Assembly: GCF_012849555.1 (NCBI RefSeq)
Contig: NZ_CP051685.1
Span: 6,076,001-6,140,000 of the forward strand
Direction of reading: 5' to 3'
From: Massilia forsythiae
Lineage (GTDB): Bacteria; Pseudomonadota; Gammaproteobacteria; Burkholderiales; Burkholderiaceae_D
DNA: 64,000 nt
Shown: in pieces, positions 1 through 64,000 of the stretch
Layout of the letters: each line of letters starts with the position of its first letter
How positions within the stretch are numbered: position 1 is the stretch's first letter
The notes under the pieces: model-generated
What the model saw: only the letters and a program-made list of their open reading frames with translations
The model's database searches: none
What the model was told of the DNA's origin: nothing
Made by a program: the position numbers and the translations under genes

Positions 1-517
1 GATCATGAACAACGTGGTCTACCGCGTCTCGGCCTACGGCATCCACCTGTGGCACGCCGCGTCCGACGCCACCATCGCCAACAACACCGTGTTCGCCAAC
101 GGTTCGTCGGGCATGGGCGGCGGCATCGTGATCGGCGTGGGCGATTCGCCCGGCGGCGTGCAGCTGGTGAATACCAAGGTGCTCAACAACATCGTCTACA
201 ACAACCCGCGCGCCGGCATCATGGAATATTGCTACTCGGGCCAGAGCTGCATCGGCTCGGGCAACAGCGTGACCAACAACCTGGTCTACGGCAACGGTTC
301 AAGCATCACGATGAAGGTCGGCAGCGCCACCGCGACCGTCAGCGCCGATCCGAAGTTCGTCAGCTACAACCCGGCCGGCACCGGCGACTACCGCCTGCAG
401 TCCGGCTCGCCGGCGGTGAACAAGGGCAGCGCCTCGTCGGCGCCGGGCACCGACATCCTGGGCGTGGCCCGTCCGAAAGGCGGCGCGTTCGACATCGGCG
501 CCTACGAGAGCTACTGA
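1..517 (+). CDS. Right-handed beta-helix secreted protein, C-terminal part
   Basis: The frame is open to the left edge, so this is the 3' part of a longer gene; the first Met visible (position 5) is internal. The 170 or so residues seen are rich in Asn, Gly, Val and Ser, with repeated strand-turn units such as NNTVFANGSSG, LNNIVYNNP and TNNLVYGNGSS. These are the rungs of a parallel beta-helix of the pectate-lyase type. The end has a short cap with DYRLQSGSPAVNKG and closes with FDIGAYES, a tail common in secreted beta-helix proteins with polysaccharide-related annotations. A role in polysaccharide binding or cleavage is inference; no catalytic residue can be assigned from this fragment. A strong hairpin terminator follows. 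Confidence 0.8.
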   Translation, partial: IMNNVVYRVSAYGIHLWHAASDATIANNTVFANGSSGMGGGIVIGVGDSPGGVQLVNTKVLNNIVYNNPRAGIMEYCYSGQSCIGSGNSVTNNLVYGNGSSITMKVGSATATVSADPKFVSYNPAGTGDYRLQSGSPAVNKGSASSAPGTDILGVARPKGGAFDIGAYESY

Positions 518-530
518 TCGTGTGACAGAC

Positions 531-550
531 GCGGTGGCGCAAGCCACCGC
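531..550. other. Perfect 8-bp stem with GCAA loop
   Basis: GCGGTGGC-GCAA-GCCACCGC lies 14 bases after the stop of the beta-helix gene. There is no T-run directly after it, so it may be a 3'-end stabilising hairpin ahead of the terminator at 564. Confidence 0.4.
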
Positions 551-563
551 GTATCCACGCTCC

Positions 564-598
564 AGCCCCGTGCCGGCCTTGCCGGTGCGGGGCTTTTT
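564..598 (+). terminator. Rho-independent terminator of the beta-helix gene
   Basis: AGCCCCG and CGGGGCT arms enclose an inner CCGGC/GCCGG stem with a TG/TG internal mismatch, followed by TTTTT. It points with the beta-helix gene. Confidence 0.75.
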
Positions 599-635
599 GC
601 TGTCATGCGGATGTATCGCTTCCGGCTACTCGGTA

Positions 636-686
636 TGGGTCCCCGCCTGCGCGGGGACGACGGATGGGTTTGCGCGGGGACGACGC
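636..686. repeat. REP-type palindromic repeat, one full and one partial copy
   Basis: A full copy (636-662) has the core GGGTCCCCGCCTGCGCGGGG followed by ACGACG. A shortened copy (664-686) follows directly. The same family occurs at 11591, 11689/11988, 11745, 11868, 37415 and 37514. It sits between the convergent ends of the beta-helix gene and rarA. Confidence 0.8.
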
Positions 687-699
687 AGGGCTGGCGCCG

Positions 700-2010
700 C
701 TACTCTCCGGCCGTGCCCGCGTCCGCATCCAGCTGGCGCAGGAAGGCCAGTTTTTCAGCCACTTTGCCCTCGATCCCGCGCGGCACCGGCTGGTACCAGC
801 GCGGCTCCGGCATACCGTCCGGCAGGTAGGTTTCGCCGGCCGCATAGGCATGCGGCTCGTCGTGCGCGTAGCGGTATTCGTGGCCGTAGCCGAGTTCCTT
901 CATCAGCTTGGTCGGCGCATTGCGCAGGTGGACCGGCACTTCGCGCGACTTGTCCTTGCGCACGAAGGCCATGGCGGCATTGAAGGCGTTGTAGCCCGCG
1001 TTGCTCTTGGCGGCGATCGCCAGGTAGATCACGGCCTGTCCCAGCGCCAGCTCGCCCTCGGGCGACCCGAGGCGCTCGTAGGTGGCGGCGGCGTCGTTGG
1101 CGACCTGGATCGCGCGCGGGTCGGCCAGGCCGATGTCTTCCCAGGCCATGCGTACGATGCGGCGCGACAGGTACTTGGCGTCGGCGCCGCCGTCGAGCAT
1201 GCGGCACAGCCAGTACAGGGCGGCGTCCGGATGCGAGCCGCGCACCGACTTGTGCAGCGCGGAGATCTGGTCATAGAAATTGTCGCCGCCCTTGTCGAAG
1301 CGGCGCGCGTTCAACGTCAGCGCGTTCTCGACGAAGTCCTTGGTGATGCGGGTGACGCCGCTGGTGTTGGCCGAGGTCTTGGTCTGCTCCAGCAGGTTGA
1401 GGAAGCGGCGCGCATCGCCGTCGGCGTAGCCGACCAGGGTCTGCACCGCCACCTCGTCGAACACCAGGTGCTGCAGCACGTTCCGGCGCGCGCGCTCCAG
1501 CAACTGGCGCAGCTCGTCGTCGCTGAGCGCCTTGAGCACGTACACCTGCGAACGCGACAACAGCGCCGAATTGACTTCGAACGACGGGTTCTCGGTGGTG
1601 GCGCCGATCAGCGTCACCAGGCCGCTTTCCACGAACGGCAGCAGCGCGTCCTGCTGCGACTTGTTGAAGCGGTGGATCTCGTCGATGAACAGGATGGTGT
1701 GCTTGCCGCGCGCCAGGTACTGTTCTGCCTGCTCGACGGCGGCGCGGATGTCCTTCACGCCCGAGAGCACCGCCGACAGCGCGATGAATTCGCAGTCGAA
1801 GGCATGCGCCGTCAGGCGCGCCAGCGTGGTCTTGCCCACGCCCGGCGGCCCCCACAGGATCATCGAATGCGGGCGGCCCGACTTGAACACCAGGTTCAAG
1901 GGCTTGCCCTCGCCCAGCAAGTGGCTCTGGCCGATCACCTCGCCGATGGTCTTCGGACGCAGCGCCTCGGCCAGCGGCGGCGCGGGTTCGGTCTTGAACA
2001 GGTCAGCCAA
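700..2010 (-). CDS. rarA: Replication-associated recombination protein A (RarA/MgsA AAA+ ATPase)
   Basis: A 436-residue AAA+ ATPase of the clamp-loader clade that acts at stalled forks together with SSB. Walker A is GPPGVGKTT at residues 54-62 and Walker B is ILFIDEIHRF around residues 106-115. A sensor-1 region (GATTENPSFEVN) follows. The C-terminal half matches the family's tetramerisation domain, including SVRGSHPDAALYWLCRML and AWEDIGLADP. Length is normal for the family. It is the last gene of the group ftsK, lolA, TonB-C-like gene, rarA, all on the minus strand. A 101-base gap separates it from the preceding gene, so it may also have its own promoter. Confidence 0.97.
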   Translation of the reverse strand: MADLFKTEPAPPLAEALRPKTIGEVIGQSHLLGEGKPLNLVFKSGRPHSMILWGPPGVGKTTLARLTAHAFDCEFIALSAVLSGVKDIRAAVEQAEQYLARGKHTILFIDEIHRFNKSQQDALLPFVESGLVTLIGATTENPSFEVNSALLSRSQVYVLKALSDDELRQLLERARRNVLQHLVFDEVAVQTLVGYADGDARRFLNLLEQTKTSANTSGVTRITKDFVENALTLNARRFDKGGDNFYDQISALHKSVRGSHPDAALYWLCRMLDGGADAKYLSRRIVRMAWEDIGLADPRAIQVANDAAATYERLGSPEGELALGQAVIYLAIAAKSNAGYNAFNAAMAFVRKDKSREVPVHLRNAPTKLMKELGYGHEYRYAHDEPHAYAAGETYLPDGMPEPRWYQPVPRGIEGKVAEKLAFLRQLDADAGTAGE

Positions 2011-2111
2011 GGAAGGCTCCCGTGGCGCTCGGGGTGTACATGATTTTCATCCCGCCAATGTAGGGGCGGGATGCCGAAAACACAAGCGGCGCGCACCGGC
2101 GCCGCGCGGCC

Positions 2112-2855
2112 CTATTTCAGCAGGACGCGCCCGAACATGGCGTCGCTGCGGCGGCCGGCGCCGCTCGCCGGCGTGAAGCGGCAGCTGACCGCGTACTGGC
2201 GCGCATCCTCGACCTGGTCGGCCGGGAAGGCGCCGCGTTCGGCCTTGACGCCGAACGGCGCGCCGCCGGTATTGACCAGCATGCGCACGCGGATGCCGCC
2301 GCCATCGCTGCTGCCGTCCAGCGGCGCGAAGCCGGCGAATTGGGTGGACGGCGCGCAGCTGCCGGCCACCAGCGCCGGGCGCATGCCCTCGCCCTCCGGC
2401 GCCCACACATGCACCACCTGGCGCACCGTGCCCTGGGCGTCGGCGGCCTGCTGCGCGGGAAAGCTGCAGCCGCGCAGCGTCTTCAGGCTGGCCTCGTCCA
2501 ACAGCGCCCAGCCGCTGCCCTGCTCGATCGCGGCATCGGCGACGCTGCCGTCGGCCGCGATGCGGTAGCGCAGCCGGGTGCGGCCCTCGAGTTCGTAGCG
2601 GCGCGCCTCGGGCGGCCACGGCGGGCGCGCGCAGGTGTCGGGGATGGGCACGGCCGCCGGCGCGGCGGCAGGGTCGGCGCCGACGCCGGACTGGCCCTGG
2701 TCGGCGCCGGCGGCCTGGCTGGCGACGCCCGCAGCAGCCGGGTCGGCGCCGGCTTGCTGCGCAGCCGCCTGCGCATCCGGGCTGACAGCCGATGCGGCCG
2801 ATGCAGCGGCGAAGGCCGTGATGGCGGCGGCCACGCAATGCAGGAACGGCTTCAT
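2112..2855 (-). CDS. Exported protein with two TonB-C-like domains
   Basis: 247 residues. The N-terminus is a signal peptide (MKPFLHCVAAAITAFAAASA), followed by an Ala/Gly/Pro-rich linker to about residue 75. Then comes a typical TonB C-terminal-type module: CARPPWPPEARRYELEG, RLRYRIAADGSVADAAI and LDEASLKTLRGCSFP. The last 100 residues repeat the pattern in degenerate form (GGGIRVRMLVNTGGAPFGV, then ARQYAVSCRFTPA), suggesting a second copy of the fold. There is no proline-rich TonB spacer or lasting membrane anchor, so it is not a classical TonB. It lies 16 bases after lolA and is probably cotranscribed with it. Its function is unknown; a periplasmic adaptor is a guess. Confidence 0.8.
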   Translation of the reverse strand: MKPFLHCVAAAITAFAAASAASAVSPDAQAAAQQAGADPAAAGVASQAAGADQGQSGVGADPAAAPAAVPIPDTCARPPWPPEARRYELEGRTRLRYRIAADGSVADAAIEQGSGWALLDEASLKTLRGCSFPAQQAADAQGTVRQVVHVWAPEGEGMRPALVAGSCAPSTQFAGFAPLDGSSDGGGIRVRMLVNTGGAPFGVKAERGAFPADQVEDARQYAVSCRFTPASGAGRRSDAMFGRVLLK

Positions 2856-2871
2856 CGCGGACCTCCCGGTC

Positions 2872-3513
2872 TTACTGGTTGACCACGTCGGCGCCCTTCG
2901 GCACCACGAACTGGAAGGCTTGCGCGCCCAGCGCAGGGTTGCGCTGGAAACTGGTGAACTTCAGCAGCGTGGTGCGGCCGAAGTTGTCCTTCAGTTCCAT
3001 CGCCTGCGGCGCGCCGTCCTTCATGCCGATGCCGATCTGCTCGAAGGTGGTGTCCTTGGCCTTGGGCGTGGCGCTCAGCCATTCCAGGCCGTCGCGGTTG
3101 CCGGCCTCGGCCAGCGTGAAATTCTTTTCCAGGTCGTTGCTGCCGAACAGGATCGCGGCCGGCGAGCTGCCCAGCGCATTGCCCAGCTTGCGGGTGGTGA
3201 CCTGGTTCAGGTCCTTGTCGAAGATGTACAGGGTTTCGCCGTCGGCCTGCAATACCTGCTCGTACGGCTTCTGGTAGGTCCAGATGAACTTGCCGGGACG
3301 GGCGAATACGAAGCTGCCGCTGGAGACCGGGGCCGGCTTGCCGCTGGCGCTGCGCGCTTGCGTCTGGGTGAATTCGCCGCGCGCGGACTTGGTGCCGGCC
3401 ACGAAGGATTTGAACTGGTCGAGGGCGGCGGCGTGGGCGACGCTGCCCAAGGATAACGCCAGCGTGGCGGCGGCGATCAGGGTGGTCAACACGGTGTGCG
3501 GCTTGGTGTGCAT
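2872..3513 (-). CDS. lolA: Outer-membrane lipoprotein carrier protein LolA
   Basis: 213 residues, periplasmic. It carries lipoproteins from the LolCDE exporter to LolB at the outer membrane. A cleavable signal peptide ([20 protein letters not shown]...) is followed by the LolA half-barrel. Family patterns visible are GEFTQTQ near the N-terminus, [35 protein letters not shown] and, at the C-terminus, [14 protein letters not shown]. The start is supported by AAAGGA 10 bases upstream. The gene follows ftsK, the order seen across many beta- and gammaproteobacteria. Confidence 0.96.
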
Positions 3514-3680
3514 GTAGTCGGTTCCTTTGTTTTTGTTCGATTGGCGTCGTGGCGAGGCAGCGCCGGCGGTGGCTGGACGCGTGGACGGCGCAGACGGCGG
3601 TGCGGATTCACGTCATATGGTGGAGATGTCCACCCTACGTCATGCCGCCCCGCGTCGCGTGAAAAACGCCCCGCGTCCTT

Positions 3681-3707
3681 GTAAAAGAGCGCCCCGCGCT
3701 CTTTTAC
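3681..3707 (-). terminator. Perfect 12-bp hairpin touching the ftsK stop
   Basis: The arms at 3681-3692 and 3696-3707 are exact complements (GTAAAAGAGCGC and GCGCTCTTTTAC) with a 3-base loop. On the minus strand it begins inside the ftsK stop codon, and the 3' arm carries TTTT. No long T-run follows, so it may attenuate rather than fully terminate transcription into lolA. Three copies of CGCCCCGCG (3646, 3667, 3690) lie in the same stretch. Confidence 0.5.
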
Positions 3708-6490
3708 TACTCCGCGCTGGCCGCCGGCACCAGGATGTCGCGGTTGCCGTTCGACTGCATCGGCGACACCACGCCGCTCTGCTCCATCTGCTCGAGCAGG
3801 CGCGCGGCGCGGTTGTAGCCAATGCGCAGGTGGCGCTGCACCAGCGAGATCGAGGCGCGCCGGTTCTTCAGCACCACCTGCACCGCCTGGTCGTACATAG
3901 CGTCTGACTCGCCGCCGCCCTCGCCGGCCGCCGCGGCTTCGCCGCCGGCGCCGCCTTCCTCGGCCACGCCGCCTTCGAGGATGCCTTCAATGTAATTCGG
4001 TTCGCCGGTCGCCTGCAGATGTTTTACAACTCGATGCACTTCGTCGTCCGAGACGAAGGCGCCGTGCACGCGTACCGGCAGGCCGGTGCCCGGCGGCATG
4101 TACAGCATGTCGCCCATGCCCAGCAGGGTCTCGGCGCCCATCTGGTCGAGAATCGTGCGCGAGTCGATCTTCGAGCTCACCTGGAAGGCGATGCGGGTTG
4201 GAATGTTCGCCTTGATCAGGCCGGTGATCACGTCCACCGACGGCCGCTGGGTCGCCAGGATCAGGTGGATGCCGGCGGCACGCGCCTTTTGCGCGATGCG
4301 CGCGATCAGTTCCTCGACCTTCTTGCCGACCACCATCATCAGGTCGGCCAGTTCGTCGATGATGATGACGATGGTCGGCAGTTTATCCAGCGGCTCGGGC
4401 GCGTCCGGTGTCAGCGAGAACGGGTTCGGGATATGCTCCTCGCGCTTGGCCGCATCGAGGATCTTGCCGTTGTAGCCGGCCAGGTTGCGCACGCCCAGCT
4501 TGGACATCAGCTTGTAGCGGCGCTCCATCTCGTTCACCGCCCAGTTCAGCGCGTGGCCGGCCTGGCGCATGTCGGTCACCACCGGCGCCAGCAGGTGCGG
4601 GATGCCCTCGTACACCGACATCTCCAGCATCTTCGGGTCGATCAGGATCAGGCGCACGTCGGCCGGATCGGCCTTGTACAGCAGCGACAGGATGGTGGCG
4701 TTGATGCCCACCGATTTACCGGAGCCGGTGGTGCCCGCCACCAGCAGGTGCGGCATCTTGGCCAGGTCGGCCACCACCGGCTTGCCGGCGATGTCCTTGC
4801 CCAGCGCCACGCTCAGGCTGGACACGCTGTCGGCATATACCTTGGAGCCGACGATCTCGCTCAGGCGCACGATCTGGCGCTTCGGGTTCGGCAATTCCAG
4901 CGCCATGTAGTTCTTGCCGGGGATGGTCTCGACCACGCGGATCGAGGTCAGCGACAGCGAACGCGCCAGGTCGCGCGCCAGGTTGACGATCTGGCTGCCC
5001 TTGACGCCGGTGGCCGGCTCGATCTCGTAGCGCGTGACCACCGGGCCCGGATAGGCGGCCATGACCTTGGCTTCCACGCCGAAGTCGGACAGCTTCTTCT
5101 CGATCAGGCGGCTGGTGTATTCGAGCGTCTCGACCGCCACGGTTTCCTGCACCGCCGGCGCTTCGTCCAGCAGCGACAGCGGCGGCAGCACCGAGTCGCC
5201 GTTGACGTCGAACAGGCCGGTCTGGCGTTCCTTGTCGGCGCGCTCGGCGCGCGGCACGCTGGTCATCGGCGGCTCGACGCGGATCGGCGGCGGCGTCAAT
5301 GCGCTCGACAACTGCGCGCTGGACAGCGGCGCCGCGGCGGCACGCGGCGCGGTTGCAGCAGTGGCCGTGGATGCGGCACTTGCGGCCACCGGTGCGGCGG
5401 CGTGCGTCACGTCGAAGATCGGCCCGGCCGGCACCTGCACCGGCGCGCTCGAAGCGTCGCCAGCGACGTCGTCGTCGAAGCCGCCGATGGTCGGCTCGGC
5501 GCGCGGCTCGGCCCGAGGCTCGGCGCGCGCCGCCGGACGCGGCTCGGTCTTTTCCTTGACCTTGGCGATGGCCTTGGCCAGCAGCCCCGGCCTGGGTTGC
5601 GTATCGACCTCGTCGAACAGGTCCTGCTCGTCGGGCGCGCCGGTCGGATCGGGCGCGGCGGCGGGCGCCGCGGCCGGCGCGGCGATGGCCGGCGCCGCCT
5701 TCCTGGACGGCTTGTCGCCCTTCTCGACCTGGCGCGCGCGCTCGTGCACCACGGTCTCGTCGCGCTGGTGCGCCGCCGCTTCCCCCTGGCGCCGGTCTTC
5801 GCGGTCTTCGGAGCGCAGGCGGAACCAGGCGAAGGTGTTCTCGACCGTCTCGCCGATGCGCTCGGCCACGGCCAGCCACGACACCTGGAAATACCAGGAA
5901 AAGCCCAGCCCGAACAGCAGCAACAGCAACAGCGTGGCGCCGGTGAAACCGAAGGCGACGTGGGTCGAGTGGCCGATCAGCTGGCCCAGCACGCCGCCGG
6001 CGGCGCGCGGCAATTCCACCTTGAGCGACCACATGCGCAGGTATTCGAGGCCGACGCTGCCGGCGATCATCATGAAGAACCCGACCCAGCGCAGCACCGT
6101 CTCGCCCTGGTGTTCCGGCTCCTGGATGATCACGGTTTCCTTCACGAAGCGGCTGTGCAGGCGCCGGTAACCCTTCCATACGGCGCGTGTAAAGCACATG
6201 CACAACCACCAGGCGGAAAAGCCGAAGATGAACAGCAGCAGGTCGGCCAGCCAGGCGCCGGCGCGCCCGCCCAGGTTGATCACGTGCGCCACCGCGCTCT
6301 CGTGCGACCAGCCCGGATCCGCCTTGTTATAGCTGAGCAGGATGAGGACGAAATACAACAACGCCACCGCGGTGGCGATCCAGCGCGCCTCCGACAGCAG
6401 CCGTACCAGGCGGTTCGGCAGGGGCTGCCGCGGCGGCCTGGGTTTATGGGTATAGGTCGAACCGGTCGACGATGGACTATTCTTGCTCAT
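3707..6490 (-). CDS. ftsK: DNA translocase FtsK
   Basis: 927 residues. It is a membrane-anchored motor that pumps DNA at the division septum and activates XerCD at dif. About four membrane segments lie in the first 200 residues (e.g. [19 protein letters not shown] and [19 protein letters not shown]). A Pro/Ala/Glu-rich linker of about 200 residues follows and contains a short repeat, [12 protein letters not shown]. The motor has Walker A GTTGSGKS at about residues 585-592 and Walker [10 protein letters not shown]. The winged-helix gamma domain that reads KOPS closes the protein ([20 protein letters not shown], then [14 protein letters not shown]). The gene is divergent from trxB. Confidence 0.97.
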
Positions 6491-6572
6491 GCTGAATGAA
6501 ACCGATGCTGCCGGGGCAAAGATCCCCTAAAGATGGTCATTGTAAGGGATATATTGCCAGGCAGGCCCATGA

Positions 6573-6602
6573 TTCATGCTCGTATGCATCCTGGACTATA
6601 AT
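6573..6602 (+). promoter_or_regulatory. Probable sigma-70 promoter for trxB
   Basis: A perfect TATAAT at 6597-6602 is preceded by TTCATG at 6573-6578 with an 18-base spacer. It lies about 90 bases before trxB. The -35 match is weak. Confidence 0.45.
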
Positions 6603-6627
6603 CTCCGCTTCCACGCCCCTTGATTAG

Positions 6628-7644
<1,017 letters not shown>

Positions 7645-7660
7645 GGCTGGGCGTCGCCAT

Positions 7661-7690
7661 CCGTTGTGCGCGCCACACCATGCGCAACGG
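7661..7690 (+). terminator. Imperfect hairpin after trxB
   Basis: CCGTTG-T-GCGC and GCGC-CAACGG-type arms pair with one bulge. No U-tract follows directly, so this is a weak terminator candidate. Confidence 0.3.
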
Positions 7691-7792
7691 GTTGTCGATG
7701 CATTTAATTGTTCTGGAGTAAGATAGCGGCTGCGGCATCGATGGCGATCATCCTTGCCGCTGGCCGCATTGGAAACGCGCCCGCGTGCAAGC

Positions 7793-8458
7793 ATGAAAAA
7801 TTTTTCTGACCTGAAATCCTTTCGTGACCGGCTGCAGGAAGAGGAACGCCGGCGCGCCATCGAAAAGGCCGAGCGCGAGCGGCGCGAACGCATCGAACGC
7901 GAACAGGCGGTCGAGTTCCGCTCGGCGGTCCGGGACGTGACCAAAATGCCGGAATCGGACCGCTACGTCTGGCGGCCGATGCAGGAAGCAGAACTGCGCG
8001 GCCAGCCGCTGCCGGCGCGCCCGCGCACCTACGAGGAGGAAATCGCGGCGGTGCTGGCCGAGTCGATGCTGTCGGACGGCTTCGATGTCGACGGCCTGCT
8101 CGACGAGGACCCGACGCTGAGCTGGTCGGCGCCGGGCGTGGGTCCGGACGTGGTCAAGAAGTTGCGAAAACGCAACTGGCCGGTCGAGGACGAACTCGAC
8201 CTGCACGGCCTGACGCGCGACCTCGCGCGCAGCCAGGTCGATGCCTGGCTGAAGCGCGCCAGCAAGCGCGGCATCCGCTGCGTGCGCATCATCCACGGCG
8301 TCGGTTACGGCTCCGCCGGGGGCGAGCCGGTGCTGCGTGGCATGGTGCACAGCTGGCTGGTGCAGACCGCCGGGGTGGTCGCGTTCTGCGTGGCCGGACG
8401 GACCGACGGCGGACACGGTGCACTGATCGTATTGTTGCGTCCGGCACTAGAAGACTGA
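7793..8458 (+). CDS. Smr-domain protein
   Basis: 221 residues. The N-terminal 60 residues form a highly charged helix (FRDRLQEEERRRAIEKAERE). The C-terminal third is an Smr (MutS2-type) domain, with ELDLHGLTRDLARSQVDAWL and the HGxG loop in IRCVRIIHGVGYGSAGGEP. Standalone Smr proteins of proteobacteria are RNA/DNA-binding proteins related to YdaL/SmrA/SmrB; SmrB is a ribosome-collision endonuclease. Which role this one has cannot be read from the sequence. I chose the ATG at 7793 (MKNFSDLKSF), where conservation begins, rather than an in-frame ATG 39 bases upstream. Confidence 0.88.
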   Translation: MKNFSDLKSFRDRLQEEERRRAIEKAERERRERIEREQAVEFRSAVRDVTKMPESDRYVWRPMQEAELRGQPLPARPRTYEEEIAAVLAESMLSDGFDVDGLLDEDPTLSWSAPGVGPDVVKKLRKRNWPVEDELDLHGLTRDLARSQVDAWLKRASKRGIRCVRIIHGVGYGSAGGEPVLRGMVHSWLVQTAGVVAFCVAGRTDGGHGALIVLLRPALED

Positions 8459-8465
8459 GAACTTC

Positions 8466-8494
8466 TTGCGAATTCTCAAGTAAATTAGTAATTT
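8466..8494 (+). promoter_or_regulatory. Possible promoter of the bacteriophytochrome gene
   Basis: TTGCGA (8466-8471), a 17-base spacer and TAATTT (8489-8494) lie in an AT-rich island of about 60 bases between the Smr gene and the phytochrome gene. The -10 match is poor. Confidence 0.25.
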
Positions 8495-8611
8495 CCACTG
8501 AGCTTTACTGATATCGCTTATGGTGGAAACAGGGCAGGTTGAGTGTGAAACCTGTAAGATGCGTTGCACGCGGCGCCACGGTGGTTCCGCACGAGAAGGG
8601 ATGATCCGATA

Positions 8612-10822
8612 GTGAAGTCCAGTATGCCAGAATCGATGGTAGCGCCGCGGCAGGTCGACTTGCTCAACTGCGCCGACGAGCCGATCCATACGCCCGGTTC
8701 GATCCAGCCGCACGGCGCCCTGGTCTTCCTGGACGCGGACGGTGCGGTCGAAGGCTGGAGCGCGAACGCCGACGACAGGCTGGGCACCGCGCTCGCACTG
8801 GGCGTGCCGTTCACCGCAGCCGGCCTGCCGGACGACGTGGTCGACCTGGTGCGCGAGACCTTCGACGCCATGAGCGACGGCGAAGCCGCACCCGCGGTCG
8901 GCGCGGTGTCGATCGGCGGTGTCGACTACGACTCGGTGGTGCATGGGCACAAGGGCCGGGTGATCGTCGAATTCGAGGCGCGCGAGGAAACGCCCGACGC
9001 AGTGGCCCAGTTCGCCATCAAGGCGCATGCCTCGATCGAGCGCGTGCGCCGCCAGAAGAGCATCGACGGCCTGCTGCAGACCGCCGTGCGCCAGGTGCGC
9101 GACTTCACCGGCTTCGACCGCGTCATGGCCTACCGCTTCCGCGGCGACGACAGCGGCGACGTGGTGGCCGAGGCGCACCGCGAAGGCCTGGTGGCCTACC
9201 GCGGCCAGCGCTATCCGGCCAGCGACATCCCGGCCCAGGCGCGCCGCCTGTACGTGCTGAACACGCTGCGCATGATCGCCGACATGACCTACGACGCCGT
9301 GCCGATGCTGGGCGCACCGGGCGCGGCGCCGCTCGACATGAGCTTCGCGGTACTGCGCAGCACCTCGCCGATCCACGTCGAGTACCTGCGCAACATGGGC
9401 GTGGCGGCCTCGATGAGCGTGTCGATCGTCATCCACGGGCGCCTGTGGGGCCTGATCGCCTGCCACCACATGGCGCCCAAGCGCGTGCCCTACTCGGTGC
9501 GCATGGCGGCCGACGTGCTGGCCCAGGTGATCGCCTCGACCGTGCAGAGCATCGAAGCGAATTTCGAGGCCGGCCTGGCGCAGCGCGCCGCCGAGGTGCG
9601 CACCCACCTGGTCGAATCCCAGCTGCTGGAAGAAGACCCGCTGGAAGCGCTGGTCAAGCACGGCCAGGAACTGATGGCCTCGACCCGTTCGCAGGCGATG
9701 ATCGCGACCCAGTTCGGGCGCACGGTCTGCCTCGGCCTGGAGCAGGAGGACGGCGAACGCGTGGTCGCCTCGCTGCCGGAGCACGTGCACGACCTGCTGC
9801 TGCGCGAAGGCATGCAGGATTGGCCGGAAAATGTGCGCCCGCACCTGGGCAAGTGGGCCGGCCTGCTGGGCATGCCGTTCGACCCGCCCAGCGGCGGCTG
9901 GTGCCTGCTGCTGCGCACCGAGCAGATCGAGCACGTGGTCTGGGGCGGCAAGCCGGGTAAGATCGAGACCGTCGGCCCGCTCGGCGTGCGCCTGACGCCG
10001 CGTGGCTCGTTCGAAGCCTGGCACGAGACCGTGCGCGGGCGCGCCCATCCGTGGGAAGAAGCGATCCTGACCCATGCGCGCATGACGCTGGGCGAACTGA
10101 TGCGCGTGTCGAACGCGCGCCGCGCCCAGACCGAGGCCACCCGCTCGCAGCTGCTGGCGATGCTCGGCCACGACCTGCGCGACCCGCTGCATTCGATCAA
10201 CATGGCCGGCATGGTGCTGGAGAAGACCGCCGCCAGCGACACCAAGGGCACGCTCGGCAAGCGCATCCAGTCGTCCAGCAGCCGCATGCAGCGCATGATC
10301 AGCCAGGTGCTCGACATGAGCCGCATCGACCGCGGCCTGGCGCTGGGCGTGGCGCTGGCGCCGGTCGACCTGGCCGCGCTGGTCGAGGACATGGTCGAGG
10401 AGGCGCGCCTGGCCTACCCCACCATCGTCTACGAGCTGCACACGATCGGCCCGGCCTTCGTGCTGGGCGACGACAGCCGCCTGGGCCAGGTGTTGTCCAA
10501 CCTGCTGAGCAATGCGCGCCACCACGGCGAGCCGAACCAGCCGATCGGCGTGCGCCTGAAGCTCGAGGCGCATCACGCGGTGGTGAGCGTGTCGAACCAC
10601 GGCGCGCCGATCCCGGCCGAGGCCGAGGCCACGCTGTTCAACCCGTACAAGCGCAGCTCGCTGAACAACGCGCGCAACCGCACCGGCATGGGCCTGGGGC
10701 TGTACATCGCCCAGCAGATCGTGCGCGAGCACGAGGGCGAGATCGGCTACCGCCACGAGGACGGCTGCGTGGTATTCACCGTGCGCCTGCCGCTGGCGCC
10801 GCGCCAGGCCGCCCAGCCCTGA
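8612..10822 (+). CDS. bphP: Bacteriophytochrome sensor histidine kinase
   Basis: 736 residues from the GTG at 8612, which has AGAAGGGA about 11 bases upstream; an ATG at 8624 is the alternative. The order is PAS-GAF-PHY-HisKA-HATPase. Cys20 in LLNCADEPIHTPGSIQPHG is the expected biliverdin attachment site. The GAF domain has PASDIPAQARRLY near residue 205, the chromophore-pocket Asp motif. The PHY tongue region contains WGGKPGK. The kinase H-box is LGHDLRDPLHSI (His near 519), the N-box is LSNLLSNARHHG and the G-box is TGMGLGLYIAQQIV. It should sense red/far-red light. No heme oxygenase (biliverdin supply) or response regulator lies nearby. Confidence 0.95.
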   Translation: MKSSMPESMVAPRQVDLLNCADEPIHTPGSIQPHGALVFLDADGAVEGWSANADDRLGTALALGVPFTAAGLPDDVVDLVRETFDAMSDGEAAPAVGAVSIGGVDYDSVVHGHKGRVIVEFEAREETPDAVAQFAIKAHASIERVRRQKSIDGLLQTAVRQVRDFTGFDRVMAYRFRGDDSGDVVAEAHREGLVAYRGQRYPASDIPAQARRLYVLNTLRMIADMTYDAVPMLGAPGAAPLDMSFAVLRSTSPIHVEYLRNMGVAASMSVSIVIHGRLWGLIACHHMAPKRVPYSVRMAADVLAQVIASTVQSIEANFEAGLAQRAAEVRTHLVESQLLEEDPLEALVKHGQELMASTRSQAMIATQFGRTVCLGLEQEDGERVVASLPEHVHDLLLREGMQDWPENVRPHLGKWAGLLGMPFDPPSGGWCLLLRTEQIEHVVWGGKPGKIETVGPLGVRLTPRGSFEAWHETVRGRAHPWEEAILTHARMTLGELMRVSNARRAQTEATRSQLLAMLGHDLRDPLHSINMAGMVLEKTAASDTKGTLGKRIQSSSSRMQRMISQVLDMSRIDRGLALGVALAPVDLAALVEDMVEEARLAYPTIVYELHTIGPAFVLGDDSRLGQVLSNLLSNARHHGEPNQPIGVRLKLEAHHAVVSVSNHGAPIPAEAEATLFNPYKRSSLNNARNRTGMGLGLYIAQQIVREHEGEIGYRHEDGCVVFTVRLPLAPRQAAQP

Positions 10823-10945
10823 TACGCCGGTCGCGGCGCCTGCCGATGCGGCGCCGCGCCGCGGATACGACGGTGCGGCAGCGCGTCCGTACATCCACCC
10901 GTCCGGCATGGTAGGCTTGCAGGGTCGCAACAAAAACGGCTCTGC

Positions 10946-11551
10946 ATGCATCTCATCACCTTCATCGAAATCGTGGCGATCCTGGTGGGCGCCTTTTCCG
11001 GCTTCATCGAGGCGCGCCGCAAGCGCATGGACGTGGTCGGCGTGTTCACCGTCGCCTTCATCGCCGCATTCGGCGGCGGCACCCTGCGCGACATCCTGCT
11101 CGACCGCCGCCCGCTGTTCTGGGTGACGCACCAGGAATACGCGATCCTGATCTTCGTGCTGGCGCTGGTCGCGTCCCCCTTGATCCGCACGCTGCGCCAC
11201 CGCGTCTCGGAACGCATGATCGTGATCGCCGACGCGGTCGGCCTGGGCCTGTTCTCGGTGGCCGGCGTGTCCTCGGCGCTGGAAGCGCACATGCCGCTGT
11301 TCATCGCCTCGATGATGGGCGTCATCACCGGCATCTTCGGCGGCGTGTTGCGCGACATCGTCTGCAACGAGGTGCCGATGGTGTTCCGCGACGGCAAACC
11401 GTATGCGATCTGCGCATTCATCGGCAACTGGATTTTCCTGCTGATGGGGCTGTACGGCGTGGAGCACGACTTCGCGCTGTGGTCCAGCGCGCTGTTCATC
11501 AGCGGCTTGCGGCTGATCTGCTGGAAGTTCGATATGACGCTGGGGCGGTGA
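10946..11551 (+). CDS. TRIC-family cation channel (UPF0126) membrane protein
   Basis: 201 residues, about seven membrane helices. It has the duplicated glycine-rich motifs of the UPF0126/TRIC family: FGGGTLRDILLDRRPLFWV in the first half and FGGVLRDIVCNEVPMVF in the second. Bacterial members form potassium-permeable trimeric channels in the inner membrane; the physiological role in proteobacteria is poorly known. The gene lies 123 bases after the phytochrome gene and could be cotranscribed with it. It ends at a palindromic-repeat island. Confidence 0.93.
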   Translation: MHLITFIEIVAILVGAFSGFIEARRKRMDVVGVFTVAFIAAFGGGTLRDILLDRRPLFWVTHQEYAILIFVLALVASPLIRTLRHRVSERMIVIADAVGLGLFSVAGVSSALEAHMPLFIASMMGVITGIFGGVLRDIVCNEVPMVFRDGKPYAICAFIGNWIFLLMGLYGVEHDFALWSSALFISGLRLICWKFDMTLGR

Positions 11552-11590
11552 TGTTCGCGGATAGTGAATCCTGGATGCCGCACCCTGCAC

Positions 11591-11618
11591 CGTCGTCCCC
11601 GCGCAGGCGGGGGCCCAT
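11591..11618. repeat. REP-type palindromic repeat
   Basis: CGTCGTCCCCGCGCAGGCGG continuing to GGGCCCATA. It forms an inverted pair with the interrupted copy at 11689-11707/11988-11998. Confidence 0.85.
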
Positions 11619-11744
11619 AGTGAGCTATTGAAATCGCAGAACTGGAAATACTGTAGCGTCGTTGAGTGCGGTAACTTTGCAAGCTCAGCATGGGTCCCCG
11701 CCTGCGCGCACTACTGTCCAAGATAGTATTGCTGGCCTAAAAAC

Positions 11745-11773
11745 CGTCGTCCCCGCGAAGGCGGGGACCCATG
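11745..11773. repeat. REP-type repeat inside the MITE-like element
   Basis: CGTCGTCCCCGCGAAGGCGG continuing to GGACCCATG, same family and orientation as 37415. It pairs with the inverted copy at 11868-11892. Confidence 0.85.
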
Positions 11774-11867
11774 CTGAGTACCAAAAATTAGGATTTTTGA
11801 AGCATTATGGTTGCTTTTAAGTACCAAATTCTCTTGCTCAGTATGGAGTGGATAATGCCAGTGGCAT

Positions 11868-11892
11868 TATCCCCGCCTTTGCGGGGACGACG
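11868..11892. repeat. REP-type repeat inside the MITE-like element, inverted copy
   Basis: TATCCCCGCCTTTGCGGGG followed by ACGACG. The usual CATGGG head is replaced by the arm of the 11851-11871 hairpin. Confidence 0.8.
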
Positions 11893-12045
11893 AGTTGTTG
11901 GCTAATAATGATTTTTACATTACTGCTAGCAACAAAACCCGCTCAATGCAGAGATAACGCTTATCTTGGACAGTAGTGCGCCTGCGCGGGGACGACGGTT
12001 CAACTGGCATGGCCGCCTGACACCGACTTGCCACCCCACGCTCTG

Positions 12046-14570
<2,525 letters not shown>

Positions 14571-14627
14571 GTTCATCTTTCTATATTCGTCGCTGGTTGC
14601 TTCACCGCTGGCTCTTGTTGCCTTGAT

Positions 14628-15809
14628 ATGGAAGTCATCTTGAATTATCGCACGCATATCGCTTCATCCCTGTCCGAAATCGGCCAGGCCGCCTGGGACG
14701 GCTTGGTCGCCGTCCAGGCACAGCCGAATCCCTTCCTCTCGTATGCCTTCCTGCACGCGCTGCACGAATCCGGCAGCGCCGCCCCCGAGACCGGCTGGCA
14801 GCCGCAATTCATCGTGCTGTACGAACCGGCGCAAGGCGCAACGGCCGATGGCGCTGCGCCGGAACGCCTGGCGGCCGCCCTGCCCCTGTACGTCAAGGAC
14901 CATTCGTACGGCGAGTACGTGTTCGACTGGGCCTGGGCCGACGCCTACCGGCGCAACGGGCTGGACTACTATCCGAAGCTGCTGTCGGCGATCCCGTTCA
15001 CGCCGGTGTCCGGTGCGCGCCTGCTGGCGCGCGACGCCGCGGCGCGCGCCGCCCTGGTCGAGGTGCTGTGCGCGACCCAGGGCGCGACCGAGGTGTCGTC
15101 GACCCACGTGCTGTTCCCGCCCGAGGACCAGGCGCGCCAGCTGCAGGAGGCCGGCTTCCTGCTGCGCAGTGGGGTCCAGTTCCACTGGGAGAACCGGGAC
15201 TACGCCGACTTTGACGCCTTCCTGGCCACGCTGGAACAGAAGAAGCGCAAGAACATCCGCGCCGAGCGCCGCAAGGTCAAGGAGGCCGGCGTCACGCTGC
15301 GGCGCGTGCGCGGGCGCGACGCCACCGACGAAGACTGGCGCTTCTTCACGCGCTGCTACCGCCACACCTATGCCGAGCATCATTCGACGCCCTACCTGAA
15401 CCTGGACTTCTTCCGCCGCATCGGCCGCGGCATGCCGGACAAGCTGCTGCTGGTGATCGCCGAGCGCGAAGGCTCCCCGATCGCCGCCTCGCTGGTGGTG
15501 CACGATGCGGACACGCTGTACGGCCGCTACTGGGGCGCGCTGGAACACGTGGCCTGCCTGCACTTCGAGACCGCCTACTACCAGCCGCTCGAGTTCTGCA
15601 TCGAGCAGGGCATCCGGGTATTCGAGGGCGGCGCCCAGGGCGAGCACAAGATGGCGCGCGGCTTCCTGCCGACCCGCACCTGGTCGGCGCACTGGCTGGC
15701 GCACCCCGCCTTCGCCGACGCGGTCGAGCGCTTCCTGGCGCAGGAAGCGGGCGGCATCGACGGCTACATCGACGAGCTCAGGGACCGCACGCCGTTCCGC
15801 GGCGCCTGA
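14628..15809 (+). CDS. FemAB-like GNAT-fold protein (DUF482, 'peptidogalycan biosynthesis' family)
   Basis: 393 residues, cytoplasmic. Family features visible are [18 protein letters not shown] near the N-terminus, [17 protein letters not shown], the basic stretch [20 protein letters not shown] and the C-terminal [18 protein letters not shown]. This is the DUF482/FemAB-like family with two GNAT-like folds. Members are often named peptidogalycan biosynthesis proteins, but the reaction is not established. It ends nine bases from the convergent GNAT gene. Confidence 0.9.
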
Positions 15810-15818
15810 ACCCGCCGG

Positions 15819-16340
15819 CTACACGTTCAACGCCGCGATCGCCGTCCGCACTTCCGAACCCGGCAACACGTAGCGCGCGTATTCGACGCCGCGGTTCGGC
15901 GGCAGCTCCATGTCGCGTTCGAACCCGATCGCCAGGTACAGGCGCAGCGCCGACGCCATGATCGGGCTGGTATGCAGGCCGACCACCGGCGCGCGCGCGT
16001 CCAGCGCACACTGCAGGCAGGCCGCCACCAGGCGCCGGCCGACGCCGCGCCCGCGCCAGGCCGGGTCCACCACCAGCATGCGGATCACCGACCAGCCGTT
16101 CGGGTACATGGCGCCGCGCGGCTTGCCCGGCCCCACATGCACGACCGCACCCACCAGCGCGCCGCCACTTTCGGCCACCAGCAAATCGGCGTCCAGGGCC
16201 AGGTCGGCCATGCGCTTGATGCCGGCGCTGAAACCGGCCCAGTCGTCGTAGTCCCGGGCGTACTGCGCGAACGCGGCCAGCGCCACGCGGTTGACGCCGT
16301 CCCGGTCGTCCGGCCGGTAATGGCGGATCGTGATCTCCAT
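15819..16340 (-). CDS. GNAT family N-acetyltransferase
   Basis: 173 residues from the ATG at 16340 (MEITIRHYRPDDRDG, a typical GNAT first strand); an upstream ATG at 16379 overlaps the LysR gene. The acetyl-CoA loop is VVDPAWRGRGVGRRLVAACL, motif A. Later VGLHTSPIMASALRLYLAIGF gives the motif B helix. The substrate is unknown. It lies 13 bases after the LysR gene on the same strand, so the two are probably cotranscribed. Confidence 0.9.
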   Translation of the reverse strand: MEITIRHYRPDDRDGVNRVALAAFAQYARDYDDWAGFSAGIKRMADLALDADLLVAESGGALVGAVVHVGPGKPRGAMYPNGWSVIRMLVVDPAWRGRGVGRRLVAACLQCALDARAPVVGLHTSPIMASALRLYLAIGFERDMELPPNRGVEYARYVLPGSEVRTAIAALNV

Positions 16341-16353
16341 GCGCGCCTTGTCC

Positions 16354-17274
16354 TCATGCCTTGCGTCGAATGTCGCCATGGTGCCACCACAGGGTCGGGT
16401 TGTTGTCGGCCAGGTGGCGCAGCAGGTCCCACACCAGCTTCACCCGGCGCAGCCGGTACAGGTCGGCCGGCGCCGCCAGCCAAAACGAGCGCTCGGCGTG
16501 GAAGCCCGGCAGTACCGGCACCAGGCGGCCGTCGTCCGGCACCGCGTACGGCGGCGCCATCATGAGACCCATCCCCAGCGCCGCCGCCTCGATCTGCGCC
16601 GCCATGCCGGAACAGCACAGGCGGCGCCGCGGCGTGAAACCGAGCTCATTCAGGTAGGACAGTTCGCGGCTGGCCAGGCGGTCCTGCACATAGTCGACGA
16701 AGTCGTGGCGCTCGAGGTCGGCCTGGGCCAGGATCGGCGCATGCGTGGCCAGGTAGTCCGGCGCCGCGTACAGGTAGAAGCGGAACGCCGCCAGCCGCGT
16801 GACCATGTAGCGTCCGGTCGAGGGCGGGTCCAGCATCACCCCGAGGTCGGCCTCGCGGTTGGCCAGGTTGGCGAAGCGCGGCAGCGCCAGCAGGTCGATC
16901 GACAGGTCGGGGTGGTCGGCGAACAACCTGGCCAGCAGCGCCACCACCACGCGCGTGCCGAACACTTCCGGCACGCCCAGGCGCACCACGCCGTGCGCCG
17001 CCACCTCGGCCCCGCCCAGCTGCTCGGCGGCGGCCAGCGCCGCGCCTTCCATCACCTCCGCGTGCGGCAGCAGCGCCTGCCCCATCTCGGTCAATTCGTA
17101 GCCTTCGCGCGAGCGGTCGAACAGCGTGCTGCCGAGCTGGTGCTCGAGACGGTCGATGCGGCGCGCCACGGTGGTGTGCTCGACGTCGAGCCGGCGCGAA
17201 GCGCCCGACAGCGTGCCGGCGCGTGCCAATTCCAGGAAGAAACGCAGGTCGGTCCACTCCGGCAGGGTATTCAT
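16354..17274 (-). CDS. LysR-family transcriptional regulator
   Basis: 306 residues. The N-terminal winged helix-turn-helix is FFLELARAGTLSGASRRLDV followed by EHTTVARRIDRLEHQLGSTL. The co-inducer domain is of the usual length. I start at the ATG at 17274 (MNTLPEWTDLRFF), the standard LysR N-terminus; the reading frame stays open upstream but without conservation. It is divergent from the TonB-dependent receptor gene with 272 bases between them, where two identical-arm dyads (17306 and 17426) may be its operators. That arrangement suggests it controls the receptor/hydrolase/ABC-importer genes and itself. Confidence 0.95.
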   Translation of the reverse strand: MNTLPEWTDLRFFLELARAGTLSGASRRLDVEHTTVARRIDRLEHQLGSTLFDRSREGYELTEMGQALLPHAEVMEGAALAAAEQLGGAEVAAHGVVRLGVPEVFGTRVVVALLARLFADHPDLSIDLLALPRFANLANREADLGVMLDPPSTGRYMVTRLAAFRFYLYAAPDYLATHAPILAQADLERHDFVDYVQDRLASRELSYLNELGFTPRRRLCCSGMAAQIEAAALGMGLMMAPPYAVPDDGRLVPVLPGFHAERSFWLAAPADLYRLRRVKLVWDLLRHLADNNPTLWWHHGDIRRKA

Positions 17275-17305
17275 CGGCGGGCTGTTCCTTGTCAAGGTGA
17301 CATAT

Positions 17306-17321
17306 TGTGCGCTCGTGCACA
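17306..17321. promoter_or_regulatory. Operator-like dyad 1, TGTGC-N6-GCACA
   Basis: TGTGCGCTCGTGCACA lies 32 bases upstream of the LysR gene. The same arms and spacing recur exactly 120 bases away at 17426. Candidate LysR-type binding site. Confidence 0.45.
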
Positions 17322-17425
17322 TTCTCGCTGCAACGTTTTCGGGCTCGGCCTTGCGCGCGCACCCCAACCTGGCGCAGCGCCTGCCGGACCCCGTTATTTT
17401 GCCGCACCGGCCCGGTGCAATTGGC

Positions 17426-17441
17426 TGTGCATTCATGCACA
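17426..17441. promoter_or_regulatory. Operator-like dyad 2, TGTGC-N6-GCACA
   Basis: TGTGCATTCATGCACA is a dyad with 7-base perfect arms around TC, 105 bases before the receptor gene start. Confidence 0.45.
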
Positions 17442-17546
17442 CCCTGTGGGCGCGGTGATGTCTTTCCAGTCGATCCCAACCGAGGCACACTGCGGTGCGT
17501 GCGACCTGTAGCTCACGGCATGACACCACAAGACATTCAGGAGACA

Positions 17547-19883
17547 ATGATGCGTGTTAGCAAGAAGTCGGATTCGCCCGTTCACCAATCGGCCAGGCGC
17601 AGGCTGCCAGGGAGCAGGCTGCTCGGGCGCTCGGCCGCCGCCCTGCTGGTGCTGACCGGCGCCGGCGCCGGCGTGGGTGTCCATGCACAGGAAGGCGGCG
17701 GCATCAGCAGCGCCGTCGCCGCGCCCGAGGGCAATATCGAGAAGGTGGTCGTCACCGCGCGCCGGCGCCAGGAAACGCTGCAGGACGTGCCGGTCTCGGT
17801 CACCGCCTTCACCGCCGACCAGCTGTCCAAGCAAGGCATCCCGGACGTGGTGGCGCTCACCACCACGCTGCCGAATACCACCCTGAAGGCGTCGCGCGCC
17901 ACCAACTCGACATTGACCGCCTTCATCCGCGGCGTCGGTCAGGCCGACCCGCTGGCCGGCTTCGAGTCCGGCGTCGGCATTTACCTGGACGACATCTACC
18001 TGGCGCGCCCGCAGGGCGCCGTGGCCGACATCTACGACGTCGAGCGCATCGAGGTGCTGCGCGGCCCGCAAGGCACGCTGTACGGACGCAACACCATCGG
18101 CGGCGCGGTCAAGTACGTGACCCGCAAGCTGGCGCCGCAGACCGACATCCGCCTGAAAGGCACGCTCGGCAACTACAAGGAACGCGACGGCGTGCTCACC
18201 GCCAGCACGCCGGTGAACGAGCAGCTGCGCATCGGCGGCACGGTCGCCCGCTTCAAGCACGACGGCTATGGCCGCAACCTGTTCACCGGCGCGCCCAACT
18301 ACGACAAGGACCTGACGGCGGGCCGCCTGTCGGCCGAATGGCAGGCCACGCCCGACCTGTGGGTGCGCGTGGCCGGCGACATCACCCAGGACGACTCGCA
18401 TCCGAAGAACGGTCACCGCCTGATCGTCGGCCGCACGGGCGGCGCACCGATCCTGTCCAACGTCTACGACACGCAAGCCGACCTGGCCAGGGCGCTCGGG
18501 CACGAACAGGAAGTGCGCCAGCACGGCGTGTCCGCCACGGTCGAATGGACCGTGAATCCGGAGCTGACCTTCAAGTCGATCACCGCGCAGCGCCAGGACA
18601 AGTCGTATGCGCCGATCGACTTCGATTCGCTGCCGGTGGTCGACTTCGAGGTGCCGGCCCTGTACACCAACCGCCAGTTCAGCCAGGAATTCAACCTGAC
18701 CTATACCGGTCCCAAGATCCAGGGTACGGCCGGGGTCTACTACATCGACGCCAACGCCTACAACAAGTTCGACACCATCCTGGCCGGCGCCGTGCCGACC
18801 AGCACCTTTACCAGCGGCGACGTCGACACCCGCGCCTGGGCCGTGTATGCCGACGGCAGCTACAACCTCACCGACGTCCTGCAGCTGTCGCTGGGCGGAC
18901 GCTACACCGTCGACAAGCGCGAGGCCGACGTCTACCGCCAGATCTATCTGGGCCTGAACGGCACGCCCGAGATGGGCAACCCGGGCGCAATCCTGTTCCG
19001 CACCGACACCGACCTGCGCAATGGCCAGTTGCAGCGCGAAGACAAGAAGTTCACGCCGCGCATCGCCCTGAACTGGAAGGCCACGCCGGACCAGAACGTC
19101 TATGCCTCGTACGCCAAGGGCTTCAAGGGCGGCGGCTTCGACCCGCGCCTGAACGTGGTCGGCACCCGCATCACGCTGGCCCAGGCGCGCGCCGGCTACA
19201 GCCCGGAAACCATCGGTACCTACGAGCTGGGCCTGAAGTCCTCGTTCAACGGCGGGCTCGTCACCACCAACACCGCCCTGTTCTACAGCGACTACAAGGA
19301 CGTGCAGATTCCGGGTTCGGTGGCGATCGACACCAACGGCGACGGCCGCGACGACAGCTTCGCCGGCCTGACCACGAATGCCGGCAAGGCCACCATCAAG
19401 GGTGTCGAATTCGAGGCGGTGGCCCATCTCACCAGGAACTTCAGCCTGTCCGGCATGGTCAGCTACATCGACGCCAAGTACGACGAATACATCGTGGCCG
19501 GCGTCAACGTGGCCAACCAGCGCGTGTTCCAGAACACGCCGCGCAACGCGGCCAACCTGCGCGCCACCTACGATGTGGCGCTGCCGCTGGGCGGCGTCGA
19601 TGGCAGCCTGACGCTGATCGGCGCGGCATCCTACCGCGGCGCCACCAACCAGTTCGAGACCGTGTCGATCCTGGACCAGGCGTCGTACAAGCTATATGAC
19701 GCCAGCGTGATCTGGACCCGCAAGGACGGCAAGATCCGCGCCGGCCTGCACGGCAAGAACCTGTCGGACAAGCACTACAAGACCGCCGGCTACCTGTTCC
19801 CGACGCTGGGCAACGAAGGCACGCTGACGGCGTTCTACGGTGCGCCGCGCACGGTGCAGGCAACGGTCGAGTACCGCTTCTGA
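17547..19883 (+). CDS. TonB-dependent outer-membrane receptor
   Basis: 778 residues. A long signal peptide with hydrophobic core AAALLVLTGAGAGVG is followed by a TonB-box region EKVVVTARRRQETLQDVPVS. The plug domain contains IRGVGQADPLAGFESGVGIY, YLDDIYLARPQG and VEVLRGPQGTLYGRNTIGG-like motifs (IEVLRGPQGTLYGRNTIGG). A 22-strand barrel follows, ending in the aromatic ATVEYRF. This subtype (ETLQDVPVSVTAF, YLDDIYLARP) is the one abundant in sphingomonads and other degraders of complex organics rather than a clear siderophore type. Start at ATG 17547 with CAGGAGAC upstream; a second ATG follows at 17550. It heads the hydrolase/ABC-importer genes. Confidence 0.94.
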   Translation: MMRVSKKSDSPVHQSARRRLPGSRLLGRSAAALLVLTGAGAGVGVHAQEGGGISSAVAAPEGNIEKVVVTARRRQETLQDVPVSVTAFTADQLSKQGIPDVVALTTTLPNTTLKASRATNSTLTAFIRGVGQADPLAGFESGVGIYLDDIYLARPQGAVADIYDVERIEVLRGPQGTLYGRNTIGGAVKYVTRKLAPQTDIRLKGTLGNYKERDGVLTASTPVNEQLRIGGTVARFKHDGYGRNLFTGAPNYDKDLTAGRLSAEWQATPDLWVRVAGDITQDDSHPKNGHRLIVGRTGGAPILSNVYDTQADLARALGHEQEVRQHGVSATVEWTVNPELTFKSITAQRQDKSYAPIDFDSLPVVDFEVPALYTNRQFSQEFNLTYTGPKIQGTAGVYYIDANAYNKFDTILAGAVPTSTFTSGDVDTRAWAVYADGSYNLTDVLQLSLGGRYTVDKREADVYRQIYLGLNGTPEMGNPGAILFRTDTDLRNGQLQREDKKFTPRIALNWKATPDQNVYASYAKGFKGGGFDPRLNVVGTRITLAQARAGYSPETIGTYELGLKSSFNGGLVTTNTALFYSDYKDVQIPGSVAIDTNGDGRDDSFAGLTTNAGKATIKGVEFEAVAHLTRNFSLSGMVSYIDAKYDEYIVAGVNVANQRVFQNTPRNAANLRATYDVALPLGGVDGSLTLIGAASYRGATNQFETVSILDQASYKLYDASVIWTRKDGKIRAGLHGKNLSDKHYKTAGYLFPTLGNEGTLTAFYGAPRTVQATVEYRF

Positions 19884-20011
19884 GCGCCGCGTCCACACCC
19901 CGCGCCATGGCGGCCGCCGTGCAGCCGCCCGGCGCCGCCGACGTCCCCGGCGCCCCTGGATGCCGGCGCAAGGATTCACCCCAACGATTCGAACCACAGG
20001 ACCTGCCGAGC

Positions 20012-20977
20012 GTGCCTCACTTCACACCGATCCATTACAGCAGCGAAGACGGCCTGACGCTGTATGCGCGGGATTATGCGCCGGTCGACACCGCGGCGGT
20101 CGATACCGCGGCGGTCGACACCGCGGCGGTCGACACCGCGGCGGCCGGCGCATCGATGGCAGGCACGCCGGCTGCCGCCTCGCCCGCGGCGCGCCTGCCC
20201 GTCATCTGCATCCACGGACTGACCCGCAATTGCGCCGACTTCGATGAATTCGCCCCCCTCGTCGCCGGCCTGGGCCGGCGCGTGCTGGCGCTCGACGTGC
20301 GCGGCCGCGGCCACTCGGCGCGCGACCCGAATCCGGACAACTACAACCCGCAGGTGTACGCCGCCGACGTCGAGCGCCTGATGGCCGGGCTCGGCATCGC
20401 GCGCGCCATCTTCGTCGGCACCTCGATGGGCGGCCTGATCACGATGACGCTGGCGACGCGCGACATCGGCCTGATCGCCGCCGCGGTGCTGAACGACATC
20501 GGCCCGGTGGTATCCGACAAGGGCCTGGCGCGCATCGCCGGCTATACCGGCAAGCCGGTGCGGCCGGCGTCGTGGGACGATGCCGCGCGCTACGTCAGCG
20601 ACATCAACCGCTGCGCCTTTCCGCACAATCCGGATGCGGAATGGGACAAATGGGCGCGCCGCGCCTTCGAGCCGGATGCCGGCGGGCGCCTGGCGCCGCG
20701 CTACGACCCGCACATCGCCATCGCCCTGCAAAGCGGCAAGCTCAGGCCGACCTCGCTGCAGAGCCGGATGGCCTTCCGCCGGCTGGCGCGCGAACGGCCG
20801 CTGCTGCTGGTGCGCGGCGCACTGTCCGACCTGCTGGAAGCGCGGCAGGCCGAATGGATGCGGCGCGCGGCGCCGTCGATGCGCTACGTGGAGGTGCCGG
20901 ACGTGGGCCACGCGCCGATGCTGACCGAGCCGGCCGCGCTGGCGGCGGTCACCGCGTTCCTGGCCGGCCTGCCCTGA
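20012..20977 (+). CDS. Alpha/beta hydrolase
   Basis: About 321 residues from the GTG at 20012 (VPHFTPIHYSSEDGL), which has CAGGAC about 11 bases upstream; the frame is open further 5'. Oxyanion region ICIHGLTRNCADFDEF, nucleophile elbow GTSMGG (Ser near residue 138), acid in LVRGALSDLLE and catalytic His in VPDVGHAPML. It is a soluble alpha/beta hydrolase with no signal peptide, so it should act in the cytoplasm after uptake. An ester, lactone or C-C bond hydrolase is possible; the substrate is unknown. Residues 25-45 are a four-fold VDTAA repeat encoded by a 15-base tandem repeat just after the first beta-strand. It lies between the receptor and the ABC importer genes. Confidence 0.9.
   Translation: MPHFTPIHYSSEDGLTLYARDYAPVDTAAVDTAAVDTAAVDTAAAGASMAGTPAAASPAARLPVICIHGLTRNCADFDEFAPLVAGLGRRVLALDVRGRGHSARDPNPDNYNPQVYAADVERLMAGLGIARAIFVGTSMGGLITMTLATRDIGLIAAAVLNDIGPVVSDKGLARIAGYTGKPVRPASWDDAARYVSDINRCAFPHNPDAEWDKWARRAFEPDAGGRLAPRYDPHIAIALQSGKLRPTSLQSRMAFRRLARERPLLLVRGALSDLLEARQAEWMRRAAPSMRYVEVPDVGHAPMLTEPAALAAVTAFLAGLP
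20084..20143. repeat. 15-bp tandem repeat, four copies, in the hydrolase gene
   Basis: The unit GTCGACACCGCGGCG occurs four times in a row with a single C/T difference in copy 2. It encodes VDTAA four times. Confidence 0.95.
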
Positions 20978-21007
20978 GACTACGACAAGTATCGAAAAGG
21001 AGACGGA

Positions 21008-22204
21008 ATGACACGCTTCAAACTCTTGCCGGCGATGCTGTCGGCCGCTTTTGCCGCCGGCATCGCGTATGGCGGCAATGCCGGCGCCGCGCCCGACCTG
21101 AAGATCGCCCTGATCGCCGGCAAGACCGGCATCCTGGAATCGTATGCGCGCGAGACCGAGACCGGTTTCATGATGGGCCTGGAATACCTGACCGGCGGCA
21201 AGATGGAAATCAACGGCCGCAAGATCAAGGTGATCGTCAAGGACGACCAGGGCAAGCCCGACCTCGGCCGCACCCTGCTGGCCGAAGCCTACGACGACAA
21301 GGTCGACATCGCGGTCGGCACGACCTCGTCCGGCTCGGCGCTGGCGATGCTGCCGGTGGCCAGGGAATACAGGAAGGTGCTGGTGGTCGAGCCGGCCGTG
21401 GCCGACGAGATCACCGGCGCCAGGTGGAACAGGTACGTGTTCCGCACCGCGCGCAATTCGATGCAGGACGCGCTGGCGGCGGCATCCACGCTCAAGAGCG
21501 GCAGCGTCGCCTTCCTGGCCCAGGACTATGCCTTCGGGCGCGACGCCGTCAAGGCCGGCAAGGAAGCGCTGGCGGCGACCGGCAGCAAGGCGAAAGTGGT
21601 GCACGAGGAATACGCGCCCGTCGCCGCCACCGACTTCACCGCACCGACCCAGCGCCTGTTCGACGCGCTCAAGGACAAGCCGCAGCCGCGCATCCTGGCC
21701 ATCGCCTGGGCCGGACCGAACCCGATGAACAAGATCGCCGACATGAAGCCGGAACGCTTCGGCATCGCGCTGGCGCCGGGCGGCAACCTGCTGCCGGTGA
21801 TGAAGACCTGGAAGGCGTATGCCGGTACCGAAGGCACGATCTATTACTACTATGGCTTCCCCAGGAACAAGATGAACGACTGGCTGGTCGCCGAGCACAT
21901 GAAGCGCTTCAAGGCACCCCCCGACATGTTCACCGCGGGCGGCATGAGCGCGGCCGGCGCGGTGTTCGCGGCGCTGCAGAAGGTGCCGTCGGCCGACAGC
22001 GAGCAACTGGTGGCGGCGATGGAAGGCATGAGCTTCGAGAGCCCGAAAGGCACGCTGAGCTTCCGCCGCGAAGACCACCAGGCGCTGCAGCCGATGTACC
22101 ATTTCCGCATCAGGAAGGAGCAGAAGAACGAGTGGGACCTGCTGGAACTGGTGCGCGAAATCCCGGCCGCGGAATTGCCGCTGCCGGTCAGGAACAAGCG
22201 CTGA
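21008..22204 (+). CDS. ABC importer substrate-binding protein, branched-chain amino acid (HAAT) type
   Basis: 398 residues, periplasmic, with signal peptide MTRFKLLPAMLSAAFAAGIA and cleavage near NAGA-APDLK. The type I periplasmic-binding fold shows LKIALIAGKTG at the start, the ligand-site region GTTSSGSALAMLPVAREY and SVAFLAQDYAFGRDAVKAG. Such proteins bind amino acids but also aromatic acids, amides or urea. It lies 30 bases after the hydrolase, with AAAAGGAGACGG as ribosome site, and its stop overlaps the start of the first ATPase (TGATG). Confidence 0.94.
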   Translation: MTRFKLLPAMLSAAFAAGIAYGGNAGAAPDLKIALIAGKTGILESYARETETGFMMGLEYLTGGKMEINGRKIKVIVKDDQGKPDLGRTLLAEAYDDKVDIAVGTTSSGSALAMLPVAREYRKVLVVEPAVADEITGARWNRYVFRTARNSMQDALAAASTLKSGSVAFLAQDYAFGRDAVKAGKEALAATGSKAKVVHEEYAPVAATDFTAPTQRLFDALKDKPQPRILAIAWAGPNPMNKIADMKPERFGIALAPGGNLLPVMKTWKAYAGTEGTIYYYYGFPRNKMNDWLVAEHMKRFKAPPDMFTAGGMSAAGAVFAALQKVPSADSEQLVAAMEGMSFESPKGTLSFRREDHQALQPMYHFRIRKEQKNEWDLLELVREIPAAELPLPVRNKR

Positions 22205-23025
22205 TGGCGCCCGACCAGCAAGCCGCCGCGCCGGCAGCCGCGCCGTCCACCGGGCCGGCGCCGGCGCTCGCGCCTGCGTTGGCGACCGAGGGCCTGACGG
22301 TGCGCTTCGGCGGCCACGTGGCGGTCGACGCGGTGACGGCGGCCTTCTATCCCGGTACCCTGACCGTCATCGTGGGACCGAACGGCGCCGGCAAGACCAC
22401 CTATTTCAACCTGGTGTCCGGCCAGTTGGCGGCCAGCGCCGGACGGGTGTTCGTGAACGGCCGCGACGTTAGCCGGCTGGGCGCGGCCCGGCGCACCCGC
22501 CTCGGCATCGGCCGCGCGTTCCAGCTGACCAACCTGTTCCCGCACCTGAGCGTGCTGGAAAACGTGCGCCTGGCGGTGCAGAGCCGGGCCGGCATCGGCA
22601 TGCACATGCTGTCGCTGTGCTCCAGCCACCGCGAGGTCATCGCGCGCGCCGAGCACTATCTCGAGCGCGTCGCCATGGCAGCCAAGCGCGATGCCTGGGT
22701 CGGCACGCTGTCGCACGGCGACCAGCGCAAGCTGGAGGTGGCGATCCTGCTGGCGCTGGAACCCGACATCCTGATGTTCGACGAGCCGACCGCCGGCATG
22801 AGCGTGGACGAAGTGCCGGTGGTGCTCGACCTGATCCACCAGGTCAAGGCGGCGCGCAACAGGACCGTGCTGCTGGTCGAGCACAAGATGGACGTGGTGC
22901 GCGCACTGGCCGACCGCATCGTGGTGCTGCACAACGGCGCCCTGGTGGCGGACGGCAAGCCGGCCGAGGTGATGCGATCGACCATCGTGCAGGAGGCCTA
23001 TCTTGGCGCAACCGAACCCGCGTGA
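22204..23025 (+). CDS. ABC importer ATPase, LivG type
   Basis: 273 residues. After an Ala/Pro-rich N-terminus of about 28 residues the ATPase begins (LTVRFGGHVAVDAV). Walker A is GPNGAGKTT, the signature is LSHGDQRKLE (LSxGxQ variant) and Walker B is ILMFDEPTAGMS; the H-loop is LLVEHKMD. The start overlaps the stop of the binding-protein gene by one base. With LivF it powers the two permeases. Confidence 0.95.
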   Translation: MAPDQQAAAPAAAPSTGPAPALAPALATEGLTVRFGGHVAVDAVTAAFYPGTLTVIVGPNGAGKTTYFNLVSGQLAASAGRVFVNGRDVSRLGAARRTRLGIGRAFQLTNLFPHLSVLENVRLAVQSRAGIGMHMLSLCSSHREVIARAEHYLERVAMAAKRDAWVGTLSHGDQRKLEVAILLALEPDILMFDEPTAGMSVDEVPVVLDLIHQVKAARNRTVLLVEHKMDVVRALADRIVVLHNGALVADGKPAEVMRSTIVQEAYLGATEPA

Positions 23026-23773
23026 AGCGTCGAATACGACGGCATCCATGGGCGAGCCGATCCTGACGCTGTCCGGCGTGCACACCCACATCGGCCAGTA
23101 CCACATCCTGCAGGGCGTGGACCTGGCCGTGCCGCGCGGGGCCCTAGCCGTGCTGCTGGGCCGCAACGGCGCCGGCAAGACCACCACGCTGCGCACCGTG
23201 ATGGGATTGTGGCGCGCCAGCGCCGGGACCATCGTGTTCGACGGCCGCGACATCACCGGGATGGCCACGCCCGACATCGCGCGCGCCGGCATCGCCTACG
23301 TCCCGGAAAGCATGGCCGTGTTTTCCGAACTGACGGTGCGCGAGAACCTGGTGCTGGCAGCCAGGAACGGGCTGCTCGACAGCGCGCGCGTCGACTGGAT
23401 CTGCGGTTTCTTCCCGGCCCTGCGCAAGTTCTGGCACAGCGCGGCCGGCAATTTGTCCGGCGGCCAGAAGCAGATGGTGGCGATCGCGCGCGCCGTCGTC
23501 GAACCGCGGCAACTGCTGCTGGTGGACGAGCCGACCAAGGGCCTGGCGCCGGCCATCGTGGCCAGCCTGATGGCGGCCTTCCTCGACCTCAAGGACACCA
23601 GCACCACGATCCTGCTGGTCGAACAGAACGTCAACTTCGTGCGCACGCTGGGCGACAGCGTCGGCGTGATGGACGACGGCCGCGTCGTGCATGCCGGCGC
23701 CATGCACGACCTGGCCGGCGACGCGGCGCTGCAGCAGCGCCTGCTGGGCCTGGCGCTGGACGCGCACCAGTGA
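23003..23773 (+). CDS. ABC importer ATPase, LivF type (TTG start)
   Basis: 256 residues. Walker A GRNGAGKTT, signature LSGGQKQMVAIARAVV, Walker B LLLVDEPTKGLAP, H-loop LLVEQNVNF. The start I favour is a TTG at 23003, because a perfect AGGAGG sits six bases before it, inside the end of the LivG gene; the genes then overlap by 23 bases. The first ATG in frame is at 23048 and has no visible ribosome site, but would still leave a nearly complete ATPase. Confidence 0.95.
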   Translation: MAQPNPREASNTTASMGEPILTLSGVHTHIGQYHILQGVDLAVPRGALAVLLGRNGAGKTTTLRTVMGLWRASAGTIVFDGRDITGMATPDIARAGIAYVPESMAVFSELTVRENLVLAARNGLLDSARVDWICGFFPALRKFWHSAAGNLSGGQKQMVAIARAVVEPRQLLLVDEPTKGLAPAIVASLMAAFLDLKDTSTTILLVEQNVNFVRTLGDSVGVMDDGRVVHAGAMHDLAGDAALQQRLLGLALDAHQ

Positions 23774-23811
23774 AAACGCATGCATGCCGCACCGGACAAG
23801 GAAACCATGAC

Positions 23812-24867
23812 GTGAACGCCACCTACCCGATCGACCCGGCCGTAGAGCCGGTCCCACCCGCCCCGGCCGCGCCAGCGGACGCGCCGCTGCCGGCGCCGCG
23901 GCGCGACCTCCTGCCGCTGCTGCTGGCGCCGGCGCTGGCGCTGGCCATGCTCCCCTTCGTCAGCCTGCCGACCTGGATCACGCTGACCGTGGCCGGCCTG
24001 GCCATGGGGATGATGATCTTCATCATGGCCAGCGGACTGACGCTGGTGTTCGGGCTGATGAACGTGCTGAATTTCGGCCACGGCGCTTTCGTTTCCGTGG
24101 GCGCCTTTACCGCCACCACCGTGCTGCTGCCGATGCGCGGCTGGCTGGAAGCCGATTCGCTGGCGGCCAACCTGGGCGTGCTGGGCTTGGCGGTGGCGCT
24201 GGCGATGCTGGTCACCGCCCTGCTCGGCTGGGCGTTCGAGCGCGTCGTCATCATGCCGGTGTACGGCCAGCACCTGAAGCAGATCCTGGTCACGATGGGC
24301 GGCATGATCGTCTCGGAACAGCTGATCAACCTGATCTGGGGTGCCGAGCAGATCGCGCTGCCGATGCCGGCGGCGCTGCGCGGCGCCATCTTCCTGGGCG
24401 ACGCCGCGATCGAGAAATACCGGCTGCTCGCGGTCGCGGTCGGGCTGGTGGTATTCGCCGCCATGTTCTTGGTGCTGAACCGCACCCGCATCGGCCTCCT
24501 GATCCGCGCCGGCGTCGAGAACGGCGAGATGGTCGAGGCGCTGGGCTACCGCATCCGCCGCCTGTTCGTCGGCGTGTTCGCGGCCGGTTCGGCGCTGGCC
24601 GGGCTGGGCGGCGTGCTGTGGGGCTTGTACAAGGAAAACCTGGTGGCGCACATGGGCAGCGAGATCATGGTGATGGTGTTCATCGTGGTCATCATCGGCG
24701 GCCTCGGCTCGGTCGGCGGCTGCTTCATCGGCGCCCTCCTGATGGCGCTGGTGGCCAACTACGCCGCCTTCCTGGCGCCCAAGGTCGCGCTGGTGTCGAA
24801 CCTGATGCTGATGGTCGCGATCCTGCTGTGGCGGCCGGCCGGCCTGTATGCGAAAGCGAGGCACTGA
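23812..24867 (+). CDS. ABC importer permease, LivH type
   Basis: 351 residues, inner membrane, about eight hydrophobic segments. The family motif LVFGLMNVLNFGHGAFVSVG lies near residue 80, and FIVVIIGGLGSVGGCFIGAL near the C-terminus. The GTG start at 23812 is chosen for AAGGA nine bases upstream; another GTG at 23770 overlaps the LivF stop. The first 45 residues are Pro/Ala-rich. Confidence 0.93.
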   Translation: MNATYPIDPAVEPVPPAPAAPADAPLPAPRRDLLPLLLAPALALAMLPFVSLPTWITLTVAGLAMGMMIFIMASGLTLVFGLMNVLNFGHGAFVSVGAFTATTVLLPMRGWLEADSLAANLGVLGLAVALAMLVTALLGWAFERVVIMPVYGQHLKQILVTMGGMIVSEQLINLIWGAEQIALPMPAALRGAIFLGDAAIEKYRLLAVAVGLVVFAAMFLVLNRTRIGLLIRAGVENGEMVEALGYRIRRLFVGVFAAGSALAGLGGVLWGLYKENLVAHMGSEIMVMVFIVVIIGGLGSVGGCFIGALLMALVANYAAFLAPKVALVSNLMLMVAILLWRPAGLYAKARH

Positions 24868-24868
24868 G

Positions 24869-25942
24869 ATGCTGGCGAAGCTCCTGTCGAACGACCTGCC
24901 GCGCAGCCGCCTGCTGACCGGCCTGCTGGTCGCGATCGCGCTCGGCCTGTTGCTGGCGCCCTTCCTGTTCAGCGGCGCGCGTCCGCTCAACACCGCGGCC
25001 ACCGTCTGCATCTACGTCGTGCTGGTGGCGTCATACGACCTGTTGCTGGGCTATACGGGCATCGTCTCGTTCGCCCACACGATGTTCTACGGCATCGGTG
25101 CCTACGGCATCGGCATCGCCCTGGCGCGCGTCGACGAACCGACCTGGGGCGCCGCGCTGGCCGGCCTGGGGCTGGCGCTGGCGCTGACGGTGCTGCTCGC
25201 CTTTCTCATCGGGCTGTTCGCGCTGCGCGTGCGCGCCATCTTCTACGCCATGATCACGCTGGCGGTGGCGGCCTCGTTCTCGGTGCTGGCGTCGCAGCTG
25301 TCCGACCTGACGGGCGGGGAGGACGGGCGCACCTTCGGCGTGCCGGCGCTGCTGTCGCCCGGCTTCACCCTGTTCGAGAGCGACGTGCTGGGCCGCGCCG
25401 TCGATGGCCGCCTGATCACCTATTACCTCGTGCTGGCCGGCTGCGCCCTGCTGTTCCTGCTGCTGCTGCGCCTGGTGAACTCGCCGTTCGGACGGGTGCT
25501 GCAGGCGATCCGCGAGAACGAATTCCGCGCCGAGGCGCTCGGCTACCGCACCGTGGTCTACCGCATCTGGGCCAACGTACTGGCCGCCGTGGTGGCGGCG
25601 CTGGCCGGCGCCCTGATGGCGCTGTGGCTGCGCTACGTCGGCCCCAAGACCATGCTCGGCTTCGAGGTGATGACGGACATCCTCTTGATCGTCGTGATCG
25701 GCGGCATGGGGACGATGTACGGCGCGGTGGTCGGCGCCGCCCTGTTCATCCTGGCGCAGAACTACCTGAAAACGCTGATGGGCCAGGTATCGGAGGCGCT
25801 GGCGGGCGTGCCGCCGCTGGCGGCGGTGCTGCATCCGGACCGCTGGATGCTGTGGCTGGGCGTGCTGTTCATCCTGTCCATCTACTTCTTCCCGATCGGG
25901 ATCGTCGGCAAGCTGCGCATGCGGCGTTACCGCAAGCGCTGA
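24869..25942 (+). CDS. ABC importer permease, LivM type
   Basis: 357 residues from ATG 24869 (MLAKLLSNDLPRSR), one base after the LivH stop. Ten or so membrane segments. Family motifs: DLLLGYTGIVSFAHTMFYGI, LRVRAIFYAMITLAVA, RVLQAIRENEFRAEALGYR and the C-terminal MGTMYGAVVGAA. It completes the five-component importer; a hairpin follows 11 bases after the stop. Confidence 0.94.
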   Translation: MLAKLLSNDLPRSRLLTGLLVAIALGLLLAPFLFSGARPLNTAATVCIYVVLVASYDLLLGYTGIVSFAHTMFYGIGAYGIGIALARVDEPTWGAALAGLGLALALTVLLAFLIGLFALRVRAIFYAMITLAVAASFSVLASQLSDLTGGEDGRTFGVPALLSPGFTLFESDVLGRAVDGRLITYYLVLAGCALLFLLLLRLVNSPFGRVLQAIRENEFRAEALGYRTVVYRIWANVLAAVVAALAGALMALWLRYVGPKTMLGFEVMTDILLIVVIGGMGTMYGAVVGAALFILAQNYLKTLMGQVSEALAGVPPLAAVLHPDRWMLWLGVLFILSIYFFPIGIVGKLRMRRYRKR

Positions 25943-26306
25943 CGGCCGGTCCTGCACGCATGTGCAGGCATACATGCGTGCATGCCTGACGATGCCGTGC
26001 GGGCGCCGTCCCGCCGCATGGCGTCGCATCCGGCACCGGCAGGCCTGCCAGATCGGTCTTGCGATATTGCAACTTCCCACCTGCAAGTAATTGCACGATC
26101 TCAATTTCCCCCAATATTCGCATCCAGGGTGCATGCCTTGCGCCCGCGCGTACTGCCCGATTCGCCTTCACCTGTCCAGCCCGGCCGTTAGCCAAAGATC
26201 AATACCTGTTGACTTTTGAATCATATGATGAGCCCAACAGTGGCCTCGTCGACCAGCCAGCGCGAGCTGTCCACCATCCTACTGGCTTCCATGAAAGGGC
26301 TTTCCC
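25943..26306. other. Intergenic region between the importer and the PEP-CTERM gene
   Basis: It holds a hairpin at 25954-25981, a GCAGGCCTGC palindrome near 26039, an AT-richer stretch from about 26060 to 26115 and TTGACT at 26209-26214, for which I find no -10 at standard spacing. No gene is visible. Confidence 0.5.
25954..25981 (+). terminator. Hairpin after livM-type gene
   Basis: GCACGCATG (25954-25962) and CATGCGTGC (25973-25981) are perfect 9-base arms around a 10-base loop. No T-run follows, so termination by itself is uncertain. Confidence 0.4.
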
Positions 26307-26321
26307 ATGAAAGGGCTTTCC
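26290..26321. repeat. 16-bp tandem duplication across a start codon
   Basis: CATGAAAGGGCTTTCC occurs twice, back to back (26290-26305, 26306-26321). The second copy holds the ATG of the PEP-CTERM gene; the AAAGGG of the first copy is then its ribosome site. Confidence 0.9.
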
Positions 26322-26975
26322 GCGAAATCCATGTGCGCGACGGCGGTCGTTTCGCTGGCGGCGCTGGGCTCCGGCACTGCCGGCGCCGCCGGGGTCGAAG
26401 TACTGAATGAAGGGTTCGGCAATCTCGGCGGCCTGGATGGATGGACCCAGCTCAACGCCAGTACGCCACCCGGCACGGGCTGGTTCCAGGGCAACCCGGG
26501 CATCTTCGGCGCCCAGTCCGGCGCCGCCGATGCCTACGCGGCCGCCAACTACCTCGGCGCCGCCAACGGCAGCGGCAGCGTCGACAACTGGCTGATCACC
26601 CCCGTCCTCGACCTGACCGGCACCACGGTACTGAGCTTCTTCACCCGCCACGATACGGAATCGAACTTCAACGACCTGCTCGAAGTCCGTTTTTCGTCCG
26701 GTTCCGGCAGCGATCCGTCCGGTTTCTCCACCCTGCTCGGCAGCGTCGGGCGCGCCACCGCCTATCCGGACGACTGGACCGCGTTCACCGCCAGCATCGG
26801 CACCGAGGGCGCCGGCCGCTTCGCGTTCCGCTATGTCGGCCAGGCCGATACCTTGAACTATGTGGGCCTGGACACGGTCTCGGTGGTAACGGCTGTCCCC
26901 GAACCGGCTGCCTGGATGATGCTGGCCATGGGCCTGGGCGGCTTCGGGCTGCTGCGCCGCGCATCGCGTCAATGA
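26307..26975 (+). CDS. PEP-CTERM sorted exoprotein, choice-of-anchor J type
   Basis: 222 residues. Signal peptide MKGLSAKSMCATAVVSLAAL, then a beta-sandwich with EGFGNLGGLDGWTQLN and DNWLITPVLDLTGTTVLSFF, the pattern of the 'choice-of-anchor J' domain. The C-terminus is a complete PEP-CTERM signal: VPEPAAWMMLAMGLGGFGLL followed by RRASRQ. It should be cut and released or anchored by exosortase A (XrtA), encoded elsewhere. The start is set by AAAGGG eight bases before the ATG. Two short genes for a secreted protein and a metalloprotease follow closely. Confidence 0.93.
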   Translation: MKGLSAKSMCATAVVSLAALGSGTAGAAGVEVLNEGFGNLGGLDGWTQLNASTPPGTGWFQGNPGIFGAQSGAADAYAAANYLGAANGSGSVDNWLITPVLDLTGTTVLSFFTRHDTESNFNDLLEVRFSSGSGSDPSGFSTLLGSVGRATAYPDDWTAFTASIGTEGAGRFAFRYVGQADTLNYVGLDTVSVVTAVPEPAAWMMLAMGLGGFGLLRRASRQ

Positions 26976-26986
26976 GAGGAACCATC

Positions 26987-27397
26987 ATGTCCAAGCAAAA
27001 AATGCTCACTGCCAGCGCCATGGCGGCGCTGTGCGCCCTCGCCGCGTTCTCGATGCAGGCCAAGGCGGCCGGCCAGGAAGGCATGGTCGTCGTGCGCGAC
27101 CCCGTCACCAGCCAGGTACGCGCACCCACGCCCGATGAACTCCGGGCACTGCGCGCCAAGGCGCCGGCGCCGGCAGCGCTCGGCGCCGGCGCGGCGCAGG
27201 GACCGGCCGCGCTCAGCGCCCGTAATGGCGCGCGCGGCGTGCGCCTGGGCGAGAAGTCCATGGTCTACGAAGTCGTCGCGCGCGGCGCCGACGGCACGTT
27301 GTCCAGCCAGTGCGTGCAGGGCGAAGCGGCCGCCGCCGATGCCCTCGGCCGTCCCGCCAACACCGAACACAAGGAGCACAGCCATGATGTCCGCTGA
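26987..27397 (+). CDS. Small exported protein, resembles post-PEP-CTERM-1 proteins
   Basis: 136 residues. Signal peptide MSKQKMLTASAMAALCALAA ending at AKA-AG. The mature part contains VVVRDPVTSQVRAPTPDELR, a motif I associate from memory with the 'post-PEP-CTERM-1' family found next to PEP-CTERM genes. An Ala/Gly linker and a His/Glu/Lys-rich tail (NTEHKEHSHDVR) follow. It lies 11 bases after the PEP-CTERM gene with GAGAGGA as ribosome site and overlaps the metalloprotease gene by 14 bases. Function unknown. Confidence 0.75.
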   Translation: MSKQKMLTASAMAALCALAAFSMQAKAAGQEGMVVVRDPVTSQVRAPTPDELRALRAKAPAPAALGAGAAQGPAALSARNGARGVRLGEKSMVYEVVARGADGTLSSQCVQGEAAAADALGRPANTEHKEHSHDVR

Positions 27398-28910
27398 AAT
27401 GCCGTCCGCCGGGCTACAGCCGGCCGAATCGGGGGCTGCCCAATCGCAGCCTGCCGCGCCGTCGCGCCTGCAGCGCACCGCTGCCGCCGCCCGGACGATG
27501 GCGGCCGCGGCCGCCCTGGCTTGCGCCGTCGCCGGCGCCGCGGGCAGCGCACAGGCCGCCGCCACCATCGTGATCGTCAACCAGAACGCCACCGGCGTCG
27601 GCTTCAACGACCCGACCCCGGCCGCGCCGGTCGGCGGCAACCCCGGCACCACGCTCGGCCAGCAGCGCCTGTATGCCTTCCAGCGCGCCGCCGATATCTG
27701 GGGCGCCACGCTGACCAGCAACGTGCCGATCCGCATCGGCGCCTCGTTCGTGCCGCTGTCGTGCACCGCCACCAGCGCCACGCTGGGTTCGGCCGGCGCC
27801 AACGAAATCTGGTCCGATTTCCCCAACGCGCCGCGCGCCAACACCTGGTATCCGAGCGCCCTGGCCAGCAAGCTGGCCGGCGAGGACGTCGCCACGCCGG
27901 GCGAGCCGCACATCGTGGCGCGCTTCAATTCGCGTGTCGGCCTGTTTTCCGACTGCCTGCCGGGTTCCGGCTTCTACCTGGGCCTGGACCGCAATTTCGG
28001 CACCCAGATCGACCTGGTGACCGTGCTGCTGCACGAGTTCGCGCACGGCTTCGGCTTCCAGACCTTCACCGACGACGAGACCGGCGCCGAGATCCTGAAC
28101 ATCCCCTCGATCTGGGATTACTACCTGCTCAACAACCGCAACAACCGCCTGTGGGTGGAGATGACGCCGGCCGAACGCGCGGCATCGGCCACGACCTGGC
28201 GCGGCCTGTCGTGGAACGGCCCGATCGTCACCGCCGCCGTGCCGCAGGTGCTCGACCCTGCCTCGAACCTGGCGATTTCCGGCAGCGCCGCCGGCAGCGC
28301 GACCGGCAACTACCAGGTCGGGGATGCCGCCTTCGGCCCGCCGCTCGGCCAGCCGGCGGTCAGCGGCCAGCTGATGCCGGTGGTCGACCAGGCCAACGGC
28401 ACCGGCCTGGCCTGCGAACCGTTGAGCAACCTGAATGCGCTGGCGGTGCGCGGCAACGTCGCACTGGTCGACCGCGGCACCTGCCCCTTCGTCGACAAGG
28501 CGCGCAACGTGCAGGCGGCCGGCGCGATCGGCATGGTGGTGGCCGACAACCAGCCGGGCGACGTCAGCGACCTCGGCGGCGCCGATCCGACCATCGCCAT
28601 CCCGGCCGTGCGCATCACGCAAGCCGATGGCGTCACCCTCAAGGCGTCCCTGCAGCGGCGCTCGCGCACCCAGTCGGGCGTGCTCGCCAGCCTGGGGGTC
28701 AATCCGAACCGCCTGGCCGGCACCGACAGTGCGGGGCGGATCCTGCTGTACACGCCCAGCACCCTGTCGCCGGGTTCGAGCGTCTCGCACTACACCACCG
28801 AGGCCAAGCCGAACCAGCTGATGGAACCGGCGATCAACGTCGACCTGACGCACGAGGTGACGCCGCCGCGCGACCTGACCTTCCCGCTGCTGCGCGATAT
28901 CGGCTGGTAA
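27384..28910 (+). CDS. Secreted zinc metalloprotease with inserted PA domain
   Basis: 508 residues from ATG 27384, with AAGGAG eight bases upstream. The signal segment is late (AAAARTMAAAAALACAVAGA, residues 35-54). The zinc site is LLHEFAHGFGFQTF, HExxHxxGF, His217 and His221. A PA (protease-associated) domain lies between about residues 310 and 430, with GNVALVDRGTCPFVDKARNV and GAIGMVVADNQPGDV. The chain resumes with MEPAINVDLTHEVTPPRDLT and ends DIGW. It should act outside the cell. Overlap with the gene before it and the PEP-CTERM neighbour suggest a joint role at the cell surface, which is inference. Confidence 0.88.
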   Translation: MMSAEMPSAGLQPAESGAAQSQPAAPSRLQRTAAAARTMAAAAALACAVAGAAGSAQAAATIVIVNQNATGVGFNDPTPAAPVGGNPGTTLGQQRLYAFQRAADIWGATLTSNVPIRIGASFVPLSCTATSATLGSAGANEIWSDFPNAPRANTWYPSALASKLAGEDVATPGEPHIVARFNSRVGLFSDCLPGSGFYLGLDRNFGTQIDLVTVLLHEFAHGFGFQTFTDDETGAEILNIPSIWDYYLLNNRNNRLWVEMTPAERAASATTWRGLSWNGPIVTAAVPQVLDPASNLAISGSAAGSATGNYQVGDAAFGPPLGQPAVSGQLMPVVDQANGTGLACEPLSNLNALAVRGNVALVDRGTCPFVDKARNVQAAGAIGMVVADNQPGDVSDLGGADPTIAIPAVRITQADGVTLKASLQRRSRTQSGVLASLGVNPNRLAGTDSAGRILLYTPSTLSPGSSVSHYTTEAKPNQLMEPAINVDLTHEVTPPRDLTFPLLRDIGW

Positions 28911-28920
28911 GCCGCGGTCC

Positions 28921-28952
28921 GGCAGTCCGGCAGTCCGGCAGTCCGGCAGTCC
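28921..28952. repeat. 8-bp tandem repeat, four perfect copies
   Basis: GGCAGTCC four times, 10 bases after the metalloprotease stop, in a 270-base gap between convergent genes. Confidence 0.95.
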
Positions 28953-29056
28953 ATCGTTCTGCCGGCGCGGCGGGGTGACGCTCAGGTAGTCCGCCCGAGC
29001 GGCGCTCCCGCGGTCCAGGGCGCGCCGGCGAGGTCGCGCCGCCGAAGCGCATGACG

Positions 29057-29088
29057 AAAAAAAGCCGGCACCACGAGGTGCCGGCTTC
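29057..29088 (-). terminator. Rho-independent terminator of ppa
   Basis: On the minus strand AAGCCGGCACC, a short CTCGT loop and GGTGCCGGCTT are followed by seven T residues in total. It lies about 95 bases after the ppa stop. Confidence 0.85.
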
Positions 29089-29180
29089 GATGTTGCGACC
29101 GCGTCCGCTCGCTCGCGTCACGCCCGCATCGCACCCGTACGATGAAAAGCGGGCGGACGCCGCGGACGGCTGCGCGCCGA

Positions 29181-29756
29181 TTACAGCTGGTTGATCGACG
29201 GCTGCGTGACCGCGTCCTGGTTCGGCTGGGTCGCTTCGTAGTTCTTCACGCCGGTCAGGATTTCCTGCTTGGCGGCTTCCGGGCCTTCCCAGCCCTCGAC
29301 CTTGACCCACTTGCCTTTTTCCAGGTCCTTGTAGTGCTCGAAGAAGTGCTGGATCTGGCGCAGGGTCAGTTCCGGGACGTCTTCCACCTTTTGCAGGTTG
29401 CTGTACAGCGGCAACAGTTTCTCGACCGGCACCGCCAGGATCTTCGAGTCGCCGCCGGCTTCGTCGGTCATCTTGAGCACGCCCAGCACGCGGCAGCGCA
29501 CCACCACGCCCGGGATCAGGGCGAACGGGGTGATCACCAGCACGTCGCACGGGTCGCCGTCGTCGGCCACGGTGTTCGGGATGTAGCCGTAGTTGCACGG
29601 GTAGTGCATGGCGGTGCCCATGAAGCGGTCGACGAAGATCGCGCCGGATTCCTTGTCCACTTCATACTTGACCGGGTCGGCGTTCATCGGGATTTCGATG
29701 ACGACGTTGAAGTCGTTCGGCACATCGCGGCCGGCGTTGACGTTATTCAGGCTCAT
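29181..29756 (-). CDS. ppa: Inorganic pyrophosphatase (family I)
   Basis: 191 residues from ATG 29756 ([20 protein letters not shown]). Soluble cytoplasmic enzyme splitting pyrophosphate with Mg2+. The signature DGDPCDVLV is present, as are [16 protein letters not shown] and [11 protein letters not shown]. The upstream in-frame ATG at 29783 lies beyond the likely promoter's 5' leader and lacks conservation. A perfect -10 (TATAAT) lies just upstream. Confidence 0.97.
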
Positions 29757-29794
29757 GGGTGTCCTTGGTTGCTGGAGAAACAATAAAGGGAGCC

Positions 29795-29800
29795 ATTATA
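29795..29800 (-). promoter_or_regulatory. -10 box of the ppa promoter
   Basis: TATAAT on the minus strand, about 40 bases before the ppa start. No good -35 is visible at 17-18 bases. Confidence 0.5.
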
Positions 29801-29872
29801 GCGAATCGTCCCGGGCTTGTGCGGCGCACAAGCCCTCATCAACGACGGAAACAGCCGAGGAAAACGAACGTT

Positions 29873-31069
29873 CTACAACAAGGTCGCCAGGGCGCACTGG
29901 CGGTAATGGCGCGCGGCTTCCTCGTGCTGGCCCAGCGCTTCGTGCAGTTGCGCCAGCTTCAGGTGCGCCTCGCGCACCATGACGCCGTCGCCGGCGTCCG
30001 ACAGCGCCTGCTCGAGGTAGCGCTGGCCCTTGCCCCACAGTTTCTGGCGCAGGCACAGCGAACCCAGGGTCAGCGCCAGCTGGGCATCGTCCGGATGCTC
30101 GCGCAGCCAGGCTTCGCAGTGTTCGATCTGGGCCAGCAGCGCCGCCGAGCCTTCCGGAGCGGCGGCGTCGCGGTAGGCGCGCACCACGCGCTCGTCCCAG
30201 CCGGCGCGCAGGGCGTCCTCGGCCACCGCGCGCGCTTCGTCGTGCAGGCCGTGCGCATTCAAGGCGGCCACCGCGCGCGCGGCGATGGCCGGCTGCACGC
30301 GATCCGCCGCCGGCACCGCCGCCCATTCGCGGCGCAGCGCATCGGCGTCCTGCGCGCCTTCGGCCAGCAGGTCTTCGTAGGCCAGCTCGCGCAGGCGCTT
30401 CGACAGCGCCGGGTGCAAGGCATTGCGCTTGTCGAGCGTGCGCACCAGGCGCAGCACTTCCGGCCAGTTGCGCGCCTGCTGGTTGGCCTTCATCGCCCAC
30501 TGCAGCGCGTGGATGTGGCGCTGGCCGCTGGCGTTGAGCTCGGCCACCGCTTCCAGCGCGCCTTCCGGCTTGTGCTCGTCGACCGCCAGTTCGGTGACCG
30601 TCATCAGGCGCGCGGTCTTGAGGCCGGCGTCGTGGGCGATGCCGGCCAGCCAGGCGTCGCGCCGCGCCGGCTCGCGCATGCGGTGCGCGGCGCGCGCGCC
30701 GACCAGGGCTGCCAGGCCGGCATTCTCGGGCAGCTCGGCGGCGCGCATGGCGGCCTTTTCGGCGTGGCCGAAGCGGCCCTCGAACAAGGCCTTGAGGGCC
30801 TCGCGCAGGCCGCGGTTGGCTTCGCGCTCGCGCTTGCGCTGCCGGTACTCGGCCACGCGCTCGGGCATGCCGAGGGTAGCGCGCAATGCGCGCACCAGGC
30901 CGTACAGCACCAGGAACAGCAGCGCCGCCAGCACCACGAACAGGTTGAGCGACATGTCGATCCGGTGCGGCGGATAGAAGAACACCACGTTGCCGGGATT
31001 GAAGCGGGCGGTCACGGCGATGCCGATCGCCGCCGCCATCAGGGCCACCAGCCAGAGAAGTAGACGCAT
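29873..31069 (-). CDS. hemY: HemY-type TPR membrane protein
   Basis: 398 residues. Two N-terminal membrane segments (LLLWLVALMAAAIGIAVTA and FVVLAALLFLVLYGLVRAL) are followed by a long tetratricopeptide-like helical domain in the cytoplasm, as in proteobacterial HemY (not the HemY/HemG oxidase of Gram-positives). ARFNPGNVVFFYPPHRIDMS between the two segments is typical. It has a role, not chemically defined, in late heme synthesis. It follows hemX by three bases in the hemC-hemD-hemX-hemY order. Confidence 0.92.
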   Translation of the reverse strand: MRLLLWLVALMAAAIGIAVTARFNPGNVVFFYPPHRIDMSLNLFVVLAALLFLVLYGLVRALRATLGMPERVAEYRQRKREREANRGLREALKALFEGRFGHAEKAAMRAAELPENAGLAALVGARAAHRMREPARRDAWLAGIAHDAGLKTARLMTVTELAVDEHKPEGALEAVAELNASGQRHIHALQWAMKANQQARNWPEVLRLVRTLDKRNALHPALSKRLRELAYEDLLAEGAQDADALRREWAAVPAADRVQPAIAARAVAALNAHGLHDEARAVAEDALRAGWDERVVRAYRDAAAPEGSAALLAQIEHCEAWLREHPDDAQLALTLGSLCLRQKLWGKGQRYLEQALSDAGDGVMVREAHLKLAQLHEALGQHEEAARHYRQCALATLL

Positions 31070-31072
31070 GGC

Positions 31073-32350
31073 TTATTGGCTCTTCGATTTGTAGTTGCGC
31101 ACGGCGTTCAGGCTTTCCGACAGGTCGGGCACGTCGATCGACACGTTGTTGGCCTGCACCTGGCGCAGCAGCGCCTGCGCCACCTGGGTCGAGCGCGCGC
31201 GCGTGTCGAAGTACTTGACCAGCATTTCCTGGGCATTGCCGAGGTCGTCGCGGAAGGTGCCTTCGTTGCGCGACAACAGCGCCAGGCGCGCGTTCAGCAG
31301 GCGCAACTTGAGGTTCTCGCGCACGAAATACGATTCGCTCGGCGACAGCATCAGCGCCTCCGGCGTGTCGACGGTGCGCACCCGCACCAGCTGGCGCATG
31401 TCGTCCCACATCTCGTGGCTCCAGTTGCGCAAGGTCTCGGCCATGCGCCGGCCCAGCCCCGGCTCCTCGGCGGCCGGCGAACCTGCGGCCGGCGACCCGG
31501 CGGCCGGCGACCCGGCGCCGGCAGGCCGTGCCGGCGCCGCAACCGCGCCGCGGGCGCCGCCGTTCACGCGGCTGGGCGCGCTCGGCTGGGCCGGCTTCTC
31601 GTCGGACAGCAGCGGCAAGCCGTCGATCTGCGCGATCACGTTGTCCAGGCGCAGCGCGATGCCGGCCTGGTCCACCGACGGCAGCGCCTTGAGCTTCTCG
31701 ATGTCGCGCGCGATGGCGCGGCGGATGGTGATGAATTGCGGCTTGTCGGAGCGCGACAGCGAGCGGTCGGCATTCTGCAGCGCGATCAGGGCGCCCTGCA
31801 CGTTGCCGGCCAGCTGCAGCTGCTGGCTGGCGGTGGACAGCACCTGCTCGATCTCGGTCAACGCCCATTCGTCGCGGTTCTTGGAGACGTCCTGGTACAT
31901 CTGCTGCAGCGCCGCCTGCTGGTTCTGCGACTCGGCCGCGCGGCTTTCCAGCACCCCGACCTTGACTTCCAGTTCCTTGGCGCTTTCCTGGGTGTCGCGC
32001 ACCAGCTGCGCGGTCTCGGCGTTGGACGCATTGTCCTTCTGCAGCGTGCGCGCGACTTCCTCGCGCAGCTTGCCGAAGCGGTTGTGGGTCGACCAGGTCT
32101 GCACCGCCAGCAGCAGCGCCAGCGCCAGGATGGCGACATTCTGCGGCTTGCCCAGCAAGGCCCCCAGGCTTGAACCCTCGGGCACGCGCGGCTCGCCCAG
32201 CGGCGGCGGCGCGAAGGACGGGGACGCGCCCGCCGCGGCGGCGGACGTGGCGGCGGAAGGCGTGGAAGCGGCGGGCGCGGCGTGGCTATCCGGCGGCACG
32301 GACGCGCCGCCCGCGCCCGGCTGGTCTGGCTGGTTGGGCAATTCGTTCAT
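31073..32350 (-). CDS. hemX: HemX membrane protein (often named uroporphyrinogen-III C-methyltransferase)
   Basis: 425 residues from ATG 32350 ([14 protein letters not shown]). A Pro/Ala/Ser-rich cytoplasmic head of about 65 residues precedes one membrane helix (VAILALALLLAVQTW) and a coiled coil (REEVARTLQKDNASNAETAQ). The periplasmic HemX domain has LNARLALLSRNEGTFRDDL and ends NAVRNYKSKSQ. A low-complexity SPAAG repeat encoded by a 15-base tandem repeat interrupts it. The methyltransferase name in databases comes from a fusion annotation; no SAM-binding motif is present. The start overlaps the hemD stop by four bases. Confidence 0.9.
   Translation of the reverse strand: MNELPNQPDQPGAGGASVPPDSHAAPAASTPSAATSAAAAGASPSFAPPPLGEPRVPEGSSLGALLGKPQNVAILALALLLAVQTWSTHNRFGKLREEVARTLQKDNASNAETAQLVRDTQESAKELEVKVGVLESRAAESQNQQAALQQMYQDVSKNRDEWALTEIEQVLSTASQQLQLAGNVQGALIALQNADRSLSRSDKPQFITIRRAIARDIEKLKALPSVDQAGIALRLDNVIAQIDGLPLLSDEKPAQPSAPSRVNGGARGAVAAPARPAGAGSPAAGSPAAGSPAAEEPGLGRRMAETLRNWSHEMWDDMRQLVRVRTVDTPEALMLSPSESYFVRENLKLRLLNARLALLSRNEGTFRDDLGNAQEMLVKYFDTRARSTQVAQALLRQVQANNVSIDVPDLSESLNAVRNYKSKSQ
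31471..31515. repeat. 15-bp tandem repeat in hemX
   Basis: Three copies of CGGCCGGCGACCCGG (the first with two changes) encode the AGSPA repeat in the HemX linker. Confidence 0.85.
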
Positions 32351-33312
32351 GCCCGTGATTGTAACGCGGCAAGCAAACGCTCGTCGCCGGAACCGGTCAG
32401 CGTGATTTCCGTGAAACCCAGCGCCCGTGCGGTCTGCGCGATCCTGGCATGCGGCACGATCAGGCGTTGCTGTTGCAGTTTTGCCACATTTTCCGCACCT
32501 TCCAGGCTGCGCACCAGCGCATCCAGTCCGCGCAAGGCTTCCGAGCTGGTGACAATCCAGTCGTTCGGGCGCACCAGCAGGTCGGCCAGCGCAGCGGCCA
32601 GGGCGGCGTCCAGCGCAGGCACGGCGCGCCGGTAGGCGACCAGGGTGTCGACCGCGCAGCCGGCCGCGCGCAGGGCGTCGGGCAGCAGCTCGCGGCCGCC
32701 GTCGCCGCGCACCACCAGCGCGCGGCGGCCGGCGATGGCATCCAGGTCGAGCGCCTGCAGCAGGTGCTCGGAATCGCTGTGGGCCGGATCGCGCGGACGG
32801 TAGATGCGCGCGCAGGCGTCGTCGACGCCGTACTGCGCCAGCGCCAGGCGGCTGCCCTCGCCCACCACGGCGATCGCCGTGTCCGCGGGCCAGCGCGGAA
32901 TATGGGCGAAGGCGGCGTCGACCGCGTTGGGCGAGACGAAGGCGACCAGTGCGTACTCGTGCAGGCCGGCCAGCACGCACCGCAAGCCGTCCTGGTCGTC
33001 GACCGGCGCGATGTCCAGCAGCGGCAGCAGCACGGGACGCCGCCCCAGCGCCGTCACCGCCCGCGCCAGCGGTTCGGCCTGGCGGCGCGGGCGGGTGATG
33101 ACGACCGGTACATCGTGCCGGTCACGCGCTTCAGACGCCGAATTCGGCGCCGCAACGGCAGACGCGGTCCCATCCGCACCGGCGGCGCCGGGATACGCAC
33201 CCGCAAGCGCTGCGGCATCGGAATGGCCGCCCGCGGCCGCCGCGGCGGCGCCCATGGCCGCAGGCGGCGTCACGGCCGCGCCGGGCGCCGCGCCTGCGTC
33301 CTGCTCAGGCAT
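32347..33312 (-). CDS. hemD: Uroporphyrinogen-III synthase
   Basis: 321 residues from ATG 33312 ([11 protein letters not shown]), which overlaps the hemC stop region. The first 65 residues are Ala/Gly-rich and not part of the fold; the enzyme proper begins at [19 protein letters not shown], so an internal start is possible. HemD patterns are [26 protein letters not shown], the hinge region [17 protein letters not shown] and [17 protein letters not shown]. It cyclises hydroxymethylbilane with inversion of ring D. The family is weakly conserved, but position between hemC and hemX supports the call. Confidence 0.92.
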
Positions 33313-34303
33313 CGCCGGCGGCGGCATCGCGCTTGCACTCGGCCAGGATCGCGGCCGCGTCCTGCTGCGCCAGCAGTTGCGCCGCCTGCTCGCCCACCGC
33401 TTCCGGCAGCGCCGCCGGGCCGGATGCCTCGGCGAAGGCACTGCGGCGGCCGTCCGGCGTGGCGACCATGGCGCGCAGGTGCAGCGTGTCGCCGTCGATG
33501 ACGGCGTGCGCCGCCAGCGGGATCTGGCAGCTGGCGCCGAACACCTTGGAGACCTTGCGCTCGGCCGTGACCGCGCGCGCGGTGGCTTCGTGGTTCAGCG
33601 GCGCCAGCAGCGCGGTCAGGTCGGCGCCGTCGCTGCGCGCGCCGCCCACGATCTCGATCGCCATCGCGCCCTGGCCGGCGGCCGGCAGGCTGATCTCCGG
33701 TTCCAGGTAGGCGCGGATGCGGCGCTCCAGGCCGAGGCGCTTGAGGCCGGCGGCGGCCAGGATGATGGCGGCGTAGTCGCCGCGGTCGAGCTTGCCCAGG
33801 CGCGTGTCGAGGTTGCCGCGCAGCGGCTTGATCACCAGCTGCGGGTAGCGCGCCGCGATCAAGGATTGGCGGCGCAGGCTGCTGGTGCCGACCACGCTGC
33901 CAGGCGGCAGGCCGGCCAGGCTGTCGTAGTCGTTGCAGACGAAGGCATCGCGCGGGTCCTCGCGCTCGAGCACGGCGGCCAGCTCGAAGCCCTGCGGCAG
34001 TTCCATCGGCACGTCCTTGAGCGAGTGCACGGCCAGGTCGGCGCGCCCTTCCGCCATCGCCACCTCCAGCTCCTTGACGAACAGGCCCTTGCCGCCGACC
34101 TTGGACAGGGTCTTGTCCAGGATCTGGTCGCCACGCGTCGTCATGCCGAGGATGTCGATCTGACACTGCGGATATAATGCCGCGAGCCGGTCGCGCACGT
34201 GCGTGGCCTGCCACATGGCCAGCCTGCTCTCGCGCGATGCGATAATGAGTTTCGCGGGGATGCGCTGGGTCGTATCGGTAGAGTTCAAAACGGATTCTTT
34301 CAC
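33305..34303 (-). CDS. hemC: Porphobilinogen deaminase (hydroxymethylbilane synthase)
   Basis: About 332 residues. It joins four porphobilinogens on a dipyrromethane cofactor. [19 protein letters not shown] opens the fold; [36 protein letters not shown] and [20 protein letters not shown] follow; the cofactor Cys is in [13 protein letters not shown]. The start is uncertain: GTG at 34303 or TTG at 34288, both with poor ribosome sites. It is first of the hem genes and divergent from ppc, an order conserved in betaproteobacteria. Confidence 0.96.
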
Positions 34304-34471
34304 TGTCGTTGTGCCGCCGCCGTGCCGTACCGGCCGGCCCGGCAAGGCATGCTTGGAACCACAAATTCTAGCACGCGCCCCCTGTACCGACAGCCGGCCG
34401 CCATGCCTGTCGACGAGTCCGGCGCCCTGCCTGCCGCCATGCCTTCCCACCAATCCAACCCGTGGTCGATA

Positions 34472-37381
<2,910 letters not shown>

Positions 37382-37414
37382 TGGGTGCGGCTTAAATGAT
37401 GGCCAGGTACTTAT

Positions 37415-37443
37415 CGTCGTCCCCGCGAAGGCGGGGACCCATG
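37415..37443. repeat. REP-type palindromic repeat, left arm of an inverted pair
   Basis: CGTCGTCCCCGCGAAGGCGG continuing to GGACCCATG. Pairs with 37514-37542. Confidence 0.9.
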
Positions 37444-37513
37444 CTGCGCTTGCGAAGTCGGCGCACCCGAACCATGCGCAGGCTGAGCAAATGTGACGAA
37501 TTTGCTTGCCTCG

Positions 37514-37542
37514 CATGGGTCCCCGCCTTCGCGGGGACGACG
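37514..37542. repeat. REP-type palindromic repeat, right arm of an inverted pair
   Basis: CATGGGTCCCCGCCTTCGCG continuing to GGGACGACG, the exact reverse complement of 37415-37443. The pair lies between convergent ppc and the outer-membrane protein gene. Confidence 0.9.
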
Positions 37543-37594
37543 CATTGGCGCTCGCTCCTTCGGCGAAGCGCTTGTGCCCGATACCCCTTCATTC

Positions 37595-38440
37595 TCAGCG
37601 CCTGACCGACACCCCGAACGCCACCCCCAGGTCCGCCGTCCTGCGGTTCAGTCCGTGCACCAGCGACGCATCCAGCTGGCAGTCCTTCGACAGCTTGAAC
37701 ATGAACCCGCCGTCGACCGCGGCCTGGGTGCCGCCGTGCTGCGCCCCGGCGATCTGCGGCGCCGCCAGCTCGACGTAGCCCTGCAGGCGCTCGTCGATGG
37801 CGCGGCTCACGGACAAGGCCAGGAAGCCGTAGCGGTAGCGCGCCCCGCGCTCGTCGTTCTCGGTGGCGAGGCCGGGCATCAGCTGCAGGTTGACGCCGCC
37901 GGCCAGGTCCCAGCTCATCGGTACATAAGCGGCGGGACGGGCGCCGCGGCCGCGCAGCTGGCGGCTGCCGCTGGGCAGGTCGACTTCGCCCAGCAGCGCC
38001 AGCGCCGGGCGCGCGCCCTGCTGCTCGGCCAGCTTCCACTTGAAGCCGAGCGCGGTATCGGCGTAGCCGACCGTGGTGCTGCGCTCGCCGGTGGCCGGGT
38101 CGACGTCGTGGATGACGTCGCGGCCGTCGGTTTCCAGGCGCAGCTCGAGCTCCTCGCCCACGCCGATGCGCAGCAGGGCCGGCGTCGACAATGCACGCTC
38201 GTGCCGCGTATCGTCGCGCTGGCGCTCCCACTGCACGCCGGCTTCGAGCTGTACGCGGCCGCGCCCGACCGTGTCGCTGGAGGCGCCGAAGCCGGGACGG
38301 TCGGGACTGATGTCGTCATCGCCGGATGCTTGCGCGAACGCGGGCTGCGCCAGGCCGCCGGCCAGCGCCAATGCCAGGCCGATGCGCAGCGCCACGGACA
38401 ACGACGCCTGGTGAGGAAAAACGGAACGTGGAAAAGCCAT
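37595..38440 (-). CDS. Outer-membrane beta-barrel protein, MetA-pathway/transporter-like
   Basis: 281 residues from ATG 38440 (MAFPRSVFPHQ). Signal peptide with core RIGLALALAGGLAQPAFA, cut before QASGDD. The mature start DISPDRPGFGASSDTVGRGR is typical of the 'putative MetA-pathway of phenol degradation' family: predicted barrels with alternating strands such as VQLEAGVQWERQRDD and LELRLETDGRDVI. Ends with GVAFGVSVRR. The role is not known; phenol transport is only the family's historic label. Two tandem ATG-containing upstream residues were excluded because conservation starts at the signal peptide. Confidence 0.8.
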   Translation of the reverse strand: MAFPRSVFPHQASLSVALRIGLALALAGGLAQPAFAQASGDDDISPDRPGFGASSDTVGRGRVQLEAGVQWERQRDDTRHERALSTPALLRIGVGEELELRLETDGRDVIHDVDPATGERSTTVGYADTALGFKWKLAEQQGARPALALLGEVDLPSGSRQLRGRGARPAAYVPMSWDLAGGVNLQLMPGLATENDERGARYRYGFLALSVSRAIDERLQGYVELAAPQIAGAQHGGTQAAVDGGFMFKLSKDCQLDASLVHGLNRRTADLGVAFGVSVRR

Positions 38441-38558
38441 CACATGCTCTGAAGTAAGAAAAACGCCAGTATCCTCCGGCCGGCTGCGCGGCGCCAACGC
38501 GGGAAGCGCGAGCGTTACCTAAACGCAACTGACCAGTCGACCGATACGGCAACGCATA

Positions 38559-38590
38559 AAAAAAGCGCCGCCTCGCGGCAGCGCTTTCAC
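38559..38590 (-). terminator. Terminator of the dehydrogenase genes
   Basis: On the minus strand AAAGCGCTGCC, GCGA and GGCGGCGCTTT pair with one T-G wobble, followed by a seven-T run. It lies 39 bases after the cytochrome stop. Confidence 0.8.
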
Positions 38591-38628
38591 CGATCCGGGC
38601 GCCTGCGCGCTCGCGGAACGCGGCGGGA

Positions 38629-40017
38629 TCAGTGCGTATTCGCCTGGTCCAGGCTCTGGCCATCGTCCTTTTCGATCGCCTTGCGGATCTTGGCCACTTC
38701 CGACGCCGTCGCCGCCGGCGCGTGGTTGCCCCAGCTGTTGCGCACGAAGGTCACCAGCTGCGCGGTCTCGTCGTCCGACAGGCGCCATGCGAAGCCCGGC
38801 ATGCCCAGCTCCGACGGACGCTCCCTGGTCGACGGCAGGCGGCTGCCGCGCAGGATCAGGCGGATCAGCGAACTCGGATCGTCGGCCAGTACGGTCGAGT
38901 TGCCCGGCAGCGCCGGGAAGGTGATTGCGTTCGACTTTCCGTCGGTGCGGTGGCAGGCGGCGCAGTTGTCGATGTACAGCTGGGCGCCGCGGTTGGCTTC
39001 CTGGCCGGCCTTGAGCGCCTTGGCGGTGTCCTCGCTGGCCGCGTAGGTCGCCTTGCCGCCGCCGTGCGCCGGCAGCGACTTCAGGTAGGACGCGATCGCA
39101 TGCAGGTCGGCATCGGTCATGTTCTGCGTGCTGTGCGCCACCACGTCGTTCATCGGACCGCCAACCACAGCGTTGCTGCGGTTGCGGCCGGTCTTCAGGG
39201 TGTCGACGATGTCCTGCTCGTTCCAGGTGCCCAGGCCGCCGGCCTGGTCGCCGCGCAGGTTGACCGCGCGCCAGCCGTCGATCAGGGCGCCGCCCGCCAG
39301 GTAGTCCTTGCCGCCGTTGCCGGCTTCGTCCAGCGCCAGTTCCTGCATGGTGGAAGCGCGCGGGGTGTGGCAGGTGCCGCAGTGGCCCGCGCCCTGCACC
39401 AGGTAGGCGCCGCGCGCCAGCGCTTCGCTCTGGTACTTCGAGACCTGGAAAGTGCCCACGTCGGTCGGCGCGAAGCGCTTGCGCCAGATCGCCACCGGCC
39501 AGCGGATCGACAGCGGCCAGGTGATGTCGTTCTTGCGATTCGCCTGGTTGACCGGCTGTACCCCCTGCATGAAGTAGGCGTACAGGGCGCGCATGTCCTG
39601 GTCGCTCAGCTTGCTGTACGACGGATACGGCATGGCCGGATACAGCGTGACGCCGTCGGCGCGGATACCGTGACGGATCGCGCGGTCGAAGTCGTTCAGG
39701 CTGTAGTTGCCGATGCCGGTGGCCTTGTCCGGCGTGATATTGCTGCTGTACATGTTACCGATCGGCGACTGCACCGGACGGCCGCCGGCGAAGGGCTTGC
39801 CGCCCGGCGCCGTGTGGCAGGCGATGCAATCGGAAGCGACCGCGACGTAGCGGCCGGCTTCCACCAGCGCGGCCTGGTCGGCAGCGGCGCCGGCCGGCGT
39901 TGCGGGAATCGCGCGGGTCTCGGTCGGGGTCAAGGCATAGGCCAGCGCACCGGCGAACACGACCACGCCGATGCCGACGACGGCGGTAAGGGCTTTTTTC
40001 GTTGTACTCATCGTCAT
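38629..40017 (-). CDS. Three-heme cytochrome c subunit of a gluconate/alcohol-type dehydrogenase
   Basis: 462 residues, anchored in or exported across the inner membrane by the helix VVGIGVVVFAGALAYAL. Three heme-c sites: CIACH near residue 64, CGTCH near 213 and CAACH near 352. The spacing and motifs such as SSNITPDKATGIGNYSLNDF and GVTLYPAMPYPSYSKL match the cytochrome subunit of membrane-bound gluconate, sorbitol and alcohol dehydrogenases, which passes electrons to ubiquinone. It lies seven bases after the FAD subunit gene and closes the set. A paralog is at 49358. Confidence 0.94.
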   Translation of the reverse strand: MTMSTTKKALTAVVGIGVVVFAGALAYALTPTETRAIPATPAGAAADQAALVEAGRYVAVASDCIACHTAPGGKPFAGGRPVQSPIGNMYSSNITPDKATGIGNYSLNDFDRAIRHGIRADGVTLYPAMPYPSYSKLSDQDMRALYAYFMQGVQPVNQANRKNDITWPLSIRWPVAIWRKRFAPTDVGTFQVSKYQSEALARGAYLVQGAGHCGTCHTPRASTMQELALDEAGNGGKDYLAGGALIDGWRAVNLRGDQAGGLGTWNEQDIVDTLKTGRNRSNAVVGGPMNDVVAHSTQNMTDADLHAIASYLKSLPAHGGGKATYAASEDTAKALKAGQEANRGAQLYIDNCAACHRTDGKSNAITFPALPGNSTVLADDPSSLIRLILRGSRLPSTRERPSELGMPGFAWRLSDDETAQLVTFVRNSWGNHAPAATASEVAKIRKAIEKDDGQSLDQANTH

Positions 40018-40024
40018 GCCGTCC

Positions 40025-41800
40025 TTATGCCTGCACCAGCGGGCCGGGGTTGCTCAGGTATTGCTCGCGGATCGCCTTGGCGCACCAGTAGGCCAGGCCG
40101 CCGACCAGGCCGGTCGGGTTGTAGCCGTTGTTCTGCGGGAAGGCGTTGGCGCCGGGCGCGAACACGTTCGACACGTCCCACGACTGCAGGTACTTGTTCA
40201 GGGCCGAGGTCTTCGGGTCCTTGCCCATGATGGCGCCGCCGCAGGTGTGGGTCGACTGGTACTGGGTCACGTCGTAGTGCTGGCCATCCTTCTTGGCATC
40301 GCCCTTCATCGCCAGCGGATTCAAGACCTTGCACATTTCCTGGGCCTTGCCGACCAGGAACTGCGACGCCTTGATCTCGTTGTCGTGCCAGTCGAAGGTC
40401 ATGCGCAGCAGCGGGCGGCCGAAGGCATCCTTGTAGGTCGGGTCCAGGCTCAGGTAGGCATCGTCGTAGGACATGCACGAACCCTGCACTTCGTAGTAGA
40501 ACTGGTGGCGGAACACTTCCTTGACGCTCTTCTTCCAGGCGCTGCCCCAGTTGGGGACGCCCGGCGGGGTCGGGATGCCGCGCACCGGACCGGCGCCCGG
40601 CTGGCGCGCCCAGACGATGCCGCCGCCGACGAAGCCGCTCTTGGTCGGGTCGTTCTGCTTGCCGTTCAAGTCGTCGAAGGTGGCGCCGGCGCCGCCGATG
40701 CCGATGAACGGATTGGCCTGCACGGTCTCGTCGAAGTACATGACGACGCGGTTCAGGTTCTGGTACGAGTAGTTCTTGCCGATGGTGCCGGTCTTGGTGA
40801 CCGGGTCGTACGGCGTGCCGATGCCGGACACCAGCATCAGGTGCACGTTGTACAGCGAGAACGCGCACAGCAGCACCAGGTCGGCCGGCTGCTCGGTCTC
40901 GCGGCCTTGCGCATCCAGGTAGGTCACGCCGGTGGCGGTCTTCTTGTCGTCGGCCAGGTTGACCTTCAGCACCTGCGCGTGGGTGCGCATCTCGAAGTTC
41001 TTGCGGCCGCGCACGACCGGCCAGACGTTGGCGTTCGGGCTGGCCTTCGAGTAGTTCAGGCAGCCGTAGTCCGAGCAGAAGCCGCAGGCATTGCACGGGC
41101 CCATCTGGCAGCCGTACGGGTTGATGTAGGCGCGCGAGGCGTTCGAGGCCGGGATCGGGTAGGCGTGATAGCCCATTTCCTTGGCGGCTTTATAGAACCA
41201 TTCGGAACCGAGGTAGTTCGGGTTCGGCGGCAGCGGGTACTCGCGCTTGCGCGAGCCTTCGAACGGGTTGCCGCCCTCCTGGACCTGGCCGTTGATGACG
41301 CCGGCCTTGCCCGAGGTGCCGCACACGTACTCGAAGTGGTCCAGGCTCGGCTCCAGTTCGTCGTAGGTGATCGGGAAGTCCTGGATGCTCATGTTTTCCG
41401 GCAAGAGCTTCTTGCCGAAACGCTGTTCCATGTTGGAGCGCAGCAAGAAGTCTTCCGGCAGCGGGCGGAAGTGCGCGCCCGACCAGTGGCTGCCGGCGCC
41501 GCCGACGCCGGTGCCCGGCTTGAACGAACCCATCTGGCGGTACGGCACCGCGGTGTCGTTCACGCCGTGGCGGATGGTGACGGTTTCCTGGGCCAGCGCC
41601 TGCAGGTAGCGGCGGTGCACCGAGCCTTCCAGCTCGTCGACCACGCGCGGATAGGCGAAGTCGGGCTGGGTGTCGCGGTCCGGACCGCGTTCCAGGCAGA
41701 CCACGTTCAGGCCGTGGTCGGTGAGTTCCTTCGCCAGGATCGCGCCGGTCCAGCCGGCGCCGACGATCACGGCGTCTACTTTGGTTTTTACGATTGCCAT
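40025..41800 (-). CDS. FAD-dependent GMC oxidoreductase, catalytic subunit
   Basis: 591 residues from ATG 41800 (MAIVKTKVDAVIVGAG). FAD-binding GAGWTGAILAKEL at the N-terminus, GTGVGGAGSHWSGAHFRPLP, and the C-terminal GMC region with STHTCGGAIMG (candidate catalytic His) and PTGLVGGLAYWCAKAI. A cysteine cluster CQMGPCNACGFCSDYGC near residue 235 fits an iron-sulphur site, as in FAD glucose/gluconate dehydrogenases of this class. With the subunit-3 and cytochrome genes it forms a periplasmic sugar, sugar-acid or alcohol dehydrogenase; the substrate cannot be read from sequence. It has no signal peptide, so export would be with the TAT-signal subunit. Confidence 0.95.
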   Translation of the reverse strand: MAIVKTKVDAVIVGAGWTGAILAKELTDHGLNVVCLERGPDRDTQPDFAYPRVVDELEGSVHRRYLQALAQETVTIRHGVNDTAVPYRQMGSFKPGTGVGGAGSHWSGAHFRPLPEDFLLRSNMEQRFGKKLLPENMSIQDFPITYDELEPSLDHFEYVCGTSGKAGVINGQVQEGGNPFEGSRKREYPLPPNPNYLGSEWFYKAAKEMGYHAYPIPASNASRAYINPYGCQMGPCNACGFCSDYGCLNYSKASPNANVWPVVRGRKNFEMRTHAQVLKVNLADDKKTATGVTYLDAQGRETEQPADLVLLCAFSLYNVHLMLVSGIGTPYDPVTKTGTIGKNYSYQNLNRVVMYFDETVQANPFIGIGGAGATFDDLNGKQNDPTKSGFVGGGIVWARQPGAGPVRGIPTPPGVPNWGSAWKKSVKEVFRHQFYYEVQGSCMSYDDAYLSLDPTYKDAFGRPLLRMTFDWHDNEIKASQFLVGKAQEMCKVLNPLAMKGDAKKDGQHYDVTQYQSTHTCGGAIMGKDPKTSALNKYLQSWDVSNVFAPGANAFPQNNGYNPTGLVGGLAYWCAKAIREQYLSNPGPLVQA

Positions 41801-41802
41801 GC

Positions 41803-42531
41803 TTATCCTCTGTTGCCTGCCAAGTCCACCGGGGGGATCGGATATGCCCGGTCGCGCACCTCGACCCAGTCGAGGTAATCCGCGCGCATGCCCGGATAGC
41901 CGATCATCTTCCACGAACCCATGCCCTTGTTGCCGCCGTGGCCGGGGTCGGCGAAGTAGCCGTTGCGGGTCTCGGCCAGCAGGTTGGCGAAGAAAATCTT
42001 GCCGGAGATATCGGGGAACTTCAGCTTGTTGCCTTCGGCTTCCTTCAGCATGGCTTCCTGCTGGCCCTTGTCGAGATCGGCGAACTTCTTGCCATTGAAC
42101 TGCTGGGCGCAATGGTTGTCGAAGTTCTTCATGCCGACGCGCAGGATGTCGCACAGCGGCAGCTTGCCCTGGTAGCCGAACTCCGGCGGCGCATCCAGCC
42201 ACGGGCCCGACATGTACCAGATGCTGCCGTGGGCGTACGGCGTCTTCATGTGGCGGTCGATGAATTCCGGCACGCCCAGCTCGATCGCGCCCGGACCGTG
42301 TTCGTCGTGCGGGATCAGGCGATCGACGGCGGCATTCAGGAAACGCCATTCGTCGGCATTGAAGAAGGTCGGCGTGTACGGGTTCGGCTTGCCCTCGGGC
42401 GCCGCGGTGGCGGCGGCACCGGCGGTTTGCAGACCGCCGTGCAGGGCGCCGGCGGCGCCGACACCCATCGGCACGAACACCAGGCTCTTGATCAGGCGCC
42501 GGCGGGATGGAGATTGTTTATCGTCAGACAT
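41803..42531 (-). CDS. Gluconate 2-dehydrogenase subunit 3 family protein
   Basis: 242 residues. A twin-arginine signal (SRRRLIKSLVFVPMGVGAAG) fits its role of carrying the folded FAD subunit across the membrane. Family patterns: FFNADEWRFLNAAVDRLIPH, GVPEFIDRHMKTPY and the C-terminal MIGYPGMRADYLDWVEVRDR. Stop lies two bases before the FAD subunit start. Ribosome site AAGAGAG upstream. First gene of the set. Confidence 0.94.
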   Translation of the reverse strand: MSDDKQSPSRRRLIKSLVFVPMGVGAAGALHGGLQTAGAAATAAPEGKPNPYTPTFFNADEWRFLNAAVDRLIPHDEHGPGAIELGVPEFIDRHMKTPYAHGSIWYMSGPWLDAPPEFGYQGKLPLCDILRVGMKNFDNHCAQQFNGKKFADLDKGQQEAMLKEAEGNKLKFPDISGKIFFANLLAETRNGYFADPGHGGNKGMGSWKMIGYPGMRADYLDWVEVRDRAYPIPPVDLAGNRG

Positions 42532-42816
42532 GTCGCTCTCTTAAACGAAGACACGGTTGCCGCAGGGAAATTCTCGGCAAAAGGGAGGATTGTAATATGC
42601 GCGCCGGGTGGATCGGGCTGAAAATACATTTCAACAACAATTTACTTTGGGACAAATACAACACAACCGGCTGAAATAAGTGACTATCCCTATTGACAGA
42701 AGATCACCAAATCTCACGAAGCGAGACAAAAAAAAAGACGCCAGGCCATGGATTGACCTGGAGTCTACGTGCAAGCGCGCACCTGGCGGCGCGCGTTATC
42801 CTCGCCGCATAATTCC
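42532..42816. other. Intergenic region between rpoD end and the dehydrogenase genes
   Basis: Contains the rpoD terminator at 42727-42764 and, toward the dehydrogenase genes, an AT-rich stretch (42620-42700). TATTAC/TACAAT on the minus strand near 42590 is a possible -10 for them, without a clear -35. Confidence 0.4.
42727..42764 (-). terminator. Rho-independent terminator of rpoD
   Basis: On the minus strand GACTCCAGG and CCTGGCGTC form the stem (one mismatch), with about nine T after it. It lies 53 bases after the rpoD stop. Confidence 0.8.
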
Positions 42817-45705
42817 TTATTGGTTGTGCAGGAAGGTCTTCAGCTTGTCCGAACGCGACGGCTGGCGCAGCTTGCTCATCGCCTTGGCTTCGATCTGGCG
42901 GATGCGCTCGCGCGTCACGTCGAACTGCTTGCCGACTTCTTCCAGCGTGTGGTCGTTGCTCATCTCGACGCCGTAGCGCATGCGCAGCACCTTGGCTTCG
43001 CGCGGGGTCAGCGAATCCAGCACTTCCTTGATGACGTTGCGCATCGAGGCGTGCATGGCCGCATCCAGTGGGGCCAGCGTGGCATTGTCCTCGATGAAGT
43101 CGCCCAGCTGCGAATCGCCGTCCTCGCCCATCGGCGTTTCCATCGAAATCGGTTCCTTGGCGATCTTCATGATCTCGCGCACCTTCGATTCCGGCATCTC
43201 CATCTTGGCCGCCAGCGTCGCCATGTCCGGCTCGCTGCCGGTTTCCTGCATGATCTGGCGCGAGATGCGGTTCATCTTGTTGATGGTCTCGATCATGTGC
43301 ACCGGCACGCGGATGGTGCGCGCCATGTCGGCGATCGAACGCGTGATCGCCTGGCGGATCCACCAGGTCGCATAGGTCGAGAATTTATAACCGCGGCGGT
43401 ACTCGAACTTGTCGACGGCCTTCAGCAGGCCGATGTTGCCTTCCTGGATCAGGTCGAGGAATTGCAGGCCGCGGTTGATGTATTTCTTGGCGATCGAAAT
43501 CACCAGGCGCAGGTTGGCCACCGTCATTTCGCGCTTGGCGGTGCGGGCGCGCTTTTCGCCGGCCGCCATCTGCTTGTTGATCTTGCGCAGGTCGGCCAGC
43601 GGCAGCGCCACGCGCGCCTGCAGGTCGATCATGCGCTGCTGCAGCTCCATGATGGCCGGGGCGTTACGGCTGAGGACCGCGCTGTACGGATACGCGCAGT
43701 CGACTTCGCGCTGCACCCATTCCAGGTCGGTCTCGTTGCCCGGGAATACCTTGATGAAGTGGGCGCGCGGCATACCGCAGCGGTTGACGCAGATGTCCAG
43801 CACGGCGCGTTCGATGGCGCGCACCTCGTCCATCTGGCTGCGCAGCGTGTCGCACAGCTTTTCCACGACCTTGGCGGTGAAGCGGATGCCCAGCAACTCG
43901 TTCGAGATGACGGCCTGCGCCATCATGTACTGGGCCGAGCCGTAGCCCTGGTTCTTGAAGGCTTGCCCCATCTTGTCGAACTGCTTTTCGATCAGCGCGA
44001 ACTTGTCCAGCGCGCTCTTGCGCAGCGCGGCCAACTGCTCGGCCGAGTAGCCGGCGGCGGCGCTGCCGCCCGCTCCGCCCTCTTCGCCGTCGTCGTCCTC
44101 GACGTCGTCTTCCTCGTCCTCGTCGGATGCGGCGGCCGGCGCCGGCGTGGTCGCCGCCGCGTTTTCCTCGAGGTCGACGAAGCCGTCCACCACGTCGTCG
44201 ATCTTCAGCTCGTCGCTGGCGATCTTGTGCGACAGCGCGATGATTTCCGAGATCGTCACCGGGCAGGCCGAGATCGCCTGTACCATGTCCTTCAGGCCCT
44301 CTTCGATGCGCTTGGCGATGGCGATCTCGCCCTCGCGCGTCAGCAGCGACACCGCGCCCATCTCGCGCATGTACATGCGCACCGGGTCGGTGGTGCGGCC
44401 GAAGTCGGAATCGACCGTCGACAGCGCGGTGGCGGCGGCGGCTTCGACCTCGTCCTCGCTGGTCGGGGTGACCACGGCGTCCGACAGCAGCATCATTTCC
44501 GCTTCCGGCGCACGCTCGTAGACGGCGATGCCCATGTCGTTGAAGGTCGCGATGATGCCTTCGATCGCTTCCGGATCGATGATGTTTTCCGGCAGCTGGT
44601 CGTTGATTTCCGCGTGGGTCAGGTAGCCGCGCTCCTTGCCCATGTTGATCAGGTTCTTGAACTGGGTGCGGCGCTTTTCCAGTTCCTCGCCCGAGAAGCC
44701 TTCCTCGCCGCCCAGCACGTTGGCGGCGCCCTTGGCCTTGCGCTCGCGCAGCTTCGACGCCGCTTTCAGTTCGGCGCGCTCGACCGCGTTCAGCGCCGCG
44801 ATCTCGTCGTTTTCCGGCATGAATTCGCTCGGCTTGCGGCCGCGGCGCCCCGGCACCTTCACGCCCGGCAGGGTGTAGCCGGAGGTGTCGATCGCGGCCA
44901 GCGCGGCGGCGTCGGTGGTGGTGCTGACGCTACCGGTCGGGGTGGCCGGCGCGGCGGCTGCCTGGGTCGGCTCGATGCGGCGTGCGGTGCGGGTGCGGAC
45001 CACGCGCGCGGCCGGCTGCTCCGGCTCGGCGGGCGCGGCAACCGGCGCCACCGGCGCCGACGCTTCCTGGGGCGCGGCGTCGGCAGTGGCGGCCTTGAGC
45101 GCGGCCAGCTTGGAGACGCGCTTGCGCACGATCACCGGCGGCGCGGCGGGCGCGCTCGGCACCGGAATCGGATCGGCGTCGTCGGCGGACACGGCGGCGA
45201 CCGCGGCCGGCTGGCCGGCAACCGGGGCGGCGCCGATGGCGTCCGCTGCGGTGCCGGTGCCTGCGGCGCCCGCGGCCGCCACATTGCCTGCGGCCGGCAC
45301 ATCGGCAGCTGCCGGTGCGGCGGCTGCCGTTTCCACGGCTTCCACGGCTGCGGCAGCCGGCGTGGCGGTTGCTTCCGGCGCGGCCTCGACGCCGGCGGCA
45401 GCGGTTTCCGGCGCGGACACCTGGAGCGCGACGGCCTCGGCCGCCTCGGCGCCCGCCGCCACGGCCTGGTCGAACTGTTCCGGACGCAGCTGCCCGGCTT
45501 GTTGCGCAGCCGCCTGCGCCGCTTCCTCGGCCTGGACCGCCTTCAGCGAAGCCAGGCGGGAACGCGTCTTGACCACCGTCACCTTGGCCGCTGCTTCCGT
45601 TTCGAGGAAGTAAGAGGTCGCGGTTTTCGGCACCGACAGCTGTGCCGTGCTTTTCGCCGGCGCCTTCTTCGCTGTCAGTGTCAATGTCTTGGCGGTGTTT
45701 TTCAT
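42817..45705 (-). CDS. rpoD: RNA polymerase sigma factor RpoD (sigma-70) with long N-terminal extension
   Basis: 962 residues, far above the 613 of E. coli. Region 1.1 starts only near residue 346 ([20 protein letters not shown]). Region 1.2 has [20 protein letters not shown], an acidic insert follows ([15 protein letters not shown]), then 2.3-2.4 ([20 protein letters not shown]), region 3 and the 4.2 helix-turn-helix ([20 protein letters not shown]). The first 345 residues are Ala/Pro/Val-rich with three basic motifs (near 44, 192 and 234). Start is secure: GGAGAGAG nine bases before the ATG. No rpsU or dnaG lies upstream, unlike the usual macromolecular-synthesis operon. Confidence 0.97.
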
Positions 45706-45958
45706 GTAACTCTCTCCAGTCGAGGCGAGCTGCGCGCCTGCGAAGTCAATAATCCACCTGGCCCGCGCTGCGGACCTCGGGAAGGGATAACGGGATTGCC
45801 CTAGCTAAGGGCGGATAGGCCGGATATCAAGCACTGCGTGGCGCGCCCCTCGCCGCGCGTCGACTGCGGGGGCGCGCGACAGCGGCTGCGCCGGGCGCAC
45901 GGAGGCGGCGGAAGTGGAACGGCATCGGGTTGAAATCGCGGTCATGCATGTCAGAACG

Positions 45959-45988
45959 AAAAAAAGCCCGTCATACAACGGGCTTGCA
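45959..45988 (-). terminator. Orphan rho-independent terminator
   Basis: On the minus strand AAGCCCGT-TGTATG-ACGGGCTT is followed by a T-run of seven. The nearest upstream DNA on that strand (46000-46400) has no gene, so it may end a small RNA. Confidence 0.7.
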
Positions 45989-46061
45989 ATCTATTTTTCC
46001 AGGGGAGAAATAGAGGAGACAGGCGTATTATGCAAGAAGGAGAGAATTAGCGATAATTTCA

Positions 46062-46079
46062 ATATCCGATAATGGATAT
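46062..46079. promoter_or_regulatory. Perfect dyad upstream of the ProQ gene
   Basis: ATATCC and GGATAT around GATAAT in an AT-rich stretch, about 330 bases before the ProQ gene; operator-like. Confidence 0.3.
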
Positions 46080-46405
46080 AAACGTTTCGCATACTACCTT
46101 TGCACCCGCCTCGCTCCCGGCCAGTTTGCGCCGGCACTGGCCGGCACAAGGAAAGGGGCGGATCATACACGAATTCCCATCCCCGTGCCCGCCGTCGACG
46201 ACGAAAATTGCGGTTTTTGCACGAGCGCGACCGGCGGTTATCCGGCACCGGGCGCATGCCGGCCCGGCCCGCTGCCGCCGGGCGTGCCGCAAGCCGGCGA
46301 CCGGCGCAACGGCCCGGTGTTCCCGTAAAAAATGCGACGCACAGCAACTATTCAAGCCTGCTCTTGCCGCTCCGTCATGCTATTCTTCCGCTTCTCGCTC
46401 TTACC

Positions 46406-47137
46406 ATGAAGTCAATGAAACCAATTAGTCCTGTCGCCGAGTTCCCCGAGGCCACCGAAAACAAGGTCCCCGGCATCGAGTCCGCCACCGCTTCCAGCAC
46501 TGCGCCGGCCAGCGCCGATTCCGCCGCCCCGGCCGCGGAAGCGGATGCCGAAACGGGCGTCGCAGCGGCCACCGGGCCGGCCGGCGATTCCACTGGCGAA
46601 CCGGCCGGCGCAGCGGCCACCGCCTCGACCGGCGAACCGGCTGCCGGCGCCACCACCGAAGCGGCAAGCGAACCGGCCGATGACGCCGGCGCCGGCCCCG
46701 ACGCAGCATCCGCCGCTGCACCCGCCGCCAAAGGCGCCGACGCGCAATCGCCGCGCGCCCTGCTCAAGCAGATGCAGCAGGAATTCAAGGCGTTCCGCGA
46801 ATGCCTGCCGCTGGCGATCGGCATCGACAAGCAGGTGCTGGCACGCATGCCCGGCCTGAACCGCAAGTCCATGCGCGTCGCACTCGGCATCCACACCGGT
46901 TCGATGCGCTACCTGCGCGCCATGGAGAAGGCGACCGTGCGCTACGACCTGGACGGCAATCCGGGCGCCGAAGTCACCGCCACCCACCGCCAGCACGCCA
47001 AGGAACTGCTGCAGGAACGCTTCAAGAAGGAAGCCGACCGCAAGAAGGCCGAACGCGAGGCGGCGGCCCAGGAAGAAGCCGAGCGCAAGCACCAGGAAAA
47101 GCTGCAGCAGCTGGCTTCCAAGTTCGCACGCCGTTGA
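46406..47137 (+). CDS. ProQ/FinO-domain RNA-binding protein
   Basis: 243 residues. The first 115 residues are Ala/Glu/Pro-rich low complexity. The ProQ/FinO domain spans about 116-215: ALLKQMQQEFKAFRECLPLA, IGIDKQVLARMPGLNRKSMR, ALGIHTGSMRYLRAMEKATV and RYDLDGNPGAEVTATHRQHA. The end is a Lys/Arg/Glu-rich helix (FKKEADRKKAEREAAAQEEA). Such proteins are RNA chaperones for small RNAs and mRNA 3' ends. ATG 46406 has a second in-frame ATG nine bases later. Confidence 0.93.
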   Translation: MKSMKPISPVAEFPEATENKVPGIESATASSTAPASADSAAPAAEADAETGVAAATGPAGDSTGEPAGAAATASTGEPAAGATTEAASEPADDAGAGPDAASAAAPAAKGADAQSPRALLKQMQQEFKAFRECLPLAIGIDKQVLARMPGLNRKSMRVALGIHTGSMRYLRAMEKATVRYDLDGNPGAEVTATHRQHAKELLQERFKKEADRKKAEREAAAQEEAERKHQEKLQQLASKFARR

Positions 47138-47182
47138 ACGCGCCGTCAAGCATGACCGCGAGCGCCGCGCCGCGCCGGCCGC

Positions 47183-47950
47183 ATGGCCGCTGACCGTATG
47201 GCCGCTGACCGCACGTCCGATGACCGCATGAGCGCCGGCGCCCGCCAGGCGCCGGCGCAGGCCCGTGCGCCGGCGCCCGACGATGCGCTGCCGCCCTACG
47301 AGGGCATCGACCTGGCCGACGTGCGCCTGGTGCGTTCCGGCGACGATGCCGCGGCGGCCCTGGCTGCGCTGCTGGAGGCCGACGCGATCGGCTTCGACAC
47401 CGAATCCAAGCCGACCTTCCGCAAGGGCGAAGTCTCGACCGGGCCGCACCTGGTGCAGCTCGCGACCGACCGCCATGCCTACCTGTTCCAGATCGCGAAC
47501 GTTGCGCTGGCGGCCGGCGAACCGGCGGCCGGCATCGCCGTGCTGCGCGCGGTGCTCGAATCCCCCGCCATCCTCAAGGTCGGCTTCGGCCTGGGCGACG
47601 ACCTGCGCCGCCTGCGCGCCAAGCTCGGCATCGACGCGCGCAACGTGCTCGACCTGGCCAACGCCCTGCGCCGCGGCGAGCGCAACGCCTGGGGCGCCAA
47701 GACCGCGGTGGCGCGCTTCTTCGGACGGCGCCTGCAGAAATCGCGCAAGATCACCACCACCAACTGGTCGCTGCCGCGCCTGAGCGACAAGCAGATCCAG
47801 TACGCCGCCGACGATGCCCATGTCGCCCTGCGTGTCTACCGCCACTGGCGCGCGCTGCCGCCGGACGCGCTGCCGGCAACAGCGCCGGACAAGGCGCCCG
47901 GTGCCGGCGCCGGACGCGCACGCAGGAAACCGGACCCGTTGCCGGACTGA
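47183..47950 (+). CDS. RNase D-like 3'-5' exonuclease (DEDDy)
   Basis: 255 residues. DEDDy motifs: exo I IGFDTESKPTF, exo II GFGLGDDLRRL and exo III YAADDAHVALRVY (Tyr and Asp). It lacks the HRDC domains of RNase D, so it is a single-domain exonuclease for RNA or DNA ends. The N-terminus holds a short repeat (MAADRMAADRTSDDRM) with three possible ATG starts at 47183, 47198 and 47228. It follows the ProQ gene by 45 bases and could be cotranscribed with it. Confidence 0.9.
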   Translation: MAADRMAADRTSDDRMSAGARQAPAQARAPAPDDALPPYEGIDLADVRLVRSGDDAAAALAALLEADAIGFDTESKPTFRKGEVSTGPHLVQLATDRHAYLFQIANVALAAGEPAAGIAVLRAVLESPAILKVGFGLGDDLRRLRAKLGIDARNVLDLANALRRGERNAWGAKTAVARFFGRRLQKSRKITTTNWSLPRLSDKQIQYAADDAHVALRVYRHWRALPPDALPATAPDKAPGAGAGRARRKPDPLPD

Positions 47951-47990
47951 ACCCGCGGCGCCCGCCAGCCGGAACCGGCCGCGCCGGCCG

Positions 47991-48060
47991 GCACCTGGCC
48001 GGCCGCACCTGGCCGGCCGCACCTCGCCGGCCGCACCTCGCCGGCCGCACCTCGCCGGCC
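47991..48060. repeat. 14-bp tandem repeat, five copies, upstream of a cytochrome gene
   Basis: Unit GCACCT(G/C)GCCGGCC repeated five times without gaps, ending six bases before TATAAT. It is non-coding. Confidence 0.95.
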
Positions 48061-48065
48061 ACACC

Positions 48066-48071
48066 TATAAT
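48066..48071 (+). promoter_or_regulatory. -10 box next to the cytochrome start
   Basis: Perfect TATAAT six bases before the ATG at 48078. Transcription would begin at or near the start codon, so the mRNA may be leaderless; the -35 position falls in the 14-bp repeat. Confidence 0.4.
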
Positions 48072-48077
48072 GCAGGC

Positions 48078-48524
48078 ATGAATCGTCTGCGCCTGCCCAC
48101 GTTCCTGTTATTCGTGTCGTTCCTGCCTGCGCTGCAGGCCTGCTCGTCCTCCGCCGACGGCCCGGTCGACGGCGCCAAGGCTTTCCAGAAATGCGCGTCC
48201 TGCCACCAGGTCGGCCCCAACGCGCGCGGCGGCTTCGGTCCGCAGTTGAACGGCCTGTTCGGCCGGCGCGCCGGATCGAGCGCGGATTTCATCTATTCCG
48301 ACGCGATGAAGCGCTCCGGCATCGTCTGGGACGAGCGCTCGCTGGCCGCCTTTTTGCGCGATCCGTCGAAGGTGGTGCCGGGCACCCGCATGCGCTTCTG
48401 GGGGATCGGCGACGAGCGCGAGCTCGCCGCGCTGCTGGCGCATCTGCGCGGCTTCCAGCAAGCCGGCGACGGCGCCGACGATGGCGCCGATGCGCGCCGG
48501 CCTGCCATCCGCCTCCCGAAATAG
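48078..48524 (+). CDS. Small c-type cytochrome, predicted lipoprotein
   Basis: 148 residues. Signal peptide MNRLRLPTFLLFVSFLPALQ with a lipobox-like end (ALQAC), so Cys22 may be lipidated. One heme site, CASCH near residue 39, in class I context (GAKAFQKCASCHQVGPNARG, GPQLNGLFGRRAG) and Met ligand in PGTRMRFWGI. This resembles mitochondrial-type/cycA-like monoheme cytochromes. It precedes two more cytochrome genes by 84 bases. Confidence 0.9.
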   Translation: MNRLRLPTFLLFVSFLPALQACSSSADGPVDGAKAFQKCASCHQVGPNARGGFGPQLNGLFGRRAGSSADFIYSDAMKRSGIVWDERSLAAFLRDPSKVVPGTRMRFWGIGDERELAALLAHLRGFQQAGDGADDGADARRPAIRLPK

Positions 48525-48608
48525 TGCGAAGTCATCCATGGATGGGGTTATGATCTGGCCTGACGCCCGAGTCAGGTCCGAACCAACCCGTTCATCGACA
48601 GGAGCCGC

Positions 48609-49361
48609 ATGCGAGGCAGTCTCGATATCCCGGTCGTGCTGCTCGGCTGGGCGCTGCTGGCGCCGGCGGCGGCGCAGCAGCGCGTCGTGCCGGACACCAT
48701 GGCCCAGCGCCTGCTGGCGTGCACCGGCTGCCACGGCGCCCCTGCGACCGTGGCCGCGAACACGCAGCCGGCCGGGGAGCGGCGCTACTTCCCGCGCATC
48801 GCCGGCAAGCCGGCCGGCTACCTGTACAACCAGCTGCTGAACTTCCGCGCCGAGCGCCGCCGCTATCCGCTGATGACGCACATGGTGGCGCCGCTGTCGG
48901 ACGATTACCTGCGCGAGATCGCCGCCCATTTCGCCGGCCAGCATCCGCCGGCGCCGCCTCCCGGGCGGCCGGATTCATCGGCCGCCGAACTGGAACGCGG
49001 GCGGCGCCTGGTGGCGCAGGGCGACGCCGCCCTGAAGGTGCCGGCCTGCATCGCCTGCCACGGCGAACGCCTGACCGGCGCCCTGCCCGCGATTCCCGGC
49101 CTGGCCGGGCTGCCGCGCGACTACATCAACGCCCAGTTCGGCGCCTGGCGCAACGGCGACCGCCACGCCCTGGCGCCGGACTGCATGGCCGTCATCGCCG
49201 CACGCCTGTCGCCGGCGGACATCGCCGCCGTCTCGGCCTGGCTGGCCAGCCAGCCGCAGCCGTCCGATGTGCGCCCGGCGCCGCAGCCGGATCGGCCGCT
49301 GCCGCTGGCCTGCGGCAGCGCGCCCGAGGCGCGGCCGCGAACCGCCGTGGCGCGTCCATGA
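48609..49361 (+). CDS. Di-heme cytochrome c (c4-like)
   Basis: 250 residues with signal peptide (VVLLGWALLAPAAA). Two heme sites, CTGCH near residue 38 and CIACH near 144, each with a downstream Met (e.g. PLMTHMVAPLSD). FPRIAGKPAGYLYNQLLNFR is typical of the c4 family. A Pro-rich tail of 40 residues follows. GACAGGAG-type ribosome site lies upstream. The stop overlaps the next gene's ATG by four bases, so the two are coupled. Confidence 0.92.
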   Translation: MRGSLDIPVVLLGWALLAPAAAQQRVVPDTMAQRLLACTGCHGAPATVAANTQPAGERRYFPRIAGKPAGYLYNQLLNFRAERRRYPLMTHMVAPLSDDYLREIAAHFAGQHPPAPPPGRPDSSAAELERGRRLVAQGDAALKVPACIACHGERLTGALPAIPGLAGLPRDYINAQFGAWRNGDRHALAPDCMAVIAARLSPADIAAVSAWLASQPQPSDVRPAPQPDRPLPLACGSAPEARPRTAVARP

Positions 49362-50722
49362 GACCCACCGGCATGAGACCCACCGGCATGACGCCCACGA
49401 ACGCCGGCGGCGCGGCGCGGCGCCGCCATCCGCTCGCGGCGGCTGCCGCCGGCACGGCGGCGATCCTGGTGCTGGCCGCCTGCGCCTGGATCGTGCTGGC
49501 CTGGCCGCGCGCCGATTTCGTGCCGTCACGCTCGCCGCAGGCCTGGGCGCCAAGCGCGGACAACGTCGCGCGCGGCGCCTACCTGGCGCGCGCCGGCGGC
49601 TGCCTGGCCTGCCATACCGCGCGCGGCGGCGCGGCCTATGCCGGCGGGCGCGCCATCGACACGCCGTTCGGACGCCTGTACGGCCCCAACCTGACGCCCG
49701 ACCCGCACACCGGCATCGGCGCCTGGAGCGCGGACGATTTCTGGCATGCGCTGCACGACGGCGTGGCGCCCGGCGGCCGCCTGCTGTACCCGGCGTTCCC
49801 GTACACCCACTACACCAGGGTGACGCGCGACGACGCCGACGCCCTGTTCGCCTGGCTGCGCAGCCTGGCGCCGGTACGCCGGCCCAACCGCGCGCACGAA
49901 CTGCGCTTCCCCTACGACAGCCGGCTGGCGCTGGCCGGCTGGCGCCTGCTGTACTTCCGTCCCGGCGTGCAGGCAGCGCGCACCGACAGGCCGGCCGCCT
50001 GGAACCGCGGCGCCTACCTGGTCGAAGGGCTGGGCCACTGCGGCGCCTGCCATGCGGGACGCAACGCGCTCGGCGCCGCCGGCGCGAACTTGTGGGGCGG
50101 ACCGATGGCGGGCAGCGGCTGGTACGCACCCGCGCTCGCCGGACATGGCGCCACCGGCGCCGCGCCGGGCGCTGCCGGCGAGCTGGTGCAGCTGCTGCGC
50201 AGCGGCGTCTCGGCGCATGGCGCGGTCTCGGGGCCGATGGCGGAAGTGGTCGGCGACAGCCTGCAATACCTGAGCGCAGCGGACCTGCACGCCATGGCGG
50301 CCTACCTGCGGACGGTGCCGGCTGCGCCGGCAGCGCCCATGCCGGCGCCGACGCGGGCGCCGTCCGATGCGGTATCGCAGGCGGGCGCGCGCCTGTACGA
50401 CCGGCACTGCGCCGCCTGCCACGGCGGCGACGGCCGCGGCGCCACGGATACGAACGGCGCCCCGGCCTACCCGCCGCTGGCCGGCAACCGCACGCTGGCG
50501 GCGGCGCCCCCGGTCAACGCGATCCGCGCCGTGCTGCACGGCGGCTTCCCGCCGGCCACCGCCGGCAACCCGCGGCCCTACGGCATGCCGCCGTTCGGCC
50601 CGGTGCTGGACGATGCCGAGGTGGCGGCGGTGCTCAGCTACGCGCGCGCCAGCTGGGGCAACGCGGCGGCGCCGGTGACGGCGGCAGAGGTCGACCGCCA
50701 GCGGCCGGTGCCGCTGGACTGA
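49358..50722 (+). CDS. Three-heme cytochrome c, alcohol dehydrogenase subunit-like
   Basis: 454 residues. One N-terminal membrane helix (AAILVLAACAWIVLAW). Heme sites CLACH near 80, CGACH near 230 and CAACH near 351. It resembles the cytochrome encoded at 38629 throughout (YGPNLTPDPHTGIGAWSADD against SSNITPDKATGIGNYSLNDF), so the two are paralogs. No flavin or PQQ dehydrogenase accompanies this copy. The first residues are a repeat (MRPTGMRPTGM) from a 15-base duplication. It stops one base from the convergent PilT-like gene. Confidence 0.93.
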   Translation: MRPTGMRPTGMTPTNAGGAARRRHPLAAAAAGTAAILVLAACAWIVLAWPRADFVPSRSPQAWAPSADNVARGAYLARAGGCLACHTARGGAAYAGGRAIDTPFGRLYGPNLTPDPHTGIGAWSADDFWHALHDGVAPGGRLLYPAFPYTHYTRVTRDDADALFAWLRSLAPVRRPNRAHELRFPYDSRLALAGWRLLYFRPGVQAARTDRPAAWNRGAYLVEGLGHCGACHAGRNALGAAGANLWGGPMAGSGWYAPALAGHGATGAAPGAAGELVQLLRSGVSAHGAVSGPMAEVVGDSLQYLSAADLHAMAAYLRTVPAAPAAPMPAPTRAPSDAVSQAGARLYDRHCAACHGGDGRGATDTNGAPAYPPLAGNRTLAAAPPVNAIRAVLHGGFPPATAGNPRPYGMPPFGPVLDDAEVAAVLSYARASWGNAAAPVTAAEVDRQRPVPLD

Positions 50723-50723
50723 A

Positions 50724-51863
50724 TCACACCATATCCGCGAAGCCGATGCGGTCGGTGGTGGCCGCGCGCGCATCCTCGACGCCGACCTTGTGCGCCGCCA
50801 GCAGCAGCTCCAGGCTGGCGTTCATCGTGTGGCAGCCGGGATCGATGCCGGCGTTCATGCGCGCGCGGATGGCGCCCAGGTCGCCCTCCTCGATCATCTC
50901 CAGCACGGCCGGGCCGGTGGTCAGGCACTCGGTCGCCAGGTGGTAGCGGTTGCCCTGCTTGGAGGGCAGCAGCGCCTGGCACAGCACGCCGCGCAGCGCA
51001 TGCGCCAGCGCCTGGCCGCCGGCATCGGAATTGCCCAGAAGGCGCAGCATCTTCTGCAATCCCAGCTCGGTCGAGCGCGCGTGCAGCGTGGCCAGCACCA
51101 GCGGGCCGGACTCGGCCAGCGCCAGCGCTTCCTGGGCGGTCTCGGCGTCGCGGATCTCGCCGATCACGATCACGTCCGGGCGCTCGCGCAGGGCGTCCAG
51201 CGCGCCCAGGTAATAGCTTTCGACGTCGCCGTCGACGCCCACCTCGCGCTGGGTGATGATGCAGTTGCGCTGCGGGATCAGGGTCTCGACCGGGTCTTCG
51301 ATGGTGATGATGTGGCCCGAGCGGCGCTTGTTGATTTCGTCCAGCATCGAGGCGATGGTGGTCGACTTGCCCTGGCAGGTGTCGCCGATGATCAAGACCA
51401 GCCCGCTGGTCAGGCGCGCGAAGTCCTGTTCGTCCTCGTGCAGGCCGAGCTGGGCCAGCGCCAGCGGCTCCTTGGGAAAACGGCGGATCACGCAGCCGAG
51501 GCGTTTTTTCGCCTGGAAGCTGAAGCAGTTGGCGCGGATGCGCGCGGTGTGCAGGTCGATCGAGCGGTCGAAGGCGCGCTCGGCGATGCGCGCGGCCCAG
51601 TTCGGTTCGATGACGTCGAAGAATTCTTCCAGCTCTTCGCGCGTGATCGGCGAATCGGTGACCGCCACCAGGCCCTTCGGCTGGCGCAGCATGAGCGGAC
51701 TGTTCTGGTGGATGATCACATCGGAAAACACCAGCTTCGAATTCAGCAGGTGCAGGATCTGCTCGACCAGGGTGCCGAACACCGGGTGGTCTTCGTTTTC
51801 GATGTACGACAGGGTGGGAATCTGCGAGGACTGGTGGTATTCCATCGGATCGACGATCTGCAA
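50724..51863 (-). CDS. PilT/PilU-type type IV pilus retraction ATPase
   Basis: 379 residues, cytoplasmic hexameric motor family. The N-terminal PAS-like part contains SDVIIHQNSPLMLRQPKG. Walker A is GDTCQGKST, unusual for having Cys-Gln in place of the common Gly-Ser. Asp box and Walker B: RPDVIVIGEIRDAETAQEAL; His box LATLHARSTE. Closest in outline to PilU. ATG at 51863 or 51845 (MEYHQSSQIP). No other pilus gene is near, so this is an orphan copy. Confidence 0.9.
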   Translation of the reverse strand: MQIVDPMEYHQSSQIPTLSYIENEDHPVFGTLVEQILHLLNSKLVFSDVIIHQNSPLMLRQPKGLVAVTDSPITREELEEFFDVIEPNWAARIAERAFDRSIDLHTARIRANCFSFQAKKRLGCVIRRFPKEPLALAQLGLHEDEQDFARLTSGLVLIIGDTCQGKSTTIASMLDEINKRRSGHIITIEDPVETLIPQRNCIITQREVGVDGDVESYYLGALDALRERPDVIVIGEIRDAETAQEALALAESGPLVLATLHARSTELGLQKMLRLLGNSDAGGQALAHALRGVLCQALLPSKQGNRYHLATECLTTGPAVLEMIEEGDLGAIRARMNAGIDPGCHTMNASLELLLAAHKVGVEDARAATTDRIGFADMV

Positions 51864-52020
51864 GCGCCAACGGGCGATGCCGAATTATAAATTCAGCACC
51901 CGCCTAAAATTCCATCTGGAAATTTATTTTTCATTGGCCGAGCCGCTTCGCCCGTGCACGCCCCGGCGCGGCGGCGCAGCGCTGTGGCGGATGCGCAACT
52001 CGGCACCGGCTTTTCGGCCG

Positions 52021-52494
52021 TCAGCGCTGCAGCGACTGCGCGATGCGGTCGCCGAACAGCGCCAGCGTCACCCCGGCGATCATCACCGCCGCGCCGGCCA
52101 GGCGGATCGCCGACACCTTGCGCATGGCCACGTTGACCAGGCCGAAATGGTCGATCGCCATCGAGGTCAGCAGCTGGCCGGCGATCACCATCACCACCAG
52201 GTTCAGCAGGCCGATGCGCGGCACCAGCATCACGGTGCAGAAGATGAAGGCGGCCCCCAGGAAGCCGCCGGAGAATTTCCACAGCGGCTGGCCGGGCAGC
52301 GCCGCCAGCGCATCCGGCAGGCCGCCGCGCGCGAAGGCGGCCAAGCCCAACGCCAGCGAACCGCACAGGAAGGACACCAGCGCCGCCACCACCGAATTGG
52401 CGCCCACCGCCGCCGCCATCTGGCTGTTGATGGCGGCCTGGAACGAGACCGCGATACCCGCGCAGAACGCGATGACAAACAAGACGAGATTCAT
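52021..52494 (-). CDS. DMT-superfamily small membrane protein (DUF606/YdcZ type)
   Basis: 157 residues, five membrane helices: MNLVLFVIAFCAGIAVSFQA, SVVAALVSFLCGSLALGLAA, FSGGFLGAAFIFCTVMLVPR, LLNLVVMVIAGQLLTSMAID and AGAAVMIAGVTLALFGDRI. QAAINSQMAAAVG after helix 1 is the family signature. The substrate is unknown. The ATG at 52494 is chosen because a minus-strand TACAAT (-10) lies about 45 bases upstream. Confidence 0.9.
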   Translation of the reverse strand: MNLVLFVIAFCAGIAVSFQAAINSQMAAAVGANSVVAALVSFLCGSLALGLAAFARGGLPDALAALPGQPLWKFSGGFLGAAFIFCTVMLVPRIGLLNLVVMVIAGQLLTSMAIDHFGLVNVAMRKVSAIRLAGAAVMIAGVTLALFGDRIAQSLQR

Positions 52495-52795
52495 GCCGCA
52501 CTGCCGGCCCGCGCCGACGCTCACCAAAAAAGTGCGGGATTGTACCAAAACGGGGCGACGCCACGGCGTTGCAGCGTGCATCCCGTCCTCAGCGATCGAC
52601 GGAACCGGGCAGCTATATCGTGCCGGTCGATCCGGCGCAAACCCGTGCGCCGTCCACGCATGCATGCGGTGTCGTCATCCTCATGCCATCTCGCGGTGTC
52701 ATCCGCCGCCGGCCGGGCGCGTGGACGGCGTCATCGTCGCCGCTACGCGACGTGTGCGGTACGGCCGCCTCGCCGGCCGCGCCCACCCTGCGCGG
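52495..52795. other. Gap between the DMT gene and the KfrA-like gene
   Basis: Holds the probable -10 (minus-strand TACAAT near 52540) of the DMT gene. The rest is GC-rich with no gene I can support. Confidence 0.4.
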
Positions 52796-53521
52796 TCAGC
52801 GCGCGCGCAGCGACGCGATCTGCGCCCGTAGTTGCTGGTTCTCGGCGGCCAGGCTGTCGCGCGCGGTGGTGGCGCCCACCAGTTCCATCTGCGCCGCCAG
52901 GCGCGCATCCGACAGCGCGGAAGTCGCCGTGACGTTGCGCTCGACCTGGGCGCGCAGGTCGGCCAGCTGCGCATCCTTGCCTTCGATCGCCAGCTGGTCC
53001 TTGGCCTTGCCGACCAGCGCTTCCATGGCGACCTGGCGCGCGTTGTTCAACTCGGCCGTCAGGCGCTCGATGGTTTCCCCGCGCTCGCTGACGACGGCCA
53101 GCGCCGCGTCGCGCGCGTCGCCGACTTCGGCCACCTGCGCCAGCAGGCCGTCGCGCTCGCCTTCCAGGCGCTCGGTGTCGTCCAGCAGCGCCGCCATGTC
53201 GGCTTCCGACTGGGCCAGGGCATCGCGCGTGCCGGCGCCGGAGGCGTCGGCGAACTGGCGCGCCCAGTCGGCCAGGCCGGCCAGCAGCGCTTCCGGCAGC
53301 TCGGCCGGCGGCGGCGCGGCCGGCACCGCGCGGCTGGCGCGCCAGGCGGCCAGGTGGCGGAAGATGGCGGCCGTCGAGCCGGCGCCGAGGATGGCGCGCA
53401 CGGCATCGGCGTCGACGGTGCGGCCCTCGTCCTGCAGGCGGGTGGCGGCCGCGGCCACGTCGTCGAAGCCGACGTCCTGGCCGGCCGCCGGGTGTTCGGT
53501 GGGAGTGTGATCGTTTTCCAT
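52796..53521 (-). CDS. KfrA-like DNA-binding coiled-coil protein
   Basis: 241 residues from ATG 53521 (MENDHTPTEHPA). The N-terminal 90 residues fit the plasmid replication/KfrA DNA-binding domain: FDDVAAAATRLQDEGRTVDA, AVRAILGAGSTAAIFRHLAA. From about residue 110 to the end it is a long alpha-helical coiled coil (LLDDTERLEGERDGLLAQVA, ENQQLRAQIASLRAR). KfrA proteins bind DNA and form filaments in plasmid stability. Here the gene is chromosomal with no plasmid or partition genes nearby; its role is open. Confidence 0.85.
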   Translation of the reverse strand: MENDHTPTEHPAAGQDVGFDDVAAAATRLQDEGRTVDADAVRAILGAGSTAAIFRHLAAWRASRAVPAAPPPAELPEALLAGLADWARQFADASGAGTRDALAQSEADMAALLDDTERLEGERDGLLAQVAEVGDARDAALAVVSERGETIERLTAELNNARQVAMEALVGKAKDQLAIEGKDAQLADLRAQVERNVTATSALSDARLAAQMELVGATTARDSLAAENQQLRAQIASLRAR

Positions 53522-53694
53522 GCCCGCATGATACTCGACCTGGCGCGCGCCCGGCACCGCGTGCGCGCCGCTTCATGCTCCATCCATGCACCCTGGGCCG
53601 GCGCGGCTGCAGTTCGTCGCAAAACGCCGTCGCCGCGGCGCGCGTTTGCCTACGATGGGCGCATCACCCACTAGCAACCGAACCGGAGACCGCC

Positions 53695-54474
53695 ATGACC
53701 GACCCTCGTTCCCCTGCCCGCCTGCGCCGCAGCCTCGTCCTCGCCTTCGCACTCGGCGGCGCGTTCGCCGCGGGCGGCTGCGACGTCTCCTTCGCCGGCG
53801 CCATGCCGTCCGGACAGGTGCAGGGCAGCGGCGGCATCCGCCAGGAGGCGCGCCCGGTCGGCCGCTTCGACGGCGTGGCGCTGTCGCTGCCGGGCAAGGT
53901 CGAGGTCAGGAACGGCAGCGCCGAGAGCCTGTCGATCGAGACCGAGGCCAACCTGCTGCCGCTGATCGAGACGGTGGTGGAGGACGGCACGCTGCACATC
54001 CGCGCCAGGAAGGGCACGGCGATCCGCACCCGGCACCTGAAGATAGCGGTAAGCACGCGCGCGCTGGCGCGCCTGTCGGTGGGCGGCTCGGGCAGCATCG
54101 ATGCCGACCAGGTGCGCGGCGAACGCATGCAGCTCGACGTCGGCGGCTCAGGCGCGATTGCTGTCGGCAAGATCGATGGCGCCAGGCTGGGCGTCAGCCT
54201 GGGAGGCAGCGGCGACGTCAAGGCCGGCGCCGGCAGCGTGCGCAGCCTGGCGCTGTCGTTCGGCGGGTCCGGCAACGTCGACCTGGGGCGCGTGCGCGTC
54301 GAAACCGCCGACGTCAACATGGCCGGCTCGGGCGACGCCGCGCTGTGGGTGCGCGACAGCCTGGACATCAACGCGGTCGGGTCCGGCGACGTGGCCTATT
54401 ACGGCGATCCGCGCATCGACAAGACCAGCATCGGCTCGGGCAGCCTGCGCCGCCTGGGCAGCGCGCCGCACTGA
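53695..54474 (+). CDS. GIN-domain (DUF2807) lipoprotein
   Basis: 259 residues. Lipoprotein signal MTDPRSPARLRRSLVLAFAL ending at AAGGC. The rest is a head GIN domain of parallel beta-solenoid type, with a rung repeat easily seen: SVGGSGSIDAD, DVGGSGAIAVG, SLGGSGDVKAG, SFGGSGNVDLG, NMAGSGDAALW and NAVGSGDVAYYG. Starts RFDGVALSLPGKVEVRNG, as in the family. Cell-envelope location is likely, function unknown. GGAG lies nine bases before the ATG. Confidence 0.9.
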   Translation: MTDPRSPARLRRSLVLAFALGGAFAAGGCDVSFAGAMPSGQVQGSGGIRQEARPVGRFDGVALSLPGKVEVRNGSAESLSIETEANLLPLIETVVEDGTLHIRARKGTAIRTRHLKIAVSTRALARLSVGGSGSIDADQVRGERMQLDVGGSGAIAVGKIDGARLGVSLGGSGDVKAGAGSVRSLALSFGGSGNVDLGRVRVETADVNMAGSGDAALWVRDSLDINAVGSGDVAYYGDPRIDKTSIGSGSLRRLGSAPH

Positions 54475-54519
54475 GCCGCGCCCGACGCTTCAGTTGCCAG
54501 CGTTTTAATGGCCGGCGTT

Positions 54520-54981
54520 TTAATGGCCGGCGTGCGCCGCCGGCCTGGCCGAATACGCCAGCGGCCGCACCGGCACCGACAGCGCGACGTTCTCGCGCTT
54601 GCCGTCGGCACCGGCCACGACCAGCGTCAGCGGCACCTGCTCGCCTTCCTTCATCTGGCGCTTCAGGTCGAGCAGCATGATGTGGTAGCCGCCGGAAGCC
54701 AGGTCGACCGGCTGGCCGGCCGGCAGTTCGACCGCGTCGACCGCGTGCATGCGCATCGACTGGCCCTGCATCTCCATCTGGTGGATCTCGACGCGGCCGG
54801 CGGCAGGGGAGCTGGCGCCGACCAGGCGCGCCGGCTTGGCCGAGCGCAGCTGCATGAAGGCGCCGGTGGCCTTCTGGGCCGGCACGGTGGCGCGGATCCA
54901 GGGGTCGGTCACGCCGACCTGGGCGGCGGCCTGCAGCGACAGCAGGCCGGCAGCGGCGGCAAGTAGAAGACGTTTGATCAT
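54520..54981 (-). CDS. Periplasmic copper chaperone PCu(A)C
   Basis: 153 residues, signal peptide MIKRLLLAAAAGLLSLQAAA. The copper site follows the family pattern H(M)x10Mx21HxM: HQMEMQGQSMRM, then GGYHIMLLDLKRQM. ATGAFMQLRSAKPARLVGA is also typical. It delivers Cu(I) to the CuA/CuB sites of cytochrome oxidases. The C-terminal HAGH may add a metal ligand. It stands alone here without sco genes. Confidence 0.94.
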   Translation of the reverse strand: MIKRLLLAAAAGLLSLQAAAQVGVTDPWIRATVPAQKATGAFMQLRSAKPARLVGASSPAAGRVEIHQMEMQGQSMRMHAVDAVELPAGQPVDLASGGYHIMLLDLKRQMKEGEQVPLTLVVAGADGKRENVALSVPVRPLAYSARPAAHAGH

Positions 54982-55014
54982 GGGACGTACCTGTCGGTTG
55001 ATGATGATGGAGGG

Positions 55015-55557
55015 TCAGCGCGGCGCCAGCAGGGTCTCGCGCTCCACCTGCACAGTTTCCTCGCCGTCGGTGATCCACACCTGGCCGTCCTGGATCGTGC
55101 ACTGCAGCTGCATGTTGCGCTTGGCCATGCGCTCCAGCGCGGCGCAGGTCTCGGCGGCGATGTTGACGATGCTGACGTTGCGGGCGCGGTCGATCTGTTT
55201 CGCGATGCCCTTGAACCAGATGCTGCTGGTGGCGCTGTAGCTGTACACGATCACGCGTTCGGCACGGCCGCTGGCCTTCATCAGGCGGCGCTCCTCGGGC
55301 TGGCCGACCTCGATCCACAGGTCGATGGCGCCGGTGAGGTCCTTCAGCCACAAGGCCGGCTCCTCGACGTCGAACAGGTCCTTGCCGAACGCCAGCGCCG
55401 GGTCGGCGTGCAGGGCAAAAGCGAGCAGGCGGATCATCACGCGCTCGTCGGTTTCGGAAGGGTGGCGCGCGATCGTGAGCGCGTGCTCCTGGTAATAGTT
55501 GCGGTCCATGTCCGCAATGTTCAGGTCTGCCTTGTAAATCGTTGCTTTCAGGGCCAT
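55015..55557 (-). CDS. yaeQ: YaeQ family protein
   Basis: 180 residues, the family length. MALKATIYKADLNIADMDRN opens as in YaeQ; HALTIARHPSETDERVMIRL, LWIEVGQPEERRLMKASGR and IVYSYSATSSIWFKG are conserved blocks. The fold is of the PD-(D/E)xK nuclease type with the Asp-Glu pattern in this central block, but no activity is established. It is probably cotranscribed with purU, 33 bases away upstream. Confidence 0.94.
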   Translation of the reverse strand: MALKATIYKADLNIADMDRNYYQEHALTIARHPSETDERVMIRLLAFALHADPALAFGKDLFDVEEPALWLKDLTGAIDLWIEVGQPEERRLMKASGRAERVIVYSYSATSSIWFKGIAKQIDRARNVSIVNIAAETCAALERMAKRNMQLQCTIQDGQVWITDGEETVQVERETLLAPR

Positions 55558-55590
55558 CGGTGGATCGGTTCTCTCGGTTCGGTTCTGGGT

Positions 55591-56466
55591 TCAGCTGAAC
55601 ACGACGGTCTTGTCGCCGTTCAGCAGGATGCGGTGTTCCACGAACCACTTGACCGCGCGCGCCAGCACGACGCTTTCGACGTCGCGCCCGATCGCCGTCA
55701 ATTCCTCGACGTTCAGGGAATGGTCGACGCGCTCGACGTCCTGCTCGATGATCGGGCCTTCGTCCAGGTCGCCGGTGACGAAGTGGGCGGTGGCGCCGAT
55801 CAGCTTCACGCCGCGCCGGTGCGCCTGGGCATACGGGCGCGCGCCCTTGAAGCTGGGCAGGAAGGAATGGTGGATGTTGATCGCCCTGCCCTTCAATGCC
55901 CCGCACAGTCCCGGCGACAGGATCTGCATGTAGCGCGCCAGCACGACCAGGTCGATGCGGTGGGTGTCGAGCAGTTCGACGATGCGCGCCTCCTGGGCGA
56001 GCTTGGCCGATTCGCCGGCACCCGCCTCGAGCGGCAAGTGGTGGAACGGGATATTGTAACTGGCCGCGAGCTGGTAGAACTCCATGTGGTTGGAAACGAT
56101 GGCCGGAATCTCCACCGGCAGCAGGCCGCTGCGGTAGCGGAACAACAGGTCGTTGAGGCAGTGGCCGATCTTCGACACCATGATCATCACGCGCGGCTTG
56201 CGCGCGGCGTCGTGCAGCTGGCCGCTGGCGCCGAGCTGGGCGCACAGCGCGTCGAAGCCGGCGCGCAGCGTGGCGTCGGACACGCCGGCTTCCTCCAGCG
56301 CGAAGTGGATGCGCATGAAGAACAGCTTCGATTCCGGGTCGCCGAACTGGGCCGAGTCGATGATGTTGCAGCCGTGCTCGGCCAGGAAGCCGGACACGCG
56401 CAGCACGATGCCGCGCTGGTCCAGGCAGGACAGCGTCAGGATGTATTCGGGATAGGTCATGAACAT
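55591..56466 (-). CDS. purU: Formyltetrahydrofolate deformylase
   Basis: 291 residues from ATG 56466 (MFMTYPEYILTLSCLD); ATG 56460 is the alternative. Releases formate from 10-formyltetrahydrofolate, balancing one-carbon pools and feeding PurT. An N-terminal ACT domain (SCLDQRGIVLRVSGFLAEHG) is followed by the formyltransferase fold, with the active-site block AINIHHSFLPSFKGARPY and ATAHFVTGDLDEGPIIEQD (His and Asp). The frame is open further upstream through the 58-bp palindrome but without conservation. Confidence 0.96.
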   Translation of the reverse strand: MFMTYPEYILTLSCLDQRGIVLRVSGFLAEHGCNIIDSAQFGDPESKLFFMRIHFALEEAGVSDATLRAGFDALCAQLGASGQLHDAARKPRVMIMVSKIGHCLNDLLFRYRSGLLPVEIPAIVSNHMEFYQLAASYNIPFHHLPLEAGAGESAKLAQEARIVELLDTHRIDLVVLARYMQILSPGLCGALKGRAINIHHSFLPSFKGARPYAQAHRRGVKLIGATAHFVTGDLDEGPIIEQDVERVDHSLNVEELTAIGRDVESVVLARAVKWFVEHRILLNGDKTVVFS

Positions 56467-56516
56467 GGTCGGTTGACAAGGGCCGATCATTGTCGCACGA
56501 CGTTGGCAATGGAGAG

Positions 56517-56574
56517 AATTCGGGGTCAGAGCACAATTCTGGCGATCGCCAGAATTGTGCTCTGACCCCGAATT
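56517..56574. repeat. 58-bp perfect palindrome
   Basis: The two 29-base halves are exact reverse complements around TGGCGATCGCCA; each half carries GGGGTCAGAGCACAATTCT. A partial third copy (GCGCTCTGACCCC) follows at 56575-56587. It lies between divergent purU and the KGG gene. The GGGGTCAGAGCAC motif is, from memory, of the kind found scattered in such genomes near REP-associated transposases. Confidence 0.95.
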
Positions 56575-56730
56575 GCGCTCTGACCCCGGCTTGCGGTTTC
56601 TCAAGGCTTGATCGTATGCGCCGCGGGTGGCCAAGCCGCCGGAACTATCGTTCCCCTCGCCTCTCTAAACGCACGAGCGCATCCATGGCGCTCGGGTTGG
56701 ACATTCACCGACAGGCACAAGGAGATCGAT

Positions 56731-57066
56731 ATGGCGACAAGCAAGGACGGCGGCAAGAGCGCTGCGGGCTCGAGCGGTAGCGAGCAGAAAAGCCAGCCTG
56801 CCAAGCGCGGTTTCGCTGCGATGGACCAGAACCAGCAGCGCCAAATCGCCAGCAAGGGCGGCCAGGCCGCCCACCAGAAAGGAACGGCGCACGAATTCGA
56901 TTCCGAGGAAGCGCGTCGCGCGGGCCAGAAAGGCGGGGAAGTGGTGAGCCGCAACCGCGCCCACATGGCCGACATCGGCCGCAAGGGCGGGGAAAGCCGG
57001 CAATCGGCCAACCGCGCCGCGGCGGCCGCCAAGCCCGGCAACCGCCAGGGCGGCAAGGAGGAGTGA
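56731..57066 (+). CDS. KGG-repeat stress protein
   Basis: 111 residues, very hydrophilic, no cysteine. Three KGG motifs in a regular repeat: QIASKGGQAAHQKG, ARRAGQKGGEVVSRN and ADIGRKGGESRQSAN. These are the repeats of the general-stress/con-10/GsiB-like family, linked to desiccation or starvation. AAGGAG lies eight bases before the ATG at 56731, which fixes the start. The upstream palindrome may affect its transcription. Confidence 0.93.
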   Translation: MATSKDGGKSAAGSSGSEQKSQPAKRGFAAMDQNQQRQIASKGGQAAHQKGTAHEFDSEEARRAGQKGGEVVSRNRAHMADIGRKGGESRQSANRAAAAAKPGNRQGGKEE

Positions 57067-57202
57067 CAGGCCGCGGATGCGCAGTTGCGCGTGCGTCTTC
57101 GTGCGCGTGTTTCTTCATCCTGGCCGACCATCCGCCGCGCCGCTCGCGCCTGGGCGCGGACTTCCCTTGCGGGCGCCGCCGCTGTGCTACAGTGCGCAGC
57201 CT

Positions 57203-57727
57203 ATGGCTTCCCTCACCCATCCCCATCTCGCTTACCTGCAAGCCTATCCCGCCCACACGCTGGCGCAGGTGCAGCGCCTGATCGACGAAGGCAGCCTGGC
57301 CGATCACCTGCGCCGGCGCTACCCGAACGCCCACGGCATCCGTACCGACAAGGCCTTGTACGACTACGTGCAGGATCTCAAGGGCGATTACCTGCGCAAT
57401 GCCGCGCCGCTGGCCAAGGTCGGCTACGACAGCAAGATCGGCATCGTCCAGCAGGCGCTCGGCCTGCACACCGCGATCTCGCGCGTGCAGGGCGGCCGCC
57501 TCAAGGCCAAGCACGAAATCCGCATCGGCAGCGTGTTCCGCGACGCCCCGCCCGAATTCCTGCGCATGATCGCCGTGCACGAACTGGCGCACCTGAAGGA
57601 AAAGGACCACGACAAGGCCTTTTATAAATTGTGCTGCTGGATGGAGCCGGAATACCACCAGTTCGAGTTCGACCTGCGCCTGTACCTGACCTTGCTGGAC
57701 GGCGGCGGCACGCGCCTGTGGGGGTGA
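57203..57727 (+). CDS. YgjP-like (DUF45) metallopeptidase-family protein
   Basis: 174 residues from ATG 57203 (MASLTHPHLAYLQ). The zinc motif is MIAVHELAHLKEKDHDKAFY, HExxH, with a C-terminal conserved stretch CCWMEPEYHQFEFDLRLYLT. This is the YgjP/WLM-type 'M48-like' group; E. coli YgjP is reported as a UTP pyrophosphatase, so a peptidase role should not be assumed. No signal peptide. Confidence 0.88.
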   Translation: MASLTHPHLAYLQAYPAHTLAQVQRLIDEGSLADHLRRRYPNAHGIRTDKALYDYVQDLKGDYLRNAAPLAKVGYDSKIGIVQQALGLHTAISRVQGGRLKAKHEIRIGSVFRDAPPEFLRMIAVHELAHLKEKDHDKAFYKLCCWMEPEYHQFEFDLRLYLTLLDGGGTRLWG

Positions 57728-57834
57728 CACGCTTGCCGCCGTGTGCGCGGCGCGCGTCCAGGAAACATGCTATATTGCACGCCGTTGCCGATACGCAACA
57801 ATTTTTAAAAGCAATAAACGATATTAGTTAAACA

Positions 57835-57853
57835 CTATCGACTTTGACGATAG
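57835..57853. promoter_or_regulatory. Dyad in the leader of the barrel/c-di-GMP genes
   Basis: CTATCG and CGATAG around ACTTTGA, in an AT-rich 100-base stretch (57765-57870) that is the only likely promoter region for the four genes that follow. Confidence 0.35.
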
Positions 57854-57987
57854 CCGGATTTACATTGATGAGCCATGCGCGCTCGTGCGCCTGGCCTGCC
57901 ATGCCCCCGTAGGCCGGCAGTGCCGTCCCGAACCGGTCGTCCGCCCCTCCGCCGCGGCGCACCGGCCGGTCTACCGAGAAAAGACAG

Positions 57988-59301
57988 ATGCAGCTTCCAT
58001 CCCGCGATTCACGCTTGCCTGCGCGCCTGCGCGCGTCTCCGTGCGCGCGCTCGTTCGTACGCTCGCTGGCGCGCCTGTGCACGCCCGCGCTGGCCTTCCT
58101 GTTCGCCGCCGGCGCGGCAAGCGGCGCGCGCGCGGACAGCCAGGGCGCCTGGCCGACCGTATCGGTATCCGGCTTCGGCACCGTGGACGCGGTGCATTCG
58201 AGCGAACGCGAGGCGGACTACACCTCGTCCGTGCTCAAGCGCAGCGGCGCCGGCGTCACCCGTTCCTGGAGCGCCGACGTCGACACCCGGCTCGGACTGC
58301 AGCTCGACGTGGCGATGAACAAGCAGTGGTCGGCGGTGCTGCAATTGGTCAGCGAACAGCACATCGACGGCAGCTACCGGCCCAAGGTCGAGTGGGCCAA
58401 CCTCAAGTACCAGGTCACGCCCGAGCTGTCGCTGCGCCTCGGCCGCATCGCGGTGCCGATGTTCCTGGCCGCGGAGTACCGCAAGGTCGGCTACGCCTAT
58501 CCCTGGGTGCGCCCGCCGGTCGAGAACTACAGCCTGAACCCGTTCACCAGCAGCGACGGCGTGGACGCCAACTACCGCTGGAGCGCCGGCCCGGTGCGCA
58601 ACGTGTCGCAGGTGTTCTACGGCCGCAGCACGCGCGCCACGGTGCCGCCGATCGTCGGCGACGACCTGGTCGGCCTGGCCAATACCAGCGACTGGGGCGC
58701 GCTCACCGTGCGCGGCAGCCTGATCACCGGCGTCGCCACCACCTCGGTCAGCCCGGAACTGTTCGACGCCCTGGGCGCCTTCGGCGAGTCCGGCGCCGCC
58801 CTCACCCGCGCCTACGGCCTGGACCACTCGCGCGTGACGATCACCAGCCTCGGCATCAACTACGACCCCGGCCGGTGGTTCCTGACCAGCGAAGCCAGCC
58901 AGATCCGCAGCCGCTCGCTGCTGGCCGCCAGCCGCACCCTGTACGCCAGCGCCGGCTGGCGCTTCGGCGCCTTGACGCCCTACGCGACCTGGTCGCGGGT
59001 CAGCTCGCCGGACCCGGAGATGGCGCCGAAGCTGCCGCTGGCCGGCCTGCCGCCGGCCTACGCGGCCTATGCCGGACAACTCAATTGGGCGCTGCGCCAG
59101 GTGCTGAGCGGCGTGCCGGACCAGCATTCGGCGAGCGCCGGCCTGCGCTGGGACTGGCACCCCAACAGCGCGCTCAAGCTGCAATACGACCGCATCACGC
59201 CGCACGAGGGCTCGCGCGGCACCATGATCAACCAGACGCCCGCGTACCAGTCCGGACGCACCTCGCATGTCGCCAGCGTCGCCATCGACTTCGTGTACTA
59301 G
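57988..59301 (+). CDS. Outer-membrane beta-barrel, porin-like
   Basis: 437 residues. A long signal peptide with core LCTPALAFLFAAGAASGARA. The mature part alternates amphipathic strands: VSVSGFGTVDAVHSSERE, DTRLGLQLDVAMNKQWSAVL, PELSLRLGRIAVPMFLAAEY, KLQYDRITPH, and ends VAIDFVY with a terminal aromatic residue. I find no named porin family with certainty; the layout (VEWANLKYQVTPELSLRLGR) recalls phosphate/organic-anion porins. GAGAAAAG lies before the ATG at 57988. One base separates its stop from the next start. Confidence 0.82.
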   Translation: MQLPSRDSRLPARLRASPCARSFVRSLARLCTPALAFLFAAGAASGARADSQGAWPTVSVSGFGTVDAVHSSEREADYTSSVLKRSGAGVTRSWSADVDTRLGLQLDVAMNKQWSAVLQLVSEQHIDGSYRPKVEWANLKYQVTPELSLRLGRIAVPMFLAAEYRKVGYAYPWVRPPVENYSLNPFTSSDGVDANYRWSAGPVRNVSQVFYGRSTRATVPPIVGDDLVGLANTSDWGALTVRGSLITGVATTSVSPELFDALGAFGESGAALTRAYGLDHSRVTITSLGINYDPGRWFLTSEASQIRSRSLLAASRTLYASAGWRFGALTPYATWSRVSSPDPEMAPKLPLAGLPPAYAAYAGQLNWALRQVLSGVPDQHSASAGLRWDWHPNSALKLQYDRITPHEGSRGTMINQTPAYQSGRTSHVASVAIDFVY

Positions 59302-59302
59302 C

Positions 59303-59800
59303 ATGGGCATTCTCGATCGAGCGCGGCGCCTGGCCGCGGTAATCCTAGTGGCGGCCGGCGCGGGCGGCGCGGGTGCGGCGCTGGCCGCCGGCTTCGGCTT
59401 CGGCGCCGGGGCAGGACCGGGAGCAGGCGCCGGCGGCGCCGAACTGGTGGTGATCGTCTCGGCCAGGAGTCCGGTGACGGCCCTGCGCCCGGACCAGGTG
59501 GCGGCGATCTTCCTGGGCCAGAGCGCGCGCTTTCCCGACGGCGTGGAAGCGGTGCCGCTCGACCAGCCGCTGGGCGCGCCGCTGCGCGACCAGTTCTACG
59601 AGCGCGTGGCCAACAAGACCCCGTCGCTGCTGAAGGCCTACTGGTCGAAGATGGTATTCACCGGGCGCGGCCAGCCGCCGGCCGAGGCGCTCGACAGCGC
59701 CACCGTGCGCCGCCGCGTGGCCGAGAATCCCGACACGGTCGGCTACATCGAGCGCGGCGCGCTCGACGCCAGCGTGCGCGCCGTGCTGGTGGTGCGATGA
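59303..59800 (+). CDS. Short phosphate-binding-like periplasmic protein
   Basis: 165 residues from ATG 59303. Signal peptide (RRLAAVILVAAGAGGAGAAL), then a glycine-rich linker (FGFGAGAGPGAGAGGA). The domain has VVIVSARSPVTALRPDQVAAIFLGQSA-type features (VAAIFLGQSARFPDGVEAVP, YWSKMVFTGRGQPP, ENPDTVGYIERGA), the half-length PstS-like ('phosphate ABC transporter substrate-binding') pattern found outside Pst operons. No pst genes are near. It overlaps the GGDEF-EAL gene by four bases (ATGA), so the two are made together. Confidence 0.85.
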   Translation: MGILDRARRLAAVILVAAGAGGAGAALAAGFGFGAGAGPGAGAGGAELVVIVSARSPVTALRPDQVAAIFLGQSARFPDGVEAVPLDQPLGAPLRDQFYERVANKTPSLLKAYWSKMVFTGRGQPPAEALDSATVRRRVAENPDTVGYIERGALDASVRAVLVVR

Positions 59801-62580
59801 CGGCGCCGTCGACCGCGCAGACGCTGGCGCCGCCGGCCGGGCAGCCGCTCGGACAGCCGCCCGCGCAGCCGCCCGCCTCGGAACGCGCGGCGCGCCGCGC
59901 GCGCCGCCTGCGCGGCGCCCTCGAGACCTATATCTCGCTGCCGCTGTTCGCGCTGCTGCCGCTGGTGGCGATCTGGATCGCCACCTTCCACTTCATCGAC
60001 GTCGAGCGCAACGCCGCGCTCGGCGCGGCGCGCGACGCCACCCGCGAACAGGTCGACACCTACGAAGCGCAGATGGCGCGCAACCTGACCGCGATCGACC
60101 AGACCCTGAAGGTGATCAAGTACGCGGTCGAGATGAACGGCGCGACCGGCGCGCTGCCGGTGCTGCGCCGCCAGGGCTTGCTGCCGCCGGGCCTGGTGAT
60201 CGTGGTCAGCGTCACCGACCGCGACGGCAAGGTGGTGGCCAGCAACCCGGCCATGCCGGCGCTGGACGTGTCGGGCCAATCGTTCTTCGCCACCCACCGC
60301 GACCTGGAAGACGGCAGCGCCGCCGGCGCGCCGCAGGTCAGCCACACGCTGTCCGACTCGGCCAGGGCGGAGCCGCACCTGCACTTCTCGCGCCGCATCA
60401 ACGATGCCGACGGCCATTTCGCCGGCATCGCGATGGTCGAGGTCGACCCCGCCTATTTCACCAGTTCCTACGAACACTCGCGCGAGGGCGAGCGCGGCCT
60501 GCTTGCGCTGGTCGGCAACGACGGCGTGGCGCGCGCGCTGCGCGTGGGCGACAAGGTCAGCTGGGGCCAGCACATCGCCATCGACGGCCTGCCCGGCGAC
60601 GCCGCCGAGCCGCGCCTGATCATTCCCGACGGCGTGCCGCGCTACGCCGGCATGCGCCGCCTGCACGGCTTTCCGCTGGCGGTGGTGGTCGGCCTGGCGC
60701 ACGGCGAGCAGATGGCGCAGTATCAGCAGCACCGCGGCACCTACCTGGCGGCGGCGCTCGGCGCCAGCCTGCTGCTGGTGGCCGTGGTCGGCCTGGTCAG
60801 CGCCTGGTCGTGGCAGCTGGCCAAGGCGCGCCGGCGCGAGCGCCACGCGCAGGAAACCTACGCGGCCGCCTCGGAAGCCAGCCTGGATGCCATCTTCGTG
60901 CTGCGCAACGTGCTGGCCACCGACGGCGCCGTGGCCGACTTCATGGTCGAGGAAACCAACAGCCGCGCCGGCCAGCTCACCGGCATTGCCAAGGACGCCA
61001 TGCGCGGCCGCCTGATGGGAGAAATGCTGCCCTTCTACCGCGGCAACGGCATGTTCGAGGAACTGGCGCGCGTGGCGCAGGACGGCGGCGTGGCCGAGAC
61101 CGAATGGCAGGCGGCGGCGCAGCCGGCATCCGGACGCTGGCTGCAGCGCCAGGTGGTGCGGGTCGAGGGCGGCGTGGTGGTGACCATCCGCGACATCACC
61201 GAGCGCAAGCTGACCGAGGAACGCATCCGCCACATGGCCCACCACGACGAGCTGACGGGCCTGCCCAACCGCAGCCTGATCCGCGACCGCCTGGAGCAGG
61301 CGGTGAAGCACGCCCAGCGCCACGGCAACTGCCTGGCGCTGGCCTTCGTCGACCTGGACGGCTTCAAGCTGGTCAACGACGGCCTCGGCCACAATGCCGG
61401 CGACGAATTGCTGAAGGTGGTGGGCGGGCGCATGCAGGCCTGCCTGCGCCGCAACGACACGCTCGGGCGCCTGGGCGGCGACGAGTTCGTGATCCTGCTG
61501 CAGGACGTGGCCGACGATCCGCTGGCGCTGGCGCCTGTGCTGGAAAAGATCCGGCAAGCGGTGGGCGAGCCGGTCATGATCGCCGGGCAGGCCGTGCAGG
61601 TCGGCTGCAGCATGGGCGTGGTGATGTACCCGCGCGACGGCGACGACCCCAAGACGCTGATGATGAACGCGGACGCGGCGATGTACCGCGCCAAGGACCT
61701 GGGCAAGCACAACTTCCAGTTCTACACGCGCGAGATGAACGCCAGCGTCGAGGAAAAGCTGGTGCTGCTGGAAGGCTTGCGCAAGGCGCTGGAAGCGACG
61801 CTCGACGCCGATGCGCCGGCGCACGCCGGCCGCTTCCACCTGGTGTACCAGCCCAAGGTCGACCTGCGCACCGGCCGCATGTTCGGGGTCGAGGCGCTGA
61901 TCCGCTGGCGCCATCCGGAACACGGCCTGGTGCCGCCGCCGCGCTTCATCGGGCTGGCCGAGGAATCGGGCCTGATCGTCGCCATCGGCGAATGGGTGGT
62001 GCGCAGCGCCTGCCGCCAGGCCCAGGCCTGGCGCGCCGCCGGCCTCGAGGGACTGACGGTGTCGGTCAACGTGTCGGCCCGCCAATTCGAGGAAAAGCGC
62101 CTGGTCGAGCGCGTCGCCAATGCCCTGCGCGAGTCCGGCCTGCCGCCCAGCGCGCTGGAGCTGGAAGTCACCGAAAGCCTCCTGATGCGCGACCTCAACC
62201 AGGCGGTCGAGCGCATGCGCGAACTCAAGGCGATGGGCGTGTCGCTGTCGATCGACGACTTCGGCACCGGCTATTCGAGCCTGTCGGCGCTGAAGTCGTT
62301 CCCGATCAGCACCCTCAAGATCGACAAGTCGTTCGTGCGCGACCTGGCCGACAGCACCGACGACCAGGCCATCGCGCTGGCCGTGATCTCGCTCGGGCAC
62401 CGCCTCAACCTGCGCGTGATCGCCGAAGGCGTGGAGACCGAGCAGCAGCGCGACTTCCTGCTGGCGCACGAGTGCGACGAGATGCAGGGCTACCTGTTCA
62501 GCGCCCCGGTGGATGCCGAACGCATCGGCGAGATGCTGGCGCAGCAGGCGCGCCGCGACCGCATGCGTCTGGCGGGCTGA
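59797..62580 (+). CDS. Membrane GGDEF-EAL c-di-GMP enzyme with periplasmic sensor
   Basis: 927 residues. Helix LETYISLPLFALLPLVAIWI, a periplasmic dCACHE-like sensor (about 70-320), a second helix (AAALGASLLLVAVVGLVSAW), PAS (about 365-470), GGDEF and EAL. GGDEF is intact (LGRLGGDEFVILLQ) with an I-site RRND five residues before it. EAL is intact too: FGVEALIRWRHPEHG, DDFGTGYSSLSALKSFP, LKIDKSFVRDL and IAEGVETEQQ. Both synthesis and hydrolysis of c-di-GMP look possible. It overlaps the binding-protein gene, so the binding protein may be its periplasmic partner. Confidence 0.94.
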   Translation: MTAPSTAQTLAPPAGQPLGQPPAQPPASERAARRARRLRGALETYISLPLFALLPLVAIWIATFHFIDVERNAALGAARDATREQVDTYEAQMARNLTAIDQTLKVIKYAVEMNGATGALPVLRRQGLLPPGLVIVVSVTDRDGKVVASNPAMPALDVSGQSFFATHRDLEDGSAAGAPQVSHTLSDSARAEPHLHFSRRINDADGHFAGIAMVEVDPAYFTSSYEHSREGERGLLALVGNDGVARALRVGDKVSWGQHIAIDGLPGDAAEPRLIIPDGVPRYAGMRRLHGFPLAVVVGLAHGEQMAQYQQHRGTYLAAALGASLLLVAVVGLVSAWSWQLAKARRRERHAQETYAAASEASLDAIFVLRNVLATDGAVADFMVEETNSRAGQLTGIAKDAMRGRLMGEMLPFYRGNGMFEELARVAQDGGVAETEWQAAAQPASGRWLQRQVVRVEGGVVVTIRDITERKLTEERIRHMAHHDELTGLPNRSLIRDRLEQAVKHAQRHGNCLALAFVDLDGFKLVNDGLGHNAGDELLKVVGGRMQACLRRNDTLGRLGGDEFVILLQDVADDPLALAPVLEKIRQAVGEPVMIAGQAVQVGCSMGVVMYPRDGDDPKTLMMNADAAMYRAKDLGKHNFQFYTREMNASVEEKLVLLEGLRKALEATLDADAPAHAGRFHLVYQPKVDLRTGRMFGVEALIRWRHPEHGLVPPPRFIGLAEESGLIVAIGEWVVRSACRQAQAWRAAGLEGLTVSVNVSARQFEEKRLVERVANALRESGLPPSALELEVTESLLMRDLNQAVERMRELKAMGVSLSIDDFGTGYSSLSALKSFPISTLKIDKSFVRDLADSTDDQAIALAVISLGHRLNLRVIAEGVETEQQRDFLLAHECDEMQGYLFSAPVDAERIGEMLAQQARRDRMRLAG

Positions 62581-62583
62581 GGC

Positions 62584-63702
62584 ATGGGCATGGGCATCGA
62601 CACCCGCGCCGCGCCGGGCCGGAGATCCATGCGCCTGCTGGTCGGCAGCGACGCGAAACAGCACCGCATGCTGCAGTACCTGGCCGGCACCGCCCTGCTG
62701 TACGCGACCTTCCTCGGCCTGCTGTACGACGAACAGGTCTTCATCCTGGGCGGCACGCTGCACGGCCTGGCCGTCTACACGCTGTCCGGCCTGGCCCTGT
62801 TCTACCTGCTGATCCGGGCCAGTGGCCGGCTCGGCCTGTCGTTCCATACGCTGGCCGCGCTGCAGGGCGTATTCGGCATCACCTGCAACATGTGGTCGTA
62901 TTCGATCACCGGGCCGCTGCGCGGCGCCACCCTGATGGGCCTGATGGTGGTGGTGGTGTTCTGCACCTTCGCGCTGCGCCCGCGCCAGACCATGCTGCTG
63001 ACCTTCGCCGGCCTGCTCGGCATGGGCGGCACCATGTGGTGGCAGGAAGCGCACGACCCGCTCCGTTTCCCGCCGGGGGTGGAAGCGGTGACCTTCATCA
63101 TGATGGCGGCCTGCTCGCTGTCGGTCACCATCCTCACCGGCGAGATGACGCGCCTGCGCGCGCGCCTGAAGGCCAAGCAGGAGCGCCTGGAACAGGCCCT
63201 GGAACGCATCCGCACCATGGCCACCACCGACGAGCTGACCGCCCTGCCCAACCGGCGCCACATGAACGAGATGCTGGCGCACGAGGAAGGGCGCGCGCCG
63301 CGCGCGCTGCCCACCTGCGTGGCCCTGATCGACATCGATTTCTTCAAGGGGATCAACGACCGCCACGGCCACGCGGCCGGCGACGCCGTGCTGCGCGGCT
63401 TCGCGCGCGCGGCGCGCGCCATGCTGCGCGAGGGCGACCTGCTGGCGCGCTGGGGCGGCGAGGAATTTCTGCTGATGCTGCCCGACACCGCCGTCGCCGA
63501 TGCCGGCGCACTGCTGGACGCGATGCGCGCGCGCGTGGCGGCGCTGGCGCTGCCGGGCATCGAGCTGGAGCGGCGCGTCAGCTTCTCGGCCGGCCTGTGC
63601 GCGCGCCACGCCATGGAATCCTTCAACGATGCCATCAACCGCGCCGACAAGGCGCTGTACGCGGCCAAGTCGGGCGGGCGCGACCGCGTGGCCGTGGCCT
63701 GA
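62584..63702 (+). CDS. Membrane diguanylate cyclase
   Basis: 372 residues. Six membrane helices (e.g. YLAGTALLYATFLGLLYDEQ, VFILGGTLHGLAVYTLSGLA, LMGLMVVVVFCTFALR), a short coiled coil (RLRARLKAKQERLEQALERI) and a GGDEF domain. The active site is ARWGGEEFLLMLP, with an I-site REGD five residues before it; DIDFFKGINDRHGHAAGDAV is canonical. It starts three bases after the EAL gene stop and ends six bases from the convergent LOG gene. Confidence 0.94.
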   Translation: MGMGIDTRAAPGRRSMRLLVGSDAKQHRMLQYLAGTALLYATFLGLLYDEQVFILGGTLHGLAVYTLSGLALFYLLIRASGRLGLSFHTLAALQGVFGITCNMWSYSITGPLRGATLMGLMVVVVFCTFALRPRQTMLLTFAGLLGMGGTMWWQEAHDPLRFPPGVEAVTFIMMAACSLSVTILTGEMTRLRARLKAKQERLEQALERIRTMATTDELTALPNRRHMNEMLAHEEGRAPRALPTCVALIDIDFFKGINDRHGHAAGDAVLRGFARAARAMLREGDLLARWGGEEFLLMLPDTAVADAGALLDAMRARVAALALPGIELERRVSFSAGLCARHAMESFNDAINRADKALYAAKSGGRDRVAVA

Positions 63703-63708
63703 CGGCGC

Positions 63709-64000
63709 CTAGGGCGCGCCGCGCAGGCTGCGGATCAGCGCGTCCGGATCGGCATCGCGCAGCAGCAGCGCGGCGTGGGCCGGGCGCACGAAGCCTTCCT
63801 GCACCATGTGCTCGACCAGCGCCACCAGGCGGTCCCAGAAGCCGTTCACGTTGTACAGGCCGATCGGCTTGGCGTGGATGCCGAGCTGGGCCCAGGTGAC
63901 CATCTCGAACAACTCTTCCAGCGTGCCCATGCCGCCCGGCATGGCGATGAAGCCGTCGGCCAGGTCCGACATCATGGCCTTGCGCTCGTGCATGTCCTTG
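63709..64000 (-). CDS. LOG-family protein (TIGR00730 type), 5' end beyond the window
   Basis: About 97 C-terminal residues are visible. The signature [17 protein letters not shown] (PGGxGTxxE) and the preceding Arg-Lys ([14 protein letters not shown]) are those of LOG-type cytokinin riboside 5'-monophosphate phosphoribohydrolases, which hydrolyse purine nucleoside monophosphates in bacteria. The frame is open to the window edge, so the Met at 63993 is not the start. Confidence 0.93.

Follow-up and report, generated by a model that had tools for sequence, protein, structure and literature searches.

Escherichia coli LivJ/LivK-LivHMGF has the same set of importer components as the operon described here, but its binding protein is only ~20% identical to ours and the pocket residues differ. 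The cyanuric acid cluster atzSTUVW/atzD likewise combines an outer membrane protein, an ABC importer, a hydrolase, and a LysR regulator. The closest relative of our binding protein is RPA4397 (PDB 3n0x and 3nnd), from an importer of Rhodopseudomonas palustris, which is 60% identical to it over nearly the whole chain (Z score, 51.2; 482 bits). Literature searches found no ligand for RPA4397/3n0x, and its name is absent from the main text of PMC3223731. The R. palustris binding proteins for aromatic acids, which are known from ligand screens (PMC3223731), include RPA0668 and RPA0985; they share the fold and the HAAT (branched-chain-type) importer class with our protein but are only 21 to 24% identical to it, and no receptor or hydrolase linked to them was seen in the sections of PMC3223731 consulted.

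On the hydrolase side, PhaY2 (H16_A1335) of Ralstonia eutropha is listed as a 3-hydroxybutyrate oligomer hydrolase, and its Azohydromonas counterpart is annotated as an alpha/beta hydrolase (tables of PMC3430594 and PMC11767486). The likeness between PhaY2 and the hydrolase studied here, or its paralogue, is one of annotation. We know of no importer linked to PhaY2. The best solved relative of our hydrolase is the alpha/beta hydrolase 3bwx (174 bits), which we take to be from Novosphingobium and whose entry names no substrate.

Organization of the operon

In the window, by which we mean the whole 64,000-nucleotide stretch analyzed from the soil bacterium Massilia forsythiae, open reading frames and Pfam matches identified all seven forward genes (17547 to 25942) and the divergent LysR gene that the original prediction had described, including a binding protein of the predicted 398 residues. 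The start that had been given for the system, 17274, is the start codon of the LysR gene, whereas the first forward gene begins at 17547.

16384..17274, minus strand: LysR-type regulator, divergent (PF00126 and PF03466; in 31 of 32 loci)
17306..17321, no strand: palindrome TGTGC-N6-GCACA, putative LysR operator 1
17426..17441, no strand: palindrome TGTGC-N6-GCACA, putative LysR operator 2, form TGTGCANNNNTGCACA
17547..19883, plus strand: TonB-dependent outer membrane receptor, allele A (PF00593 and PF07715)
19907..20977, plus strand: alpha/beta hydrolase (PF00561)
20078..20144, plus strand: in-frame tandem repeat within the hydrolase gene (15-bp unit, 4.5 copies)
21008..22204, plus strand: periplasmic substrate-binding protein, Peripla_BP_6, 398 amino acids, relative of RPA4397/3n0x
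22204..23025, plus strand: LivG-type ABC ATPase (PF00005 and PF12399)
23003..23773, plus strand: LivF-type ABC ATPase (PF00005; start codon TTG, or ATG at 23048)
23812..24867, plus strand: LivH-type permease (PF02653; GTG start)
24848..25942, plus strand: LivM-type permease (PF02653)

Since the forward genes overlap or are separated by gaps of 23 to 38 bp, they likely form a single transcription unit. The recurrence of the gene order in related genera argues that the operon is more than a chance arrangement.

Two copies of the palindrome occur in the window, where 0.19 would be expected, and the form of operator 2, TGTGCANNNNTGCACA, occurs only once in the whole genome. The palindrome is present twice in 27 of the 32 LysR regions of the Massilia/Telluria group (window included), and LysR is predicted to act on the operon through it. 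A genome-wide search for the two operator forms, conducted to find regulon members that might hint at the substrate, found them confined to the LysR-receptor intergenic region and gave no such clue.

Conservation and modular assembly

We designated the 32 Massilia/Telluria group loci, window included, class 1 and the 49 importer loci found elsewhere class 2. The TonB receptor and LivGFHM were present in all 32 class 1 loci, and the hydrolase and LysR were each present in 31, in line with the predicted co-occurrence of receptor, hydrolase, and importer in relatives. Class 2 importers were without this receptor; 26 of the 49 had a downstream hydrolase belonging to another clade, and no downstream hydrolase was found in the other 23. 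Many of them had housekeeping neighbors, such as topoisomerase III, DprA, Ada-type genes, and ferrochelatase, which gave no substrate clue. The importer family adjoins hydrolases of three different clades, which lends strength to the proposal that the substrate enters whole and is cleaved within the cell; the accompanying description of that substrate as large or hydrophobic found no support.

The receptor-hydrolase unit also occurs without the importer, in 8 of the 43 hydrolase loci outside the group (8 of 22 closer loci and 0 of 21 more distant ones), and in two cases an MFS carrier then follows it. Judged from these gene neighborhoods, the operon is a modular assembly of two older modules, the importer and the receptor-hydrolase unit.

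The receptor has both a plug and a TonB_dep_Rec barrel and so is TonB dependent in the broad sense; the label of TonB siderophore receptor (TIGR01783) was rejected (167.7 bits; cutoff, 223.5). Its structure model (mean pLDDT, 73.6) has siderophore, cobalamin, heme, ferric citrate, and PQQ receptors as fold neighbors (Z scores, 27.5 to 33.5), which do not name a ligand for it. The receptor slot is filled by either of two mutually exclusive alleles that are ~52% identical, the window carrying allele A, and the alleles have been exchanged in place between near-identical operons. By this comparison, the outer membrane receptor gene is one that has been repeatedly exchanged between relatives.

The binding protein and the hydrolase

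The Peripla_BP_6 protein, two BPD_transp_2 permeases, and two ABC ATPases place the importer in the HAAT class. The binding protein scored 53.2 bits against the Leu/Ile/Val binding protein model (NF011933; cutoff, 477) and 54.4 bits against the urea importer model UrtA (TIGR03407; cutoff, 492.75). In an alignment of ~20% identity, Thr102, Tyr202, and Glu226 of LivJ, which we take to be the residues that hold the amino acid, correspond to V131, P237, and L261; across this alignment, the Ser of the LivJ carboxylate site is kept in 51 of 51 sequences, whereas the equivalents of Glu226 and Thr102 are not. The failure of the curated model and the absence of the LivJ amino group-binding residues from the alignment indicate that the binding protein is something other than an ordinary Leu/Ile/Val binder. 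Of the two results named beforehand as able to overturn the original prediction (no co-occurrence in relatives, or a binder of this ordinary kind), neither was obtained.

The hydrolase has the catalytic residues of an alpha/beta hydrolase, a feature that is not specific to 3-hydroxybutyrate oligomer hydrolases of the PhaY2 kind. Ser173 is kept in 104 of 104 aligned rows, His335 in 103 (the remaining row has a gap), and Asp308 in 92, being missing from all 7 third-clade rows. The start codon is uncertain, and the conserved portion begins near residues 36 to 39. The 3-oxoadipate enol-lactonase label (PcaD; TIGR02427) was rejected at 49.6 bits (cutoff, 255.85).

The same genome has a paralogue of the hydrolase (C1:4262966-4263778), whose gene and that of a 3-hydroxybutyrate dehydrogenase (368.3 bits) are divergently oriented. 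Such a pair of hydrolase and divergent dehydrogenase was found in 4 of 21 loci (L176 to L196), and the hydrolase group holding these 4 is sister to the class 2 importer-linked hydrolases. Since the window hydrolase falls outside the clade of the paralogue, its substrate may differ from that of the paralogue. The genome also has four PF10503 matches; of the three stretches scanned (all but L200), only L198 passed the polyhydroxyalkanoate depolymerase model (253.1; cutoff, 150), and it is unlinked to the operon.

Proposed mechanism and substrate

In our model, LysR would control a three-compartment uptake-and-hydrolysis operon. The TonB receptor would carry a scarce, carboxylate-bearing ester across the outer membrane, the binding protein would deliver it for import by the LivGFHM-type ABC system, and a cytoplasmic Ser-His-Asp hydrolase would split it into acids destined for beta-oxidation or 3-hydroxybutyrate metabolism. 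If no particular substrate is specified, an ester-type uptake-hydrolysis system is very probably what these genes encode. Gene context alone nominates short 3-hydroxybutyrate (hydroxyalkanoate) oligomers from polyester breakdown as the leading substrate, and we put forward the whole model with a substrate of this type only tentatively, at somewhat less than an even chance.

The model draws in part on the paralogue-dehydrogenase pair and on the conserved carboxylate-site Ser of the binding protein described above. Further context comes from L112, where a sigma-54 regulator, a 3-hydroxybutyrate dehydrogenase (369.8 bits; cutoff, 307), the importer, and a hydrolase lie together; this is the only class 2 locus with an in-cluster dehydrogenase above the TIGR cutoff. 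The dehydrogenase of L099 passes one model (270.9; cutoff, 258) but fails TIGR01963 (263.3; cutoff, 307.05), and it is 4.7 kb distant with no importer genes beside it. Acyl-CoA ligase relatives (at least 35% identity) are present in 10 class 2 loci, and a FadX-like CoA transferase, matching below the cutoff (400 versus 750), is immediately upstream in 2. Against this substrate, the window operon has no 3-hydroxybutyrate dehydrogenase, ligase, or depolymerase, and a 1.5-kb screen around class 1 hydrolases, which covered labels other than ligases, found no dehydrogenase label. Literature searches found no described system that fits, no support for the 3-hydroxybutyrate model, and no described transporter for the uptake of whole polyester fragments; passages of PMC3734047, PMC11332829, PMC10374108, and PMC12542648 contained nothing decisive on the system.

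The importer might instead carry aromatic (lignin-type) acid esters, such as hydroxybenzoate- or cinnamate-like esters, from which the hydrolase would free the acid. Of the solved structures whose ligand is named, those closest to the binding protein are R. palustris proteins with 4-hydroxybenzoate or vanillate (Z scores, 40.5 to 42.8; 22 to 28% identity), and L130 has an HpaI-family aldolase, an aromatic pathway relative, near the binding protein, although below the family cutoff (343.8 bits versus 368.8). CoA ligases and sigma-54 regulators occur in aromatic pathways too. However, no ring-cleaving or ring-hydroxylating gene was found among the neighbors annotated by family models (most singletons aside) or in six plasmid records, and the annotated neighbors were mostly housekeeping, beta-oxidation, CoA transfer, and 3-hydroxybutyrate genes. 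We regard aromatic esters as an unlikely substrate, if one with a real claim. Overall, the context favors acyl or hydroxyacyl esters over amino acids and peptides, with aromatic acids keeping a place among the candidates.

Another acyl ester (a fatty acyl, choline, or carnitine ester, a lactone, or a signal molecule) is improbable. The alphaproteobacterial importer loci contain a ligase, MaoC, and enoyl-CoA hydratase, and at L109 the receptor, an acyl-CoA ligase, and the hydrolase adjoin a BCCT carrier and choline dehydrogenase, but this choline/BCCT context is a single locus. An acyl-homoserine lactone reading of L158 was rejected, since the family of its autoinducer-binding regulator is defined by its place beside HchA, which is also present there. 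Finally, an ordinary branched-chain amino acid importer with the receptor and hydrolase as unrelated neighbors would match the Pfam families and fold of the Leu/Ile/Val importer family, but it is very improbable given the binding protein's score far below the curated cutoff, the replaced LivJ residues, and the conserved association with hydrolases that belong to separate clades.

Returning to 3-hydroxybutyrate oligomers, one may speculate, as a rather unlikely extension, that an oligomer importer and a receptor-hydrolase unit were combined into a dedicated, energized two-membrane route for them, in which the receptor alone has been swapped between two long-lived alleles, plausibly through its use by phages or bacteriocins. 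Should a hydroxyalkanoate oligomer prove to be the substrate, the operon would explain how bacteria living on polyester fragments import the fragments whole. Whatever the substrate, the locus offers a clear and testable example of how an operon is assembled from modules and of how surface receptor alleles are exchanged in place between species.

A conserved receptor-hydrolase-importer operon

Family models identify a divergent LysR gene and the seven plus-strand genes of the operon, which lies in a window at 6.08-6.14 Mb on contig 1 of the 6.37-Mb genome.

16384-25942: LysR gene (minus strand), then (plus strand, in order) TonB-dependent receptor, alpha/beta hydrolase, Peripla_BP_6 binding protein, two ABC ATPases and two BPD_transp_2 permeases
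17306-17321 and 17426-17441: TGTGC-N6-GCACA palindromes in the LysR-receptor divergent region
26307-26975: PEP-CTERM protein gene just 3' of the operon

The seven plus-strand genes overlap or are separated by 23-38 bp. The PEP-CTERM gene at 26307 is probably outside the unit; genes related to it recur 3' of many Massilia-type loci.

Binding-protein matches at E ≤ 1e-40 were found in 37 of the 61 genomes of the relatives set, namely all 37 of the same genus (window genome counted) and 0 of the 24 others. Matches were also present in 69/195 family genomes (E ≤ 1e-80) and in 22/398 phylum genomes, own included (E ≤ 1e-60). Their identities form two classes, ~72-90% (class 1) and 51-61% (class 2), and by our count the relatives-set and family searches combined yield 67 class-1 genomes. 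Neighborhoods were fetched for part of the matches and, with duplicates removed, represent 34 distinct loci of class 1 and 56 of class 2. Massilia or Telluria accounts for 5 of the 8 named relatives of the window hydrolase, and the host is assigned to this group.

All 32 class-1 loci with enough flank (window included) encode LivG, F, H, and M and have a TonB receptor no more than 9 kb upstream, and 31 carry the hydrolase and LysR; the exception, L143, lacks both. The receptor is several kilobases upstream, with other genes between, in L077, L144, and L145, and is on the far side of LysR in L072, L078, L079, and L147. The receptor-LysR interval of L077 (L077:12817-16746) encodes an MbnB/TglH/ChrH-type RiPP enzyme and a large LuxR-type regulator, and members of gene clusters found there also occur in L144 and L145. 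We conclude that the receptor, importer, and hydrolase are a real unit.

The palindrome occurs twice in the window versus 0.19 times expected. At least one copy is present in 32/32 LysR-flanking regions examined (L071 and L104 being one sequence), and 27 have two. Within its own genome, TGTGCANNNNTGCACA occurs once, in this divergent region, as does the flanked form of the first palindrome. The natural reading is that the palindromes are a putative LysR operator.

Hydrolases of three clades adjoin one importer family

The hydrolase tree was built by a quick method from 104 relatives, with long branches flagged; matches of <100 bits or <200 residues and locus L103 were left out. Ser173 is present in 104/104 rows, His335 in 103 (one gap), and Asp308 in 92. 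Ahead of the hydrolase core domain, an in-frame 15-bp tandem repeat (20078-20144, 4.5 copies) encodes VDTAA units.

Window-type hydrolases form one group (SH-aLRT, 100) of 29 receptor- and importer-linked and 3 importer-linked members, which the receptor-linked L158 and L108 hydrolases adjoin. A separate group of 22 (21 labeled importer-linked) holds the importer-linked hydrolases from other bacteria, and its sister is a group of 12 that includes the four hydrolases adjoining 3-hydroxybutyrate dehydrogenase. The seven rows of a third importer-linked set lie very far away in the tree and have no Asp308. That one importer family adjoins hydrolases of three clades is our strongest argument that the importer cargo is hydrolyzed.

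Beyond the class-1 and class-2 loci, 43 more hydrolase loci comprised 22 closer (L108-L110 and L157-L175) and 21 more distant (L176-L196) ones. A related receptor without the importer was found at 8 of the closer loci, directly upstream of the hydrolase in L108, L158, L167-L169 (one genus, not independent), L172, and L173, and separated from it by one ligase gene in L109; an upstream related receptor was found at 0/21 distant loci. Since the receptor and hydrolase of L172 and L173 are followed by an MFS carrier, the inner-membrane importer appears to be exchangeable.

The same genome encodes a second hydrolase (41% identity to the window hydrolase; E = 3.3e-40) elsewhere.

L176:6888-8782: hydrolase paralogue and 3-hydroxybutyrate dehydrogenase gene, divergent

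The dehydrogenase passes TIGR01963 (368.3 bits; cutoff, 307.05). L178, L180, and L183 have the same pair; all 4 pairs among the 21 distant loci fall within the 10 own-order ones (L176-L185). The source portions consulted (PMC3430594, PMC11767486) list PhaY2 of R. eutropha among 3-hydroxybutyrate oligomer hydrolases and annotate the Azohydromonas counterpart as an alpha/beta hydrolase.

Class-2 importers have other neighbors

At the thresholds used, the window-type receptor, LysR, and upstream hydrolase were found in 0 of the 49 class-2 loci with enough flank. LivGFHM is present in 46 and a downstream alpha/beta hydrolase in 26, with none found in 23. Ten loci carry acyl-CoA ligase relatives of ≥35% identity (L082, L083, L111, L113, L114, L116, L118, L124, L135, and L138), with FadJ-like and thiolase genes also present in L083. 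A FadX-like CoA transferase (400 bits, under the cutoff of 750) is directly upstream in L120 and L122. In L112 (Mariluticola), the order is sigma-54 regulator, 3-hydroxybutyrate dehydrogenase, binding protein, importer, and hydrolase. Annotated plasmids with class-2 importer loci carry ligase, MaoC, and enoyl-CoA hydratase genes; one has beta-oxidation genes without a hydrolase. Further loci suggest a different context or none: L130 has an HpaI-family aldolase (score under the family cutoff), and many are flanked by housekeeping genes.

Receptor alleles are exchanged in place

The 31 class-1 receptor rows split into group A (22 rows, including the window) and group B (9 rows, of which 8 are distinct, with 50-53% identity to the window receptor), each set off by a branch supported at 100. 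The receptor at 17547-19883 and those of L065, L067, L107, L140, and L141 represent two mutually exclusive alleles, ~52% identical to each other, exchanged in place in otherwise near-identical operons (Table).

Table. DNA identity between operons
Pair: LysR; receptor; hydrolase; binding-protein gene
L140-L065: 89-92%; 54-77%; 79-88%; 93-96%
L067-L107: 90-94%; 58-80%; 76-90%; 95-98%
L140-L141 (control): 90-98% through the receptor

Each of 23/23 same-genus genomes gave exactly one match to a B query (E ≤ 1e-120), a B-like receptor (76-100%) in 3 genomes and an A-like one (53-57%) in 20. The A/B label needs six changes on the binding-protein tree, of which starred branches force at least four; 29-34 of 500 label shuffles need no more, and the labels are therefore only weakly clustered on that tree. 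Comparison of 14 A with 4 B rows gives 80-85% identity over the plug stretch 112-185 versus 38-63% for the barrel. We infer that the alleles take up the same ligand and differ in surface under phage or bacteriocin selection.

Binding protein and candidate cargo

The window binding protein is 60% identical to R. palustris RPA4397 (3n0x), for which no ligand was found in the literature searched. Its model (mean pLDDT, 88.6) is nearest to 3n0x (Z = 51.2); among titles that name a ligand, 4-hydroxybenzoate and vanillate binders come closest (Z = 40.5-42.8), followed by amino-acid and urea binders, which start at about Z = 40 and run lower. For this predicted structure, the common fold does not settle the ligand. 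In an alignment with LivJ, the carboxylate-site serine is kept in 51/51 binding proteins, and Val and Ile/Leu mostly occupy the positions of the LivJ threonine and glutamate.

From sequence and gene context, on which we base every functional step of the operon, its older parts are a unit of receptor and hydrolase and, second, the importer, which has its own hydrolases elsewhere and, in some loci, acyl-CoA or 3-hydroxybutyrate enzymes. Taken together, the three-part unit and these older modules suggest that the cargo would be a carboxylate-bearing ester, for which 3-hydroxybutyrate oligomers rank first, ahead of their rivals, aromatic or other acyl esters.
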